Positions 1-64,000 of a stretch of DNA of 64,000 nt are shown here, in pieces (the first letter of the stretch is position 1; every line of letters starts with the position of its first letter). Location: NCBI GenBank assembly GCA_003226295.1, contig CP029803.1:986211-1050210 (forward strand), in the 5' to 3' direction. Position numbers and translations under genes: made by a program. Below the pieces are notes generated by a model. The model searched no databases and was not told where the DNA came from. It saw only the letters and a list, made by a program, of their open reading frames with translations. This DNA comes from Candidatus Moanabacter tarae. GTDB lineage: Bacteria; Verrucomicrobiota; Verrucomicrobiia; Opitutales; UBA2987.

Positions 1-843
1 TGCAACTGTCAGATAATTGCTATGCAACCGTAACGTTCCTGGAGGGTCTTTCGAAATTCGAGGCATAGCAACTGCTTTCCCAATTCTTAACTTCGAACCC
101 TGGAGTTCAATGAAACTTCCTGGCCAGCCATGAAGAGCCCTGATTCTGTCTCCTAAGGTTTTAGCCGAATTAAAAAAATCGAGTTGTCCATCCATTTTAT
201 TAAGGATTCGAGTGTAGCTGGCCTTGTCATGCCATTGCTCTTCCCAGTTTGCTCTACCAGAAATAATTAAATTCTGATTCCTCTCCCAAAGGGAAACGCT
301 AGCATCCGCTAGCTTTTCCCGTAAACATGGAGCTGTATCGCTTTTTTCAATAGCTACTTTTTCTTGATCAACGACCGGCCCTGAATCGAGTCGAGCTTCC
401 ACTCGCATTAGAGATACTCCAGTAACAGTTTCTCCCGCCGCAATTGCCCCTTCTATTGGGCTTGCGCCCCGATAAAAAGGTAGAAGCGAGCCATGAATGT
501 TTACCGTAACTAATCGAGGCTGTTCTAGAACAGCCTTGGGAAGGATATGCCCATAAGCCATAACCAGTAAAATTTCGCATCCACTTGTCTTGAGCCAATC
601 AATTTCATTTCTGGAGATCTTGGCTGGTTGTAATAGATTTAACCCTTTAATAAGTGCCCACTTTTTAATCGGGTTTTCTGTAACCTTCATTCCGCGTCCG
701 GTAGCCCGATCAGGATTGGTAAATACACCGATTACATCCATAGCTCCGCCATTAGCGGAACCCAGGTACTTCAACAGCGGAAGCCCAATCGGATCCGAAC
801 TCATAAATGCTATTCTAGTTGGTACCTTTGCTAGATTCTTCAA
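1..843 (-). CDS. fmt: Methionyl-tRNA formyltransferase, 3' end cut by the window edge
   Basis: Formylates initiator Met-tRNA using 10-formyl-THF. The frame stays open from the start to base 1, giving about 281 residues of a family usually near 310, so only the end of the C-terminal domain is missing. Visible family signatures are the formyl-THF region VNIHGSLLPFYRGASPIEGA with its Asn and His, and the following LDSGPV with the catalytic-type Asp. Start choice is uncertain. The first ATG (base 804) would cut off the first beta strand (TRIAFM matches the usual MRIVFMG), so I prefer the in-frame TTG at 843, which overlaps the end of der by 29 bases. It is last in a minus-strand run ribE-udg-der-fmt. 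Identity is solid; the exact start is not. Confidence 0.88.
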   Translation of the reverse strand, partial: MKNLAKVPTRIAFMSSDPIGLPLLKYLGSANGGAMDVIGVFTNPDRATGRGMKVTENPIKKWALIKGLNLLQPAKISRNEIDWLKTSGCEILLVMAYGHILPKAVLEQPRLVTVNIHGSLLPFYRGASPIEGAIAAGETVTGVSLMRVEARLDSGPVVDQEKVAIEKSDTAPCLREKLADASVSLWERNQNLIISGRANWEEQWHDKASYTRILNKMDGQLDFFNSAKTLGDRIRALHGWPGSFIELQGSKLRIGKAVAMPRISKDPPGTLRLHSNYLTVA

Positions 844-2194
844 ATTGAATTGGGCAGCCCTTCAATTGGAATTCCGATATGAAACCATTCTCAAGATATC
901 TGCGGTAATTATCTTCAAAGTATACGGATCGATTACAGAAAAGACGTATTCGGATTGGGCGCTTACCGACCTGGACTGCGTAATAAATCTTCAATCGCTT
1001 CCCTTTAACCAAAGATGGCGAATTCCTAAGCATCAGGCCTTTTATCAACGAATTAATGCGAGAAGTTGAAAACTGCCTATTTTGAATCTCTTCGAGTCTG
1101 CGGGCGCAAATTAAAATCTGACCTAAATCTATTTTTTCAAGGGCAGAAACATAAATAATTGGGCTTTGGGGCAGGAAAAACAACTCCTTGCTAATCGCAT
1201 TTGAATAAGTTTCTAGAAACCCCGCTAAATCTTTGTGTTGGCCTGGAGGATCTCGTTCAAATAATTCATTTGCTAAATCCCACTTATTAACCACCACCAC
1301 GAGGGCACGGCCAGCTTTGATCGCACGGCCAGCCAAAACTTTATCCTGACGAGTAACACCACTTAGGGCATCCAGTACCAGGAAAACAACATCTGCTTTT
1401 TCTATCGCCTGATCTGTTCGAACAGCAGAAAAAAACTCGACAGATGAATTCTCCCTGCGTCGTTTTTTGATTCCAGCAGTATCGACAAGTCGAAACCCCC
1501 ATTTGTTACCATCTGAATCTGTGTGATCGAGATCTAACTCAATTACATCTCGAGTTGTTCCAGCAACCTCATTGACGATAAGTCTTTCCGATTCAAGCAA
1601 ACCGTTACAGAGCGCAGACTTTCCAACGTTTGGCCTCCCAACAAAACAAATCTTGATACGTTCCGTAGTTGATTCTATTTCGTTTTTAGGTCTTTTATTT
1701 AAGAAATTTCGAATGCTTCTTTTAAGATCATTAATTCCACGACCATGTTCTGCGGAAACCAGAAAATTTGCATCTAAACCAAAATGAGAAAACTCAAGGA
1801 TTTGCTCTTCTAAGCTGGATGAATCTATTTTGTTGATAATAAGATAGGGAATCTTACCGCTTTTTCGCAGTTGCTCCAATATCTCTTCATCAAGAGCAGT
1901 ACATCCTTCCCTTCCATCAACTACAAATAGAATAAGTTCCGCCGCATTTATAGCCACAAAAACTTGATCTTCAATCGCTTCAGAGATACCTGGCAAATCT
2001 ATATCTCGCTCCAGACCAATACCCCCTGTATCCATCAAGACGTATTCACCGTCGATTTCAATAGGGTTAACGTCCCGAGTAACTCCAGGTTGGTCATGAA
2101 CAATCGCTATTCTTTGACCAGCTAATTGGTTAAAAAGACGACTTTTCCCAACATTTGGTCTCCCCACTAGTGCTACGCTATGTTTACCCTCCAT
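815..2194 (-). CDS. der: GTPase Der (EngA), ribosome assembly
   Basis: Tandem GTPase needed for maturation of the 50S ribosomal subunit. Two complete G domains are visible: GRPNVGKS near residue 11 followed by DTGGI and NKID, and a second GRPNVGKS near residue 186 followed by DTAGI and NKWD. The C-terminal KH-like domain follows, including YAVQVGKRP. The frame is open further upstream to an ATG at 2314, but that would overlap the preceding glycosylase gene by 53 bases. Der proteins begin just before the first P-loop, so I take the ATG at 2194, giving 459 residues, the usual length. A weak purine-rich GGGAAAG lies upstream of it. The product ends inside the upstream-extended start of fmt. Confidence 0.95.
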   Translation of the reverse strand: MEGKHSVALVGRPNVGKSRLFNQLAGQRIAIVHDQPGVTRDVNPIEIDGEYVLMDTGGIGLERDIDLPGISEAIEDQVFVAINAAELILFVVDGREGCTALDEEILEQLRKSGKIPYLIINKIDSSSLEEQILEFSHFGLDANFLVSAEHGRGINDLKRSIRNFLNKRPKNEIESTTERIKICFVGRPNVGKSALCNGLLESERLIVNEVAGTTRDVIELDLDHTDSDGNKWGFRLVDTAGIKKRRRENSSVEFFSAVRTDQAIEKADVVFLVLDALSGVTRQDKVLAGRAIKAGRALVVVVNKWDLANELFERDPPGQHKDLAGFLETYSNAISKELFFLPQSPIIYVSALEKIDLGQILICARRLEEIQNRQFSTSRINSLIKGLMLRNSPSLVKGKRLKIYYAVQVGKRPIRIRLFCNRSVYFEDNYRRYLENGFISEFQLKGCPIQFEESSKGTN

Positions 2195-2261
2195 GTACAG
2201 TCGACTTTCCCGGAATTTCTCGAAATTGTTTAAATGTTCCAAAGAGTCTTTAACTAGGACC

Positions 2262-3128
2262 TCAATCTCGGTTTTGAAAATATCCTTTTTGTACTTCGGA
2301 GACTTGCATTCCAATTCGTTTCATAACTTGAAGCATATCACACCAGATCAATCGCTTTGTCTCCTTCAAGTTATTACGAAGTACGTAAGAAGGGTGATAA
2401 GTAGCTACCAAAGGAACCCCTACATATTCAAACCACTTTCCTCTTACTGAACCCATTCTTCTATTTGGATCTGGGCCAAGGAGTCCACCAACTGCCGTAT
2501 TGCCTAAAGCGACTATCACCTTAGGCTGAACAATCTCAAGCTGAGCTCTAAGATAGGGCAGGCAGAATCGCATCTCCTCTTGATCAGGTGGTCTATTCCC
2601 GAACCCAGATTCAGTAGCAGGTCTCCAATTCATAATATTTGTAATATATACCTGATTTCTCTGAAGACCCATGGCCCCGATAATCCGCGTAAGCAACTGG
2701 CCAGCTTTACCAACAAACGGTTCTCCGATGGTTTCCTCATCTGCTCCCGGAGCCTCTCCGCAGAAAAAAATATTTGCATCTAAATTCCCTACACCAAAAA
2801 CAACCTTTTTCCCCGGTTTAACATGATGCCGGCATACCTTGCAGTTCAGGACAATATTTCTGAGGTAGTTCCAATTCTCCAATTTATTTTCATGAGGTAA
2901 TTTGATGTCGAGAGAATCAGGGATAGGAACATCCAAATCCTCCTGCGAATATTCTTTCCTATTTTCTTTAGACTCAACTTTCCCGCGGGTTTTGCTAGGG
3001 TTATCCGTGGTCTTTTTCAATAAACCATCAAGGAGTTCAATAGTTTCGTCTTCCAAATAAATATGCTCAACACCGGATGCCCTTAATCTCCTAAGCTCAA
3101 CAACAACTGCCTCAAAATCCGATCGCAT
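2262..3128 (-). CDS. Uracil-DNA glycosylase, family 4-like
   Basis: Removes uracil from DNA in base-excision repair. The family motif GEAPGADEETIGEPFVG is at residues 124-140 and the HPS motif at 245-247; GNRPPDQEE also fits. Typical family-4 enzymes bind a [4Fe-4S] cluster with four cysteines. Here C96 and C99 form the first pair and C189 is the last, but the third position, usually in a KCRPP context, is Trp168 (MNWRP). I recall this Trp in a subset of proteobacterial relatives, so it is probably a subfamily trait rather than damage. Residues 1-80 form a charged, low-complexity N-terminal extension ahead of the glycosylase domain. It lies 39 bases after ribE, in the same run as der and fmt. 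Confidence 0.88.
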   Translation of the reverse strand: MRSDFEAVVVELRRLRASGVEHIYLEDETIELLDGLLKKTTDNPSKTRGKVESKENRKEYSQEDLDVPIPDSLDIKLPHENKLENWNYLRNIVLNCKVCRHHVKPGKKVVFGVGNLDANIFFCGEAPGADEETIGEPFVGKAGQLLTRIIGAMGLQRNQVYITNIMNWRPATESGFGNRPPDQEEMRFCLPYLRAQLEIVQPKVIVALGNTAVGGLLGPDPNRRMGSVRGKWFEYVGVPLVATYHPSYVLRNNLKETKRLIWCDMLQVMKRIGMQVSEVQKGYFQNRD

Positions 3129-3167
3129 TTCCTCATTCTCGCTTCTGTTCTACTTTAGTAAAAGACA

Positions 3168-3833
3168 TCATCCTTTATTCACAGAAGGAAGTAATCTCTC
3201 TACATATTTACTAAGCAGATCAAACTCAAGGTTGATCTCGTCTCCTACTTTCCTTTCACCTATATTGGTATCCATTATAGTGAGAGGAATCAGGTATACC
3301 CCGAATCCAGATTTATCGACTTCGGCCACGGTCAGAGAGATACCATCGATAGCGATGCATCCCTTATAGACCACATATTTCATAAAACCAATCGGCGGTT
3401 CGACTCTTAGGTAGTAGTCCTTCTGCCTCGCCTCGAGTTCCGTGATCCTCCCGATCGCATCGATATGCCCCGTGACAAAGTGGCCTCCAAATCGACCGTC
3501 AGAACGCATACTTCTTTCAAGATTAACTGACAAAACATTGGGCAGATCGGTGGGATCTGATAAACCTTTAACAGATCCCATTGTTAAAGATTTCCTTTGC
3601 CTTTTTTTAAATTTCCCAAGTGAAGTATGCCGAATTGTCTCGCCGACTACATCAAACGAAACTGTCGATTGATCAATATTAGCTACCGAAAGACAACACC
3701 CGTTAACAGCTACACTTTCGCCAAGATTTAGTCCCTCCATTATTCGATTTGCAGAAACTTTTAATCTCCATGCTTTTGGTCCCTCCTCAAATCGAAGAAC
3801 AGTCCCTTTCTCCTCAATAATTCCTGTGAACAT
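3168..3833 (-). CDS. ribE: Riboflavin synthase, alpha chain
   Basis: Catalyses the last step of riboflavin synthesis, dismutation of two 6,7-dimethyl-8-ribityllumazine molecules. The start MFTGIIEEKG is the classic N-terminus. The two lumazine-binding repeats are visible: the first with VNGCCLSV near residue 44, the second with GHFVTGHIDAIG and then GCIAIDGISLTV, where the equivalent motif recurs. At 221 residues it is slightly longer than the usual 200-215, with a short C-terminal tail. It is the first gene of the minus-strand ribE-udg-der-fmt run. I looked upstream for the conserved blocks of an FMN riboswitch and did not find them. No other riboflavin genes are in the window. Confidence 0.95.
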   Translation of the reverse strand: MFTGIIEEKGTVLRFEEGPKAWRLKVSANRIMEGLNLGESVAVNGCCLSVANIDQSTVSFDVVGETIRHTSLGKFKKRQRKSLTMGSVKGLSDPTDLPNVLSVNLERSMRSDGRFGGHFVTGHIDAIGRITELEARQKDYYLRVEPPIGFMKYVVYKGCIAIDGISLTVAEVDKSGFGVYLIPLTIMDTNIGERKVGDEINLEFDLLSKYVERLLPSVNKG

Positions 3834-4027
3834 GATTGATTACCTCACTGGCGAATGGACTTCAACGTGCAAAAAGGCCGCAAGTTCATAAACCGAAGTC
3901 CAGTAGATTTCTATTTTGATTTAACCCTACATCAAACTTTGTTAAAGTGATTAATATACAAAACTTATTCGCTCTTCTTCCTGAATGTTGCCTGAGAATT
4001 GCAGATGAATTTATTAGATCCCAATAA

Positions 4028-5170
4028 TTACAGGTAAATAGTCGAACCATCAGGTGCTCTGGGACCAGATCTTTCCCAGTGAATATAACCACCAGCCTTT
4101 ACTGCCTCCTCGTTAATTTCGACCCCCAATCCTGGACGATCAGGGCGTAGGTGAAGATACCCGTCTTTAGGTAAATACGGATCCTCCAGCCATGGATCTC
4201 GATCCGGCATGCAATATTCTAGAATCTTAAAATTAGGTGTTGCTGCTGCAAAATGAACATTCACAGCTGTCGCAAGAGGACCCATCGGGTTGTGAGGAGC
4301 CACAGTAACATAGTGTGCCTCCGCTATTGCAGCAATCTTCCGAAGTTCAAGCAATCCTCCACAAACGCAAACATCAGGTTGAATAATATCTACCCCATTT
4401 TGAGACATAAGATCCAGAAATTCAAAACGTGTATAAAGTGATTCCCCAGTGGCTAGCGGCACCTGCATTTGAGAACGAAGACTAGCCCATGCAGCCCGGT
4501 TTTCTGGTCTCAATGGCTCTTCGAAAAAATACGGATCGAATGGAGCTAAAGAATTTGCTAACTGAAGTGCTCTAACAGGCTCAAATATTTTGGCATGGGG
4601 ATCAAAGGCGAATTCCCATTCTTCGCCACAGTTATTTCGTAGCTCCTCGAAATATCGGGCCGCTGCATTACAAACCCTTCCCCATCGGTTTAAATTCGGA
4701 TCAAGCTGGAAAGGAGATGCTTTAAAGGCAGTAAACCCATATTCGGAATTCAACTTATGTGCTAAATCTGCTGTTCTCTTCGAATCTTCCCCTCCTATTC
4801 CTCGATAGACCCTAATACGATCGCGTACTGCACCACCAAGCAACATATAAACTGGTAACCCAGCAGCCTTTCCACTAATATCCCATAATGCATGGTCCAG
4901 TCCCGATATTGCAGCTAAGCCAATTGAACCTGGCGGAAATCGGAATTGCTGAAACAACTTTTGAATTATAAATTCTATTCTTCGAGGGTCCTCTCCCTTC
5001 ACCAATTCAAAAACATACTCCAAGGTCGGGACAATTGCCAAGTCGGGTCCAACTCCGTAACATTCCCCCCAACCGAAAATTCCCTGGTCCGTCCCCAGCT
5101 TAACAAGTACCCGTGACCGTATTCCACAATTTGTGACGTAGGTTTGGAGAGTAGTAATCTTCATATGCAA
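4028..5170 (-). CDS. Enolase-superfamily acid-sugar dehydratase, galactonate dehydratase-like
   Basis: Mandelate-racemase-group protein of 380 residues, expected to abstract the alpha proton of a sugar acid and eliminate water to give a 2-keto-3-deoxy acid. The capping domain is residues 1-120 and the barrel follows. Candidate metal ligands are D190, E217 (in FFEEP) and E243 (in TGES). General acid/base residues are H192 in the D-x-H arrangement seen in galactonate/gluconate dehydratases, and H293 in APHNP with D266 as its partner. Lys150 stands where the KxK motif usually lies, with no second Lys, also as in that subgroup. The exact sugar cannot be read from sequence. A second ATG six bases in (5164) gives the more usual MKIT start. 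It lies 116 bases after another enolase-superfamily gene on the same strand. Confidence 0.85.
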   Translation of the reverse strand: MHMKITTLQTYVTNCGIRSRVLVKLGTDQGIFGWGECYGVGPDLAIVPTLEYVFELVKGEDPRRIEFIIQKLFQQFRFPPGSIGLAAISGLDHALWDISGKAAGLPVYMLLGGAVRDRIRVYRGIGGEDSKRTADLAHKLNSEYGFTAFKASPFQLDPNLNRWGRVCNAAARYFEELRNNCGEEWEFAFDPHAKIFEPVRALQLANSLAPFDPYFFEEPLRPENRAAWASLRSQMQVPLATGESLYTRFEFLDLMSQNGVDIIQPDVCVCGGLLELRKIAAIAEAHYVTVAPHNPMGPLATAVNVHFAAATPNFKILEYCMPDRDPWLEDPYLPKDGYLHLRPDRPGLGVEINEEAVKAGGYIHWERSGPRAPDGSTIYL

Positions 5171-5286
5171 AATCCATTAGTTATTCTCAGGCGAAAATTC
5201 TAAGACCGTAATCGCAAGCGAAATCCAAGCAAGACAAGAACATACCCGTATTATAACCAAGGTTTCTGTTTCGCCCTTAAAAGACT

Positions 5287-6378
5287 CTAACTGACCCGGT
5301 ATCTCTCAAGAGTTTCGTAACGAGGTTCAATTCCTATTCCTGGGACTTCTGGAGGGCTGACTGTTCCATCATCATTTAGAACAAGGGTTTCTTTATAAAT
5401 CTTGCCCCACATCGGATCCATGCGTTTTGGATAGAATTCTAGGATGAGGCCATTGGCGATAGCGCTCACTAGGTGGATATGGATTTCCTGCGGACCATGA
5501 GGAGCAATGTCAAGATCGTGTGCTTGGGAAATCGCAACCACTTTCATGAATTCGGTAACTCCACCAAGAATTACTGCATCTGGATTAAGAATGGGAACAC
5601 ACCCCATCGAAATAAGATCACGAAAACCATAGCGAGTATATTCGTTCTCTCCTGTTGCGAGTGGAATTGAAGTCTTCTCCGCAATTCTTTTGTGACCTTC
5701 TAAATCATCGGGTCCAATCGGTTCCTCAAACCAAAATGGTTCGTACTCCTCAACCCAACCTGCTAGCCGAACCGCTTCATACCATCGATATGAAGCATTC
5801 GCATCTATCATGAGGTCAATGTCTGGACCAATTGCATTCCGAACTGCTTTAACCCTCTCAACGTCTTCCTTAATAGGGAGAGCACCGATTTTCATCTTCA
5901 CTGCCTTCGCCCCGGACTCTACATGTTCAATCATTTCTTCCTGTAATTCTCTAAGACCTTTCCCTTCCTCGTAATAACCGCCTGCGATATAAGTAGGAAC
6001 ACTTCTTCTAAATCCACCCAACATCTTGTACAAAGGCATTCCTGCTATCTTCCCTCGAAGATCCCAAAGAGCGATATCAATGGCGCTAATACCCCGGGTG
6101 GTTAGACCGCGTCTTCCAGTTAATTTTGGAACCCACATCTTGTGCCACAACCTTTCGACATCGATTGGATCTTCACCAACTAGCAATTCTTTCATATAAT
6201 TAATGGTCGCTCCAACCACACCGCCTTTCTCTCCTCCTAAACCAATTCCCGTTGTCCCTTGATCTGTTTCAACAAAAACTAACCCAACTCCCGAATGGGT
6301 ATAGGTGTGCAATCCGTTCGATATAGGTTTCATCCGCGGCCAACGAAAACTCTCTACCCTAATGTCTGTGATCTTCAT
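5287..6378 (-). CDS. Enolase-superfamily acid-sugar dehydratase or racemase (mandelate racemase group)
   Basis: 363-residue enolase-superfamily protein with the full mandelate-racemase-type set: K161 and K163 in AVKMKIG, metal ligands D192 (DANASY), E218 (FEEP) and E244 (GENE), and catalytic H294 (APHG) with D267. This resembles L-rhamnonate or talarate/galactarate-type dehydratases, but the substrate is not determinable. It differs from its neighbour at 4028-5170 in using KxK rather than D-x-H chemistry, so the two probably act on different sugar acids or different stereocentres. Its ATG (6378-6376) is the left end of a perfect palindrome shared with the divergent dehydrogenase gene, which strongly suggests joint control. 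Few bases of 5' leader are possible unless transcription starts inside the palindrome or in the neighbouring gene. Confidence 0.86.
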   Translation of the reverse strand: MKITDIRVESFRWPRMKPISNGLHTYTHSGVGLVFVETDQGTTGIGLGGEKGGVVGATINYMKELLVGEDPIDVERLWHKMWVPKLTGRRGLTTRGISAIDIALWDLRGKIAGMPLYKMLGGFRRSVPTYIAGGYYEEGKGLRELQEEMIEHVESGAKAVKMKIGALPIKEDVERVKAVRNAIGPDIDLMIDANASYRWYEAVRLAGWVEEYEPFWFEEPIGPDDLEGHKRIAEKTSIPLATGENEYTRYGFRDLISMGCVPILNPDAVILGGVTEFMKVVAISQAHDLDIAPHGPQEIHIHLVSAIANGLILEFYPKRMDPMWGKIYKETLVLNDDGTVSPPEVPGIGIEPRYETLERYRVS

Positions 6379-6437
6379 AACCCATCTGTGACAAATAAAT
6401 CGACTGTGGTCGATTTATTTGTCACAGATGGGTTATG
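6376..6437. promoter_or_regulatory. Perfect 62-bp palindrome joining two divergent start codons
   Basis: Bases 6376-6404 and 6409-6437 are exact reverse complements: 29-bp arms, no mismatch, 4-base centre TGTG. The left end is the start codon of the minus-strand enolase-superfamily gene and the right end is the start codon of the plus-strand dehydrogenase gene, so both genes have identical 26-base leaders. The symmetry stops at once beyond the two ATGs. The leader contains AGATGGG close to each start as a possible ribosome site. It may be a shared operator/promoter or an mRNA hairpin. I cannot exclude an assembly artefact, but the different coding sequence on each side argues against a simple inverted chimera. 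Confidence 0.85.
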
Positions 6438-7403
6438 TCCTACAAATTCGTATTCCTTTCACCTTCAACTATAAGCACACAGAAATATTCCGAAGGAATG
6501 ATCCAGGCCGTTCCGAATATTGAGATTCATTTCTGTAACACAAGGGAGCAATCTCTGAAGCAAATAAGAGACGCATCTGCGTGTTTTGGAACTCTTGATC
6601 TTCAATTATTGGCGGAAGCGCGGGATCTAAAGTGGTTGGCTGCCCCTGCCGCTGGACCACCAAAGGGATTCTATTTTGAAGATCTAATTCAGAGCGATGT
6701 GGTTGTAACAAATTTTAGAGGAATTTATAACGACCACATTTCAATTCATATAATGGCATTTATTTTAGTTTTTGCCCGTCAAATGCATCTCTACTTCAGT
6801 GATCAATTCATAGGTCATTGGCGAAAAGGAGGTGAAACTAGTGATTCAATCTATCTACCTAATTCCACAGCTTTAATAATCGGTGCTGGAGGTATTGGTG
6901 GTGAAACTGCACGCCAGTGCAAGCACTTCGGAATGTCGGTTATTGCCGTTGATCCGCGAATACATGAGGCACCTGATGGAGTAGATAGGTTATACCGACC
7001 TGACAAACTTGACTCACTTCTTCCGGAGGCAGATTTTGTAATCCTAACCGCGCCACAGACTCCAGCAACTGAGGGTCTTTTTACATCGGCTAAGTTCGAA
7101 AAAATGAATAACAGCGCATATTTTATTAATATAGGCCGAGGATCGAACGTAATTTTGGCAGATCTGAATACTGCTCTAAGAAAAAATGAAATTGCAGGAG
7201 CAGCTCTCGATGTTTTCGAGGAAGAGCCTCTACCAATAGACCACCCATTATGGAAAGCTCCAAATTTTCTTATGACGCCGCATGTCGCAGCTTCCGGCCC
7301 TTTCCTCGAAGATCGAAGATTTGGGTTAATGATTGAAAATACTAAACGATTCTCGGAAGGAAAAGAACTACTGAATATAGTCGATAAGGCCAATTGGTTC
7401 TAG
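6435..7403 (+). CDS. D-isomer-specific 2-hydroxyacid dehydrogenase
   Basis: NAD(P)-dependent oxidoreductase of 322 residues that interconverts a 2-hydroxy acid and a 2-keto acid. The Rossmann nucleotide site is GAGGIGGE at about residue 150, followed by an acidic end of the second strand (VIAVD), which favours NAD over NADP. The catalytic triad is R235 (NIGRGS), E264 (FEEEPLP) and H283 (TPHVAA). It resembles the glyoxylate/hydroxypyruvate reductase branch, but the substrate is unknown. It is divergent from an acid-sugar dehydratase across a perfect palindrome, so it could act on a keto-acid product of the same pathway. A different, less similar member of the family is at 42121-43119. Confidence 0.9.
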   Translation: MSYKFVFLSPSTISTQKYSEGMIQAVPNIEIHFCNTREQSLKQIRDASACFGTLDLQLLAEARDLKWLAAPAAGPPKGFYFEDLIQSDVVVTNFRGIYNDHISIHIMAFILVFARQMHLYFSDQFIGHWRKGGETSDSIYLPNSTALIIGAGGIGGETARQCKHFGMSVIAVDPRIHEAPDGVDRLYRPDKLDSLLPEADFVILTAPQTPATEGLFTSAKFEKMNNSAYFINIGRGSNVILADLNTALRKNEIAGAALDVFEEEPLPIDHPLWKAPNFLMTPHVAASGPFLEDRRFGLMIENTKRFSEGKELLNIVDKANWF

Positions 7404-7498
7404 GAAAACAACCTCTAGGATATACATTTCATAAACTTCTAATGCGATTCTGATTTTGGAGAGAGAAAATCTAGTTCCGGATACAAATATAGAAAAGA

Positions 7499-8560
7499 AT
7501 GAAACTCCTTAAAAAACTTACTACAACTCCAGGAATTCCTGGGCGCGAACACCGGGTAAGGCAGGTGATCCTTGAACAGATCGATGGCCTATTTGAAGAT
7601 GTTCGAGTTGATGCAATGGGGTCTATTATAGCTGTCAAGAAACCAACTCGTTCTAGTCCAAAGCCACTTCGAGTTATGCTCGCCGCCCACATGGACCAAA
7701 TTGGATTCATGGTTAAACATATCGACGATAAAGGATTTCTAAGGATTAACTCGGTTGGAGGATTTGATACCCGAAATCTTTTTGCTAGGATGTGCACAAT
7801 CTGTCCTGATGTACGCAATCCGGATAACGATCTCAAAGGCGTACTTAATCCTGGCGGAAAACCAATTCACATAAGCGATCCTCAGGAAAGGAAAAAAATC
7901 CCTGAGGTTAACGAATTAACCGTCGACCTTGGCCTCCCATTGGAACAGGTCAGGGAAAGAGTAAAAATCGGAGACATGGTTGTTCTGGATGCTCCTGCAC
8001 AAAAGGTTGGCGAAACGTTTGTTTCCCAATGTTTAGATAACAGGGTTGCTTGCTGGATCGCAATAAGGGCAATTGAAAAACTGCGTTCACATAATTGCGA
8101 GATCCACTGCGTATTTACTGTCCAAGAAGAAGTGGGAATTAGAGGAGCTGAGACCAGTGCATTTTCTGTTAAACCTGATATAGGCATTGGGATAGATACC
8201 ACGCTTTGTGTCGATACCCCTGGCGTTCCAGAAGACATGCGAACCACCAAGCAGGGACACGGTGCAGCACTTACCGTAATGGACTCATCTACGATCAGTG
8301 ATCTTGACCTCCTTGAGAATTTTGAATCGATCGCAAAAGAGAAAGAGATTCCCTATCAACGTTCAATTCTAACACGGGGCGGAACAGATTCCGCTTCCAT
8401 TCAACGTGCTGGACCGGGAGCCCGAGTCCTTACCCTTTCTTGCCCTACCCGCTACATCCACACTGTAACTGAGATGGTTCACCTAAACGATCTTAACGCC
8501 TGCTGTAGCCTCCTGACTGCTTATCTTTCTCGGGCAAAACAAGAGTCTAATCCTTCGTAA
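7499..8560 (+). CDS. M42-family metallo-aminopeptidase/cellulase-like protein
   Basis: 353-residue cytoplasmic di-metal peptidase of the M42 family (FrvX, glutamyl/deblocking aminopeptidases). The expected metal and catalytic positions are all visible: AAHMDQIGF, CLDNR (bridging Asp), QEEVG (general base and metal Glu), GIDTT (Asp) and YIHTVTE (His). The N-terminal TPGIPGREH is also typical. These enzymes usually form dodecameric tetrahedral shells and trim peptides from proteasome-like degradation. It lies 95 bases downstream of the hydroxyacid dehydrogenase on the same strand, possibly co-transcribed, but no functional link is obvious. I see no reason to assign a specific substrate. Confidence 0.9.
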   Translation: MKLLKKLTTTPGIPGREHRVRQVILEQIDGLFEDVRVDAMGSIIAVKKPTRSSPKPLRVMLAAHMDQIGFMVKHIDDKGFLRINSVGGFDTRNLFARMCTICPDVRNPDNDLKGVLNPGGKPIHISDPQERKKIPEVNELTVDLGLPLEQVRERVKIGDMVVLDAPAQKVGETFVSQCLDNRVACWIAIRAIEKLRSHNCEIHCVFTVQEEVGIRGAETSAFSVKPDIGIGIDTTLCVDTPGVPEDMRTTKQGHGAALTVMDSSTISDLDLLENFESIAKEKEIPYQRSILTRGGTDSASIQRAGPGARVLTLSCPTRYIHTVTEMVHLNDLNACCSLLTAYLSRAKQESNPS

Positions 8561-8688
8561 ATGAAACTCTGAAAGCCTGAGAAAAACTAAAAAAATCATT
8601 GCTCATTAGTGCGGATAATGAACCAAATTTCAGTTTACAAAACAGGAAAGTCACCTTAAAAAAATAAAGGCTGATCCAATAAGTTCTT

Positions 8689-9426
8689 ATGGCGTTGAGA
8701 TATTTTTTCTCCCTTGCTATAGTCTTCACTATGACGACTTTCGCTTGCTCTTATGGTTGGGCAAAAAAACACGTCCTCCTAGTTGATGCTATTAGTAATC
8801 CAGATTTTCCTATCCGGCCAGGTTTGTCATACACTATTATAAGCTCCGACTTGAAAATCGATATCGAATCTCCAAGGTACAAGAGAGCTTCGATCTGTGT
8901 GAAGTTTATTCTTTCCGGACTTGGCTACTACGAGGCGCCTAATCGTAAGAATGCAGATCTTTTAGTCGATATATCATACGGCATGGAAGAACCTCATGTC
9001 GATTTTGATGTTCGAAGTACACATCCTTCTACTTCTAGGATTGCCGAAGTAATGGATCCTACGGGACGTTCCCCCTATCCAAACAGGCGCTTCCACATAG
9101 GTGATCTCGGAATTGCAGGTGGGAGGAATACCCGCCTCGTAGGAACCACCGAGAGGATTATTCCTAAAACAATCTATGCGAAATTTCTCGAAATCACAGT
9201 AATCCAGAATCAGCCATTGAATAGTGACAAGGAGATAACCGAAGCTTGGCGTGTAAAAGTAATTCAGCAAAATGAAAGCACTGATATAGACAAATACCTT
9301 CCGCTATTAGCCGCTGCAGCTATCCCATATTTTGGGCAAAAAACCCAGAGCCAGGAAAAGGTAGTTTTGCGTGATCGAGACGAAAGCGTAATCTTCGTAA
9401 AGAAAGCATTACCTGAGGAACAATAA
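8689..9426 (+). CDS. Exported protein of unknown function
   Basis: 245-residue protein that I do not recognise with confidence. Residues 1-25 form a signal peptide (basic start, hydrophobic core, then SYGWA before KK). Cys20 sits in TFAC, which is a poor lipobox, so a lipoprotein is possible but not favoured. The body begins VLLVDAISNPDF and contains a region of the kind 'short-lived helix, then ADLLVDISYG', reminiscent of DUF4136-type periplasmic proteins. A hydrophobic stretch LPLLAAAAIPYFG near residue 210 could be a membrane or packing segment. It stands alone, 128 bases after the M42 peptidase and convergent with the FMN oxidase. Real gene: likely; function: unknown. Confidence 0.7.
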   Translation: MALRYFFSLAIVFTMTTFACSYGWAKKHVLLVDAISNPDFPIRPGLSYTIISSDLKIDIESPRYKRASICVKFILSGLGYYEAPNRKNADLLVDISYGMEEPHVDFDVRSTHPSTSRIAEVMDPTGRSPYPNRRFHIGDLGIAGGRNTRLVGTTERIIPKTIYAKFLEITVIQNQPLNSDKEITEAWRVKVIQQNESTDIDKYLPLLAAAAIPYFGQKTQSQEKVVLRDRDESVIFVKKALPEEQ

Positions 9427-9607
9427 ATCCATCAAGGCTTTCCTCAGAACAGGAACCTGATCACTCTTCTTATTTTCCCCTCGCATCAATAATTGAGTTT
9501 TCACCGATACCGCTCGTGTAATAGAGATCTTCATTATTCAATTTCTTCCAACTTCCACAAAAGCAAAAGCACTCAGGCATTTCTTGAGAACGGAATGGTT
9601 CATTGGT

Positions 9608-10759
9608 CTATTTCTTATTTAAGTACCGGGGAAGCTCTGAAGTACTACCACACCGAATCTGCTCCATAACTTGCCGAAGTTGGGTCTTTATAATTGATAT
9701 TGTGTGATCCCCCCCCTCCCTACCCAATGCAGCGACTCCGTACATAAAAGGCCTCCCAAGAAAAGTAAAACGGGCGCCACAGGCAATTGTTCTAGCAACA
9801 TCTGGACCGGACCTAATCCCACTGTCCATCATAACTTCAATGCTATCGCTATATTTTGGAGCAATTCGCTGCACAGACTTGATGGTTGATTCAGCCGCAT
9901 CAAGTTGCCTCCCTCCATGATTGGAAACAATGACTCCATCGAGTCCAAGTTTTATAGCAATTTCCATATCCTCTTCGCTAGTAAGTCCCTTAATTATGAG
10001 CTTTCTTTTCCATTTATCCCTAAGCCGTGCTATTTTTGTCTCATTAAGGGTACCCTTAAAAGTTTCATTCATGAATCGGCCTAGATTTCGAAGGTCCAGG
10101 TTCTTTGGAATATAGGGTTGTAAAGTAGCAAATCGAGGTCTTCCGTGAAAAAGCGAACGAAGGGCCCAGTTTGGCTTTGTCGCCATCTGACAAATGTTCC
10201 TTAACGTCATTCTCGGAGGCATTGCCAATCCACTCCTTATTTCTTTTGCTCGGTAACCAAAAGTTGGTACATCTGAGATAATAACTAGTACGGAACATCC
10301 TGCAGCTTCAGCCCTATGAAGCAGCTTGTCTCTGAGCGTGTCATCAACGGGATGATATAGTTGAAACCATGCCTTTCCCTCAGTGATCTCACTGGCTTTC
10401 TCGATACTGGTAGTCGTAACCGTACTTAGGATAAATGGAATATTATGTACGTGGGCAGCTTTTGCTAAGATCGCCGAAGAATCGGGCCATATCATCCCCT
10501 GTAAACCCATTGGAGCAATACCGAATGGAGCATCGTAGGTATGCCCAAACAATTCAGTTTTTAAGTTCGATTCTGATGTTTTTGAAATATATCTTGGGAC
10601 CAACTGAATTTCCTGTATTTCAGCTGTATTACGTTGAAGATTCACCTCCTCATTGCATCCTCCGTCAACATAATCGAAGGCAAATCGAGGAATTCGTTTT
10701 TTAGCACGTTTTCTGAGGTCCTCAACCAAGGGATAATTTGGATTGTAGTTAATTTTCAT
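9608..10759 (-). CDS. FMN-dependent 2-hydroxyacid oxidase/dehydrogenase (glycolate oxidase/LldD family)
   Basis: 383-residue FMN enzyme that oxidises an L-2-hydroxy acid such as lactate or glycolate to the keto acid. The active-site residues of the family are present in order: Tyr in FDYVDGG near the N-terminus, Tyr in WFQLYHP, Lys in LIIKGLTS, and His and Arg in SNHGGRQLD. The phosphate-binding DSGIRSGPDV and LGRPFMYG near the C-terminus complete the barrel. No transmembrane segment is seen, so it is soluble or peripherally bound. Sequence does not distinguish lactate from glycolate or longer hydroxy acids. In this neighbourhood it fits handling of 2-hydroxy acids, alongside the hydroxypyruvate-isomerase-like gene next door (11123-11884). 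Confidence 0.9.
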   Translation of the reverse strand: MKINYNPNYPLVEDLRKRAKKRIPRFAFDYVDGGCNEEVNLQRNTAEIQEIQLVPRYISKTSESNLKTELFGHTYDAPFGIAPMGLQGMIWPDSSAILAKAAHVHNIPFILSTVTTTSIEKASEITEGKAWFQLYHPVDDTLRDKLLHRAEAAGCSVLVIISDVPTFGYRAKEIRSGLAMPPRMTLRNICQMATKPNWALRSLFHGRPRFATLQPYIPKNLDLRNLGRFMNETFKGTLNETKIARLRDKWKRKLIIKGLTSEEDMEIAIKLGLDGVIVSNHGGRQLDAAESTIKSVQRIAPKYSDSIEVMMDSGIRSGPDVARTIACGARFTFLGRPFMYGVAALGREGGDHTISIIKTQLRQVMEQIRCGSTSELPRYLNKK

Positions 10760-11122
10760 AGAAAGATTGAGTCAATCGGAGAAAAGGAATCAAAGAAAAC
10801 AAAGAGAAAGGTAGCCGATTAACAACACCATTTAGATTTTCAAAACAGTCGCCTCAATGCATGCCCTAGCATGCAACAACGGAGTAAATTAGCGACCATG
10901 TTTATCTGCTACATATCCTGATTCTTGTTAAAAACCGACATCATACCCGTAGGCATGAAAACCTATACCTAGATGCATAAAAATCAATTCCTGCGCATTC
11001 TCTTTTTGAATACTACCCTATTCCATTCGGAACCAATAAATCAGGGAAACTAATCCAGGATGGTGATGTTGAATAAATTAAAGGTCCCAAGTTTTTACTT
11101 CAATACTCCTTAAACACTAAAC
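10760..11122. other. Intergenic stretch without a gene; one small hairpin
   Basis: I find no convincing coding frame here. The only structure is a perfect inverted repeat, TGCATGC at 10858-10864 and GCATGCA at 10869-10875, with a CCTA loop. It has no T tract on either side, so it is not an intrinsic terminator. It lies 98 bases upstream of the FMN oxidase start and could be a regulator site. Confidence 0.45.
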
Positions 11123-11884
11123 TTAAACGTTGCATACTCGATATGCATTCTTAAGGGACTCTATAGTGTCTTTCTTAGGCACATATTCATGTCCCACAAA
11201 ACCATTGTAACCAGTCCCTGCAATGGCCCGCATAACTGCAGGATAGTAGATTTCTTGCTCACTATCAAGATCTTGCCGCCCTGGATTCCCAGCCGTATGG
11301 AAGTGGCCGATACTATCAATATTCTCAATTATATTACGGATCAAGTCCCCTTCCATAATCTGCATATGGTATATATCGTAAAGCAGCTTAACTCGCGGTG
11401 AGCCAACTGCACGACAAAGATCGACGCCCCAATTCGTTCGGTCACATTGATAGTCAGGATGATTTACCTTTGAGTTGAGAAGTTCCATGCAAAGATTTAT
11501 TCCTTTATCCTCAGCCTGTCTAGTAACACGACGAAGTACCTCAACGCAATTTTCTAGCCCCTCCTCTTCTGACTTTCCTTCACGATTTCCAGAAAAACAT
11601 ATAAGAGCAGGAATTCCTTTGGATGCAGCTAATTCTATATTAACTAATAATTCGTTCTCAATCCGATCATGGTTCTCTCGCTTATTTAATCCATCGGGAA
11701 GAGAGGCATGGCCTGAGAAGATTGCAATTTCAAGTCCATGATCAAAGATCATCGGCCAGTATTTCTCCTCAGCCATTTCAACCGATCTATAGCCTATGTC
11801 GGCTGCAGCCGCAATTATTTCTTGGGGGGACAGGTCTCCTCTGTTAAAGGGCCAGAAACAAATTGATTGTTTTATAGACGCCAT
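11123..11884 (-). CDS. Hydroxypyruvate isomerase-like TIM-barrel protein
   Basis: 253-residue member of the xylose-isomerase-like/sugar-phosphate isomerase superfamily, closest by motif to hydroxypyruvate isomerase (Hyi), which interconverts hydroxypyruvate and tartronate semialdehyde. Metal-binding Glu residues are in CMELLNS and GHEYVP; LLYDIYHMQ supplies Asp and His, and IGHFHTAGNPGR is the characteristic Hyi segment. Length matches the family (about 255-260). It is followed on the same strand by nothing, and preceded (higher coordinates, same strand) by a PhyH-family gene 89 bases away. Related proteins also include epimerases for other ketoses, so the substrate should be treated as probable rather than certain. 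Confidence 0.82.
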   Translation of the reverse strand: MASIKQSICFWPFNRGDLSPQEIIAAAADIGYRSVEMAEEKYWPMIFDHGLEIAIFSGHASLPDGLNKRENHDRIENELLVNIELAASKGIPALICFSGNREGKSEEEGLENCVEVLRRVTRQAEDKGINLCMELLNSKVNHPDYQCDRTNWGVDLCRAVGSPRVKLLYDIYHMQIMEGDLIRNIIENIDSIGHFHTAGNPGRQDLDSEQEIYYPAVMRAIAGTGYNGFVGHEYVPKKDTIESLKNAYRVCNV

Positions 11885-11973
11885 TTACGAGCAATATCCA
11901 AGGAATCAAAACTACCCGCAAGCAAGGAATTGATCCAGCATACTAAACCTCAACACTGCTACTAGAATTAAGA

Positions 11974-12888
11974 TTAATCTGAACCGCAATCCCCAGAGCC
12001 AAAATCCAGTGGATTTCCATTTCGACATACAACAGGAAAGTGTTTTCCTGCATTCGCCATCAATTCGCCATCCTCAAGTTGAATAAACTCCTTCATCAGA
12101 TGATCCCCTTTCGCGTTGAATCGTGCTTCTCCAGTCATATAGTGGATAGCTATTGCTCGACGCGGTCGAGAAGAAGGATTCATTGGTGAACCGTGCCACG
12201 TAACTGAATGGTGGAATGAAACTTCACCTGCCTTTACCGGCCAGGGTTGTGCGTTTATTGTCTGGATTGGGCTACCCTTAGGTGGTTTAAAACCTTCTAG
12301 TTCTCGAAATTCCTGCAACCCATTCAAGTCTCTCTTAGTTCTCAAAAATTCGCTCTGTGGTCCCCACCGATGGCTCCCAGGCACCATCCACATACATCCA
12401 TTCTCTTCGTCTGCATCATCCATTGGTATCCATGCTGATACCGGCGTCAAAGGACTAATTGTGGGCCAAGCTGGTGCGTCTTGATGCCAATGAGTTGCTC
12501 CCCCGTGCTTAGGTGGTTTATACTGAATTTGATCGTGCCAGACCATGAGATCTGGATGGCTTGTTAAAAGGCTGACTGCCTTTACAATAAATGGATGGTA
12601 GAGGAGTCGCCTGAAAATCTCTGAGGCTTCCCAAATATTGATAATTTGCCACACCGGGTTCTGTGAGGTTCTTATAATTCGATCCTCTTTTTCGTAACCG
12701 GCAGCGTTTAGATCCCGAAATACTACTGGCCGCTTATCGCCTGGCTTAAATCCGTCAGGTCCGATATTAAGAATCCGTTGAAGTTCGTCTACTATCTCCT
12801 CCAGTTCAGCTGAATCGAGGATTCGACCACCATTGAGAAATCCATCCCTATTGAATTGTTCAATCTGAAGATTGCTAATCATTATCAA
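11974..12888 (-). CDS. Phytanoyl-CoA dioxygenase (PhyH) family protein
   Basis: 304-residue Fe(II)/2-oxoglutarate-dependent dioxygenase. The iron triad is H135-x-D137 (in THWHQDAPAW) and H232 (in SVTWHGSP), followed by Arg near 242 in SSRPRRAIAI that would bind 2-oxoglutarate. The conserved MVPGSHRWG segment lies between them. Bacterial PhyH-family proteins hydroxylate many substrates (lipids, ectoine, halogenated or phosphonate compounds), so no substrate is assigned. A second ATG two codons in (12882) is an equally good start. It is in the same direction as the hydroxypyruvate-isomerase-like gene and could be transcribed with it. Confidence 0.88.
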   Translation of the reverse strand: MIMISNLQIEQFNRDGFLNGGRILDSAELEEIVDELQRILNIGPDGFKPGDKRPVVFRDLNAAGYEKEDRIIRTSQNPVWQIINIWEASEIFRRLLYHPFIVKAVSLLTSHPDLMVWHDQIQYKPPKHGGATHWHQDAPAWPTISPLTPVSAWIPMDDADEENGCMWMVPGSHRWGPQSEFLRTKRDLNGLQEFRELEGFKPPKGSPIQTINAQPWPVKAGEVSFHHSVTWHGSPMNPSSRPRRAIAIHYMTGEARFNAKGDHLMKEFIQLEDGELMANAGKHFPVVCRNGNPLDFGSGDCGSD

Positions 12889-12996
12889 AAAATCGAAACC
12901 ATAGATTCCATACGATAATAAAATAGATAATCACACTTTAGTACTTAAGTGAATATATCTTTATATCTTCACCACGGATAAGAAGAAACTTAACAC

Positions 12997-14250
12997 CTAG
13001 GTGTCTAATTCCCATTTGGCACGCAGAGCTGATTCCCTTTCCAAAAGCGTTGGATGCGAATAATAAAACCTGCTGTAAAGCGGATGAGGAGTTAGATTGC
13101 TAAGATTTTTCTCTGTCAGCTTTCGTAGCGAACTAACCAAATCACCGTACCCTTCGACAGCATCGCTAGCAAAAGCGTCGGCCTCGAATTCCTGAGTTCG
13201 TGACCAGCAATTCATGAATGGAATAAACCAAAATGACACTAGACCACTCATAAGGGAAAAGAGGATAAAGGCAGGAGATATACCCTCGGTTAAACTGAAT
13301 CCAAAACCTTCGTAAAACCATGGGCTCTTTAGAAGCCAGGAAAGTATGAAGAATGCCAGCAGTACAGAAAGCGCAGAAAGCAAAAGCATCCGTGGAATAT
13401 GCCCTAGCTTATAGTGACCAATCTCATGTGCTAAAACTGACTCCAATTCGGTGTCTGAAATCTGCTGGATGAGTGTATCAAAAAGAACGATACGCCGGAA
13501 TCGTCCAAATCCTGTGAAAAAAGCATTGGAATGCCCGGACCTCTTGCTGCCATCCATAACTTGGATCGACTTCGTTTTAAATCCAGTACGATCAGAAAGT
13601 TTCATTAAACGATCCCGCAAATCACCAACAGGCAGAGGCTCCAATTTGTTAAAGAGAGGCATAATAAACATTGGATAGAGAATCATTAAAACAATCTGGA
13701 GTCCGAATACGGCTGCTGATGCAAATAACCACCAACCAGAAATGGTTACAATCCACAAAAGAAAAAGGATCACCGGATATCCAATTGCTAAGGTTAACAC
13801 AAAAACTTTGATTCTGTCTACAATCCAAAGCTTTTGTGAGCTTTTATTAAACCCAAACCTTTCCTCTAATCGGAACTGGCTCCACCAATCCCAGGGTATA
13901 GACGGAATTGCGATTACCATTCCTACAAGGAATAGGATAAGAGCATTTGCCCATGAAGAACCTCCGAGAATAGAATCAAGTCTAGCAAAAAGCCACGGGA
14001 GGAATCCACTAAGGATGACTAATCCTAGGAATATTGTATCAAATACCGTTTTCCATATCCCAAACAAATTTTTTGCTAAAGTGTAAGATATCGATCTTTT
14101 GTAGGTTTTGTTATCTATGAATTCTGAATATGCATCAGGAACCTGTCCTGAGAACTCTTTTACATATTGCCTGTTTTTAAATTCTAGCCAGAGCTCAAAA
14201 CAAGATTTAGAGACCAACAAAACGATGAATAGAATAGTGACTTCTGACAT
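12997..14250 (-). CDS. Ste24-type M48 membrane metalloprotease
   Basis: 417-residue integral membrane zinc protease of the CAAX-prenyl-protease (Ste24) type. The zinc site is HEIGH within LAHEIGHYKLGH, and the third ligand Glu is in EFEADAFA. Residues 1-230 carry several hydrophobic segments (ILFIVLLVSK, a pair near 65-115 and another pair near 150-195), matching the multi-spanning N-terminal domain of the family; two more follow the HExxH helix. Bacteria do not prenylate proteins, so homologues are thought to act in membrane protein quality control. It stands alone: divergent from xseB, and 108 bases before the PhyH gene on the same strand. Confidence 0.92.
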   Translation of the reverse strand: MSEVTILFIVLLVSKSCFELWLEFKNRQYVKEFSGQVPDAYSEFIDNKTYKRSISYTLAKNLFGIWKTVFDTIFLGLVILSGFLPWLFARLDSILGGSSWANALILFLVGMVIAIPSIPWDWWSQFRLEERFGFNKSSQKLWIVDRIKVFVLTLAIGYPVILFLLWIVTISGWWLFASAAVFGLQIVLMILYPMFIMPLFNKLEPLPVGDLRDRLMKLSDRTGFKTKSIQVMDGSKRSGHSNAFFTGFGRFRRIVLFDTLIQQISDTELESVLAHEIGHYKLGHIPRMLLLSALSVLLAFFILSWLLKSPWFYEGFGFSLTEGISPAFILFSLMSGLVSFWFIPFMNCWSRTQEFEADAFASDAVEGYGDLVSSLRKLTEKNLSNLTPHPLYSRFYYSHPTLLERESALRAKWELDT

Positions 14251-14377
14251 TATTTCATAATTTTGCTAGACATGGGTATAAATTCGAGACTAAACAACGA
14301 GAAGATTCCGTTTAGCGTAATCAGTTAAATCGGCTGTTTCAAATTGGAATAGTCTATTTAAAAATTCCTTAGGTCAT

Positions 14378-14623
14378 ATGTCGGGAAAAGAAAATAAAGA
14401 TCAATCTTTTGAAGAGGCCCTTGCTAATCTTGAATCTATAATTGATTCAATGGAAAAAGGTGAAACGCCTCTTGGAGAGCTCGTTGAAAAATTCGAAGAA
14501 GGAACTAAACTCCTTAAAACCTGCCAAAAGCAAATTAAGGATGCAGAACTCAGAATCGAAATTCTAAAGGAAGAAACTAATGAGACTAATATCGATAAAT
14601 TTGAGTTGGACCCCGAGCAATAG
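14378..14623 (+). CDS. xseB: Exodeoxyribonuclease VII small subunit
   Basis: 81-residue helical protein that joins XseA in exonuclease VII, which degrades single-stranded DNA. The diagnostic pattern is SFEEALANLESIIDSMEKG near residue 9, then LVEKFEEGTKLLKTC and a coiled helix ending in a charged tail. Length matches the family. The xseA gene is not in the window. It stands alone between the divergent protease gene and the convergent aspS. The 174 bases after it, down to the end of aspS, contain no clear intrinsic terminator. Confidence 0.93.
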   Translation: MSGKENKDQSFEEALANLESIIDSMEKGETPLGELVEKFEEGTKLLKTCQKQIKDAELRIEILKEETNETNIDKFELDPEQ

Positions 14624-14797
14624 TCCAAACCGTATGTAGATACATCTGAGGACTGGTTTCCGCGCTATGAAAACTTTGGGAGGTAGTTATTGCTAGGGAA
14701 CTATCAGCCGGAAAGAGAGCTCACACTAAAAATTCTTAAAGAGACTTTCTAAGGTGTGTCCAATTTAATAAAAGCTACCATGGTTACAAATTATCCG

Positions 14798-16603
14798 TTA
14801 GTCATTACCCACCGCATCTTCAACCAGTTCACTTAACTCGATATGCAATTCGTTGAGTTGGCCAGAGTTGACAGAGCTCGGTGTCTCAGTAACAAGACAC
14901 TGTCCTTTCTGGGTTTTCGGGAAGGCGATAACGTCACGAATACTCTCTCTGCCACATAAAATTGCAACAAGCCTATCGAAACCAATAGCGATTCCGCCAT
15001 GAGGAGGCGCACCATATTGAAATGAACGAAGGAGATACCCGAAGCGATTTTCGACGACATCGGCGGGAATCTCCAATACATCTTCGAATACTTTTCTCTG
15101 AACATCGGATTGATGGATACGAATGCTTCCTCCACCTAGTTCAACTCCATTAAGTACAACATCGTAATGCTGCCCCCGTACATTCAGCGGATCAGAATCA
15201 AGTAATGGAACATCCTCTGGTACCGGAGCCGTAAAAGGATGGTGGGCAGAGGCGTAACCACCCATTTCTTCATCGTAAAGCATAAGTGGGAAATCTGTTA
15301 CCCATAGAAAATTAAACTTTCCGGGAGGGAATTTCAGAATTCCTCTCTTTGAAAGCAATTGGGCACACTCCAAACGAATCCGTCCCATAATGGTACAAGC
15401 CCGATCCCAAGTGGTAGCAGCGAAGAAAATAATATCGCCGTCGTCTACTTTTAGGCGCTCATTTAAAGCTGATTTTTCCTCCTCCGAAAAGAATTTTAAA
15501 ATCGGGGACTTCCACTCACCATTTTCTACCTTGATAAAGGCCAGACCTTTAGCCCCTAACGACTTTGCTGCGTCTTCCGTTTCTTTAAGCTCACCCTGGG
15601 TAATATCTGCAAGCCCCTTGGCATTAATCGCTTTCACTACGCCACCACTTTGAATGGCAGAGGAAAAAACTTTAAATTCACAATCATTGAAAATGTCGCT
15701 GAGATCAACCAACTCCAGACCAAATCGGGTATCCGGCTTATCAATTCCAAATCGATTCATAGCTTCACGATAGGAAAGTCTAGGAAATGGAGTACCGATT
15801 TCGACATCGAGGACATCTTTCCAAAGCCGTTTCAAAAGGCCCTCGACCAAAGCATAAAGATCCTCACGATCAATAAAGGAAAGCTCAATATCGATTTGCG
15901 TAAACTCGGGCTGACGATCAGATCTTAGATTCTCATCACGAAAGCACTTCACAATCTGGTAGTAGCGTTCAACCCCTGCTACCATTAAGAGCTGCTTAAA
16001 CTGCTGAGGGGATTGTGATAGCGCGTAGAATTTTCCCGGATTGAAACGGCTCGGAACCAGGAACTCCCGCGCTCCCTCAGGAGTGCTCTTGAAGAGCAAG
16101 GGCGTCTCTATCTCGATGAATTTATTATCATCCATGAAATCACGCACTACCTTGTAGGACAGATGTCTTTTCTTTAGAAAATTGAGACTGCCTGGCCGGC
16201 GAAGATCCAAATACCTATAGGTAAGACGCAAATCTTCATTAACGTTGTCCGTCTTCTCATCGTTAACTGGGAATGGCGGAGTTTTCGAGCTGTTGTGAAT
16301 AGAAAGCTTCTCCGCCTCCAATTCAACAGAACCGGTTTTCAACTTCAAATTTACCGTATCCTCGCTTCTCAACTTCACCGTCCCTGAAACTTCGATTACA
16401 GATTCCGGTTTCAGATCATTAATAACCTCAGTGAATTTAGAATCCGAAGGATCAATTACAACCTGTGTCAATCCCTCCCTGTCTCTCAGATCAATGAATA
16501 GGATTCCACCATGATCTCTTATTGAATTAATCCAACCAATAAGAGATGCCGAAATTCCTGCATCTTCTTTTGTCAATTCGCAGCAATGATGACTTCTATT
16601 CAT
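14798..16603 (-). CDS. aspS: Aspartyl-tRNA synthetase
   Basis: 601-residue class IIb synthetase charging tRNA-Asp. The N-terminal OB-fold anticodon domain (GWINSIRDHGG, FIDLRDREG) is followed by motif 1 and the bacterial LRRP segment, and motif 2 with CFRDENLRSDRQPEFTQIDI. The large bacterial GAD insertion occupies roughly residues 285-420, and motif 3 is GIAIGFDRLVAIL. Length matches the bacterial type, so it could be discriminating or, if Asn synthesis uses the amidotransferase route, non-discriminating; that cannot be decided here. The start overlaps the end of the upstream propeller gene by 8 bases, so the two are probably translationally coupled. Confidence 0.96.
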   Translation of the reverse strand: MNRSHHCCELTKEDAGISASLIGWINSIRDHGGILFIDLRDREGLTQVVIDPSDSKFTEVINDLKPESVIEVSGTVKLRSEDTVNLKLKTGSVELEAEKLSIHNSSKTPPFPVNDEKTDNVNEDLRLTYRYLDLRRPGSLNFLKKRHLSYKVVRDFMDDNKFIEIETPLLFKSTPEGAREFLVPSRFNPGKFYALSQSPQQFKQLLMVAGVERYYQIVKCFRDENLRSDRQPEFTQIDIELSFIDREDLYALVEGLLKRLWKDVLDVEIGTPFPRLSYREAMNRFGIDKPDTRFGLELVDLSDIFNDCEFKVFSSAIQSGGVVKAINAKGLADITQGELKETEDAAKSLGAKGLAFIKVENGEWKSPILKFFSEEEKSALNERLKVDDGDIIFFAATTWDRACTIMGRIRLECAQLLSKRGILKFPPGKFNFLWVTDFPLMLYDEEMGGYASAHHPFTAPVPEDVPLLDSDPLNVRGQHYDVVLNGVELGGGSIRIHQSDVQRKVFEDVLEIPADVVENRFGYLLRSFQYGAPPHGGIAIGFDRLVAILCGRESIRDVIAFPKTQKGQCLVTETPSSVNSGQLNELHIELSELVEDAVGND

Positions 16604-18794
16604 TTTGAAAAATCGAGAAAGGAACGGTTAAAATGCCGGAACGCCCGCTCTCGTCAATAACTTCCAATACCAAACTATGAGTCCCGGACTCAAGTGCATC
16701 TATTGAAATATTGAAATCTTCGATCCTAGAATCGAATAATCCATCGGTCGGTCGTAGTAATTTGGGGGGTTGCCCATCAAGAGAAAACCATGCCTCGCGA
16801 TGAATACTAAAGGAATCGGATGACCTGAATTTGAAATCGACATCATTTCCACGAATATTCTTACCTGAAAGTTCAACGCGTGGGGGAGAATTATCGATCA
16901 AAAAAACCTCACTGAGGCGTTCACCTTTAAGAGCACCATCTCTTCCATTATCCGGCTCATCGCTAGCAATTATTTTAACTCTATAAAACCCCTCCCTAAA
17001 ACCATTTGTATTAAACGTTATAATCGGTTCCATGATTTTTTCAGCAAGTTTGATCCAAACTGAATCCTTAATGTTCTGAATGCTAAGCGAAAAATGAAGT
17101 CGATCGTTGTTAGGATCGAATGACTTCCACGCAACTGTAAGAAGACCTTCTTCCCCCCTTTTCTTTAATTTGAGCCGGGGGATTGGAGTCTGAATCAGCC
17201 TTCCAGGGTTTTTCTCATCCAACAGTTTATCTAAATCAATATTGGGAGGATTTATAATCGCATTGAGAAGTTTAAACCCAACAGGAATGACTCGAATCAC
17301 TCCCAGTTGTGGGGCGAAATTTTTGGTCCCATAAAACAACCTCACATTCTCGATGCCTGATTTCAGATGATCGAATGAGGCCCGATATTGGATGTACCTT
17401 CCATTAGGGCTCTTAATAAGAAGCCCGCTCTCCGTCAAATCAACTGATTTCCAGTTTCCCCAAGTAGCATCCGGTTCCTTTGTGTTTCCAGTTCGAGTTG
17501 AAAATGCCCCAAAACTATCAACAGCATTCTCGCTTACAGAAAGAATTTTGCCCCATTTGGCTATTTGTTTAGCATCGTAGACCCTAGAAGTGTATTCTCC
17601 TGATTCAGCCAATGAACCTTTAAGGCGGTAAATTATGGCGGGATTACTGGTGATAACAAACAGCTCTCCGTTGTTTTTCTTTGATGGAAATATTATCGAA
17701 ACTTCACCTCCGGTTGGCGTTTGCTGTAGAAGGTTCCATTCTCCCCGCTTTCTAACAGAGAAAAGTCTTCCTTTATCGTTCGTTCCAATAATTAATTCAT
17801 CCAAGTTACTAAAGATCATAGAAAAAACATGTGCCCTTGGAAGACCCCAATACGTTTCCACAAATCCTTCTTGATCGAGGCTATAGATAGTACTACTCCC
17901 TGAAGCCGCCTGGGACAAAGTATTTGTCCCATTAACACCAAACTGCTTTGCAGTGACGGTGAAGGTGTCATCATCCTCAATTTTAGTTTGAGTTTGCGGC
18001 GTAATCGGCTTTTTACCACGCGCTCCTGCACTGAAAGTTGAAAAATATATTTTGCCTCCATCATTAACCAGGATCTGCCTAATTTCCTGTTCTCCCGTAT
18101 TGTAGAGGGCAAAACCACTTCCCTTAGAGTCTATCCTATATAGAGTCCCTCCTGGACTGCTACCAGCAAGCAGATTGCCATCCAAATCCCAACCTAATGA
18201 GGTGATGTGGGTCTGATCACAAGCGAACCATTTGGTCGGTGTATCGTTAGGCTGAAAGTCCTTTGGTAGCATATAAACAACAGCGGAATTTCCTGTTGCT
18301 ACATACAGGTTACCTCTCTTGTCGAGAGTCATGGCCCATATGTAGCTGTCCGGAGGATCGAAATAGACTTCGGGCCTACCCGCTTTGGGAAGTCTGTAGA
18401 CCCTACCGGAAGGAGAAGTACCTACGAAAATATCACCATTCTCTGCAACGGCGAGGGCTCTACTAAGCATTTCCTCAGGTGCAAAAAGGGTTTTAACTTC
18501 TCCTTCAGAATCTACTTTGAGAACCTTACCGTAATTTCCCGTTCCCAAGATCAAATTCCCTTCCTGATCCGAAGCCGCTACCCATACAATCGGCTCATCT
18601 AGTTTAGCCAATAAATCAAGGGATGGAGCGAGCTTAAGTACACCCGAATTAGACAAGGCAACGTTGTTAAATTCTCCAAGGACAAACTCCTCATAACTAG
18701 TATCCACAAATGATGAGGTTCGTACCGCCCAACCATCCAATGGAAGAATCCCCAAGCAAACAAAAGTTAGTATTTGTTTAGATTTAGTCCGCAC
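16596..18794 (-). CDS. Exported beta-propeller protein with C-terminal Ig-like domains
   Basis: 732-residue protein with an N-terminal signal peptide (RTKSK, then TFVCLGILPLDGWA). Residues about 60-400 are made of repeating units of the form 'GNLxxGTxxxGKVYRL', for example GNLILGTGNYGKVLKV, GDIFVGTSPSGRVYRL and GNLYVATGNSAVVYML, typical of a six- to eight-bladed beta propeller. After residue 400 come beta-rich regions: a GNWKSVDLTESGL stretch and two Ig or Fn3-like stretches (TVAWKSFDPNNDRLHFSLSI, KIIASDEPDNG). It probably works in the periplasm or on the outer surface. No catalytic motif is seen. It lies between the S55-like gene and aspS; its 3' end overlaps the aspS start by 8 bases. I do not know its function. 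Confidence 0.8.
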   Translation of the reverse strand: MRTKSKQILTFVCLGILPLDGWAVRTSSFVDTSYEEFVLGEFNNVALSNSGVLKLAPSLDLLAKLDEPIVWVAASDQEGNLILGTGNYGKVLKVDSEGEVKTLFAPEEMLSRALAVAENGDIFVGTSPSGRVYRLPKAGRPEVYFDPPDSYIWAMTLDKRGNLYVATGNSAVVYMLPKDFQPNDTPTKWFACDQTHITSLGWDLDGNLLAGSSPGGTLYRIDSKGSGFALYNTGEQEIRQILVNDGGKIYFSTFSAGARGKKPITPQTQTKIEDDDTFTVTAKQFGVNGTNTLSQAASGSSTIYSLDQEGFVETYWGLPRAHVFSMIFSNLDELIIGTNDKGRLFSVRKRGEWNLLQQTPTGGEVSIIFPSKKNNGELFVITSNPAIIYRLKGSLAESGEYTSRVYDAKQIAKWGKILSVSENAVDSFGAFSTRTGNTKEPDATWGNWKSVDLTESGLLIKSPNGRYIQYRASFDHLKSGIENVRLFYGTKNFAPQLGVIRVIPVGFKLLNAIINPPNIDLDKLLDEKNPGRLIQTPIPRLKLKKRGEEGLLTVAWKSFDPNNDRLHFSLSIQNIKDSVWIKLAEKIMEPIITFNTNGFREGFYRVKIIASDEPDNGRDGALKGERLSEVFLIDNSPPRVELSGKNIRGNDVDFKFRSSDSFSIHREAWFSLDGQPPKLLRPTDGLFDSRIEDFNISIDALESGTHSLVLEVIDESGRSGILTVPFSIFQNE

Positions 18795-18882
18795 TATGAA
18801 CCTGCAACTAGGTGTAAATTATAAGACGCTCTTCAATCATCGATTCCAATTGAATAATAGTGCGAAAGAAAGAGGCAGCGCT

Positions 18883-20685
18883 CTATTCCAGAGTCAAAGG
18901 AATTCGGTAACTTCCCCGATACTCTCCCGGAAGCTGGATTTGATCTTCCCACAATGTTACCTCATTTAGAGTTTTTCGGACAATATTGTTACTAGGTGAT
19001 GCGTAAAGAGCATTAATAGAAGGAGGAAGATCAAACATACTCGAACCTTCGAATCTTAGGCCTTCTGCATTACGGAGTAACTTTATATAGATTGACTTAC
19101 CAGAACGGCTCTCAACCCATTGTCCGACAATATCGTTATAGGAAGAAAAGGCTTTGCTACCTATCCCATCTATCCTTTCGGCCTCCTCTGCATCAGCTAT
19201 AACCACCGTCACCTGATCACCTGAATTTAACAAATAAGGCATCGGAATAGAAAGCCCGTGCTGGCTGTCTTCTTCCTGATAGTTATATAGCGTAATAAGA
19301 AGCTCTAAATTATCCCCAGGTTTAACCCTCGTCGATTGAACAACAACCGATTTCAAGCTAGAAATGAGCCAGGTATCCTTTACGTCGATATCGAACTTAA
19401 TCGATTTTACTTGAGGAATTTTAAAAGGATTGTTCATCAGGCTCTCGAATCTTTTTAAAAAATTGAAGGCGACTGAAATCGCACCATCTGGACCTGAAGC
19501 AACCTTGCTAAACTCGATTGGGTCGCTATCGGCAAACCCAATAATGCCCTGGAGAAAAAACGTCTGTCTTTCACTTGCCTCAAGAGTCTCCAGGAGGGCC
19601 TGGAGCAGAGAAACTGAAGCAAAAAGAGGAGAAAGAACTGGGTGTTCGGCAAGCTCTCCTTTAAACCCGCGCTTCATTCCTCCAGAAAAATTAATCTCCA
19701 CTTCCATCTTTAATAGTGGTGGAAACTCCCCAATCAGTCCAGCCACTGCTGTTAGTCGATCCTGATAAATAGCTCCAATAACGGGTCCTGTTTTTGCCAA
19801 CTTAAATGCTCCCGGTATAGATTGAACCACTGTGATAATTTCGGCACCCGCCATAGGAAGTTGGGTTGGTCCCATTTGGAAAAAGGGATGCCCAAATGCT
19901 AAGATCGTATCACCATTCCTATAAGTCACTGTTCCTGTAGCTGAGACATTGAAATCACCGTTCATCAGAACTGCAGCTACAGAAGACCCTGGCTCCATAG
20001 GTAGATAAGTTTCCTCCGAAACGCTCCCTATGGGTGCTTGCATTACTGTTATTCCTGCCTTGTCGAACTCCGACTTAAAGGTACTAAGAACACGATCGGA
20101 AAAACCCGATGCCATCAAAGGAGTCGGCAAAGGCTGCAAGAGGACGTTAATCTTTTCCTCTTGGATTCGATCCGCTCCACGGACAATCTGCCACTTCATT
20201 TCATCTTTTTTCTCAGATAGATAAACAAATTCTTCGTTAAGATTTGTCTTTTCGGCGATCGGATAAGCCCGTGTTCTGGATCTTGGAAAACCTTCTAAAA
20301 CCTCAAGCATCTGCTCTATTGGCGTAACTCCAATAATAGCCTGGTCCCTAGACCACAAGTAACCATATGCATAGGCCCCAACCAGTTTTTTATCAATATA
20401 GACAGGGCTTCCGCTCATCCCTGCCACCGGACCTGTCAATTTATTCATCGGATCCAAAGCCTGACAAATGATAACAGATCTTTGAGGCCCAACAAAATTC
20501 TGCGCGACCCCAAGGACCTCGAGCTCAAAGCTTTCAACTTCAGTTCCGGAAACCACTGTTCGCCACTCACCCTTTATCCCTGTTACAACATCTGAAAGAG
20601 GCATTAAATCCTGCGCAGTAACCTGAGTTAACTCCAATGGAGACAACGCAATAAGAAACCACAACTGAACAAAAATACGAGTCAT
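18883..20685 (-). CDS. Exported SpoIVB (S55)-type serine peptidase-like protein
   Basis: 600-residue protein with signal peptide (MTRIFVQLWFLIALSP, cleavage near TAQD). The S55 hallmark GMSGSPVY is at residues 89-96 with the likely nucleophile Ser there, followed by KLVGAYAYGY. A second S55-like block, AFGHPFFQMG, lies near residue 264. In Bacillus SpoIVB, as I recall it, the His-containing GHG block comes before the MSGSP block, so the order here looks permuted. Residues about 430-600 form a beta-rich C-terminal domain without a known motif. Start is an ATG at 20685 with no strong ribosome site. It is 88 bases upstream of the exported propeller gene, same strand, so the two may function together at the cell envelope. 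Confidence 0.78.
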   Translation of the reverse strand: MTRIFVQLWFLIALSPLELTQVTAQDLMPLSDVVTGIKGEWRTVVSGTEVESFELEVLGVAQNFVGPQRSVIICQALDPMNKLTGPVAGMSGSPVYIDKKLVGAYAYGYLWSRDQAIIGVTPIEQMLEVLEGFPRSRTRAYPIAEKTNLNEEFVYLSEKKDEMKWQIVRGADRIQEEKINVLLQPLPTPLMASGFSDRVLSTFKSEFDKAGITVMQAPIGSVSEETYLPMEPGSSVAAVLMNGDFNVSATGTVTYRNGDTILAFGHPFFQMGPTQLPMAGAEIITVVQSIPGAFKLAKTGPVIGAIYQDRLTAVAGLIGEFPPLLKMEVEINFSGGMKRGFKGELAEHPVLSPLFASVSLLQALLETLEASERQTFFLQGIIGFADSDPIEFSKVASGPDGAISVAFNFLKRFESLMNNPFKIPQVKSIKFDIDVKDTWLISSLKSVVVQSTRVKPGDNLELLITLYNYQEEDSQHGLSIPMPYLLNSGDQVTVVIADAEEAERIDGIGSKAFSSYNDIVGQWVESRSGKSIYIKLLRNAEGLRFEGSSMFDLPPSINALYASPSNNIVRKTLNEVTLWEDQIQLPGEYRGSYRIPLTLE

Positions 20686-21206
20686 AGCAACGTGGTATAT
20701 CCTTGCCTAAGGTTAAGGAGCAAGCAAGCAGCTGTTAGCTCTAAGTTTTGAAAACAACTTGTCTTAATGTTAATTGGCCAGCGCATGAGATTGGAGCCCC
20801 AACGAACCCTAAGAAAATATTTTAAAAAGGAGGCCAAATCTCTTCCTTGAAAATCCTCCTGCTGCAAAAGTTGTCAAATCCACAATAGGTAAGCTTCCAT
20901 TGGCTAGGCTCCAAAAGTTCAACCAAATTACTTTTTATTTCTCTACCACACCAATACAAGGGGATTTTATCATGGAATTTCTTACATCGAAAACATTCAA
21001 CTGATCACGGAAATCAGATAGACTCTCGATACCTTCGACCACTTTAATCGATACATATATCCTCCCCTTATTTTAATCTGATGTAATGAAAAGATGGTTT
21101 AGGTTGGATAGTTTCTAGAAAAACATAAACATTGGTACTTAGAAATCTGGACATGAATTCTTTCGTCTAATAGGAGTTACAATGCTAAATCAATATAAAG
21201 CTCTGA
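20686..21206. other. Intergenic stretch without a gene
   Basis: 521 bases between the end of gpmI (both neighbours are on minus) and the S55-like gene start. Frames are interrupted throughout and the one short minus-strand frame at 20682-20867 has no homology or ribosome site I can support. I see no tRNA, terminator or repeat. The promoter for the S55-propeller-aspS run should be in its right-hand part. Confidence 0.4.
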
Positions 21207-22778
21207 TCAGCGAATCAGCGTTTTCCCAGTCATTTCCGAGGCCTGCCCAATGTCCATCAGCTGAAGGATTGTAGGTGAGATGTCAGCAAGGCACCCTCCG
21301 TTCTTTAAATCAAGAAAACGACAAGGCTCACCTACTAGAACAACTTCAACCGGATTAAAGGTATGGCTAGTGTGAGGGGTATCGCTGATTGGGTCCCACA
21401 TCTGCTCAGCATTTCCGTGATCTGCAGTAATCATAGCAGATCCTTGTACCTTATGTACACTGGCTAGAATTTTCTCAACACACTGATCTACCACTTCGCA
21501 AGCCTGGACGGTGGATTCCAGGGAACCCGTATGGCCAACCATATCGGGATTAGCAAAATTGACCATGACGAATGGATAATCGCGACTTAAGATGGCCCTG
21601 CAAGTAGCTTCAGTTACCTTGCAAGCTGACATTTCAGGTTTCTGGTCATAAGTGGTTACATTTCTTGGACTCGGAACCATTCTTCGTTCTTCACCAAGAA
21701 AAGGCTCTTCCCGATAGTCATTAAAGAAATATGTAACGTGTGGATACTTTTCAGTCTCGGCACATCTGAATTGCCTAATTCCTCTATCCGAGAACAAGCT
21801 TCCAAGGGTATTTCTCATCGGGGCGGCCTTTGGAAATATTACATTTCGACAGAGCCCATGTTCATAGTCAGTCAAGGTAGCATAGAATAAATCCAACTTT
21901 CTTCCCCGATCAAAATGAACAAAAGAATCGCTGATAAAGGCTCGGGTTATCTCTCGAGGACGATCACCACGGAAATTGAAGAAGAGGACGGAATCCCCAT
22001 TTTTAATTCTCCCAATTGGGTTCCCTGATGAATCGACTATCCATGTCGGGAGAATAAATTCATCCCCTACCATTTTTTGATCCTGAGAGCAGCTATAGGC
22101 CTGTTTTACGGCAGCAACAGCATTAGAAGCCTTTGATCGGGCACGTCGTCCGACAAGACATTCATATGCAAGTTCGACTCTCTCCCAACGTTGGTCACGA
22201 TCCATACCCCAATAGCGACCGCAGACTGTAGCTATTCGACCTAATCCAATCTCATGACAGCGTTTTTCTATTTCTCGAATGTACCTTAAACCATCGAAAG
22301 GAGGTGAATCGCGGCCATCGGTAAAAAGATGAAGAAAGACTCTGTTTTCAGGGAGCTCTTTCGCTATCTCAATAAGGCCATAAAGGTGGCGAAGTACCGA
22401 ATGAACACCAACATCGGAGGCAAGTCCAATGAGATGGAGATTACCACCAGTTTCCTTTAACCTGGCCAAGCATATTCCCATTGCTGGCTGGCTTCTTATC
22501 TCCCGGCTTTTAAAGGCCTCATCGATTCGAACAATCTGCTGTTGGACAATGCGTCCAGCTCCTATGTTTTGGTGTCCAACCTCGCTGTTCCCCATTACAC
22601 CAGCGTAAAGGCCCACCTCTTCACCGCTCGCGGAAATTTCGGTTCTAGGGCATTCCTGCGTTATTCTGTCTGCTATCGGTGTCTGGGCAAGCTTGACCGC
22701 ATTGAAGGGGTCCTGATCTTGTCTATGATTAACCCCCCATCCGTCACGAATTATAAGCGTAACTGATGTATCCCTCAA
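21207..22778 (-). CDS. gpmI: 2,3-bisphosphoglycerate-independent phosphoglycerate mutase
   Basis: 523-residue manganese enzyme interconverting 3- and 2-phosphoglycerate in glycolysis and gluconeogenesis. The N-terminal metal motif IIRDGWG and the catalytic Ser in GVMGNSEVGHQNIGAGR are clear; the second metal cluster is in the C-terminal alkaline-phosphatase-like half with NFANPDMVGHTG and ITADHGNAEQMW. Length is typical (about 510-530). It follows a cation antiporter gene by 102 bases on the same strand; the spacing leaves co-transcription open. Confidence 0.96.
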   Translation of the reverse strand: MRDTSVTLIIRDGWGVNHRQDQDPFNAVKLAQTPIADRITQECPRTEISASGEEVGLYAGVMGNSEVGHQNIGAGRIVQQQIVRIDEAFKSREIRSQPAMGICLARLKETGGNLHLIGLASDVGVHSVLRHLYGLIEIAKELPENRVFLHLFTDGRDSPPFDGLRYIREIEKRCHEIGLGRIATVCGRYWGMDRDQRWERVELAYECLVGRRARSKASNAVAAVKQAYSCSQDQKMVGDEFILPTWIVDSSGNPIGRIKNGDSVLFFNFRGDRPREITRAFISDSFVHFDRGRKLDLFYATLTDYEHGLCRNVIFPKAAPMRNTLGSLFSDRGIRQFRCAETEKYPHVTYFFNDYREEPFLGEERRMVPSPRNVTTYDQKPEMSACKVTEATCRAILSRDYPFVMVNFANPDMVGHTGSLESTVQACEVVDQCVEKILASVHKVQGSAMITADHGNAEQMWDPISDTPHTSHTFNPVEVVLVGEPCRFLDLKNGGCLADISPTILQLMDIGQASEMTGKTLIR

Positions 22779-22880
22779 TTATCTCTCCTCTTAACAAATT
22801 CTTATCTAGGTCCGTATCACAAGCCTGTTCTCTAGTGAGATCGAGGACAAATAATCCAAATTGTTGGTAATGAAAACATT

Positions 22881-23930
22881 CTAACGTTCGAGCTGCATTT
22901 GGATGAAGGTAATCACAAGATAGGCGGAAAGAAGAATCATGCCAAAACCACGGTTCAGTCTATCCCCTGAAACCAGAATGCCAACCCTAAAAACTATGAG
23001 GATAAAAAGCATGGCTGGGAACAGGTAATAAAAGAAAAGGGGTGGAGCGGAAAGACCATTCCTTGTGACGGCTGCAGCCGAACCAGCAACAAATAGCACA
23101 TTGAGAATGTCTGCTCCAATAATGTTTCCTACAGCTAACTCGCCATGGCCTCGCCGGACCGCTGTAATTGCCGTAACGAGCTCAGGAAGAGATGTCCCAA
23201 AGGCAACAATGGTAGTAGCAATAACACTGTCGGGGACATTGAACCGAATTGCACATTCTTCTGCTGCAGGTATTAATACCTGCGACGAAACAACAACCAA
23301 TATTATCCCAAGAACCAGCTTTCCAAGAATAGCTATTGTGGAAAAATCCGAATCAGGTAAGTCAGATTCATTTTCGTTCTCGCTTCGAATTCTTTGAGCC
23401 CACCGAATCGAAAAATAAAGGTAGATCACGAGCAAGACCAGAAAGACTAATCCGATCGTTTGTGGTAACCGCCCTCCACTTACAGGAATACCTCTCAGGT
23501 TCGCATAGGGGATAGCCGAGAACACAAGAAGGAATCCTACTCCCAGTTGGATCCATCCTTGGCGATTAACAATAGAACTCGGAAGTCGGGGAGGTGAAAT
23601 CAATGTTGCGATCCCCAAAATCAATCCCGTGTCGCAGATTATGGATCCAACCGCATTACCTAAAGCTAGGTCCGGCTTTCCTTGAACTGCAGCAAAGACA
23701 GATACTGCGGCTTCAGGAAATGTGGTACCTAGACTTACAATAGTGGCACCGATAAGAAAGGAAGGAACACCCAAGTGTCTAGAAAGGATGATAACCTCTC
23801 TAACCAATAGATCTGCACCTTTCATCAGGATATAGATAGATACAGAAACAATCGCCAGGAGAATAGACGTGTGTTGGTGTTCTAGGATTTTTCCAATAAA
23901 ATCTTCCATAACAAATTGTTCAGCAAACAC
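22881..23930 (-). CDS. Sodium/calcium-type cation antiporter (CaCA family, YrbG-like)
   Basis: 349-residue membrane protein with the inverted duplication of the CaCA family. The two alpha repeats are GATIVSLGTTFPEAAVSVFA and ATTIVAFGTSLPELVTAITA, each followed by a GNxxGSxxxDxxxxxG-type segment (ALGNAVGSIICDTGLILG; AVGNIIGADILNVLFVAG). The acidic residues FPE and LPE are the presumed ion ligands. About ten hydrophobic segments are visible. An alternative ATG seven codons in (23909) is possible. It is divergent from ileS, with 88 bases between the starts. Confidence 0.92.
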   Translation of the reverse strand: MFAEQFVMEDFIGKILEHQHTSILLAIVSVSIYILMKGADLLVREVIILSRHLGVPSFLIGATIVSLGTTFPEAAVSVFAAVQGKPDLALGNAVGSIICDTGLILGIATLISPPRLPSSIVNRQGWIQLGVGFLLVFSAIPYANLRGIPVSGGRLPQTIGLVFLVLLVIYLYFSIRWAQRIRSENENESDLPDSDFSTIAILGKLVLGIILVVVSSQVLIPAAEECAIRFNVPDSVIATTIVAFGTSLPELVTAITAVRRGHGELAVGNIIGADILNVLFVAGSAAAVTRNGLSAPPLFFYYLFPAMLFILIVFRVGILVSGDRLNRGFGMILLSAYLVITFIQMQLER

Positions 23931-24018
23931 CGAGAAAGAATTAGCCCTTCTGTTTGCTTGACTTGAACGATGAGATAAGCATTGTTTTTCGCCTTTACTG
24001 CTAAGCCTGGGGTAAACG

Positions 24019-26826
24019 ATGACCCAGTTGATCAGGAACTATAAAGACACCCTGAATCTCCCCGATACCGCTTTCCCTATGAGGGCGAACTCGGTGCAAC
24101 GAGAACCTGAGCGCATCGCTCATTGGGACAAGATAGATCTCTATCGGAGAATTCAAGAAAAGAACGCAGCGGGCAAGAATTTTATTCTGCACGATGGTCC
24201 ACCTTACGCCAATGGGAATATTCACCTTGGCCATGCCCTGAATAAGATATTGAAGGATATCATCCTTCGTTATAAATCCATGCGGGGCTATTCCACGCCA
24301 TATGTACCCGGTTGGGATTGCCATGGGCTTCCCATCGAACAGCAAGTTTTTAAAGAAGTAGGAGACCGGATTCACACCATGTCCCCTACTAAGATTAGAG
24401 GCAGGTGTCACAATTACGCCTCCAAATACATAGAAATCCAAAAGAAACAATTCAAGCGTCTCGGAATTCTGGGGGAATGGGAAGCACCCTATTGCACTTT
24501 TGATCCCGAATTTGAAGTTGGAATCCTACAGTGTTTCCGGGAACTCGTTGCCAAGGGCCTAGTACGAAAAGGTTTCAAGGTTGTCCATTGGGATCCAATT
24601 TTTCGAACTGCGATAGCTGAAGCCGAAGTCGAGTACCATTCCCATCAATCAGACTCGATTTTCGTCCGGTTTCCATTATTTAATCCCGAACGTTTCGACG
24701 CCTTGAAGAATCTACCCGATGTTGCGTTGGTAGTTTGGACGACAACACCATGGACATTACCTGCTAACGAAGGAGTCTGCCTACACCCAAGCTTTGAATA
24801 CGTCGCTGTTAGTCACGAAGGAAGGACTTCCATCGTAGCAGCCGAACGAGTTGATGCATTCATAGAAGATTGCGGAATCACAGATGGGACGATTGTAGGC
24901 AAAATCTCATCTAACTTATTTGATCGCTCGGTGTGCCAGCATCCTATTTTCAGCGACCGCACTAGCTTGATCATGCTAGGCAACCATGTAACAATGGATC
25001 AAGGAACCGGGTGCGTCCATACAGCACCAGGACATGGGACTGATGATTTTGCCATCGCACAAAAATACAAACTACCAATTTCGGTCCCGGTAGATGCAAA
25101 GGGGTGCTTTACTGATGACTATTCTGAAATGTCAGGAGAATTCGTATTTGATGCTAATCCCAAAATCATCCGAGATCTGAAAGAGAGAGGTCTGCTCGTT
25201 GCTGCTTCTCAGATCACCCACGATTACCCCTTTAGTTGGAGAAGCAAAAAGCCGATCATCTTTAGGGCGACAGAGCAGTGGTTCATGGAATTCGAAGAAG
25301 GCTCGATTCGCCAACATGCATTAGATGCTATTGAATCAACAATTAATTGGATCCCTCAGTGGGGCTACGAGCGAATTCGTAATATGATACGGGATAGACC
25401 AGACTGGTGTCTCTCCCGTCAACGCTCCTGGGGAGTTCCCATCCCCTCAATCCGCTCCAAAGCTTCCGGGAACTCAGTTCTGGAACTGGAAGTCATTGAT
25501 CGATTCATAGATGCGGTAAAGTCAAAAGGGACAGACTGCTGGTTCACCGATCCTATCGAGAGTTTCCTTCCTCCAGGATTTACTTATAAATCAACTGGCG
25601 AATCAAACGCTGGAGACTTTGAGAAGGAAACGGACGTACTCGATGTCTGGTTTGATTCTGGATCCAGCCATATAGCTGTACTAGAGGGGGACGATCGCCT
25701 CTCCTCTCCCGCTGATCTCTATCTAGAAGGAAGCGATCAACATAGGGGTTGGTTTCAAAGTTCTCTTCTCACCTCAATCGGCGCACGAAATCAAGCTCCC
25801 TATAAAGCTGTTCTCACCCATGGATTTATACTTGATGGCGAAGGTAATGCGATGAGCAAATCCTTGGGAAATGTGGTTTCCCCTCTTGATATAATAAATA
25901 AGAGCGGTGGGGATATCTTGCGCCTCTGGGTTGCCAGCGTGGACTATCGGAACGATATTCGATTATCAGAAGAAATAATATCCCACGTAGTAGAAACTTA
26001 TCGGACCATACGAAACACTTTGAGGTTTCAACTTGGAAATCTTTTCGATTTCGATCCCGAAAAGGACCTGCTTGAGATTGAGGAACTACTTCCTCTCGAT
26101 CGTTGGGCGCTCTATCACACATCTGACTTGGTCGAATCAGTCCAAGACTCATACGAAGAATACGAATTCCAAAGGATTTACCAACTAATCAACCGTTTCA
26201 CAACAGTAACCCTTTCTGCGACCTATCATGACATTCTCAAAGACCGTCTTTATACTCTCAAACCTTCGTCAAAGGAGCGCCGATCGGCCCAAACAACTAT
26301 TTATCACATCAATCAAATTCTGACGAGACTGATCGCACCAATTCTTGTCTTTACTGCGGATGAATCAGGTGCCCATAGCATAAAACAAGGGGCCTATGCC
26401 GAAAGTTCCATTCACCTGCAAGAGTTTCCCAACGTCCCTATGGAATGGAAATCTGGGAAGATTCCGCAAATGATGGAGGAAATCATGAAGGTGCGGATTC
26501 AAATCAATGAATCTCTAGAAAATCTTAGAAAAGAAAAAACCATCGGTCAATCCTTGGAAGCAGAAGTAGAAATTAAAGGAAGTGTATCGAATAAATCCTT
26601 TCAGATACTCAAGAAGTTTGAGGAATTCCTTCCGGAAATTTTTATTGTCTCCAAAGTCTACCTCGTAGTTAAACAATCAAATAATTCTGAACTGTCTATA
26701 ACCGTAAAGAAAGCAACAGGTAACCGCTGCCTTAGATGTTGGCGCTGGGCTGAAGAGGTTTCCCAAGACCATGAAGAAAGCCCCGTTTGTGGGCGCTGCA
26801 TAACTGTCCTAAATGATAGAAGCTAA
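24019..26826 (+). CDS. ileS: Isoleucyl-tRNA synthetase
   Basis: 935-residue class Ia synthetase. The HIGH motif appears as GNIHLGHA in HDGPPYANGNIHLGHA, the editing domain follows (TTTPWTLPANEG), and the KMSKS loop reads AMSKSLGN. The C-terminal zinc finger is RCLRCW with VCGRC near the end, as in bacterial IleRS that keep both metal sites. Length is typical. It begins a plus-strand run ileS, DksA-like gene and lspA with gaps of 107 and 32 bases. No T-box leader is visible in the 88 bases upstream. Confidence 0.96.
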   Translation: MTQLIRNYKDTLNLPDTAFPMRANSVQREPERIAHWDKIDLYRRIQEKNAAGKNFILHDGPPYANGNIHLGHALNKILKDIILRYKSMRGYSTPYVPGWDCHGLPIEQQVFKEVGDRIHTMSPTKIRGRCHNYASKYIEIQKKQFKRLGILGEWEAPYCTFDPEFEVGILQCFRELVAKGLVRKGFKVVHWDPIFRTAIAEAEVEYHSHQSDSIFVRFPLFNPERFDALKNLPDVALVVWTTTPWTLPANEGVCLHPSFEYVAVSHEGRTSIVAAERVDAFIEDCGITDGTIVGKISSNLFDRSVCQHPIFSDRTSLIMLGNHVTMDQGTGCVHTAPGHGTDDFAIAQKYKLPISVPVDAKGCFTDDYSEMSGEFVFDANPKIIRDLKERGLLVAASQITHDYPFSWRSKKPIIFRATEQWFMEFEEGSIRQHALDAIESTINWIPQWGYERIRNMIRDRPDWCLSRQRSWGVPIPSIRSKASGNSVLELEVIDRFIDAVKSKGTDCWFTDPIESFLPPGFTYKSTGESNAGDFEKETDVLDVWFDSGSSHIAVLEGDDRLSSPADLYLEGSDQHRGWFQSSLLTSIGARNQAPYKAVLTHGFILDGEGNAMSKSLGNVVSPLDIINKSGGDILRLWVASVDYRNDIRLSEEIISHVVETYRTIRNTLRFQLGNLFDFDPEKDLLEIEELLPLDRWALYHTSDLVESVQDSYEEYEFQRIYQLINRFTTVTLSATYHDILKDRLYTLKPSSKERRSAQTTIYHINQILTRLIAPILVFTADESGAHSIKQGAYAESSIHLQEFPNVPMEWKSGKIPQMMEEIMKVRIQINESLENLRKEKTIGQSLEAEVEIKGSVSNKSFQILKKFEEFLPEIFIVSKVYLVVKQSNNSELSITVKKATGNRCLRCWRWAEEVSQDHEESPVCGRCITVLNDRS

Positions 26827-26933
26827 GAAATTCCATTAGAACACAAGAAGATCCTAAAAGTAACAAAAAAGGCATACAAGATTTTGTAATTATCATCTAA
26901 AAATCAGTCCAACCCAGATACTGTCAAAAGACG

Positions 26934-27965
26934 ATGAACTCTAAAAAGACAAAAACATCAAACGGGAATACACCGAACTCTCCCAGTGAAAAAACTTTAA
27001 AAAAGAAAGAGTCCACAAAAACTAAATCAACCAAATCTATAGCCAAAAAAAAGAAGAGTTCACCAACCCGAAAATCCGCACTAAAATCGACAGTAAAGAG
27101 GAAAAGAAAAACTCCCTATAGCAGGAAAAAAAAGGATTCACCAGTTAGGAAAACATCCGATAAATATCCAATTCCCACTGAAACTAACAATCTGGAAAGT
27201 GAAGCTCAACCGAAAGATGGACCCCCTTCTGAATTTGAGGTAAACTCGAAAACTGGATCTCCCATTGTATTTTCTTTTGAAGATGTCCAGGAAGTAATTC
27301 GTTCACAATCCCACCAGCCGGAAAAGGAATCAAAGAAAAAACTTCCGCGTAAAACTCAAAAAAATCTCAAACCAAAAAAATCATCAAAACCAAAAGGCGA
27401 AAAAACAGCCGAGCCACCCAGAGAGCATCGGCAATTAGGAGCAGCATCATTGGCTGATATCTTGGGATATAATCCCATTACAAAAAACCAAAAGCCAATA
27501 CCCCAACCGACGAGCATCCCGAGAAAGCATCAATCATATTACCGGAAACTCATTAAACTTAGAGACCATTTAAAACAGGGACTGAGGGGCTATCAAGATC
27601 CATTAAAAGGATCAGGCAAGGATGATTCAAATGATGGATCGCCCTATAACCAGAATGTAAGCTACGGAGAAACTGATGATTTCGAGCGTGATTTCACCCT
27701 CAATCTGGTTTCCAACGAGCAAGATGTCCTTATAGAGATAGAGGCAGCTATTGACCGAATCTTCGACGGCTCCTACGGAATCTGTGAAGTAACAGGAAAG
27801 GCGATCAATCGGGAACGACTAGCTGCCATCCCCTTTACCCGTTTTTCAGTTGAAGGACAGATGGAATATGAGGCCTCGAACAAGAAAACTCTGAATCGTC
27901 AAACTATACTCCTCGACTCGAATACTGATTCGGGGGATAGGTCTACGTTCGAAGAAGAAGAATAG
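26934..27965 (+). CDS. DksA/TraR-like protein with a long Lys-rich N-terminus
   Basis: 343-residue protein in two parts. Residues 1-200 are low complexity, very rich in Lys, Ser and Thr with many Pro, and probably disordered; such tails often bind nucleic acid. Residues about 200-330 resemble the DksA/TraR fold: a predicted helical hairpin, then YGICEVTGKAINRERLAAIP, whose arrangement matches the C4 zinc finger, but only one of the usual four Cys is left (C283); the others are Thr, Phe and Gly. The normal zinc site is therefore absent. It probably still binds RNA polymerase or DNA, but this is inference. The order ileS / this gene / lspA is one I associate with Verrucomicrobiota. Confidence 0.8.
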   Translation: MNSKKTKTSNGNTPNSPSEKTLKKKESTKTKSTKSIAKKKKSSPTRKSALKSTVKRKRKTPYSRKKKDSPVRKTSDKYPIPTETNNLESEAQPKDGPPSEFEVNSKTGSPIVFSFEDVQEVIRSQSHQPEKESKKKLPRKTQKNLKPKKSSKPKGEKTAEPPREHRQLGAASLADILGYNPITKNQKPIPQPTSIPRKHQSYYRKLIKLRDHLKQGLRGYQDPLKGSGKDDSNDGSPYNQNVSYGETDDFERDFTLNLVSNEQDVLIEIEAAIDRIFDGSYGICEVTGKAINRERLAAIPFTRFSVEGQMEYEASNKKTLNRQTILLDSNTDSGDRSTFEEEE

Positions 27966-27997
27966 TAGTAAACCGCCCAATTATACCCGAACAGCTG

Positions 27998-28492
27998 GTG
28001 CTAGCAAAATACTTTAGATTTTATCTAATCTCCATCATCATTCTGATCTCTGATCAACTCACAAAATTTTGGATCAGTAATCAGTCAGGACTAAAATTCG
28101 GAAGCTATTGGCCGAACGGAGGTATTGAGATCATTCCTAAATTCTTCTATTTGGCTTATGCAGGAAACTCGGGGGCAGCATGGGGTATATTAAGCGGTTT
28201 TAATACGGGATTGATTTTATTCGCCATTGTCGCGCTAGTCATCATCTTCATATTACGAAATCAAATCGGTCTTAAAGACTCTGCAGTCCAATGGCCACTC
28301 GGTTTGCTATCCGGGGGAGTTGTGGGCAATCTATTTGATCGTATATTACATGGATACGTAATCGACTTTATTGATATTAGAATATTCGGTTTTCATTGGC
28401 CGGCTTTTAATTTAGCCGATAGCGGGATAACAATCGGAGTAATCTACTACTTATTGCTCTCACACGTGAGAAAACCTTTGGGATTACAATAA
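27998..28492 (+). CDS. lspA: Lipoprotein signal peptidase (signal peptidase II)
   Basis: 164-residue four-helix membrane aspartic protease that removes signal peptides from prolipoproteins. The start is GTG at 27998 since no ATG gives the first helix (ISIIILISDQLTKFWI). Conserved blocks are AGNSGAAWG, GNLFDRILHGYVIDFID with the first catalytic Asp region, and AFNLADSGI with the second catalytic Asp. It follows the DksA-like gene by 32 bases, so it is likely in the ileS operon, as in many bacteria where lspA follows ileS. Confidence 0.94.
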   Translation: MLAKYFRFYLISIIILISDQLTKFWISNQSGLKFGSYWPNGGIEIIPKFFYLAYAGNSGAAWGILSGFNTGLILFAIVALVIIFILRNQIGLKDSAVQWPLGLLSGGVVGNLFDRILHGYVIDFIDIRIFGFHWPAFNLADSGITIGVIYYLLLSHVRKPLGLQ

Positions 28493-28570
28493 AGAAAATC
28501 GGAGAGTTTACTCATTTGAAATTGGTTATATTTTCAAATGAAGTTCTAAGTCATGGTAAGAGATTCAAGT

Positions 28571-29190
28571 TAAGTCTAAAACACTAAACTTAGTAATAGG
28601 ATTTGTTTGTTTAATAGGTCCATTATCTCCTGCAATCGGTGATACCAATTTAGATAAAACTGATGCTACAGATTCGTGCTCTAAAAAATCAGATATAGGT
28701 TTGGAGAGTACCGAAGATTCTAAGAAAACTAGCGACTCCGCAGGGCCTTTTCTACATCTATCTGGAAATCTCTTAAAGCGTGCAGATGCGGAAGAAAAAA
28801 GGGCCGTAAAAAACAATCTAGGGAATTACACGAAGCGGCCTTGTTCTTTTGGGAACTAACAGCAAATGGCAAAGAATTTTGAAACCTTTTGCAAAAGATA
28901 AGAGGAAATCAGTAACTTGATTTCCTGAAAAAGGAGTTATTGGCTTCCTTTCAATATCCGACATCTCCGGATTAATTCCGTTAGATCAAAAACAGGACGC
29001 CATAAATTATACCATAGAATCTAAAACGTCGGACCCTTATGTCCTACTACTCGAACACAACCTGATAGGAAAGGGCATATTACAGAAAACTGGATAAAGG
29101 CCGATAAAATTACGGTTAATAGGGGCGGCGACTGCTATAGGAAAACCAATAGATTCTGTAAAATATGTTTTATCCATCCATCGAGACTAA
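28571..29190 (+). pseudogene. Probable decayed gene for a small secreted protein
   Basis: About 700 bases after lspA carry no intact gene, but the plus strand holds protein-like pieces in different frames. The first, frame 28572-28859, has no Met but begins KSKTLNLVIGFVCLIGPLS, a convincing signal peptide, and continues with a polar stretch. Just before its stop, another frame from 28832 gives EAALFFWELTANGKEF and stops. A third at about 28921-29097 begins EKGVIGFLSISDISGLIPLD, and a further piece around 29092 reads WIKADKITVN. Together this looks like one exported protein of about 200 residues broken by frameshifts, with a lost start codon (AAG where ATG is expected). It is a hypothesis; the pieces could be chance. 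Confidence 0.33.
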
Positions 29191-29193
29191 GTA

Positions 29194-30066
29194 TCATTCC
29201 ACGTTTTGAACTTGCTCTCTGACTCGCTCAACCTCGCTTTTGGCTTCGATAATCAGCTTGCTCACGTGAAGGTTGTTGGCCTTGCCTCCTATTGTGTTTA
29301 ACTCTCGATTGATCTCCTGAGTTAGGAACTCAAGCTTACGACCCACCTGCCCTTCAGATCCAATGTAATCTTGAAATTGTTGAATATGGCTCTCCAATCG
29401 AGTAATTTCCTCAGAAAAATCGCTTCGATCTGCGAAAAGAGCAATTTCTTTTAAGACTCGTTCATCGTCCAGATCTAGTTCTAATCCAGCTTTCTTGAGC
29501 CTCTCATTAAGAAGAATACGGTACTGAGGAACAATGTTCACCGATTTTTTTTGAATTTCCCCAATCAGTTGCATGAGGGACTGGGTCCGATCAGAAAGAT
29601 CCTTAGCAAGTGATTTTCCCTCACATTCACGCATTTCCATGAGCTCATTTAATGCTGTTTCAAGTGCAGATTGGGCTATCGGCATCACCCTATCCGGTTC
29701 CGGCAACGAACTCGCCTTTCGCTCCAACGCCGCTATCTCAACGAGATCTCTTACTGTTGGCTTGAAAGGAATCCCATGGTTTCGTGCAAATTCCGATAGC
29801 CGCTTGAGAGCTCCCTCCATGTAGACATCACTCCAGAACCTCTGTTCTTCCCCCTCCAGATGTCCCATTCGAACTGAAGCCTGGATTCGACCACGAAAAA
29901 CCCTTTTGCGGATGGGTTCTGATAAACTTCTTTCCAGCGATAACCATTCTTTCGGCATTGAAAAACTAATATCAAAATTACGCCGATTGAGAGAAACCAA
30001 TTCAACAATTAACCCCAGTCCTTGTTCACATGCCTCGCCACGGCCGTATCCAGTCATACTCTTCAC
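29194..30066 (-). CDS. YicC-family endoribonuclease-like protein
   Basis: 290-residue protein matching the YicC family, members of which are endoribonucleases reported to act in small-RNA turnover. The N-terminus [12 protein letters not shown] is diagnostic, and SLNRRNFDI and the acidic C-terminal block [13 protein letters not shown] plus [18 protein letters not shown] are conserved. Start overlaps the stop of trpB by 4 bases (ATGA), so it is translationally coupled to trpB. In many bacteria yicC sits next to gmk; that is not the case here. Confidence 0.92.
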
Positions 30067-31277
30067 AAAAGGGATTGGGCCTGCGAAACATCTTTATCTC
30101 CTCTTCCACTCAGGTTGAGAACGAGAATGTCATCGCGTTTCATTTGCGGAGCTCTCTTCATTGCGTATGCAACTGCATGCGTTGATTCAAGAGCCGGAAT
30201 AATTCCCTCTTTCTGGGATAAAACCTGAAACGCTTCTAGCACCTCTGAATCTGTTGCATAGCTGTAATAAATTCTGCCACGGTCGTGGTAGAAGGCGTGT
30301 TCTGGCCCAATAGCTGCATAGTCCAGCCCAGCTGACACAGAATGAGTCAAGTTAATTTGCCCGTCAGGGTTCTGGAGGATATAGGTTTTACATCCATGAA
30401 GAACACCGACTTTTCCTCCTTCAAAACGTGCGGCATGCCTACCCAGAGCAAGTCCTTCTCCGCCTGCCTCGATACCAACTAATCTTACATCATCGTCTTC
30501 GAGGAAATCCCAGAAGAACCCTATCGCATTACTTCCACCTCCAATGCAAGCAACTAGCTCCGTTGGTAAACGACCTTCTTTTTTCAGGATTTGCCGCCGT
30601 GTTTCCTGGCCTATCCGACGATGAAAATCACGTACCATTTTGGGATACGGGTGAGCTCCTAGTGCAGATCCGAGAATGTAGTGAGTATTTCGAACATTTG
30701 TCACCCAGTCACGCATTGCCTCATTAATTGCCTCCTTAAGAGTCTTCTCTCCAGCATCAACAGCTCTAACTTCAGCCCCACAAAGCTCCATTCTAAAAAC
30801 ATTCAAGGCTTGCCTCTCCATATCCTTTGCTCCCATAAAGACAACACAGTCCAGGCCAAATTTTGCACATACAGCGGCTGTTGCTACCCCATGTTGCCCT
30901 GCACCAGTTTCAGCGATAATCCTCTCTTTTCCCATTCTCAGGGCAAGCAGTGCCTGGCCTAGGCAATTGTTTATCTTATGCGCTCCAGTATGAAGAAGAT
31001 CCTCTCTCTTGAAATAGATTTTTGCTCCACCAAGAAATTTGCTTAGTTGTTTTGCTAGATAGAGTTCTGTTGGTCGCCCGGCGAATTCCTTTAGGTGATA
31101 CTCTAATTCATCTATGAAGGAAGGGTCATTCTTTGCCTCTTCATAGGCTGCGTCCAATTCGAGAAGGGCCGTAACCAATGTTTCTGGTACATACATACCA
31201 CCATAGGGCCCAAAATGACCTGTACTATCCGGCAAACTAAACCTATCGATTCTTTTCGGGTTGGTCTTTTTAGTCAT
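30063..31277 (-). CDS. trpB: Tryptophan synthase, beta chain
   Basis: 404-residue PLP enzyme that condenses indole and serine. The PLP lysine is in [14 protein letters not shown], the [11 protein letters not shown] loop and the phosphate-binding GGGSNAIG are present, and the length is typical of the TrpB1 type. No trpA is in the window; the next gene downstream is yicC with a 4-base overlap, so the alpha subunit must be encoded elsewhere. It starts 250 bases from the acnA end on the same strand, so its promoter is probably in that gap. Confidence 0.96.
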
Positions 31278-31528
31278 ACTTTAGAGCGTAAAATCTCCTT
31301 CAACGGTTGCGAAGTAGAAGCAGCAACCGCGATTGATACAATAGGATTTTTATCAATCCCTTAAATAGATAGAAACTGGATAGCAAAAGTAATTCTGGAA
31401 AAACATATGTATCCCTTGGAGGTTTCCAGTTCCAGAAAACTCAACTCTCTTAATTAATGATCAGGATCAGACCAGAGGAGGACAGACGCTAGGAATAATC
31501 TCATACACGTAAATATCGTCTATCGGTT

Positions 31529-34276
31529 TTATATAATTGCTCTAAGAACGTATGGAAGAATCCCCCCATTACGGTAGTATTCAACTTCAATTGAAGTATC
31601 GATTCTAGCAATAACCCTAACCTTTTGGAGATCTCCTTCACATCTTTTAACTACCAATGTTAGTTCGTCCTTGGGGCGTAGGTCATCCTCTAATCCTACA
31701 ATTGAAAATTCTTCCGAACCATCAAGTTCGAGCGAACAGCTAGAAACGTTCCCAATGAATTCAAGTGGCAAAATCCCCATCCCGATCAAGTTGCTACGGT
31801 GAATCCGTTCATAACTACGAGCAACAACGGCCTTGACCCCTAATAGCATGGGTCCTTTTGCTGCCCAGTCCCGCGAACTTCCCATACCATAGTCGCACCC
31901 AGCAAATACGATGAGAGGAGTTCCTCTCTCTTTGTATATCTTGGCAGCATCGAAAATAGGAATGATCTCTCCTTCGGGCATCAGACGAGTCCATCCACCC
32001 TCTTTCCCACCTGCTAATAGGTTTTTAAAACGAACATTTCCAAAAGTTCCCCGTGCCATTATTCGGTCATTCCCTCTACGAGATCCAAAGGAATTAAATT
32101 CATTCTCTTCGACACCATTATCCATCAGAAATTTTCCCGAAGGAGAGTTTCTTTGGATAGCTCCAGCAGGTGAAATATGATCCGTCGTAACAGAATCCCC
32201 TACTATTGCCAGAGCCCGCATGCAATTAAGTTCTTTTATCGGACTAAGTTCTTTCTTAAGCGCCTCAAAATATGGTGGTTTTTGAATATACGTACTTTCC
32301 ATATCCCAATTGTAGAGCGTCCCGTGAGAGGCATGTATACTTTCCCATTCCGAACCTGCATTCAGCATATTTGAATACTTCAAACGGTACATATCAGCAC
32401 GAATGCCGCTACTTATCTTTTCTTCAACTTCCTCTCCAGAAGGCCAAATTTCGCGTAAATAAACTGGATTTCCCTCCTTATCAACCCCAAGGGGTTCGGT
32501 TGTTAAATCAATATCCACTCGCCCAGCCAGGGCATAAGCAACAACAAGAGGCGGCGACATCAAAAAATTCGCCTTTATTGCAGAATGAACACGTGCTTCA
32601 AAATTACGATTCCCTGAAAGAACACTGGCTGCAACAATCTCACCCTCTTTTAGAACCGACTGAATTTCCGGCCGGAGAGGTCCGCTATTTCCTATGCAGG
32701 TTGTGCACCCATAGCCGACAAGGTTGAACCCAAGGTTGTCCAGGTAATCCTTCAAGCCAGTCTCAGAAAGATATTCCATCACTACCCTCGAACCTGGAGC
32801 TAAGCTTGTCTTTACAAAGGATTGGACTTTCAGACCTCTCTCGACAGCCTTTTTGGCCAGTAAACCGGCAGCAATCATAACACTTGGATTACTGGTGTTG
32901 GTGCAGCTAGTAATCGCCGCTATCAGTACCGAACCATGGCCAATATTTACCCCACTTACAGTTCTGTTTCCGTCATCAGTGTCCTCAACTCCACCTTTCA
33001 CAAACACCGGAAACCGGCCCTCTAATCTCTCTGAGGAAACACCGAAACCTCCTTGTTCAACTTCGTTACCTAAGAGATCTCGGAACACCTGCTTTAATTT
33101 TGGAACCTCGATCCGGTCTTGAGGTCGTTTAGGACCAGCTACTGAAGGTCTGATTGTATTTAAGTCTAAGTCCAATACCCTCGTGTAATCGATATCGCCA
33201 ATCCGTGGTGAACCAAAAAGTCCCTGAGCAGTGAAATAGTCTCGAACCATTTCTATCTTGCCCTCGGAGCGCCCACTCATCCTCAAGTAGTCCAGTGTTT
33301 TTTCGTCCACCGGAAAGTATCCTATCGTTCCACCGTTCTCAGGCGTCATGTTAGCAACCGTAGCTCTGTCTGCTACGGGTAGGTTAGCCGTACCATCTCC
33401 AAAGAATTCAACAAACTTCCCTACCACATTTTCACTACGTAAAAGCTCTGTAACACGAAGAGTCAGATCGGTAGCAGTCACACCTTCCCGCAAAGTTCCA
33501 AAAAGATTAACACCAACAACTTCTGGCGTCAAAAAATAAACCGGCTGCCCCAGCATACCTGCCTCGGCCTCGATCCCTCCAGCACCCCATCCAACAACAC
33601 CGAGACCATTGATCATTGTTGTGTGACTATCTGTTCCTACTACCGTATCCGGGTAAAAGACCGTTTCGTTAGCAATTTTTTTTGCAAACACAACTTCTGC
33701 TAGATACTCCAGATTAATCTGGTGCACTATCCCCATGGATGGTGGAATTACACGGAATGTTTCAAACGCCTGTTGGCCCCACTTCAGGAATTGATATCGC
33801 TCTCGATTCCTCTGGAATTCGAGCGCAAGATTTGCAACAAATGCATCTGCTGTTCCAAACCGATCGACTTGGATCGAATGGTCAACAACCAGATCAACAG
33901 GAACCAACGGCTCAATCTCGGTAGGATCCCCCCCCAGATCCCGAACTGCGTCTCGCATCGCCGCTAAATCCACCAAAAGCGGAACACCGGTGAAATCCTG
34001 GAGTACGATTCGGGATACGATAAAGGGTATTTCTCGATCTGTGGGCTTCCTGGCCTCCCAATTGGCGAGTGCGCTAATATCCTCCTCTACAATCCGATCT
34101 TCGTCGTGGTGTCTCAGCAATGATTCAAGAATGATTCGAATACAAATAGGCAATCGTGAGATTTTACCTACTCCCGCTTCTTCTAAAGCAGGCAGAGAAT
34201 ATACTAAACCCGTGGAATCACCAATCTTAAGTTTTTGGCAAATTCCAAATCGGTCTCGGTTGCGAAACCCTCCCAT
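31529..34276 (-). CDS. acnA: Aconitate hydratase
   Basis: 915-residue iron-sulfur enzyme of the TCA cycle, isomerising citrate and isocitrate. The cluster cysteines are in ITSCTNTS and in [12 protein letters not shown]. The swivel domain at the C-terminus contains [18 protein letters not shown] with the catalytic Ser/Arg region. The early [20 protein letters not shown] segment is diagnostic of the AcnA/IRP1 type. It lies 28 bases after the peroxiredoxin on the same strand, so the two may be one transcript. Confidence 0.96.
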
Positions 34277-34304
34277 AAATATTAACCTCTCTTATCGTTC
34301 TATA

Positions 34305-34781
34305 TTATGACTCGGATAAGGCAGTCTTGACCTCATCAAAAGGCGGCAAATTATGGGGATCATCCGTCACCCAGCTATAATTAATTATACCATCTTTACC
34401 AATTACAAAGGCCGAACGCTTAGAAACTCCCTTAAACCCGATTAAATCCTCATATAGAACATCGTAGGCCAAAGAGACCTCCTTATTAAAATCGCTCAAA
34501 ATAGGAATCGTGATGCCATTCGCTTGAGCCCAACCTTCTTGTGAAAAAGGACTATCGACACTAATTGCGTACACGGCAGCATCGAGAGCTTCGTATTCAG
34601 ATATACCACTACTAACACTGCACATCTCGTTAGTGCAGACCTCCGTGAAAGCTAGCGGAAAGAATAGAAGAACCGTTTGTCTTTTTCCGATATTATCGAA
34701 TAGACTGATTTCCTCAAGCCCTTCAGCTGTTTTTCTATTGAGATTGAATTCAGGTGCTTTTTGTCCAGGTTCTAATGCCAT
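34305..34781 (-). CDS. Peroxiredoxin, AhpE/Bcp type
   Basis: 158-residue thiol peroxidase. The peroxidatic Cys is in FPLAFTEVCTNEMC, matching the PxxxTxxC active site. A second Cys lies four residues further on, a spacing that could be the resolving Cys of the Bcp-type. The rest of the thioredoxin fold (YAISVDSPFSQEGWA, SAFVIGKDG) is as expected. It reduces hydrogen peroxide or organic hydroperoxides. Position just upstream of acnA, which has an oxidant-sensitive cluster, suggests co-expression, though this is only by spacing (28 bases). Confidence 0.92.
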   Translation of the reverse strand: MALEPGQKAPEFNLNRKTAEGLEEISLFDNIGKRQTVLLFFPLAFTEVCTNEMCSVSSGISEYEALDAAVYAISVDSPFSQEGWAQANGITIPILSDFNKEVSLAYDVLYEDLIGFKGVSKRSAFVIGKDGIINYSWVTDDPHNLPPFDEVKTALSES

Positions 34782-34857
34782 AATTTTCTTCTCCTTCTAA
34801 GGTTCTGTCCTCAACATATTGACTCGTAAATTACTCCGCAATAAAAATTGTAATCTC

Positions 34858-36036
34858 ATGAATCAATTGGAGAAGATCACTCGTAACCTTGAGCATTTGA
34901 TTTCTGAAAAGGAACTGGAAGAGCGGCTTCGAGAGGATCGGCCACTGCGGATCAAACTAGGAATCGACCCAACCCGACCCGATCTAACACTGGGACATAT
35001 GGTTGTATTTAATAAGCTTCGAGATTTTCAGGAACTCGGCCATCAAGCTGTTCTTATCATTGGCGACTTTACAACTCTCGTAGGTGATCCCTCAGGGCGA
35101 TCAAGCGAACGTCCTATCGTTACAAAGGAAGAAATTGAGGAAAATTCTAAAACCTACCTAAAGCAAGCTTTCAAAATACTAGATGAAGACAAAACCATCG
35201 TTCGGCGAAACAGCGAATGGTTTACCGAAATGAATTTTGAATCTGCTCTCGATCTGGCTCGGAAAATGACCGTGGCTCGAATGCTCGAACGCGATGACTT
35301 CTCAAAACGTTATAAAAATAGAAATCCAATCTCTATTATCGAGTTTCTCTACCCTCTACTTCAGGGATACGATTCAATTATGGTCAACTCTGACATTGAA
35401 ATTGGAGGAACCGATCAACTATTTAATCTTCTAGTCGGACGGACCTTACAGAAGGAAGCCGGCATGCTTCCTCAAATCGTTTTGACCACTCCTCTACTTG
35501 TTGGTCTGGACGGTGTTATGAAAATGTCTAAAAGCCTTGATAATTTTGTCGCTTTCAACGAGGCCCCCAAGAACATCTTTGGAAAGATCATGTCTTTGAA
35601 TGACAATATGATGTGGGATTATTTCCAACTTCTCCTAAATACTCCAAAAGAGAAAATCAATAGGATGAAGTTGGGGCATCCTATGAAAGCTAAGAAAGAT
35701 CTTGCTCTAGGAATTACAACAATTCTTACAGATAGCTCGTCAGCGGCTAATGAATTAAAAAGTTTTGAAACCGTTTTCAGTAAACGCGAGGTTCCAGAAG
35801 AAATGGCTACCTACTCCTGGAACCAACTTTCTGGCGATGATTCTGCCCGCTTGGTAGACCTGATCGCTGCCACAAAACTCTTCCCAAGTAGGAAGGAAGC
35901 TAAGAGGTTGTTCGAGCATGGCGCCGTGCGTTTGGACTCAAAAAAAATTGTCACCCCAACCCACTCCATCAATAAACCAGAGAAAGAAATCATCATTCAG
36001 GCAGGGAAACGGGTCTTCTTCAAAATAATAGGCTAG
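34858..36036 (+). CDS. tyrS: Tyrosyl-tRNA synthetase
   Basis: Class Ic synthetase of about 392 residues. LGIDPTRPDLTLGHM carries the HIGH-equivalent region and VMKMSKSLDN is the KMSKS loop. The C-terminal S4-like RNA-binding domain begins near FPSRKEAKRLFEHGAVRLD. The frame is open to a TTG at 34819, but the ATG at 34858 gives the standard MNQLEKI start; neither has a good ribosome site. It is divergent from the peroxiredoxin-acnA pair. The length fits the longer (TyrZ-like) bacterial type. Confidence 0.94.
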   Translation: MNQLEKITRNLEHLISEKELEERLREDRPLRIKLGIDPTRPDLTLGHMVVFNKLRDFQELGHQAVLIIGDFTTLVGDPSGRSSERPIVTKEEIEENSKTYLKQAFKILDEDKTIVRRNSEWFTEMNFESALDLARKMTVARMLERDDFSKRYKNRNPISIIEFLYPLLQGYDSIMVNSDIEIGGTDQLFNLLVGRTLQKEAGMLPQIVLTTPLLVGLDGVMKMSKSLDNFVAFNEAPKNIFGKIMSLNDNMMWDYFQLLLNTPKEKINRMKLGHPMKAKKDLALGITTILTDSSSAANELKSFETVFSKREVPEEMATYSWNQLSGDDSARLVDLIAATKLFPSRKEAKRLFEHGAVRLDSKKIVTPTHSINKPEKEIIIQAGKRVFFKIIG

Positions 36037-36309
36037 GTGGTTTTCGGGTAGATTCTGCTAACAACCAAAATACTGATAACATGGGGTCTGATAGATTAAA
36101 GGTGATCAAATGAATAGTAACGCCTATCACAATCTATGTAGAAGGGGTTTCCAATCAAAGAAAATCAAACCTCGACTCGTATAGGTTAAAGAAGGGTATA
36201 TTACTAGAACCTTTGAGGAATCAGGTGAATTATTCCCTTACTATACTTAAGCGATTTGTAGGATTACTATTGTCATAATTTTAAGTATTTATGACTCCCA
36301 TTAGGAGGA

Positions 36310-37593
36310 TTGCGTCGATCGATTGGGGTAATAATCGGATTCCGTATGTTCAGAAATTCTCCCAGAAGCCTCCAACAAAGAACGAATGTAGATAGAATGG
36401 GACAACCGGCTTTTACAGGTAGCGAAAGAAATATCATGGGGCTTACTGGAGTCGGCCATCTCGGCTGCCACCTTGCCATGCTAACGTTTCCTACCGTAGC
36501 AATTTCAATAGCCAGCGAAGAACAACTACCCTTAGAAAGTGTTCTTGGCTGGAGTTTTCTAGGTTACCTTTTATTCGGATTAGGAGCTCTGCCTGTTGGT
36601 TACTTGACTGACAAACTGTCGGCCAAGTGGATTGTTAGGGTTGGTGTTCTTGGAATTGGCCCTGCAATGATGCTTGTTTCCCTCTTCCCTCCTGGACCCT
36701 TGCTAGCCCTTCCTCTGGCCATTGTTGGTTTATTTGCCAGCCTTTATCATCCAGCTGGACTTGGTCTTATTACTCGCACCACTAGCCTGCGGGGCACAGC
36801 TTTGGGGATAAACGGTCTACTAGGTAACATTGGTATTGCCGGGGCCCCGTTAGTGGCTTCTCTTGCGACACTCCAATGGGGATGGAAGGGTGCCTATTTG
36901 GCAATTGGATCATTCCTTCTCGGACTTGGCATTCTCGTTTCAACCCTGCCAATTAAAGAAACGTATTCTAATCAGCCAACAAAAGTTAATGAGCAAAATT
37001 ATCCACCAAACAGGTTGAAACTCTTTCTTATACTCCTCATCGCAATGATGATGGGAGGACTAACTTATCGAGCAGCTACCGTTGCCCACCCAGCCTATTT
37101 CGCTGAAAAAATCAGCTTTCTAGGTTACGGAACGGCTACATCGTTAGTATTCGCTTTTGGTTCGTTAGGTCAAATTATTGGGGGTCGAGTTGCAGATCGA
37201 TACGACCTCCGATTACTCTACTTGCTTTTTCACGGCTTCACCGTGCCGTTGGTACTTTGTATGGCTGCCATCTCCGGCGCAGCTCTTCTTTCTGTTTCTG
37301 GAGTTTTTTTATTTTTTAGTTTTGGAATGCAGCCGATTGAGAATAGTTTAGTTGCTAGGCTAACCCCTGACCGTTGGCGAAGTACCGCTTACGGCATAAA
37401 GTTTACCGTCGTTTTTGCTTTAGGCTCTCTTGCTGTTGGTGCGGTCAAAGTCATTATTGAAAATTTCTCTGTCGGAACTGTCTTCCTTGCTATGGGCGCG
37501 ACAACCTTCCTAACCTTTGTCTTTGCCTCGGCACTCTATTTCTACCCGTCTATAAATAGCTTTTTGAATCGTCCGGAGGCTGGCAGCCGTTAG
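36310..37593 (+). CDS. Major facilitator superfamily transporter
   Basis: 427-residue (or shorter) membrane transporter with about 12 hydrophobic segments and the MFS loop GYLTDKLSAKW between helices 2 and 3. The early HLGCHLAMLTFPTVAI segment resembles fosmidomycin-resistance (Fsr)-type members. The substrate is not assigned. The start is uncertain: a TTG at 36310 has AGGAGG only one base before it; an ATG at 36346 or 36397 is also in frame, and the first helix begins only near residue 42, so a shorter protein is likely. No neighbour suggests a role. Confidence 0.8.
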   Translation: MRRSIGVIIGFRMFRNSPRSLQQRTNVDRMGQPAFTGSERNIMGLTGVGHLGCHLAMLTFPTVAISIASEEQLPLESVLGWSFLGYLLFGLGALPVGYLTDKLSAKWIVRVGVLGIGPAMMLVSLFPPGPLLALPLAIVGLFASLYHPAGLGLITRTTSLRGTALGINGLLGNIGIAGAPLVASLATLQWGWKGAYLAIGSFLLGLGILVSTLPIKETYSNQPTKVNEQNYPPNRLKLFLILLIAMMMGGLTYRAATVAHPAYFAEKISFLGYGTATSLVFAFGSLGQIIGGRVADRYDLRLLYLLFHGFTVPLVLCMAAISGAALLSVSGVFLFFSFGMQPIENSLVARLTPDRWRSTAYGIKFTVVFALGSLAVGAVKVIIENFSVGTVFLAMGATTFLTFVFASALYFYPSINSFLNRPEAGSR

Positions 37594-37774
37594 AATACAA
37601 ATCAAAAGACTTCCTCTTCATTATGGGCTATGATTTAGCCCGATTAATTAACGTAGACAGAACCACTATATCAGGAACCTTTAGTGCCCCAAAAAAATAG
37701 CTTATCCGTTTCATCTTCCGAATAGACACTACTAGTCCAACCGAGGATTTGAATACCTGGTACTGAAATTTCGA

Positions 37775-38125
37775 CTAGAATGCCTTGGCTATAGCCAAAT
37801 ACACCGCCACAAACCCTAACAGAATCGATCCTAGCCATAAATACTTCCCAAACTCAGGTTTCCGGTTCGCTACCGCAATTGATCCTCCCAGAACCAACCA
37901 GATTCCAAGTTTAGCTACAGCCCAACCGGGAAACCCAAGTCCTAGCTTCCCCAGCATTCCAAAACCGCCAACCAGAACCAGAGTAAGCCCAATCCCATTG
38001 GTCATTCCCACCATCTTCTTTATTCTCTCCTCATTGGTCCCTAACATTCCATAGACAATGACTCCCCCGAGAGAGAGGAAGATCATCATAACTCCAACCA
38101 GATGAAGAATCCTGTAGAGGATCAT
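37775..38125 (-). CDS. Small four-helix membrane protein, unknown function
   Basis: 116 residues, almost entirely membrane: four hydrophobic segments (IMLH-like start LHLVGVMMIFLSLGGVIVYG; GIGLTLVLVGGFGMLG; VAKLGIWLVLGGSIAVA; WLGSILLGFVAVYLAI) with short charged loops. I do not recognise a family, though its topology resembles SirB- or copper-resistance-D-like fragments. It overlaps nothing and lies 16 bases downstream of the ferredoxin gene on the same strand, so it is possibly co-transcribed with it; a role as a membrane partner is conceivable but not shown. Confidence 0.65.
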   Translation of the reverse strand: MILYRILHLVGVMMIFLSLGGVIVYGMLGTNEERIKKMVGMTNGIGLTLVLVGGFGMLGKLGLGFPGWAVAKLGIWLVLGGSIAVANRKPEFGKYLWLGSILLGFVAVYLAIAKAF

Positions 38126-38141
38126 CTATAAATACTGCAAT

Positions 38142-38444
38142 CTATGCGGCGTCTGGATTAACGCAATTCGAAGCTTTAAGGGCCTCCTTTTCCTCATTTA
38201 GGACCGGAAGATCAGGTGCTCCATTAGCGTTCAGTTCAATCCACTCCTCCCACTCATCCGGAACGTCGCTATCCTGAAAAATAGCTTCCACAGGACACTC
38301 TGGGACACAGAGGTCGCAATCGATACAAGTATCAGGGTTTATATACAGCCTATCGTCAGCTTCGTGAAAAGCTTCAACCGGACAAACAGCAGCACAACTA
38401 GTGTATTTACAGTCAACGCAAGGGGCAGTGATTACGTATGCCAT
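38142..38444 (-). CDS. Ferredoxin with two iron-sulfur clusters (FdxA-like)
   Basis: 100-residue electron carrier. Two cysteine sets are visible: CVDCKYTSCAAVCP near residue 9 and CIDCDLCVPECP near residue 40. The first has the insertion typical of 7Fe ferredoxins, where one cluster is [3Fe-4S]; the second is a standard [4Fe-4S] motif. After residue 60 an acidic, Trp-containing C-terminal stretch (DEWEEWIELN) is typical of the FdxA-type. It is followed on the same strand by a small membrane protein gene. Confidence 0.92.
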   Translation of the reverse strand: MAYVITAPCVDCKYTSCAAVCPVEAFHEADDRLYINPDTCIDCDLCVPECPVEAIFQDSDVPDEWEEWIELNANGAPDLPVLNEEKEALKASNCVNPDAA

Positions 38445-38876
38445 AACAACTCTCCGTTTTCTTTAGATCACGCGGGTCAAATATTTAATCTTTGTAACTA
38501 TTGGGATTTGGTGTCTTCACCCAATAGGGACCAAAAGAATAATTAAAAGCAGTGTCGATTAAGGAACCTTCCAAGGAAGAGTCAAGAGGATAGGTTTCGA
38601 CACAAAAAGCATTTCATTCGAAAAATTGCTAAGATGGATAATAAAACGAAAGTCGATTTAATGCTAAATTCCAATTCTGAGGTAGAGTCAAAATCAGACC
38701 ACAATCCGACACGCGATCGGCAAACTCCATCGATTTGAACGGTATATTTAAAGTCAGGGAAAGACTGCTTTTTGGGCAACGGGGCATTACTATAGCTAGC
38801 TTGCTCGCTAACTATGAAAACCTAAGAGTCTCTGCTTGCCGAATGAGCTAGTCCACTGCCACTGTCTAAAGGACTG
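38445..38876. other. Intergenic stretch without a gene
   Basis: 432 bases between the ferredoxin start (minus) and the helicase start (plus). The only open frame of note, 38582-38779 on minus, has no ribosome site and no family resemblance I can support. I see no tRNA or clear terminator. It should hold two divergent promoters. Confidence 0.4.
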
Positions 38877-41342
38877 ATGGACAACTTCGAAACGAGTCTA
38901 AAACTTCCTGATCTTTGGCAGCAAGATGCAATCCGCCATCTTAGGGCTGGCCGCGATGTGGTGGTCGACGCACCAACCGGATCTGGGAAGACTTATATTT
39001 TGGAGCTTTTTCTCGAAGGAGGATATCGCCAAGATACAATTTTTACAGTACCCACAAGAGCTCTAGCAAATGACAAGCTCCTGGAATGGAGTAGCAGAAA
39101 CTGGGAAGTAGGGATCACAACAGGTGACCTGACTGAAAACATAGATGCCCCACTAGTTGTGGCGACATTAGAGACTCAGAAACGCCGGTTTCTAGATGGA
39201 GCTGGACCAGGATTACTCGTTGTGGACGAATTTCAAATGATCGGGGATCCAGCAAGGGGTGTCAACTATGAGCTTATAATCGCCATGGCACCCCAGACAA
39301 CTCAACTTTTACTGCTCAGCGGTACAGTTGCGAATCCCGGACATGTAGTTGACTGGTTAAAAAAGCTTGGCCGTGATCCAGTTCTCGTTTCAACATCAAA
39401 TAGACCTGTCCCGTTAGAGGAGGTGTACGTGGAAGCCCTTCCTAACCGAGTGCCCAAGCATATAAAGGGGTATTGGCCTCGGCTGGTAGCTAAAACATTG
39501 ATGGCAGACATGGGGCCCGTCCTAATTTTTGCCCCTAGACGCAAAGCTAGCGAATCAATCGCAAGAGAAATATCAGCTGCACTACCTATTGACCTACCTC
39601 TCGAATTAACCGCCGAGCAGAAAAGACTCGCAGGGCCAATCCTTTCCAAACTTCTACGGAATCGAATTTCCTTTCATCATAGTGGACTAACCTATCGCCA
39701 ACGAGCTGGTCTCGTAGAACCTCTTGCCAAAAATGGCCAACTGAGGGTTGTAGTTGCAACTACAGGATTAGCAGCCGGCATTAATTTTTCCCTTCGTTCT
39801 GTCTTCGTCACGGATCGGGAATATAGGGTGGGCGATCGTTATTTTGACATTAGACCCGACGAACTTCTTCAAATGTTTGGGCGTGCCGGCCGTCGCGGTC
39901 TGGACAGTAAGGGATTCATTCTCGCTGATCCCGGGAAACCTCGCCTCAAGGAAGGGCGACAACTACTTTTGAAACGAACAAATCAGATTGAGTGGCCAGC
40001 TCTTCTTTTTGTCATGCATTCAGCTATCGAGAAAAAAGAAAAGCCAGATAAAGCAGCAGCAGATTTAACGTCTCGACTATTCAGCAGCCTTGATATCCCG
40101 TTGGGTTTTGATGCATTCCTCAAGGACGCAAAGAACCGATGCCCAGTCGCGCCAGAACCAGAAAGTCGTCATGTCCGCCAATCCGTTATCGAAATTTTAA
40201 ACACTCAAGGAAAATGGGAACGGCGAAAACCTACCGTTCGTGACTCTCTTGGGAAAGCCCTCATATTTTATAAGCGTACTTGGATCCCCGCACTACAACA
40301 CCCCTCTACGGTGGCGGGAGTACGCATAGGAACTATCTGTAAACTAAGAGGAAAAAACACTATTCAATATGGAAGGGAGGTTTCTCTTTCCTTCATTGCG
40401 GACGACCTAACCAGTGGCGAACTTATTCTCACAAAGTGGCTCTATCGCGCTCTCCGAGAAAGAAAAAACGAACTTCGAATCAAGAACAGTATAAAACGTC
40501 ATAATTGGACCCTGAAAAGATTGGAACAAATTATCATTCCCCTTTTGCCAACACTTACGCACGGGGGAAGTTTAGACGAACTAGTGGAACGCAATGGTTT
40601 CATCAATGCTCGACTCGATTACTCTAAAGCAGAGGCCTACCTCTATGTCGATTCGGAGGGTAAATTCCTTCTTAATCCACCAGAACATAAAAAAAACGAA
40701 GAGTTCGATTTTTCCTTTCGTGAAGCATATACCGAAAGCCATAGCTTAGAGTCTCCAGTATCCTCTTGGTTTCAACTTGGACTAATCGATAATAAAGCTG
40801 TTCCTACAAGAAGAGGTGAAATTTTCAGCTTTTTTAATCGGGCAGAGGGGTTTGCCATCGCCACAGCACTTGAGGATCCAAACTACGATATCCCTGAAAT
40901 CATACAGCACATTGTTAATTTGCGGGCCGGGCATCGATTTACTGATTTTGAGTCTTACAGCAGTCGACTTGGGAATACCTGCCGTATTGCCTCTAATGGA
41001 GCGACTTATCCCGGTTATCTGGACAAAGGGAAACCTATCGACTACGGAGATGGAGCCGCTGAGATCTTGACCATGCATGATCAAGATCCATCAGGACTCG
41101 CTCAAGTTTGGAAAACCGAAATGCTCTCAGGTGACATAGAAAGAGTTAGACTAGAGTGGATAAGCTTATTGAATCAAATCACTCACTCTCCAAATCTCAA
41201 ATGGGACAGGTGGATGCAGTTCAAGAAAGAAGCTCAAAGGATACTCTCTAAATCCACAGCCAAGCCACCAATCTCCAACTTGCCGCCGCTACCCCTATCC
41301 CAAAAACAACGTTACCGCTGCGATCATGTATTAGGAAGATAA
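38877..41342 (+). CDS. Large DExH-type superfamily II helicase (Ski2/Suv3-like)
   Basis: 821-residue ATP-dependent helicase. Motif I is APTGSGKT at residues 32-39, preceded by a Q-motif-like LPDLWQQDAIRHL. Motif II is DEFQ near residue 116, followed by MIGDPARG, which resembles the DEIQM-x-xD of Suv3 RNA helicases rather than DEVH or DEIH. Motif III is LLSGTVAN. The second RecA domain contains HHSGLTYRQRAGLVEPL, VVATTGLAAGINF and motif VI QMFGRAGRRG, as in Ski2-like proteins. The C-terminal 400 residues have no obvious motif. RNA or DNA unwinding is expected; cellular role unknown. Starts at an ATG just after AAAGGACTG. Confidence 0.85.
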   Translation: MDNFETSLKLPDLWQQDAIRHLRAGRDVVVDAPTGSGKTYILELFLEGGYRQDTIFTVPTRALANDKLLEWSSRNWEVGITTGDLTENIDAPLVVATLETQKRRFLDGAGPGLLVVDEFQMIGDPARGVNYELIIAMAPQTTQLLLLSGTVANPGHVVDWLKKLGRDPVLVSTSNRPVPLEEVYVEALPNRVPKHIKGYWPRLVAKTLMADMGPVLIFAPRRKASESIAREISAALPIDLPLELTAEQKRLAGPILSKLLRNRISFHHSGLTYRQRAGLVEPLAKNGQLRVVVATTGLAAGINFSLRSVFVTDREYRVGDRYFDIRPDELLQMFGRAGRRGLDSKGFILADPGKPRLKEGRQLLLKRTNQIEWPALLFVMHSAIEKKEKPDKAAADLTSRLFSSLDIPLGFDAFLKDAKNRCPVAPEPESRHVRQSVIEILNTQGKWERRKPTVRDSLGKALIFYKRTWIPALQHPSTVAGVRIGTICKLRGKNTIQYGREVSLSFIADDLTSGELILTKWLYRALRERKNELRIKNSIKRHNWTLKRLEQIIIPLLPTLTHGGSLDELVERNGFINARLDYSKAEAYLYVDSEGKFLLNPPEHKKNEEFDFSFREAYTESHSLESPVSSWFQLGLIDNKAVPTRRGEIFSFFNRAEGFAIATALEDPNYDIPEIIQHIVNLRAGHRFTDFESYSSRLGNTCRIASNGATYPGYLDKGKPIDYGDGAAEILTMHDQDPSGLAQVWKTEMLSGDIERVRLEWISLLNQITHSPNLKWDRWMQFKKEAQRILSKSTAKPPISNLPPLPLSQKQRYRCDHVLGR

Positions 41343-41519
41343 TAGAGGTTAGCCCCAGAACTATATACCTGCATTCCCACCCTCCTCTTAGAATGCTGTT
41401 GTCGGTCAGTTTTCATAAAGTAAAAATCCTTCTATATCAGGTTTATATGGGAAAAGATTACTTCACTCTAGCATAACCATATAGATTGAATTGTCTGAAT
41501 TAAAAGATCAGATTAAACC

Positions 41520-41927
41520 ATGCCCCAAACAACCGATCGAACAAATTTCAAGCTCCCAATTTTTGTTGTCCACACTTCAAACGGGGAATCAGTTATCTCA
41601 TCTGGACGAATATCATACAAATACCTCCTTGATGGAATTTTCTTTCAAGAAGTTCGAATTTTAAAAGGAAGCCTTCATAAACCTCCCCACAACGCAGTTC
41701 CGGACAACCTCGGACCACTAACCCATATCCACACCGTTCTATCTGGGGGATTCACAATTTACTTTGGACCAGATGATGCCTCTCAACACTTTGGACTTAA
41801 CGATGTTGTGGCTTTCATAAACTTCAACGGAAGGGGTCACTCCTCTAGAGTCGATGGAGCCGGCTGCACTAGACTGTTTCAGACCCGACGTGGACTGATT
41901 AATCTGGAGAAGCTAGAGAAAATGTAA
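41520..41927 (+). CDS. Small cupin-like protein, unknown function
   Basis: 135 residues, mostly short beta strands. The central GPLTHIHTVLSGGFTIYFGPDD followed by DVVAFINFNGRGHSS has the look of a cupin: first motif G-x5-HxH-type (here HIH) and a second conserved turn with G and H, but the second motif is degenerate. It could bind a metal or a sugar. No signal peptide. It stands 177 bases after the helicase and is convergent with a dehydrogenase gene, so no context helps. Confidence 0.55.
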   Translation: MPQTTDRTNFKLPIFVVHTSNGESVISSGRISYKYLLDGIFFQEVRILKGSLHKPPHNAVPDNLGPLTHIHTVLSGGFTIYFGPDDASQHFGLNDVVAFINFNGRGHSSRVDGAGCTRLFQTRRGLINLEKLEKM

Positions 41928-42120
41928 GCGATACCGGTGTTCTCATTAAGATCAGCAAAAACTTTGAAGAACCAACTCAATCCGACTCTGGATCTAGATT
42001 TTGTGGTCACAGATATTACCGATCAGGAATCTAATCCATATTTCTCAAAGAAGAGAAAGTTCTCTCATCTTCCTCTTTTTCTATAATACTCTTTATAAAA
42101 CTTCAAACTTGAAGGCCTAT

Positions 42121-43119
42121 CTACCACTGCCAATTTCCTCCAAGCTCGCTGTTAATCACTGCTTTCTCCGGCCACTCTCCACGAGATAAGCTTATGATAC
42201 ATTGCGCAGCTTCGATTCCCATATTTTCGACAGCCAACTTATCACTTCCCGCGTGGTGGGGACTGAGGACAACATTATCAAGTTCAAAGATGGGATTATT
42301 TCGATTAGCCGGTTCTATTTCCAGGACATCTAGGCCAGCACCTGCGATTTTTTCCAATCGCAAGGCCTCTATGAGATCTTCTTCCACCACCAGACCACCT
42401 CGTGCCGTATTGATTAAGAACGCTCCGGTTTTCATCATCTCAAGAGAACCTCGATTGATCAAACCTTGGGTCTCTTCCGCCAAAGGACAGTGTAATGTAA
42501 TAAAATCAGACTGCCCCAAAAGCTCGTCCATCTCCACCAATTCGATCCCATATTCTGCTACAAACTCCTTGTCGGGAAATTTCTCGTTTGCAATCACCCG
42601 CATATCTAAACCAAGAGCCCGAACCGCGACATCTCTACCAATCCGACCTAAACCGACAATTCCTAATGTACTCCCTCTCAGCGGTACCATTGAAACTGTA
42701 GCCCACTCTCCTTTTCTCACCGATTTATCCGACCAGATAATCTTTCTTGCTACAGCGAAAATCAATGCAATCGCATGTTCAGCCACAGCCGCATGATTCG
42801 CAGTTGGAGTCACCGTCACTACGATATCGCATCCAGTCGCAGCCTTAATATCTACCTTATCAAAACCTACTCCTGCTCGTGCAATCACCCGCAACCCGTC
42901 GAGAGATTCGAGTAGATCGCGAGGATAGCTATCTCCCCAGGCTATGACCGCAGAGACACCTTCCAATTCAGAAATTGCTTCTTCTACGCTGCATATGCCA
43001 TTTGAGAAATTCGGATTCGAAGAGAACCTTACCTTGAATCCTGCCTCATCGAGAAGTTTCACAAACGGGGCATCGTAGTCATGATGCCTCCCTACTGTAC
43101 TCGCTAGTATTGTATCCAT
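42121..43119 (-). CDS. D-3-phosphoglycerate-dehydrogenase-like 2-hydroxyacid dehydrogenase
   Basis: 332-residue D-isomer-specific 2-hydroxyacid dehydrogenase. NAD site GLGRIG is at residues 156-161, the catalytic triad R240 (NTARGG), E269 (LEIEP) and H288 (SPHHAG). Unlike SerA it lacks a C-terminal ACT domain, so it need not act in serine synthesis. The gene lies 175 bases downstream of the FCD regulator on the same strand, next to the corrinoid module, and could be a member of the same regulon. The substrate is open (glyoxylate, hydroxypyruvate, other keto acids). Confidence 0.86.
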   Translation of the reverse strand: MDTILASTVGRHHDYDAPFVKLLDEAGFKVRFSSNPNFSNGICSVEEAISELEGVSAVIAWGDSYPRDLLESLDGLRVIARAGVGFDKVDIKAATGCDIVVTVTPTANHAAVAEHAIALIFAVARKIIWSDKSVRKGEWATVSMVPLRGSTLGIVGLGRIGRDVAVRALGLDMRVIANEKFPDKEFVAEYGIELVEMDELLGQSDFITLHCPLAEETQGLINRGSLEMMKTGAFLINTARGGLVVEEDLIEALRLEKIAGAGLDVLEIEPANRNNPIFELDNVVLSPHHAGSDKLAVENMGIEAAQCIISLSRGEWPEKAVINSELGGNWQW

Positions 43120-43294
43120 CAGTTGTTCGAAATCGGAAATTCAATTTATCGCATACTCATATCTTTATCACGTACTCAATACTCAAAAAACTAAGGAATT
43201 TCAATACAAAGGAATGATAGCCCTTAAGGTGTCAACAGGAACCCTCACCCTTCCCAGCCAATCTTGATAAGATTTACTCACCAATAACCTTGTG

Positions 43295-44089
43295 CTAAAG
43301 ATGCTTCCTTACATCTACACTGCTCGAAATAATATGCTGACTCATAGCTTCCCGTGCTTCCCCAGGATTTCTACTCTTAAGGGAATCGAGGATCCTTCGA
43401 TGTTGCATGAGAGTCAACTGCACTCGTTTCTGAACTTCTACGGTTGATGGATCCGCAAGTACACTCTTAATCCACTCTTTCAAATAGCCACGCGTCATCC
43501 GCGAAAGAGTTCCAATTATCGAATTCTGAGTGGCCCGCGCAATCAGCATGTGATACTGAAGATCGTACTCTAAGAAGCTTTCTAGCTGTTCAGTTGAATT
43601 CTCCATTCCTCCAAAGGCTACCTCAATATCCTCTAGGTCCACAGGCCTTGCTCGCTTAGCAGCCAAAAATGCTGCCTGAGTCTCTAGCATTAATCGGGTT
43701 TCCTCGAGGTCCTGGACCGTCTTCCGGTCAAACAGGAATCCCCATTGGAGGGTCCTATCAAGATAGTTTCTATTACTACATACAAATGTCCCCTTCCCAA
43801 CCTGGCCATCAAGGACACCCATCATTGTAAGAGATCTTAGAGCTTCCCGCAAAGAAGTTCTCCCAACGCCAAACCGCTTACACAACTCTCTCTCAGCCGG
43901 CAATCTCTCACCCGACTTAAGAACCTCACGGGAGATCAGATCGACGATCTGTTCCACAATTTCCCCGCTTAATGAAGACCTGGAAACCGGTTGAAGATCG
44001 TGCAACACCCCAGATTCCGTTAATTGGACTGACGACTGTTGTGTTTCCATCCTATAATTTTGCGATGTAAATTGGCCGACTGGATTCAA
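43295..44089 (-). CDS. GntR-family transcriptional regulator, FadR (FCD) type
   Basis: Up to 264 residues. The N-terminal winged helix-turn-helix is the pattern RLPAERELCKRFGVGRTSLR followed by MMGVLDGQVGKGTFV. The C-terminal FCD ligand domain includes EETRLMLETQAAFLAA, the conserved Asp/His positions in FLEYDLQYHMLIA and QHRRILDSL, and His near the end (SQHIIS) that typically bind a metal and a carboxylate ligand. The longest start is a TTG at 44089; an ATG 13 codons in (44050) is also possible. It is divergent from the methyl-transfer module, and a good FadR-type operator (44135-44155) sits between them, so it probably controls both itself and the module. Ligand unknown. Confidence 0.9.
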   Translation of the reverse strand: MNPVGQFTSQNYRMETQQSSVQLTESGVLHDLQPVSRSSLSGEIVEQIVDLISREVLKSGERLPAERELCKRFGVGRTSLREALRSLTMMGVLDGQVGKGTFVCSNRNYLDRTLQWGFLFDRKTVQDLEETRLMLETQAAFLAAKRARPVDLEDIEVAFGGMENSTEQLESFLEYDLQYHMLIARATQNSIIGTLSRMTRGYLKEWIKSVLADPSTVEVQKRVQLTLMQHRRILDSLKSRNPGEAREAMSQHIISSSVDVRKHL

Positions 44090-44134
44090 TATTTCACTTT
44101 ACTTCCTCTCAAGCTACATCTACCAATCCTAAGT

Positions 44135-44155
44135 GCTGATGGTCTGACCATTAGC
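44135..44155. promoter_or_regulatory. Candidate FadR-type operator
   Basis: The core ATGGTCTGACCAT at 44139-44151 is a perfect palindrome around one base. Including GCT (44135-44137) and AGC (44153-44155), it makes 10-base arms with a single mismatch. The core fits the FadR-subfamily half-site pattern TGGT-n-n-ACCA. It lies in the 124 bases between the FCD regulator and the 44214 gene, so it could repress both directions. Known family pattern plus placement; not tested. Confidence 0.6.
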
Positions 44156-44213
44156 CCATTCTCCGTAATTGCCGGTTAAGAGGCCTGAAGACAAGCAAAA
44201 AGGGAAACTGAAA

Positions 44214-44849
44214 ATGTCACGAATACTAAATATTGGAGAGAGAGTTGAATTGTTTCCGATGGATATTCATTTCCACGACATTTCCCTGGCGTTCTATCAG
44301 AAAGAAAAACAAAAAGGCACACGATATCTTATTCACAGCTACAGTAGGATAGAAGGAATTGATGATAGAATAACATTTGTCCGTGATTCCGCTAAGCTCT
44401 TAGGTGGCTTGGAATCTCAAGAAGATGGGTTGCTTTATTTCTCATGCGAATCTGAACATCTAGCAGGAGCAAAGAGGATTTTTCTTGAAGCCTGTAAAAT
44501 CGCCACTGGAGATAAAGTTCCCATGCTCCCCCTTGAAATAGACGATAAGAAAGCTGGATGCCGTATATTCATATCGAGTCTGGGAAATGGCGGCTATGAG
44601 GTTACTGCGGAAAAGAACAATGAAAAAGTAAACCGGAGAGTTGATTTAATTGCGCGAGGTCTAAGCAGACTAGGAGAAATGGAGCTGGATCCTTCTGTCC
44701 TTGGAAAAGTCACCTTCCCCTGCGGCCATCCCCATGATTCCCTAATTAGTTTGTTATTGAAAAGAGCTCCCAATGTTCGAGCTGTCTTACGTGAACAAGA
44801 AGCAGCCCTGACCCGAGGGATGCTAGCAGCACCTAGCCAGCAAAAATAG
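44214..44849 (+). CDS. Unknown protein, first gene of the methyl-transfer module
   Basis: 211-212 residues; I do not recognise a family. The frame opens earlier at a TTG (44169), but the ATG at 44214 has AGGGAA twelve bases before it and gives MSRILNIGERVELFPMD. No signal peptide or membrane segment. A His-rich patch IHFHDIS near residue 18 and CGHPHD near residue 175 could bind a metal or be catalytic. The rest is mixed helix and strand with no known motif. It lies 40 bases before the UroD-type methyltransferase on the same strand, so it probably belongs to the same transcript. It could be the substrate-specific partner or an unrecognised enzyme; I do not assign a function. Confidence 0.7.
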   Translation: MSRILNIGERVELFPMDIHFHDISLAFYQKEKQKGTRYLIHSYSRIEGIDDRITFVRDSAKLLGGLESQEDGLLYFSCESEHLAGAKRIFLEACKIATGDKVPMLPLEIDDKKAGCRIFISSLGNGGYEVTAEKNNEKVNRRVDLIARGLSRLGEMELDPSVLGKVTFPCGHPHDSLISLLLKRAPNVRAVLREQEAALTRGMLAAPSQQK

Positions 44850-44889
44850 AAATTAAGACAGTTATTAAAAACTTATCAGATTGGTACAA

Positions 44890-45939
44890 ATGACGACCAA
44901 ATCCGAAAATATTCTCCCCATGACAAGTCGTGAGCGGGTGCTAGCCGCACTCCAGCGAAAACCCGTAGATCGTACACCATGTTGCAATCCGACTTCTTTG
45001 GCCACTGTTGAGTTAATGGATTTAGTCGATGCGCCATTCCCTCAGGCCAACAGGGAACCGGAAATGATGGCTCGATTAGCAGCAACCGGACATACCGAGT
45101 TGGGTTTCGATACGATAATGCCTGTCTTCTCGATAATCCAGGAATCTTCGGCCCTTGGCTGTAAAATTCAATGGGAGCAAAAGGACAATTGGCCCACTGT
45201 TAGGATGCGGGAGCCTATCTATTTAGAACCCGAAGATATAAAAATTCCTTCTGATTTTCTTACTCATCAGGATACTCGGTGCGTTCTAGAATCCATTCGA
45301 ATTCTCCGTCGCGAGTTTGGTGATGAAGTTGCTATAATTGGGAAGACCATGGGACCTTGGTCGCTCGCTTACCACTGCTTTGGAGTGGAGCCTTTTCTTC
45401 TTCTCTCCCTAGACGATCCCGGCAGAACCATGCTATGTCTAGACAAATTAAAAAAGGCGACAATCGAGTTTGGGGTGGCCCAGATTGAAGCTGGTGCGGA
45501 TGCCCTTACCCTGCCGGATCATGCCACAGGCGACCTGGTAAGTGGCGAATACTACGAACGCTTTCTTAAGGACTTGCACACCGAATTCGTCGAACGAATT
45601 CCGATTCCTCTTATCCTGCATATTTGCGGCCGAACCGTCGATCGAATGGGCTTCATCGCTCAGACTGGTATGGCTGCCTTTCATTATGATTCAAAGAACA
45701 AACCAAATGAATCAATGGATGCAGTTAGAGACGGAATCGCCTTGGTAGGGAACATCAATAACCCTGAAACCCTATTTTCAAAAGGACCAGAGGAAGTAAG
45801 AGAGGAAGTCACCCAGAATCTTGAAGCTGGAGTTCAAATGATTGGGCCTGAGTGTGCAATACCGCTACAAACCTCAATAGAAAATCTCAAAGAAATACCG
45901 ATATCGGTAAAGAACTGGCACCAACACCATGCCGCCTAG
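44890..45939 (+). CDS. UroD/MtaA-family corrinoid methyltransferase
   Basis: About 349-residue TIM-barrel protein of the uroporphyrinogen-decarboxylase-like methyltransferase family (MtaA, MtbA, CmuA). The zinc site HxC...C is visible: H244 and C246 in LILHICG, and C322 in IGPECAIP, as in MtaA-type enzymes, so it is a methyltransferase rather than a heme-pathway decarboxylase. Start ATG 44890 (a TTG three codons earlier and an ATG at 44920 are alternatives). It is 24 bases before the corrinoid protein gene. It either takes the methyl group from the donor and loads the corrinoid, or unloads it to a thiol or THF. Here I favour donor side, as a separate MtrH-like protein is present. Confidence 0.88.
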   Translation: MTTKSENILPMTSRERVLAALQRKPVDRTPCCNPTSLATVELMDLVDAPFPQANREPEMMARLAATGHTELGFDTIMPVFSIIQESSALGCKIQWEQKDNWPTVRMREPIYLEPEDIKIPSDFLTHQDTRCVLESIRILRREFGDEVAIIGKTMGPWSLAYHCFGVEPFLLLSLDDPGRTMLCLDKLKKATIEFGVAQIEAGADALTLPDHATGDLVSGEYYERFLKDLHTEFVERIPIPLILHICGRTVDRMGFIAQTGMAAFHYDSKNKPNESMDAVRDGIALVGNINNPETLFSKGPEEVREEVTQNLEAGVQMIGPECAIPLQTSIENLKEIPISVKNWHQHHAA

Positions 45940-45963
45940 TAATCTAAAATCCTAAATACTATC

Positions 45964-46728
45964 ATGCCAGAAATCTCGGACATCGAAAACGAATTTATTC
46001 GTGACGAAATTGAAGAATTTATCGAGCGACCGGATGAAATTGAGAGGACTGTCAGCACTTTTGCTAAAGCGCGTCCCGAAATGCAAACAATAGCAGCTGC
46101 TCTTATCGACGGAGACAACCATACGGTTGATCAGTTAACCCGCAAAGCTCTAGACTCGGGAATCGCGGCTTTAGAAGTGATGGACTTCGGCCTAATCGCT
46201 GGGATGGGAATTGTTGGAATAAAATTTAGAGAAAATTTCATCTTTGTTCCCGAAGTTCTGGCCTGCGCACGTGCAATGAAAGCCGGAATGACCCACATCG
46301 AACCCATACTTTCAGCATCGGGAATCGAGCCAGTTGGAACTGTCGTTATGGGTACAGTTAAAGGCGATCTCCACGATATTGGGAAAAACCTTTGCATTAT
46401 GATGTTGCGAGGGGCTGGATTCGTTGTCCACGATTTAGGTGTAGATACCTCGTTTGATGAGTTCATGGAAGCCGTAGAAGAACATGAAGCACGACTTATG
46501 GGAATGTCTGCTCTTCTTACAACCACTATGCCCTACATGGGCACTACCATAGAAGCATTCATCGACGAAGACATCCGTGACGACGTTAAGATAATGGTCG
46601 GAGGAGCACCAGTAACCCAGGAATTCGCAGATGACATGGGAGCAGATGGTTATGGGAAGGATGCACTGGCCTGTGTAGAGCTAGCAAAATCCCTGCTTGA
46701 TGAAGCAGCAAGAGATACCAGCTTGTAA
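45964..46728 (+). CDS. Corrinoid (cobalamin-binding) methyl-carrier protein
   Basis: 254 residues. An N-terminal helical cap domain (about residues 40-118, ALIDGDNHTVDQLTRKAL and FVPEVLACARAMKAGM) is followed by the Rossmann B12-binding domain with the lower-ligand motif DLHDIG at 135-140 (H137), and the SALLTTTM and GGAPV loops. This matches MtbC/MttC-type carriers. Residues 1-40 are an acidic N-terminal extension. Its stop overlaps the start of the next gene by one base (TAATG). It should cycle between Co(I) and methyl-Co(III) between the methyltransferases of this module. Confidence 0.95.
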   Translation: MPEISDIENEFIRDEIEEFIERPDEIERTVSTFAKARPEMQTIAAALIDGDNHTVDQLTRKALDSGIAALEVMDFGLIAGMGIVGIKFRENFIFVPEVLACARAMKAGMTHIEPILSASGIEPVGTVVMGTVKGDLHDIGKNLCIMMLRGAGFVVHDLGVDTSFDEFMEAVEEHEARLMGMSALLTTTMPYMGTTIEAFIDEDIRDDVKIMVGGAPVTQEFADDMGADGYGKDALACVELAKSLLDEAARDTSL

Positions 46729-47006
46729 TGCAAAAGATTGATCCAGAAAAATATCAGGAACGACTGGAAAAAATCACTGATCTATTTTCTGGGTTTGTCC
46801 TTCACGCCCGAAAGCAATCGATGAGTCGATGCCCCTATCGTAACCGATTCGATCAATGCACCGCTAAGTTTGATTGCGGAAATCAAATTCCAACCAAAAG
46901 CCAGCAAGCTCTCCCCAAATGCAGTGGCCTAATTGATTACTGTAACGCATGGAAGAAGGATACAGGAACAGCAGATGCACCCGATTTGGGATCTTGTAAT
47001 CCTTAG
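46728..47006 (+). CDS. Small Cys-rich protein of the methyl-transfer module
   Basis: 92 residues, translationally coupled to the corrinoid protein (TAATG). Six Cys are at residues 35, 44, 50, 65, 72 and 90. The core SRCPYRNRFDQCTAKFDC contains three of them, in a spacing that could hold zinc or an iron-sulfur cluster. No signal peptide or membrane segment. I do not recognise a named family. Because it is inside the operon between carrier and reactivator, it could be a redox partner for corrinoid reactivation or a small methyltransferase subunit. These are guesses. Confidence 0.72.
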   Translation: MQKIDPEKYQERLEKITDLFSGFVLHARKQSMSRCPYRNRFDQCTAKFDCGNQIPTKSQQALPKCSGLIDYCNAWKKDTGTADAPDLGSCNP

Positions 47007-47258
47007 GAAAACAGACCTCTAAAATCCCTTCTTCCGAAAATACATTCGATTTTAGTGTAGATCTAATCCCGAAGGTCTTACGCCTATGTTGAGCCTGAAT
47101 TTCGGAACGCTAAATAAAGATTTTTTAGCTTCAGTTTCATGTTTAGTTTTCTTCTGCTCCTTTAATAATTATTCTGTAACGAACTAGTCGAAAGTAGACC
47201 AAAAGGTTCTGATGTGATCCCCATAGGGACTGCATAGTAAAAGAACAACAAACTCTTA

Positions 47259-48917
47259 ATGATGGCGACCATTACTCACGAAGGAGAGTCCCGAAATCTT
47301 CACAAAGGTAGAACTATTTTTGACTATGCCGACGAACTCGCCGTACAAGTACCAACATCCTGTGGCCGCTCTGGCATCTGCCACGAATGTATCGTTGAAG
47401 TCACCAATGGAATACAGGCTCTAAACGCGAAAACCGATTCGGAGTCGTTTCTCAGGGACGATTTCAGACTGGCCTGTCAGGCTCAAGTCGAGAGGAAGGA
47501 TATCGACATCGGATTCTCAACTCTAAGGAGAACCCCTAAAATTTTAACCCAGACTAAGGAGACCCGTACCGAGATTGACCCCGTAGTTACACGAAGGGGC
47601 AACACAATATTATATGACGGAGAAGAAGTTGATTCCTTCAGAGGTCATATTTACGGCATCGCGATTGACTTGGGAACCACCACCATCGTGATGGATCTGA
47701 TCGATCTAGAAACTGGGGAAACCCTAAGGACTAGTGCATTCGAAAACCCACAACGTTTCGGAGGAAGTGATGTGATGCACCGTATTTCCTACGATGGACA
47801 GTATCCCGGGGAACTCAGAAAGGCGGTTGTTAATGCATTAAATCACGAAATTGAGGAGCTGGGCCATCAACTTGGGTTTGTTCGACAAGAGGTTTATGAA
47901 ATCGTTGTAGCTGGCAATTCTACGATGCGGGATATTCTGTTTCGGCTTAACGTTCAGAGCATTGGACAAAAACCATACCGTTCTCTGATTGAACAGGAAC
48001 AGCTCGATGGGAAACGAGGCTCTACTACCCTTTTGGCCAAAGCAAGGAGGTTGGGGATACGTGCAAATCCACAAACTCGAGTCTATGGTCTTCCACTGAT
48101 TGGCAGTCACGTGGGAGGAGACGTTGCGGCTGACCTTCTTTCAATTGATATGCCTTCACAAAAGGAAGCAATCATGCTCGTTGACGTTGGAACGAATACT
48201 GAAGTCGTCGTCGGTCACGCCGGCCGCCTTGTGTGTGCATCCTGTCCTGCCGGACCGGCCTTTGAAGGTGGGTTAATAACATATGGCATGCCGGGTTACG
48301 AAGGCGCAATTGAATCAGTTTCTATAGAAAACGGGCAATTTTTATTTAAAACAATAGGGGATATTAAGCCAGTGGGTATATGCGGTTCAGGGCTAATTGA
48401 TGTTCTCGCAGAATTACGCCGTTCTGGTCAAATGACCCCTAAGGGTGTTTTCTCAGAAAAGAGGCGCCAATTGTCTTTGGTACCGGAATCAGGAATTACC
48501 TTATCCCGAGAAGATGCTAGCAACTTGGCTCAGGCAAAAGCGGCAAATTTTTGCGGGCAGTTTATTGTCATGCGAAACTTTGGAATAGAACCACTCGACA
48601 TCCATAAGCTCTACCTAGCGGGAGGATTCGCTAATTACGTTGATGTCAGAAATGCCGTTAATATCGGATTTCTCGCCCCGGTACCATTCGACCGTATCGA
48701 AAAGGTAGGAAATGCTTCGATCGAAGGGTCAAGGAAAATACTTCTATCTCGTAGAAAACGTGCGCAAATCGAATCACTCGTCGAGAATATTGAGCATATC
48801 GAACTAGAGACCACATCTGATTTTTTTGAAATCTTTGTCGAGGGCTGTCAGTTTAAACAAATGCCTACAGAATTCAAAAAACTTGGTGCCCAAGAACCTA
48901 TTGGCTTCCATGGCTAA
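47259..48917 (+). CDS. Reductive activator of corrinoid enzymes (ferredoxin-ASKHA, RamA/RACE-like)
   Basis: 552 residues. An N-terminal [2Fe-2S] ferredoxin domain has C35, C41 and C44 (TSCGRSGICHEC) and C73 (LACQAQ). The C-terminal ASKHA (DUF4445-type) ATPase domain has GIAIDLGTTTIVMDL, DVGTNTEVVVG and CASCPAGPAFEGG, plus ICGSGLID and LAGGFANYVD near the end. Proteins of this kind reduce inactive Co(II) corrinoid back to Co(I) using ATP. It follows a 252-base gap after the Cys-rich gene, so it may have its own promoter, and overlaps the next gene by 8 bases. Confidence 0.93.
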   Translation: MMATITHEGESRNLHKGRTIFDYADELAVQVPTSCGRSGICHECIVEVTNGIQALNAKTDSESFLRDDFRLACQAQVERKDIDIGFSTLRRTPKILTQTKETRTEIDPVVTRRGNTILYDGEEVDSFRGHIYGIAIDLGTTTIVMDLIDLETGETLRTSAFENPQRFGGSDVMHRISYDGQYPGELRKAVVNALNHEIEELGHQLGFVRQEVYEIVVAGNSTMRDILFRLNVQSIGQKPYRSLIEQEQLDGKRGSTTLLAKARRLGIRANPQTRVYGLPLIGSHVGGDVAADLLSIDMPSQKEAIMLVDVGTNTEVVVGHAGRLVCASCPAGPAFEGGLITYGMPGYEGAIESVSIENGQFLFKTIGDIKPVGICGSGLIDVLAELRRSGQMTPKGVFSEKRRQLSLVPESGITLSREDASNLAQAKAANFCGQFIVMRNFGIEPLDIHKLYLAGGFANYVDVRNAVNIGFLAPVPFDRIEKVGNASIEGSRKILLSRRKRAQIESLVENIEHIELETTSDFFEIFVEGCQFKQMPTEFKKLGAQEPIGFHG

Positions 48918-50526
48918 AATCCCAAACCAAACAACCGGTGCAGGGTGGCATAAAGCATCCTTACGCCATTTGCTAAGCAAGTCCGACGAATTTGTAAACA
49001 TTGTTGAGTTGGTTACATCTCGTGGTATTCTTACCGAAGAAAACAGCCGTAAGGTCTTAACCCTCGCGCGCCGCCTCGTGGAGCATCCTAAGATCCATGG
49101 TGCCAGTATTACAGATAATCCGGGAGGCAACCCCATGATTTGTGCCGATACTTTGGGAAGAGATCTCATCTCTCGTGGCCAGGAAGTCATTATTCATCTC
49201 TCCTGCAAAGACTGGAACCGAAATGGATTGGAAGGACGAGCCTGGCAACTAGCCAGCGAAGGATTTGATAATGTCCTAACTTTGTCCGGAGACTATCCAA
49301 TCTCCGGATATGAAGGACAGGCAGAAGGCGTTTTCGATATCGATTCAGTTGGATTACTAAAGATGTTGAAGGACATGAATCGGGGTTTAGAAGAAAAAAA
49401 GCGGAATCGAAAAAAGACCATGATGCCTACTGATTTCTTTCTTGGAGCCGTAGTTAATAACCACAAGCGCCTAGAAAGTGAAGTTATGCCGCAGTACTTT
49501 AAGCTCATCAAAAAAATCAAAACAGGGGCTGCATTCATTATAAATCAGGTTGGATACGATTCCCGAAAACAGGACGAACTTATCAAATACATGCAGAAGA
49601 AGGGACTCAATGTTCCCGTGATAGCAAATGTTTATGTCCTTAAAGCAAGTACTGCTCGCTTCTTTCACGGAGGCACTATACCGGGGATTGAAGTTACTGA
49701 TGAGTTATTGGAGCTTTGTCAGGCAGAGGCAGCATCCAAAGATAAGGGAAAATCGTTTTTCACTGAATTCGCTGCTAAACAATGTGCTATCGCAAAGGGC
49801 CTTGGATATAGAGGCGTCTACCTAGGTGGCCACCTCGAGTATGAAGACTACGAACAAATAATCGAAAAAACTAATAATTATGGGAAAGACGATTGGCGTG
49901 AATTTGCTAAAGAAATACGATTTTCGCAACCGGGTGAATTTTTTTACTTTCAGAAAGATCCAGAGTCTGGCCTAAGTTCAACTAAAGTTAATCAAGAATA
50001 TCTCAAATCAAAGAATCTGAGCCAGTTAAAAAAAACACGCCGTCAGATCTCTCCCGCATATAGACTTAATCGCCGAGTTCACAACTTTGTTTTTGAAAAG
50101 GGAAGCCCTTGTTTCGGAATTGGCAAGAAATTCTATAAAATGGTTGACGACAGCAGAAACGGTATCAGGAAATTCCTCCATGGGTTGGAGCAGGCGATAA
50201 AGATGCCGGCTTTCGATTGCCGCGATTGCGGCGACTGTTCTCTACCCGACATCGCATATCTTTGCCCTGAATCACAGTGTGTAAAAAACCAACGAAACGG
50301 ACCCTGTGGTGGAACCCGGAAAGGCAAATGTGAAATCGGTGAAAAAGAATGCATTTGGTCTCGCGCTTACAATCGTCTCAAGGCCTACGGCCATGAAGAG
50401 GAGCTTCTCACTCGGGAGGTCATTATAAAAGACAACTCTCTCAGTGGAACTAGCGCGTGGATGAACACATTCCTTGAACGGGATCATCTCTCCAAGACTC
50501 ATCATCCTAAGAAAGGTTCCCTGTGA
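48910..50526 (+). CDS. Methylenetetrahydrofolate reductase with Cys-rich C-terminal domain
   Basis: 538 residues from the ATG at 48910; the frame is open further upstream inside the reactivator gene, but this ATG fits the usual N-terminus and overlaps the reactivator stop by 8 bases. Residues 1-300 are a MetF-like barrel (FVNIVELVTSRG, IHLSCKDWN, NVLTLSGDYP). From about residue 430 comes the MTHFR-C type domain: FDCRDCGDCSLPDIAYLCPE, then CVKNQRNGPCGGTRKGKC and CIWSRAYNRLK, rich in Cys that may bind an iron-sulfur or zinc site. Here it would oxidise methyl-THF to methylene-THF. Its stop overlaps the next start (GTGA). Confidence 0.9.
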   Translation: MAKIPNQTTGAGWHKASLRHLLSKSDEFVNIVELVTSRGILTEENSRKVLTLARRLVEHPKIHGASITDNPGGNPMICADTLGRDLISRGQEVIIHLSCKDWNRNGLEGRAWQLASEGFDNVLTLSGDYPISGYEGQAEGVFDIDSVGLLKMLKDMNRGLEEKKRNRKKTMMPTDFFLGAVVNNHKRLESEVMPQYFKLIKKIKTGAAFIINQVGYDSRKQDELIKYMQKKGLNVPVIANVYVLKASTARFFHGGTIPGIEVTDELLELCQAEAASKDKGKSFFTEFAAKQCAIAKGLGYRGVYLGGHLEYEDYEQIIEKTNNYGKDDWREFAKEIRFSQPGEFFYFQKDPESGLSSTKVNQEYLKSKNLSQLKKTRRQISPAYRLNRRVHNFVFEKGSPCFGIGKKFYKMVDDSRNGIRKFLHGLEQAIKMPAFDCRDCGDCSLPDIAYLCPESQCVKNQRNGPCGGTRKGKCEIGEKECIWSRAYNRLKAYGHEEELLTREVIIKDNSLSGTSAWMNTFLERDHLSKTHHPKKGSL

Positions 50527-51563
50527 AAATAAAAGGACTCGAGAGAGAATTTTTTGTTATTGGCGAAAATGTACATACCACGCGTATCCTTCTCCGCAAG
50601 GGTAAGCGAGTTACTAAAAATCCTGAGGGCCTTGAATCTGTTCAGTACAAGGATTCAGACGGCATTGAACGGTTTTTGATTATTCCAAATGAAGTAAAAA
50701 GGACTCAGGATTACGAAGAAGGTAGGATCAAGCACGTTAAGATTGCGATCCAGTCAGCTATGGGAGACCCCAGTCCGTCAGCCTACGAAGGGATGCAGTA
50801 TCTCCGCCAAATGATTCTGAAACAAGTGGCCAAAAATGTGGATTTTATAGACCTTAATGTTGATGAGATATCGCTAAACCCTGCAGAACAAAAAACGGCA
50901 ATGAGTTGGCTTGTCCAAACTGCCCAAAATATCTCCTCTGTTCCTCTATCCATTGATTCCTCAAACATAGAAACTCTGGAAGCTGGATTGGCAGCCTGTC
51001 GGCTTAATGGAATCCAGCACATGTTGAACTCAGCTTCCTTAGAACGCATTGAAGTCCTCGATCTAGCCAAACGATACAATGCGGCTGTCATCGTTAGTGC
51101 GGCTGGCAGTTCAGGGATGCCGCAAAACGACGATGAACGTGTTCAGAATGCTTCTCGAATGGTCGATACCGCATTAGATAAAGAAATACAGCTAAAGAGT
51201 ATCTATATCGATCCTCTTATCTTCCCTATTTCAGTGGACAGCGAATTCGGGAATCATGCATTCGAAGCAATTCGCAGGCTGAGGGAAAAATATGGCCCTG
51301 AAATCCATATCACTGGTGGTTTCAGTAATGTTTCGTTTGGTATCCCTTGCCGACGGCTGGTCAACAACGTCTTTCTCAACCTCGTTATCCAAGCGGGTGC
51401 CGACAGTGGAATTATCGACCCAATAACCAGCCGGCTAGATCATGTGCTCTCAATGGAACGCGCCTCCATTCCTTACAAACTTACTGAAAATATGCTTCTA
51501 GGCCGCGACCGATTCTGTAAGAAATTCCTTAGAGCATATAGAAAGGGAGAACTAAATGGCTGA
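50523..51563 (+). CDS. Methyl-THF methyltransferase, MtrH/CmuB/pterin-binding type
   Basis: 346-residue pterin-binding TIM barrel (dihydropteroate-synthase-like) that would pass the methyl group between the corrinoid and tetrahydrofolate. Conserved blocks: FFVIGENVHTTR at the start, DFIDLNVDEIS (Asp and Asn of the pterin pocket), VPLSIDSSNIETLEAGL, and the second half ITGGFSNVSFGIP. It starts with GTG at 50523, overlapping the MTHFR stop as GTGA, so it is translationally coupled. The last codons overlap the next gene by 8 bases. The MtrH- versus AcsE-like assignment is by motif only. Confidence 0.88.
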   Translation: MKIKGLEREFFVIGENVHTTRILLRKGKRVTKNPEGLESVQYKDSDGIERFLIIPNEVKRTQDYEEGRIKHVKIAIQSAMGDPSPSAYEGMQYLRQMILKQVAKNVDFIDLNVDEISLNPAEQKTAMSWLVQTAQNISSVPLSIDSSNIETLEAGLAACRLNGIQHMLNSASLERIEVLDLAKRYNAAVIVSAAGSSGMPQNDDERVQNASRMVDTALDKEIQLKSIYIDPLIFPISVDSEFGNHAFEAIRRLREKYGPEIHITGGFSNVSFGIPCRRLVNNVFLNLVIQAGADSGIIDPITSRLDHVLSMERASIPYKLTENMLLGRDRFCKKFLRAYRKGELNG

Positions 51564-51816
51564 GTATAAGATCCTATACTGGAAGGATATTCCCGCTCAG
51601 ATCAAAGTTTTCGAGGGTCGACGGCCAATCTCCTATCCCCTACCGACAATCTTTCAAGAGGAAATCGATCGAATCGCAATGGAACAAGGTATCTTAGATA
51701 GCAATAAGTATCTGGAGTACTGGCATTGGACCGAAAGGGCCGAAAGGAATGGAACCGCCGCGGAAGTAATCAACGCCTTAGTTAAGGAATTCGAAGAGAA
51801 ATTTCCTAATTTATGA
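51556..51816 (+). CDS. Small 'virulence factor'-domain protein of the C1 module
   Basis: 86 residues, soluble. KILYWKDIPAQIKVFEGRR followed by FQEEIDRIAMEQGI matches the small domain called 'Virulence factor' (PF13769 as I remember it). The name is historical and misleading: homologues I know of sit beside methyl-THF methyltransferases and MTHFR-C genes, as here. The start overlaps the MtrH-like stop by 8 bases, so it is made together with that protein and may be its partner or subunit. Real function unknown. Confidence 0.8.
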   Translation: MAEYKILYWKDIPAQIKVFEGRRPISYPLPTIFQEEIDRIAMEQGILDSNKYLEYWHWTERAERNGTAAEVINALVKEFEEKFPNL

Positions 51817-51962
51817 TCTTTCCAATTGTCAACGATCAGTCCTTTGGTGAAATTATTAGACTTTTAGGTTTACCTGCGATAAAAAATCTTAACTCAGCCC
51901 CAACTCCCTTATACGTTTGATAAGTAACAGTCATAAGATCTGTTGAAACCATTTTAAATCTA

Positions 51963-53180
51963 ATGTCAGAAAAACAATACACCGTTCGAGCTGCCCATTG
52001 TAATCATCGCGCTTCTGACGAGGAAATCTATCAGACACTGAAGCGAGTTACCAACCCTCTTAAACGTTCCTGGGAACGCCTAGAAAAGGCTAACCGGATC
52101 GTTATCAAATTTAACATGATGAAACAGCCTGAGGATGTCGTTTACTTTGAGGGCCGGCGGCAAGAATTAGTTGATGACTCAATTTGCCGAGCCGTGTTGC
52201 GATTGCTTCGGGAGCGAACCAAGGCAGATATAGTAGCCACTGATACCAACACTTATACACCGGACAAACGCATTCCTGACGGATTTAATTACAGCTATCT
52301 CCTCAAAGAGTTCGATGTAGCAATCGATGATTCCAACGCACCCCCATACGCTTCATACGATGTACCGGGAGGCGGCAACATGTTTGACCGCTATACGCTG
52401 AGCAGCGTATTTAAAGAAGCCGACGAAGTTGTCTCCGTTGCAAAACTAAAGAACCATTTATTTATGGGGATTACCCTTTGCATGAAAAATCTTTTTGGAC
52501 TTCCACCCATGACCCTCCCATCGGGCCGTGTACGTACCTACTTCCACCACGCCATCCGGCTCTCTTACGTACTCCCCGATCTCGCCATGATCACAAACCC
52601 TTGTCTTAATATTATCGATGCACTAACCGGCCAATGGGGTCGTGAGTGGGGTGGAGAGGGCAGAATCGCTAATGCCTTGATCGCTGGCGACCAAACAACT
52701 GCTACCGACGCATGTGGTACCCATCTTATGGGCCATGACCCAGTTTCTGACTGGCCTACACCTCCTTTCCGACGTGACCGGAATCACTTGCTGGTTGCTG
52801 CTGAACGTGGCTATGGCACCGTTGACCTAAATGAAATCGACTTCCAAACTGAAGTAACATCTCCACTTAATGAATTCGACAGCGAGGAACAAGATCCACC
52901 TCCAATAATGGCCTCCATTCGCCGGTCCGCCTGCGAACAGGGACTTTTTTATAATGACAAAAAGAAGGAATTGGCCGAGCGTTTTCCAAATCAGTTCATT
53001 TATCTCCAAGAAGGCGAAGTTGTTTGGCACGGAGTCGATCCTTCCGTAATCCGTAGCCACCGAGAACTCGCCACCGGGAACCCAGGTCAAGCCCGTTGGT
53101 TAAAACTAGTCGATCCTGATGAGCGTGAGGGAGAAAATTTTCTCGTCTACGACAACTGTCTCACGTCCATGGCGAGTTAG
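51963..53180 (+). CDS. DUF362-domain protein
   Basis: 405 residues with the DUF362 core VVSVAKLKNHLFMGITLCMK and the preceding ADIVATDTNTYTPD. Members with C-terminal 4Fe-4S ferredoxin domains are common; here no such Cys clusters are seen. The family's function is not established. It lies 146 bases after the C1 module on the same strand and may be part of it or a separate gene. Following it is the rplM promoter region. Confidence 0.82.
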   Translation: MSEKQYTVRAAHCNHRASDEEIYQTLKRVTNPLKRSWERLEKANRIVIKFNMMKQPEDVVYFEGRRQELVDDSICRAVLRLLRERTKADIVATDTNTYTPDKRIPDGFNYSYLLKEFDVAIDDSNAPPYASYDVPGGGNMFDRYTLSSVFKEADEVVSVAKLKNHLFMGITLCMKNLFGLPPMTLPSGRVRTYFHHAIRLSYVLPDLAMITNPCLNIIDALTGQWGREWGGEGRIANALIAGDQTTATDACGTHLMGHDPVSDWPTPPFRRDRNHLLVAAERGYGTVDLNEIDFQTEVTSPLNEFDSEEQDPPPIMASIRRSACEQGLFYNDKKKELAERFPNQFIYLQEGEVVWHGVDPSVIRSHRELATGNPGQARWLKLVDPDEREGENFLVYDNCLTSMAS

Positions 53181-53355
53181 TTGTACTTTGATTCTGCTGT
53201 TTATTCGGTCGCAATCGTCTCAACCTAAACACCCGTCTTTTGGCCCCTAAATACAGCAGGAAAACTTTCGATTGGAAGTTATCCATCTAAACTTCTGAAA
53301 CCTTCTAGCAACTTAAACTTGGTGATAAAGCCACAAGGGATTTGAACAATTGAGT

Positions 53356-53383
53356 TTGACAACCCCTGCTCGAACGATACCTG
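53356..53383 (+). promoter_or_regulatory. Weak candidate sigma-70 promoter for rplM-rpsI
   Basis: A perfect -35 TTGACA at 53356-53361 is followed after 16 bases by TACCTG (53378-53383), a poor -10. It ends 18 bases before the rplM ATG. Placement fits a ribosomal operon, but the -10 is weak, so this is only a candidate. Confidence 0.3.
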
Positions 53384-53401
53384 TAACCAACTTCAAATTT
53401 T

Positions 53402-53830
53402 ATGAAGAGCTATCTTGCAAAGCCGGAAAAAATACAGCGCCGCTGGTATTTGATCGACGCTTCCGATCAAATACTCGGTCGTTTGGCTGTAAAAATCGCA
53501 GATGTCCTACGTGGTCGACGTAAACCAACCTATACTCCTCATGTTGATACAGGTGACTTTGTTGTTGTCATAAACGCTGAAAAGATAAGGCTCACTGGCA
53601 GGAAAGAGGATGACAAGCGATATATGTTTTACACTGGTTGGATGGGCAATGAAAAATATCTTACCGTCCGTGATATTCGAGAGAAGAAACCCGAATTCCT
53701 CCTCGAACATGCCGTCAAAGGAATGTTACCAAAAAACAGGCTTGCTGATCGAATGATAAAAAAACTTAAGGTTCACGCCGGCCCAGAGCATCCTCACACC
53801 TCCCAAAATCCTGCATTGTTAGAGACGTAA
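53402..53830 (+). CDS. rplM: Ribosomal protein L13
   Basis: 142-residue 50S protein. Signature segments are RRWYLIDASDQILGRLAVKI, ADVLRGRRKPTYTPHVDTGD, RKEDDKRYMFYTGWMG and the conserved AVKGMLPKNRLADRM, followed by HAGPEHPHTSQNP. Length is the usual 142. It is 10 bases before rpsI and the two form the typical L13-S9 pair. Confidence 0.97.
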   Translation: MKSYLAKPEKIQRRWYLIDASDQILGRLAVKIADVLRGRRKPTYTPHVDTGDFVVVINAEKIRLTGRKEDDKRYMFYTGWMGNEKYLTVRDIREKKPEFLLEHAVKGMLPKNRLADRMIKKLKVHAGPEHPHTSQNPALLET

Positions 53831-53840
53831 TTAATACCCT

Positions 53841-54248
53841 ATGACCGCAGATTCCAAGAACCCCAGAATCTTCGCTATCGGACGGCGAAAAACTTCTTCC
53901 GCACGGATCCAGCTTATTCCCGGGGGCACCGGGAAAATCATTATTAACGATCGAGAACTCAGCGACTATTGCTGCCATGAGGCCGTCTACAAAAGTGCCA
54001 TAGCTCCCCTTGCTACTATAGATTCCTTGAATGAATTTGATGCTTCTGTGAAAGTCCGTGGTGGGGGACCCAACAGCCAAGCGGTAGCAATTTCTCATTC
54101 TCTTGCGCGTGCTTTAGAAAAATTTAATCCCGAATGGAGAATTCCATTAAAACGCGCTGGGCATCTAAAAAGAGACCCACGCCAAAAGGAAAGAAAAAAG
54201 TCAGGACAACCGGGAGCCCGCAAGAGATTCCAATTTTCTAAAAGATAA
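53841..54248 (+). CDS. rpsI: Ribosomal protein S9
   Basis: 135-residue 30S protein. The start AIGRRKTSSARIQLIPG is diagnostic, as are VRGGGPNSQAVAISHSLARAL and the C-terminal RKRFQFSKR, which enters the ribosomal P site. It follows rplM and is closed by a strong terminator 29 bases after the stop. Confidence 0.97.
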   Translation: MTADSKNPRIFAIGRRKTSSARIQLIPGGTGKIIINDRELSDYCCHEAVYKSAIAPLATIDSLNEFDASVKVRGGGPNSQAVAISHSLARALEKFNPEWRIPLKRAGHLKRDPRQKERKKSGQPGARKRFQFSKR

Positions 54249-54276
54249 AGTCCGCCGACGGGATAACACTTTGGCT

Positions 54277-54324
54277 AAACCCTCCCTGGCGCGCAGATGC
54301 CACGGGGGGTTTTTTTGTTTTTTT
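54277..54324 (+). terminator. Rho-independent terminator after rpsI
   Basis: A 14-bp stem with one mismatch begins AAACCCTCC at 54277 and closes with GGGGGGTTT at 54312, loop of eight bases (GCGCAGAT). A nearly uninterrupted T tract follows. It ends the rplM-rpsI operon; it is the clearest terminator in the window. Confidence 0.92.
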
Positions 54325-54612
54325 CGTCAGGATATTAATTATAATTTTATTTACGAATAAATCTAGAATCACACGAATGGACATAAGTAGATTTATGATC
54401 AATCGACGCACGCTTTCTAAGTTTCTCCTATTGAAAAATCTCTGTTCCGATCGAAAGACATGTATCTAGGATCGAAACAAAAATTTATTCTATCAGGGAT
54501 CCCTAGAAGTTAAGCCAGTTGATATAGCGGTATACATCGGATATTAAATCCACAAGCACCATGCCCTTGAACCTGTAAGAAAATCTCAAATGTCCGGAAC
54601 TTCCACAAATGC

Positions 54613-55680
54613 ATGAAACCCATTAATAGCTCCTTGGAAAAAAATTTGGTGAAAGTTGGTGTCGTTGGAGCATCAGGCTACATCGGAGAATTGCTTGTTC
54701 GTATGCTGTCCACCCATCCTAAAGTCGACTTAGAAGTAGTTACTTCACGTAACTACAAAGGAAAAAAAGTAGATGAGGTGATCCCTTTTCTTCGCGGCCG
54801 ATGCAGCAACCTCTACTTCTCTGACTCAGACCCAGAAAAGCTAGGAAGCATGGAATCCCCTGATCTTTTCTTTCTCGCCCTCCCGCACGGGGTGGCTTCA
54901 GAATTCGCGCGACCGTTGCTTAAATCAGGAAAAACCGTTATTGATCTAAGTGCTGATTTCCGAATAAACTCAACTGCACGCTATGAAGAGTTTTATGGCC
55001 ATCCCCACCCTGCCCCAGATCTTCTCCAACACTCATTTTATGTTATCCCTGAGATAGCAAATCAAAGTTGGAAGGATGCAAAGTTAATCGCTTCTCCCGG
55101 TTGTTATCCAACTAGCATCCTAGTGCCTCTTATCCCTCTATTACGTAAAGATATCGTTGCACGAGAGGGTATCGTTATAAACAGTTTCAGCGGAGTTAGT
55201 GGAGCAGGCAAGAAAGCCACTGAATTCTTCAGTTTTGGGGAGCGCAATGAAAGCTCCACCGCCTATGGCATCCCCAAGCACCGTCATCTTTCAGAAATTG
55301 AAGAACAGTGCATTGAGGCTTCCGGTAGTCCCGTTGTGGTACAATTCTCCCCACACCTGGCACCGATGACTAAAGGAATCGCAACCACGATTGTCGCCAA
55401 AGCAAAAGCAAATAATGTAGATGAAATTTATAAGGTATGGGAACGTACCTATGTGAACTCAAAGTTCGTAACACTCCTTAGATCTGGTACTTTTCCTGAC
55501 ACAGCACATGTAATTGGTAGCAACCGTATTGACATTTCGGCAGTTTATGACCCGCGAACTGGTAATGTGGTAATTACTTCAGCTTTGGATAATCTCATGA
55601 AGGGAGCTGGCGGCCAAGCGATTCAATCTATGAATATTATCAACGGTTTTGAAGAAGACGAAGGATTAACACCTTTTTAA
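54613..55680 (+). CDS. argC: N-acetyl-gamma-glutamyl-phosphate reductase
   Basis: 355-residue NADPH enzyme, third step of arginine synthesis. The Rossmann motif GVVGASGYIGELLV is near residue 20, and the catalytic Cys is in IASPGCYPTS. FYGHPHPAPDL and the late PHLAPMTKGI are conserved. Length matches. It leads the arginine run argC-argJ-argB-argD-argF-argG, and 288 bases without a gene lie upstream (after the rpsI terminator) for the operon promoter, where I did not find a clear consensus. Confidence 0.96.
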   Translation: MKPINSSLEKNLVKVGVVGASGYIGELLVRMLSTHPKVDLEVVTSRNYKGKKVDEVIPFLRGRCSNLYFSDSDPEKLGSMESPDLFFLALPHGVASEFARPLLKSGKTVIDLSADFRINSTARYEEFYGHPHPAPDLLQHSFYVIPEIANQSWKDAKLIASPGCYPTSILVPLIPLLRKDIVAREGIVINSFSGVSGAGKKATEFFSFGERNESSTAYGIPKHRHLSEIEEQCIEASGSPVVVQFSPHLAPMTKGIATTIVAKAKANNVDEIYKVWERTYVNSKFVTLLRSGTFPDTAHVIGSNRIDISAVYDPRTGNVVITSALDNLMKGAGGQAIQSMNIINGFEEDEGLTPF

Positions 55681-55688
55681 AATAGAAT

Positions 55689-56942
55689 ATGAGCAATAGA
55701 TTCATAGAAACCGTTTCCCATGGACTGGTCGATGTCCCAGGTTTTCAGGTCTCTGGGGTTAATTGTGGTGTGCGTGCTCCAACCAACCGCCGACTTGATC
55801 TGGCTTTAATTCATTCCCTCTTCCCATGCAACGCAGCCGGGGTCTTTACCTCCAATGCCGCACCTTCCGCCACAGTCCATCTCAATCGCAAGACGCTTGC
55901 TGGCTCAGGGCCCTTTTACGGTATTGTTGCCAACAGCGGAAACGCCAATGCCTGGACCGGAGATCGAGGACTTGATGATGCCCGTGAAATGTGCCGACGA
56001 GCAGAAGCCTCCTGCAATGTTACAACAGATTCGTTCTTCGTCTGCTCAACTGGTCACATAGGCTTTCCATTGCCCATGAAAAATATCCGAAAAGGAATTC
56101 AGAAGGCGCACCGCAGTCTTGGCACATCAGAAAGGCATGGACTAGATAATGCGCAGGCTATAATGACGACCGATACATGTGAAAAACGTGTGACTGTTAA
56201 AATTCCCTATCAAGATTCTATTATAACTTTAAGTGGCATTGCCAAAGGAGCTGGAATGATCGATCCCAACATGGCTACCATGCTTGCCTTCCTAGCGACC
56301 GATGCCTGCGTTCCAAATCGAATCTTGCAGACCATCCTCAAGTCAGCCGTAGACTCTTCATTTAACGCCATCACTATTGATGGTGACCAAAGCACAAACG
56401 ATACCGTTTTACTTCTAGCGAACGGAAACTCAGACATTAAAATCAATAGAAAGAACCATATCCTTTATGATCAATTGAATAGTGCCGTCACTTATGTCTG
56501 TGGAATTCTTGCGAATAAAATTGTATCCGACGGAGAGCGAACCACGAAAGTTGTGGAGATTATAGTCAATGGGGCCCAATCTAATCGAAACGCGGAAAAA
56601 GTTGCTCGTGCCATTGGTGGATCTTTACTAGTTAAGTCCTCCTGGTTTGGTAATGACCCAAATTGGGGACGTATCGTTGATGCAATCGGATACTCCGGAG
56701 CAGCCATGAGGGAGGACCGAGTTGATATGAATTTTTTTGAATTTTCAGAGAAGAAAACACGTAGATCTGTTGTTGTTTTGAAATTGGGAAAACCCGTGAA
56801 CAGGAACCGGCTTATCTGGAAAGAAATTGTTTCGAACCCTCGATTTGGTATAGAGATTAAACTAGGGACGGGCCTGGGTTCCTATCGTTTACTTTCGACT
56901 GACATCACAGCAGAATACGTAAACTTCAACAAATCAGAATAG
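55689..56942 (+). CDS. argJ: Glutamate N-acetyltransferase (ornithine acetyltransferase)
   Basis: 417-residue self-cleaving enzyme that moves the acetyl group from N-acetylornithine to glutamate. The processing motif with the nucleophilic Thr is clear: KGAGMIDPNMATMLAFLATDA gives ATML with the Thr as N-terminus of the beta chain. The mature DPNWGRI and GDQSTNDT segments are conserved. In the window there is no argA or argE, consistent with the acetyl-recycling route; whether ArgJ also uses acetyl-CoA cannot be judged. It begins 8 bases after argC. Confidence 0.96.
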   Translation: MSNRFIETVSHGLVDVPGFQVSGVNCGVRAPTNRRLDLALIHSLFPCNAAGVFTSNAAPSATVHLNRKTLAGSGPFYGIVANSGNANAWTGDRGLDDAREMCRRAEASCNVTTDSFFVCSTGHIGFPLPMKNIRKGIQKAHRSLGTSERHGLDNAQAIMTTDTCEKRVTVKIPYQDSIITLSGIAKGAGMIDPNMATMLAFLATDACVPNRILQTILKSAVDSSFNAITIDGDQSTNDTVLLLANGNSDIKINRKNHILYDQLNSAVTYVCGILANKIVSDGERTTKVVEIIVNGAQSNRNAEKVARAIGGSLLVKSSWFGNDPNWGRIVDAIGYSGAAMREDRVDMNFFEFSEKKTRRSVVVLKLGKPVNRNRLIWKEIVSNPRFGIEIKLGTGLGSYRLLSTDITAEYVNFNKSE

Positions 56943-56943
56943 G

Positions 56944-57834
56944 GTGACAACAAATCTAAAATTAGATCCCGTTGCCAAAGCAGAGGTACTTCTTGAAGCG
57001 TTGCCTTATATCCAGCGCTTCAGAGATTCCACATTCTTGATTAAATACGGCGGCAGTTTCATGGACGACCCAGACAAAAGTCTTCGACTTCAAGTGATAC
57101 GAGACATTGTTCTCCTGAACGCAGTTGGCGTACGAATTGTTATTGTCCATGGGGGAGGCAAAGCTATCAGCCGGGCTATGGGAAAAGCTGGATTGGAGCC
57201 ACGTTTTATTCGAGGCCTCAGAGTAACCGATAAAGAATCAATCAGAATTGTTGAAAAGACACTCAACAAAGAGATCAACAACGAAATATGCGACCTTCTA
57301 TCTCACCAAAAAGGAAAGCCACTAGGACTTCCCGGAAACGCGATTCTTAATTGTAGCAAACTCGAAAGTTTCAGCGAAAATGGAGAACTGATCGATCTTG
57401 GATTTGTAGGTAAGATTCAGAATGTCTCTACAGAGCCCGTAGAATCTTGTTTAGAAGATGGATCCATCCCAGTTCTATCGTCCATTGCCACAGATCGTGG
57501 TGGTAACGTTTTCAACACAAACGCCGATGAGGCAGCTTCCGCCGTAGCCTCTGCATTGTTAGCACGCCGACTGGTATATCTATGCGACGTTCCCGGACTT
57601 TTGCGGGATCCGAAAGACCCCTCCTCCATTATTAGAACTCTCTACCTTGACGAAGTTGACGAGTTAAAAAATGCCGGTGTTATTTCATCTGGAATGTTGC
57701 CTAAAGTTGACAGTGCAATCCGAGCTATCAAAGCCGGAGTCAAAAGAGTACACTTCATCGATGCTCGAATGCCGCACAGCATTTTACTCGAGATCTTTAC
57801 GGACAAAGGAATCGGAACAGAGATTAGAAAATGA
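56944..57834 (+). CDS. argB: N-acetylglutamate kinase
   Basis: 296-residue amino-acid kinase family enzyme, second step of arginine synthesis. Starts with GTG at 56944, one base after the argJ stop. The ATP/phosphate loop FLIKYGGSFMD, the VHGGGKAI motif, the NCSKLE segment and CDVPGLLRDPKDP are visible. Its stop overlaps the argD start by 4 bases (ATGA). The length is typical; whether it is arginine-sensitive by an N-terminal helix (PYIQRFRDST) is suggested but not proven. Confidence 0.95.
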   Translation: MTTNLKLDPVAKAEVLLEALPYIQRFRDSTFLIKYGGSFMDDPDKSLRLQVIRDIVLLNAVGVRIVIVHGGGKAISRAMGKAGLEPRFIRGLRVTDKESIRIVEKTLNKEINNEICDLLSHQKGKPLGLPGNAILNCSKLESFSENGELIDLGFVGKIQNVSTEPVESCLEDGSIPVLSSIATDRGGNVFNTNADEAASAVASALLARRLVYLCDVPGLLRDPKDPSSIIRTLYLDEVDELKNAGVISSGMLPKVDSAIRAIKAGVKRVHFIDARMPHSILLEIFTDKGIGTEIRK

Positions 57835-59042
57835 CAGCAATAGAAACTGAATGGGAAAGCCTCTACCAGGAGTATTCTCTTGGAAACTATGGAACCCCTC
57901 CCCTAACCCTCGTCAAGGGCCAAGGAACCAAGATTTGGGACGACCAAGGAAAGGAATATCTGGATTTTGTCTGCGGTATCGCCGTTACTTCAATCGGTCA
58001 TTGCCACCCAATTTGGGTCAACCGTATCCAAGACCAGGTTGGAAAACTCGCCCATTGTAGTAATCTTTATCGAATTCCTAATCAGGCTCTTCTTGCTAAA
58101 AAACTCTGTCTTTATGCTGGCCCTGGTAAGGTTTTCTTCTGCAACAGTGGAGCTGAAGCTAACGAGGTCCTTATTAAGTTGGCGCGTTTGTACGGACAGG
58201 CACGCTCCGGGAAAGACGGAGAGCAATACAAGATCATAGCTTCAGAAGGCGCCTTCCACGGTCGCACCTTTGGAGGCATGTCTGCAACTCCTATCGAGAA
58301 AGTCCAGGGGGGCTTCAAGCCGATGTTAGACGGGTTTGATTTTGGAAAATTCAATGATCTCGATAGCTTCACCTCGCTGATAGACGAACAGACTGCAGCG
58401 ATCCTTCTCGAACCCATACAAGGTGAAGAAGGAATTAATCCATGTAGCCAAGAATTCCTACGGGGAATACGCAAACTCTGCGACGATCGTGGTCTCTTGT
58501 TCCTGGTTGACGAGGTTCAATGTGGACTTGGACGAACCGGTGACTTTTATGGATTCCAGCATGCAGGAATTCAGCCCGATGCGATAGCCATGGCAAAAGG
58601 CCTTGGCGGAGGGTTTCCCATCGGAGCAGTTTGGATCGACAACGAACACGCCTCTTTGTTCAAACCTGGCTCACACGGATGCACGTTTGGGGGATCCCCT
58701 TTAGCCTGTGCCGCATCATTGGCGGTTCTTGAGGTCCTCGAGAGAGAGAATCTATTGAATAAAATAAAAAAACACAGCCCTAAATGGATTGCATCGATCA
58801 AGGAACTTAAAAACAGATACCCCAATCTAGTTTCAGAAGTTCGTGGACGTGGCTATATGGTCGGCATCGCTATGAGGGAAGATCCAACTGAAATAATCAA
58901 CAAACTTCGAGAAGCTGGTCTGCTTACAGTTCCGGCAAGCGGAAATGTCATTCGTCTCCTGCCACCTTATACCGTGTCAGAAAAGGAACTCGACCAATCC
59001 ATTTCAATCCTGGATTCGGTAATATCCAGACATCTCCAATAA
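57831..59042 (+). CDS. argD: Acetylornithine aminotransferase
   Basis: 403-residue class III PLP aminotransferase. Conserved features: FCNSGAEANE near residue 110, EGAFHGRTFGGMSAT, LVDEVQCGLGRTG with the Asp that pairs with PLP, and the lysine in IAMAKGLGGGFPIGAVW. Length matches. It is coupled to argB by ATGA. It may also act on succinyl-diaminopimelate, as is usual for the family. Confidence 0.95.
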   Translation: MTAIETEWESLYQEYSLGNYGTPPLTLVKGQGTKIWDDQGKEYLDFVCGIAVTSIGHCHPIWVNRIQDQVGKLAHCSNLYRIPNQALLAKKLCLYAGPGKVFFCNSGAEANEVLIKLARLYGQARSGKDGEQYKIIASEGAFHGRTFGGMSATPIEKVQGGFKPMLDGFDFGKFNDLDSFTSLIDEQTAAILLEPIQGEEGINPCSQEFLRGIRKLCDDRGLLFLVDEVQCGLGRTGDFYGFQHAGIQPDAIAMAKGLGGGFPIGAVWIDNEHASLFKPGSHGCTFGGSPLACAASLAVLEVLERENLLNKIKKHSPKWIASIKELKNRYPNLVSEVRGRGYMVGIAMREDPTEIINKLREAGLLTVPASGNVIRLLPPYTVSEKELDQSISILDSVISRHLQ

Positions 59043-59126
59043 CCTGAAACGATCTATTAAATTTTTATTCTCTCTTATCACGTACATTTTTCTATCGTCT
59101 TTCATTTGTCTCGCTAGGAACTAAAC

Positions 59127-60083
59127 GTGAAACATTTCATTAAAGAAACTGACTTTTCGGTTGCCGAGTTGCCTGAGGTCTTCGCTCTGGCAAGGGATTT
59201 CAAACGGTTGCGCAATCGCCACACTCCCCCTACTCTAAAAAATCAGACATGGGCGATGTTTTTCTTCAAGAATAGCACCCGAACCCGAATCTCATTCGAT
59301 GTTGGCATCTACGAGCTCGGAGGCAACTCCCTCTACCTTACGCAGGAAAGTTCTCAGATAAGCCGGGGAGAATCATGGTCCGACACCGCAAAAGTAATGT
59401 CCCGCTACGTTCACGGTGCTATTATTCGCGCCTACGAACACAAGGTCGTGGAGGAATTTGCCGCTGCTGGTGATATTCCAGTGATAAATGCTCTTACAGA
59501 TTTCCTCCATCCCTGTCAGAGTTATAGCGATGTTTTTACCATGGCAGAAAAATGGTCTTCTAATGATGACCTAATTAATGCTGTTAAAGGCCGCAAGGTT
59601 ACTTTTGTTGGCGATTGCAATTCAAATATGGCAAAATCTCTCGTCTTGGCTGGAAGCGTATTCAATTTCGAGGTTGCACTGTCTGGACCGCCAGAATTCG
59701 CACCAAAAGAGGACCTAAGAAATCTTCTTAATGAAAACGGATTGCAAGCAACATATGTATTCGACAATGACCCGATGGATACGGTAGTTGGCTCGGATGT
59801 GGTCTACACTGATGTTTGGGTTAGTATGGGTAACGAACAAGAAACCGAAGAACGGATAGCAATTCTTAATCCCTATTCCGTCACCCCCAAACTCATGGCT
59901 CAGGCTAAACCAAACGCTCTATTCATGCACTGCCTGCCTGCACATCCTGGCCAAGAGGTTGCAAAGGAAGTCATAGAGGGGCAACAATCAATCATATACG
60001 ACCAGGCCGAAAACCGACTTCATATGCAAAAAGCAATACTCTCAGTTCTAAGCGAAGCGAATTCTAACAGACCAATTCAGTGA
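59127..60083 (+). CDS. argF: Ornithine carbamoyltransferase
   Basis: 318-residue transcarbamylase. The carbamoyl-phosphate loop STRTR is in KNSTRTRISFDV, HPCQ is in LHPCQSYSDV, and the ornithine loop reads HCLPAHPGQEV, where most family members have HCLPAHRGEEV or an equivalent, so the residue after the second His differs. Starts with GTG (59127) after an 84-base gap. Because N-acetyl- or N-succinyl-ornithine transcarbamylases exist, the standard assignment rests on the STRTR and HPCQ context. Confidence 0.92.
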   Translation: MKHFIKETDFSVAELPEVFALARDFKRLRNRHTPPTLKNQTWAMFFFKNSTRTRISFDVGIYELGGNSLYLTQESSQISRGESWSDTAKVMSRYVHGAIIRAYEHKVVEEFAAAGDIPVINALTDFLHPCQSYSDVFTMAEKWSSNDDLINAVKGRKVTFVGDCNSNMAKSLVLAGSVFNFEVALSGPPEFAPKEDLRNLLNENGLQATYVFDNDPMDTVVGSDVVYTDVWVSMGNEQETEERIAILNPYSVTPKLMAQAKPNALFMHCLPAHPGQEVAKEVIEGQQSIIYDQAENRLHMQKAILSVLSEANSNRPIQ

Positions 60084-60199
60084 TATTTCAATACAAGATT
60101 CTTTATCAACTTCGTCGTTGGTTTTAGAATTTCTAAAATATAGAGTTAGATCCCTTTGGCAATAAGATCCGCTCTTCTAAAAACGCCGAACAAACTACC

Positions 60200-61429
60200 A
60201 TGAAAATAGTCTTAGCATATTCCGGCGGACTCGACACTTCCGTCATTCTGCATTGGCTTTGCCAACGATATGACGCTGAGGTCGTAACATACGCCGCGGA
60301 TATTGGTCAACAGGAAGAGCTAGAAGGTTTAGAAGAAAAAGCGAAGGCAACGGGTGCAGTTGACCATTACTCGATCAAACTAACCGATGAATTTGCCCGG
60401 GATTTTATCTACCCAATGATGAGGGCAAACACTGTTTATGAAGGACAATACCTCCTCGGTACTGCAATTGCGCGACCATTGATTGCTAAGTCTCAAATCG
60501 CAATCGCAAAGAAAGTCGGCGCTACTGCACTTAGCCATGGTGCTACCGGAAAAGGAAACGATCAGTGCCGTTTCGAAATCACCTATGCGGCACTCGCTCC
60601 TAACCTCGAAGTTATTGCGCCTTGGCGACTCACAGAATTCCGCGAGAAATTTCCTGGCCGTAATGAAATGATCGAATACTGCAGGAAAGAAAACATACCT
60701 GTTGAAGCTTCTGTTTCCAAACCTTATTCGATGGATCGCAATCTCCTCCACATCTCATATGAGGCGGGGATTCTAGAGGATCCATGGTTCGATCCTACAA
60801 TCATTTCCAATAAGGACATGTTTAAACTGACTTCAGCTCCAGAGGACGCTCCCGAGGAGCCTGCGATCCTCGACTTAGAGTTTCTTAACGGAGACTGTAT
60901 TGCACTTAACAGCCAGCAAAAGACTCCGCACGAAGTTATGCAGGCCCTGAATCAACTTGGAGGTACACACGCCATCGGCCGGGTCGACCTAGTAGAAAAC
61001 CGATTTGTCGGAATGAAAAGCCGAGGCGTATACGAAACTCCTGGAGGCACAATCCTCATGCATGCTCACCGCCAAATTGAAAGCATCACGATGGATCGTG
61101 ACCTTGCACATCTCCGTGACAGCCTCATCTCAAAATACTCCGAGATGATTTACTACGGATTTTGGTTCGCTCCGGAACGGGAAGCACTCCAAACTCTAAT
61201 CGACAAAAGCCAGGAACACGTTACCGGAACCGTACGAATCAAACTCTACAAAGGCAACATCACAACAATCGGAAGAAAATCTGAATACTCCCTCTACGAT
61301 CCTCAAATCGCCTCGATGGAAGCCGATGAGAGTTCCTACGATCCTAACGATGCAAGTGGATTCATACGACTCCAGAGCCTCCGCCTTCGGGCTCGGCACA
61401 GGGCTCAACGAGGGCCTGATCTAGATTAA
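60200..61429 (+). CDS. argG: Argininosuccinate synthase
   Basis: 409-residue ATP-dependent enzyme joining citrulline and aspartate. The PP-loop [13 protein letters not shown] is at the start, then [13 protein letters not shown], and [13 protein letters not shown]. Length is typical. It closes the arginine run; argH is not in the window. It ends 34 bases before the convergent enolase-superfamily gene. Confidence 0.96.
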
Positions 61430-61463
61430 GTGCTCAGCAGCAAGACTATCAAACACCCCCACT

Positions 61464-62687
61464 TTAACTCAAGATACTCCATCGGTCAGTAGCAGGATCG
61501 TAGGGAAATTTCTTTTCCGCATCCTCAACAATATCAACACCCAGCCCCGGCTTTTCGGGTACCAAAGCAAAACCATTTTCAATTCGGATCGGTTCAGTAA
61601 AGATTCCATCATCTCGAAAGGGGTTGTAGTGATTATTGTATTCCAGGATTTCCATTTTTGAACTAGACGCCGTAAAGTGAATATTAACTAACCAAGGAAA
61701 ACTAGACTGCCAATTATGGTTGACAACTAGTTTACTCCTCGCATGCGCCATGCGAGCGAGGTACCAAGCCTCCGTGAGGCCAACAAAGCTACAGTCAAAC
61801 TGGATTATATCATAGGCATCGCGGTCTATCCAGTCATTGAAATCATATCGTGTAACAAAAGTTTCGCTTCCAGCGATTTTGACAGAAGGTAAAAGCTGAC
61901 TAATTTCGATAGTTCTCTCAATTGCTTGGTTGACGTTCAGGGATTTTCCGCTTTCACAAATAATTTCACCATACTGATGTTGGCATGGCTCTTCCAACCA
62001 GAAAAACCGCAACTCTTCAAGGACAGGACAGAATTCTTTAGTTTCTGCGAATGATAAACCGCGTTCGTGCATAAGATCGAAATCCCATCCAACTGACTCC
62101 CGTAATTTGCGAAGGAAAGCAGCGTAAATTTCTACATTCATGAGTTCCCTGAAATTTTCGCCAAGACGAAACTTAAAGGAAGTAAACCCCTCTTCTTTGT
62201 ATTTAAGAGCCTCGTCAATTAGATCATCGGGTCGCCTCTTCCAGTCGTGCAACGTCCCGCAGCTGGCATAGTGCTTAACTTCTGGAGTTAGATCTTTGCT
62301 GTCACCCAGCAATCTATAAACTGGCTTGTTTTTAGCCTTACCAATTATATCCCAACAGGCATTTGTAACGCCGGCCCAAGCACAGGCTCGTCTAAAACTT
62401 TGGTGCGCAGGCTCGCGCAATCCAACATCAAACAGATTTTTTCCGATAATTTCCTGTTTGATGATTTTTTCCGTGTAGTTTTTAACAAACTGTCCGCCAC
62501 CGTAGTGTCCGGGAGGACCGATACCAACGATACCGACATCAGTGAAAATCTCAGTTACCATCTCGATTCCGCAACCCCACCAATATTTCTCAACAGGAAT
62601 TTGACACGAAAACAGACGTACTCGAACATCCGTAATCTTGATATTCTCTCGTTTTATTTCTTCAAGTGGATGATAACGCTTCTTCAT
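61464..62687 (-). CDS. Enolase-superfamily dehydratase, third paralog
   Basis: 407-residue enolase-superfamily protein. The capping domain is residues 15-130; the barrel carries K172 with R174 (FKFR, where KxK is more common), D204, E232 (LEEPC), E275 (GSETF), and D298 and H324 (VNHNW) as the acid/base dyad. This matches a mandelate-racemase-group dehydratase but not a well-known substrate. It is divergent from a DRE-TIM aldolase gene whose start is about 210 bases away, so a dehydratase/aldolase pair is a natural reading. Starts with MKKRYHPLEE before the usual IKITDVRV. Confidence 0.85.
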   Translation of the reverse strand: MKKRYHPLEEIKRENIKITDVRVRLFSCQIPVEKYWWGCGIEMVTEIFTDVGIVGIGPPGHYGGGQFVKNYTEKIIKQEIIGKNLFDVGLREPAHQSFRRACAWAGVTNACWDIIGKAKNKPVYRLLGDSKDLTPEVKHYASCGTLHDWKRRPDDLIDEALKYKEEGFTSFKFRLGENFRELMNVEIYAAFLRKLRESVGWDFDLMHERGLSFAETKEFCPVLEELRFFWLEEPCQHQYGEIICESGKSLNVNQAIERTIEISQLLPSVKIAGSETFVTRYDFNDWIDRDAYDIIQFDCSFVGLTEAWYLARMAHARSKLVVNHNWQSSFPWLVNIHFTASSSKMEILEYNNHYNPFRDDGIFTEPIRIENGFALVPEKPGLGVDIVEDAEKKFPYDPATDRWSILS

Positions 62688-62898
62688 ACAATCAGTCAGA
62701 AACCCTGGAACTTATCGGGCCTAATTACCAAATCCATCGAAAATCAGGACTCAGTCAATTTAAGATTATCCCACCCTATGAGCTAATACCTCGCCTAATA
62801 TTAAATCTTACTTTCGAATTAGCTGAAACAACAAACGAAGTAAAAGATCGACACCGACTTCATCACATTTCTAAAAAATGACTCAAAAGGATTCTTAT

Positions 62899-63882
62899 AT
62901 GAAACAAGAAGCTCCCTGGATTACCTACAGACCAGAATTAAAGGTACTAGATTGTACAATTCGTGACGGCGGTTTATGCAATAATCACCAATTTGATGAC
63001 GATCTGGTGAAGGCGGTCTATGCGACATGCGTAGAATCAGGTCTGGACTATATGGAGATTGGGTACCGTAACTCAAAGCGACTTTTTCCGAAAGACGAAT
63101 TTGGACCTTTTCGCCACAGTGACGAAGAAGACATTCGCAAGATCACCGGCGATCACAATTCCGAATCTACTGGACTCAAACTGGCACTCATGGCGGATGC
63201 CGGGAAAAGCGACTGGGCGGAAGACATACTACCATGCGATGAAAGCGTAGTCGACATGGTTCGCATCGCCTGCTACGTCAACCAAATCCCAGAAACGGTG
63301 GAGATGATCTACGATGCCCACGAAAAGGGATATGAAACAAGCTGCAATATAATGGCCATCTCCATCGTCCAACAAGGCGAGATTGATGAAGCACTGAAAG
63401 CAGTTATCGCTACTCCAGTAGACGTGATTTGTGTGGTCGACAGTTTCGGAGCGCTGTACCGCGAACAAATTGAAATCCTTGTTCGCAAATACCTACAGGC
63501 GGTCGAAGGAACGAGCAAGGAAGTGGGCATCCATACCCATAACAACCAGCAACTGGCTTTTGCTAATACTATCGAAGCAATCATTTTGGGATCCAACAGA
63601 GTCGATGCCACCATGGATGGTCTTGGCCGCGGAGCCGGGAATTGCCCGATGGAGCTTCTTTTAGGATTCCTGCGGAATCCTAAATTCAAAACCCGGCCGA
63701 TATATCAATTATTGCAGGAATACTTTATACCTCTTCGACGAAACCTTGAATGGGGGCCGACCGTACCATACAATATCACTGGCCAGCACAACCAGCATCC
63801 GCGAAGCGCTATGGCTTTTGAAGCCAGTTCTTCAAGGGAAGATTACGTTGATTTCTATGACAAGATTATCCGAGACATTTAG
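62899..63882 (+). CDS. DRE-TIM aldolase, 4-hydroxy-2-oxovalerate-aldolase-like
   Basis: 327 residues from the ATG at 62899, which has AAAAGG eight bases upstream (an earlier in-frame ATG at 62878 has no ribosome site). The metal motif LDCTIRDGG is near residue 17, and the second metal pair is H212 and H214 in GIHTHNNQQLAF; DATMDGLGRGAGNCPMELLL is the conserved end of the barrel. These features fit HMGL-like metal-dependent aldolases such as DmpG-type 4-hydroxy-2-oxovalerate aldolase. It is probably cleaving a 2-keto-3-deoxy acid made by the divergent dehydratase. No dehydrogenase partner (DmpF) is seen in the window. Confidence 0.86.
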   Translation: MKQEAPWITYRPELKVLDCTIRDGGLCNNHQFDDDLVKAVYATCVESGLDYMEIGYRNSKRLFPKDEFGPFRHSDEEDIRKITGDHNSESTGLKLALMADAGKSDWAEDILPCDESVVDMVRIACYVNQIPETVEMIYDAHEKGYETSCNIMAISIVQQGEIDEALKAVIATPVDVICVVDSFGALYREQIEILVRKYLQAVEGTSKEVGIHTHNNQQLAFANTIEAIILGSNRVDATMDGLGRGAGNCPMELLLGFLRNPKFKTRPIYQLLQEYFIPLRRNLEWGPTVPYNITGQHNQHPRSAMAFEASSSREDYVDFYDKIIRDI

Positions 63883-64000
63883 TGAATTTGAGGAAATCAC
63901 GCAACTTTATCGGATCTCAGACAAATCCTTCCAAACATAATTCTGAATTGTATTTCTTCCTCTGAGAAGGTGGTTTTCTATTATTAATCACTAGTCCCTT

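Follow-up and report, generated by a model that had tools for sequence, protein, structure and literature searches.

Dyad operators, for example of the TetR or GntR type, occur between divergently transcribed genes, and the usual account of shared regulation in such genes is a gradual tuning of sites. Bidirectional promoters, in which a single -10 element is shared and the transcription starts are most often 18 bp apart, with distances of 10 and 23 bp also common, are common in bacteria (PMC12825309). The perfecting of quasi-palindromes through template switching is documented in E. coli (PMC7202029), template switching has been proposed as a general origin of new perfect stems (PMC8794818), and a 4-nt spacer is the most frequent one among bacterial perfect inverted repeats (PMC13155455). 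In the window, which is the whole stretch of 64,000 nucleotides analysed here, the gap of 56 bp between two divergent ORFs is filled by a perfect palindrome, CATAACCCATCTGTGACAAATAAATCGAC-TGTG-GTCGATTTATTTGTCACAGATGGGTTATG, whose outermost three bases at either end are the start codons of the two ORFs (Table 1). Direct reading of the sequence bears out the exact 62-bp symmetry described in the original prediction, the arms being 100% complementary, and the ORFs begin at its ends as had been claimed. The 26-nt leader said to be common to both genes is likewise a fact. A template switch is expected to leave a perfect inverted repeat whose loop is short, and the palindrome, with arms of 29 bp and a loop of 4 nt, has this form.

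Table 1. Positions of the palindrome, its parts, the flanking genes and the related sites elsewhere in the genome
Feature	Position	Strand	Remarks
Perfect 62-bp palindrome	6376-6437	.	Covers all of the gap between the divergent genes, together with the start codon of each
Left arm, 29 bp	6376-6404	-	On the - strand, 26-nt leader and ATG of the enolase-superfamily gene
Loop TGTG	6405-6408	.	
Right arm, 29 bp	6409-6437	+	26-nt leader and ATG of the dehydrogenase gene
Enolase-superfamily gene (mandelate racemase/muconate lactonizing type, sugar-acid dehydratase-like)	5287-6378	-	363 aa; Pfam MR_MLE_N and MR_MLE_C
D-isomer-specific 2-hydroxyacid dehydrogenase gene	6435-7403	+	322 aa; Pfam 2-Hacid_dh_C
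Putative operator/promoter core, CTGTGACAAATAAATCGAC-TGTG-GTCGATTTATTTGTCACAG	6386-6427	.	Imperfect copy upstream of amidase gene
Imperfect core copy upstream of amidase gene	L208:1490-1531 (G000:C1 about 1156070-1156111)		PAPS-reductase-family gene alongside
20-bp-arm perfect palindrome with 3-nt loop, inside gltB	L136:4713-4755 (G000:C1 about 2534713-2534755)		Second longest in 1.262 Mb

Neither of the two flanking genes reaches an NCBIfam equivalog cut-off. The position of the enolase-superfamily ATG is kept in most of 13 orthologues (57-75% identity), of which the closest belongs to a Latescibacterota MAG and the others to Chloroflexota, a Poribacteria MAG, Paenibacillus and Alphaproteobacteria. 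The ATG of the dehydrogenase gene is the sole in-frame ATG/GTG/TTG start downstream of the preceding in-frame stop; its place at the end of the palindrome is plausible from the sequence, with support less firm than for the enolase start because the alignment of homologues begins only at about residue 12-21. A Shine-Dalgarno sequence is absent from the arm, and the signal is weak across the genome (22% of genes vs 14% of random positions), hence uninformative. Enolase-superfamily dehydratases yield 2-oxo acids and 2-hydroxyacid dehydrogenases reduce 2-oxo acids, and therefore a joint pathway for the two products is plausible from their enzyme classes. For a genome of 2.6 Mb, the numbers of matches to the enolase superfamily (about 25) and to the 2-hydroxyacid dehydrogenases (19) are high; matches to these families include 4028-5170, 5287-6378 and 61464-62687 in the window.

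The 13 enolase orthologues have different neighbours, with no divergent dehydrogenase beside the start, no related leader and no palindrome. A search of 388 genomes from the window's phylum gave no further copy of the enolase that passes 1e-90, and the top dehydrogenase homologues there are at 33-36% identity. A conserved gene pair was rejected as an explanation, as the pairing is not seen among the relatives compared. Within these genomes, the enolase-dehydrogenase pair appears to be specific to the source lineage, and the ancestral sequence at the locus is therefore beyond reach.

The scanned DNA comprises 1.262 Mb (48% of the genome), made up of the window and 60 further stretches across the contig. 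The longest exact inverted-repeat arms in it, with a loop of up to 30, are 29 (the present palindrome), 20, 15, 15 and 14 bp, and in two first-order Markov control sequences of equal size no arm is longer than 12. Of the 101 divergent gene pairs whose gaps measure 15-400 bp, the one with the palindrome is 94% self-complementary and the next best 40%, and no symmetry was found in the other 100 intergenic regions tested. The palindrome is far beyond chance, with about 3e-10 as our own estimate of its chance occurrence in the whole genome, and the view that such exact symmetry is uncommon holds good. That the palindrome is unique among the 101 divergent regions is what a rare event, rather than a general promoter design, would lead one to expect. 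An assembly or sequencing artefact could account for the perfect identity of the arms, but it is very unlikely, given that the genome is a single contig of 2,633,965 bases and 98% complete, and that the imperfect copy upstream of the amidase gene is independent support for the core sequence. Fold-back chimaeras duplicate long flanks, whereas the symmetry here ends exactly at two intact, unrelated genes. A palindrome with 14-bp arms (L078:5621-5656) lies where another ORF begins. One of its arms holds an internal ATG that may be the true start, so that a start codon may be in contact with a palindrome there too.

A search of the genome for the arm gave no full second copy; shorter patterns recovered only a partial, imperfect one upstream of the amidase gene. 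The core dyad query, AAATCGAC-N4-GTCGATTT, has a one-mismatch match at this intergenic position (G000:1156081). The site reads AGAAAAATCGAAGTCCGTCGATTTTTTTGTCACAG and is identical to one arm at 18/19 positions and to both arms at 30/38, whereas the best match of shuffled palindromes (n=300, 1.26 Mb) is 27. By hand count, its halves pair at 13 of the 19 positions, which makes it a quasi-palindrome, and the distance from the dyad centre to the ATG is 30.5 nt vs 28.5 nt for either window gene. A similar dyad at a similar distance from the start is what would be expected of a regulon operator, and it is found at this one site only. Because sequence, symmetry and spacing are alike upstream of a third gene, a regulatory core is the best reading, and the palindrome core is probably a genuine operator/promoter element that serves three genes or more. 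The shared operator/promoter that had been suggested for the divergent pair, although still putative, is thus supported by the amidase site. With just one convincing further site, the regulon would have to be a small one, or else chance may after all play a part.

No comparable dyad was found upstream of other enolase or dehydrogenase paralogues in the genome. Upstream of a peptidase M19 gene, in the interval that separates it from an enolase-superfamily paralogue, there is a half-site-like TTTATTTATCACAG (L212:1504-1517; G000:C1 about 1766938-1766954), with one mismatch in 14 and weaker than the amidase site. In 273 genomes of the order, the half site has 30 matches outside the source genome vs 13 in the reversed control, and most of those examined fall within genes. 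One other genus of the order has a conserved intergenic block of GATTTTTGTGTCACAG with a nearby GTGTGACAC (L220, L221 and L222, near 1501), which precedes genes of 445-481 aa and differs in arrangement from the palindrome core. It is possibly an unrelated regulatory site, and no kinship to the palindrome is claimed.

The locus resembles TetR- or GntR-type dyad operators: its short divergent gap holds a symmetric element, and another gene has a related site. It differs from them in lacking a recognisable regulator gene over about 6 kb to either side of the palindrome, and in that the arms far exceed what a dimer footprint needs. With the bidirectional bacterial promoters of Warman, Grainger and colleagues (PMC12825309) it has in common that DNA symmetry serves, or here would serve, divergent transcription, but those promoters share a -10 element, while the centre here, GACTGTGGTC, is not -10-like and the symmetry extends to the start codons. 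A consensus scan detected no sigma-70-like promoter in the palindrome region, other promoter types being outside its coverage.

These comparisons bear on the proposal that the whole perfect symmetry was selected, as an extended operator or a fully symmetric bidirectional promoter that gives equal expression of both genes. Operators of known kinds make do with far fewer paired positions than 29. The amidase site, if functional, manages with its 13/19 pairing, no other such divergent pair exists in the sampled half of the genome, and the centre of the palindrome is not an A+T-rich shared -10 element. Selection of the entire palindrome is therefore quite improbable, even though the symmetry extends as far as the two ATGs and the leaders are equal, the amidase gene has an imperfect relative of the core and bidirectional promoters are, as mentioned above, common in bacteria.

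Control of translation by an RNA hairpin is a very remote explanation of the symmetry. A transcript that came in from outside would form the 29-bp stem and so hide the AUG, which is indeed paired in the predicted stem (-46.9 kcal/mol). A transcript begun inside its own arm, however, carries half the stem only, there is no evidence of read-through, and no Rfam family scores above the gathering score. The Rfam matches obtained are far below that score and are to microRNA models, which match any long hairpin; an Rfam RNA was accordingly rejected. The shared translation control of the original prediction is thus possible for read-through transcripts only, which a stem burying the AUG could, according to the folding model, silence. 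An intrinsic terminator was also rejected, as a search of the region for a G+C-rich stem with a T run found none and the genes diverge. A mobile or repeated element of the MITE or REP kind was rejected because the genome has no second full copy and only the partial amidase site, and no plasmid or viral copy was found. In another genome of the same order (G033, L137:4672-4734) there is an inverted repeat with 24-bp arms, TGTAGGAGCAAACTTGTTCGCGAC, which resembles REP elements.

The gltB palindrome provides insight into how such symmetry may arise in this genome. Its left arm encodes the conserved L-E-(S/T)-P motif of relatives, retained here as L-D-T-P, whereas its right arm encodes E-Y-W-G-I in the source genome only and E-F-x-x-I or similar in relatives. 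The arms pair at 20/20 positions in the source genome vs 4-8/20 in nine relatives. Because conserved residues have been replaced and the relatives pair so poorly, one arm has apparently been overwritten with a mirror copy of its partner, leaving a template-switch-like footprint in coding sequence; an imperfect ancestor with one arm altered to match the other, as a template switch would require, is thus seen for gltB in the source genome. From this case we infer that the regulatory dyad shared by the enolase-superfamily and dehydrogenase genes became perfect in the same way. The likeness to the quasi-palindrome mutations of E. coli lacZ and thyA (PMC7202029) is that an imperfect inverted repeat is perfected by arm-to-arm copying, but those were studied as mutational hotspots, whereas here the leaders of two genes would be equalised. 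Template-switch RNA stems (PMC8794818) are similar in that a perfect hairpin comes from one event without intermediates, but they concern RNA genes with reconstructed ancestors, while the present site is a divergent control region with no known RNA function. The symmetry had been said to look selected or recently copied, and it is probably both, a regulatory core and its perfecting by a template switch, with gltB as an independent case.

It has to be considered whether the event was a pure mutational accident, in which one gene's leader and ATG came to lie next to the other through template switching or a small inverted duplication, with no shared regulator involved, and the similarity at the amidase gene is due to chance or to an old duplicated promoter. 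The gltB palindrome shows that events of this kind take place without a regulatory role too, and the region has no promoter match. Such an accident is nevertheless unlikely, since the amidase site beats the shuffled controls and has a similar spacing to the start codon.

The reading that we prefer, and regard as modestly probable, is a shared regulatory dyad that template switching has recently made perfect as far as the two start codons. At the middle of the palindrome, about 42 bp (CTGTGACAAAWAAATCGAC-N4-GTCGATTTWTTTGTCACAG) would form a dyad-symmetric operator and/or promoter core, which precedes the start codons of the divergent pair and of the amidase gene by an almost constant distance. 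The 56-bp gap would have started with an imperfect dyad, that is, a quasi-palindrome, and in a recent replication template switch one arm would have been copied in reverse complement over the other until the ATG was reached. The ATG, common to both genes, may have served as a short homology for switching back, and copying beyond it would have harmed a gene. The ending of the symmetry at the ATGs fits both a switch-back at the shared trinucleotide and damage by further copying. The outcome would be the same leader on both genes and probably the same operator and promoter in opposite directions. Protein binding, co-regulation, a single copying event and its direction are all points that we infer.

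If the core is an operator/promoter, one control would govern both genes, and these would read the core in opposite orientations. A further proposal, tentative and somewhat doubtful, is that one template switch gave a gene the mirror image of its divergent neighbour's entire operator, promoter, leader and start codon. If true, this would be a one-step route to co-regulated divergent pairs, a "promoter capture by inverted copying". A perfect mirror copy with a start codon at either end, together with the imperfect version elsewhere in the genome, suggests that one slip of replication can equalise two promoters.
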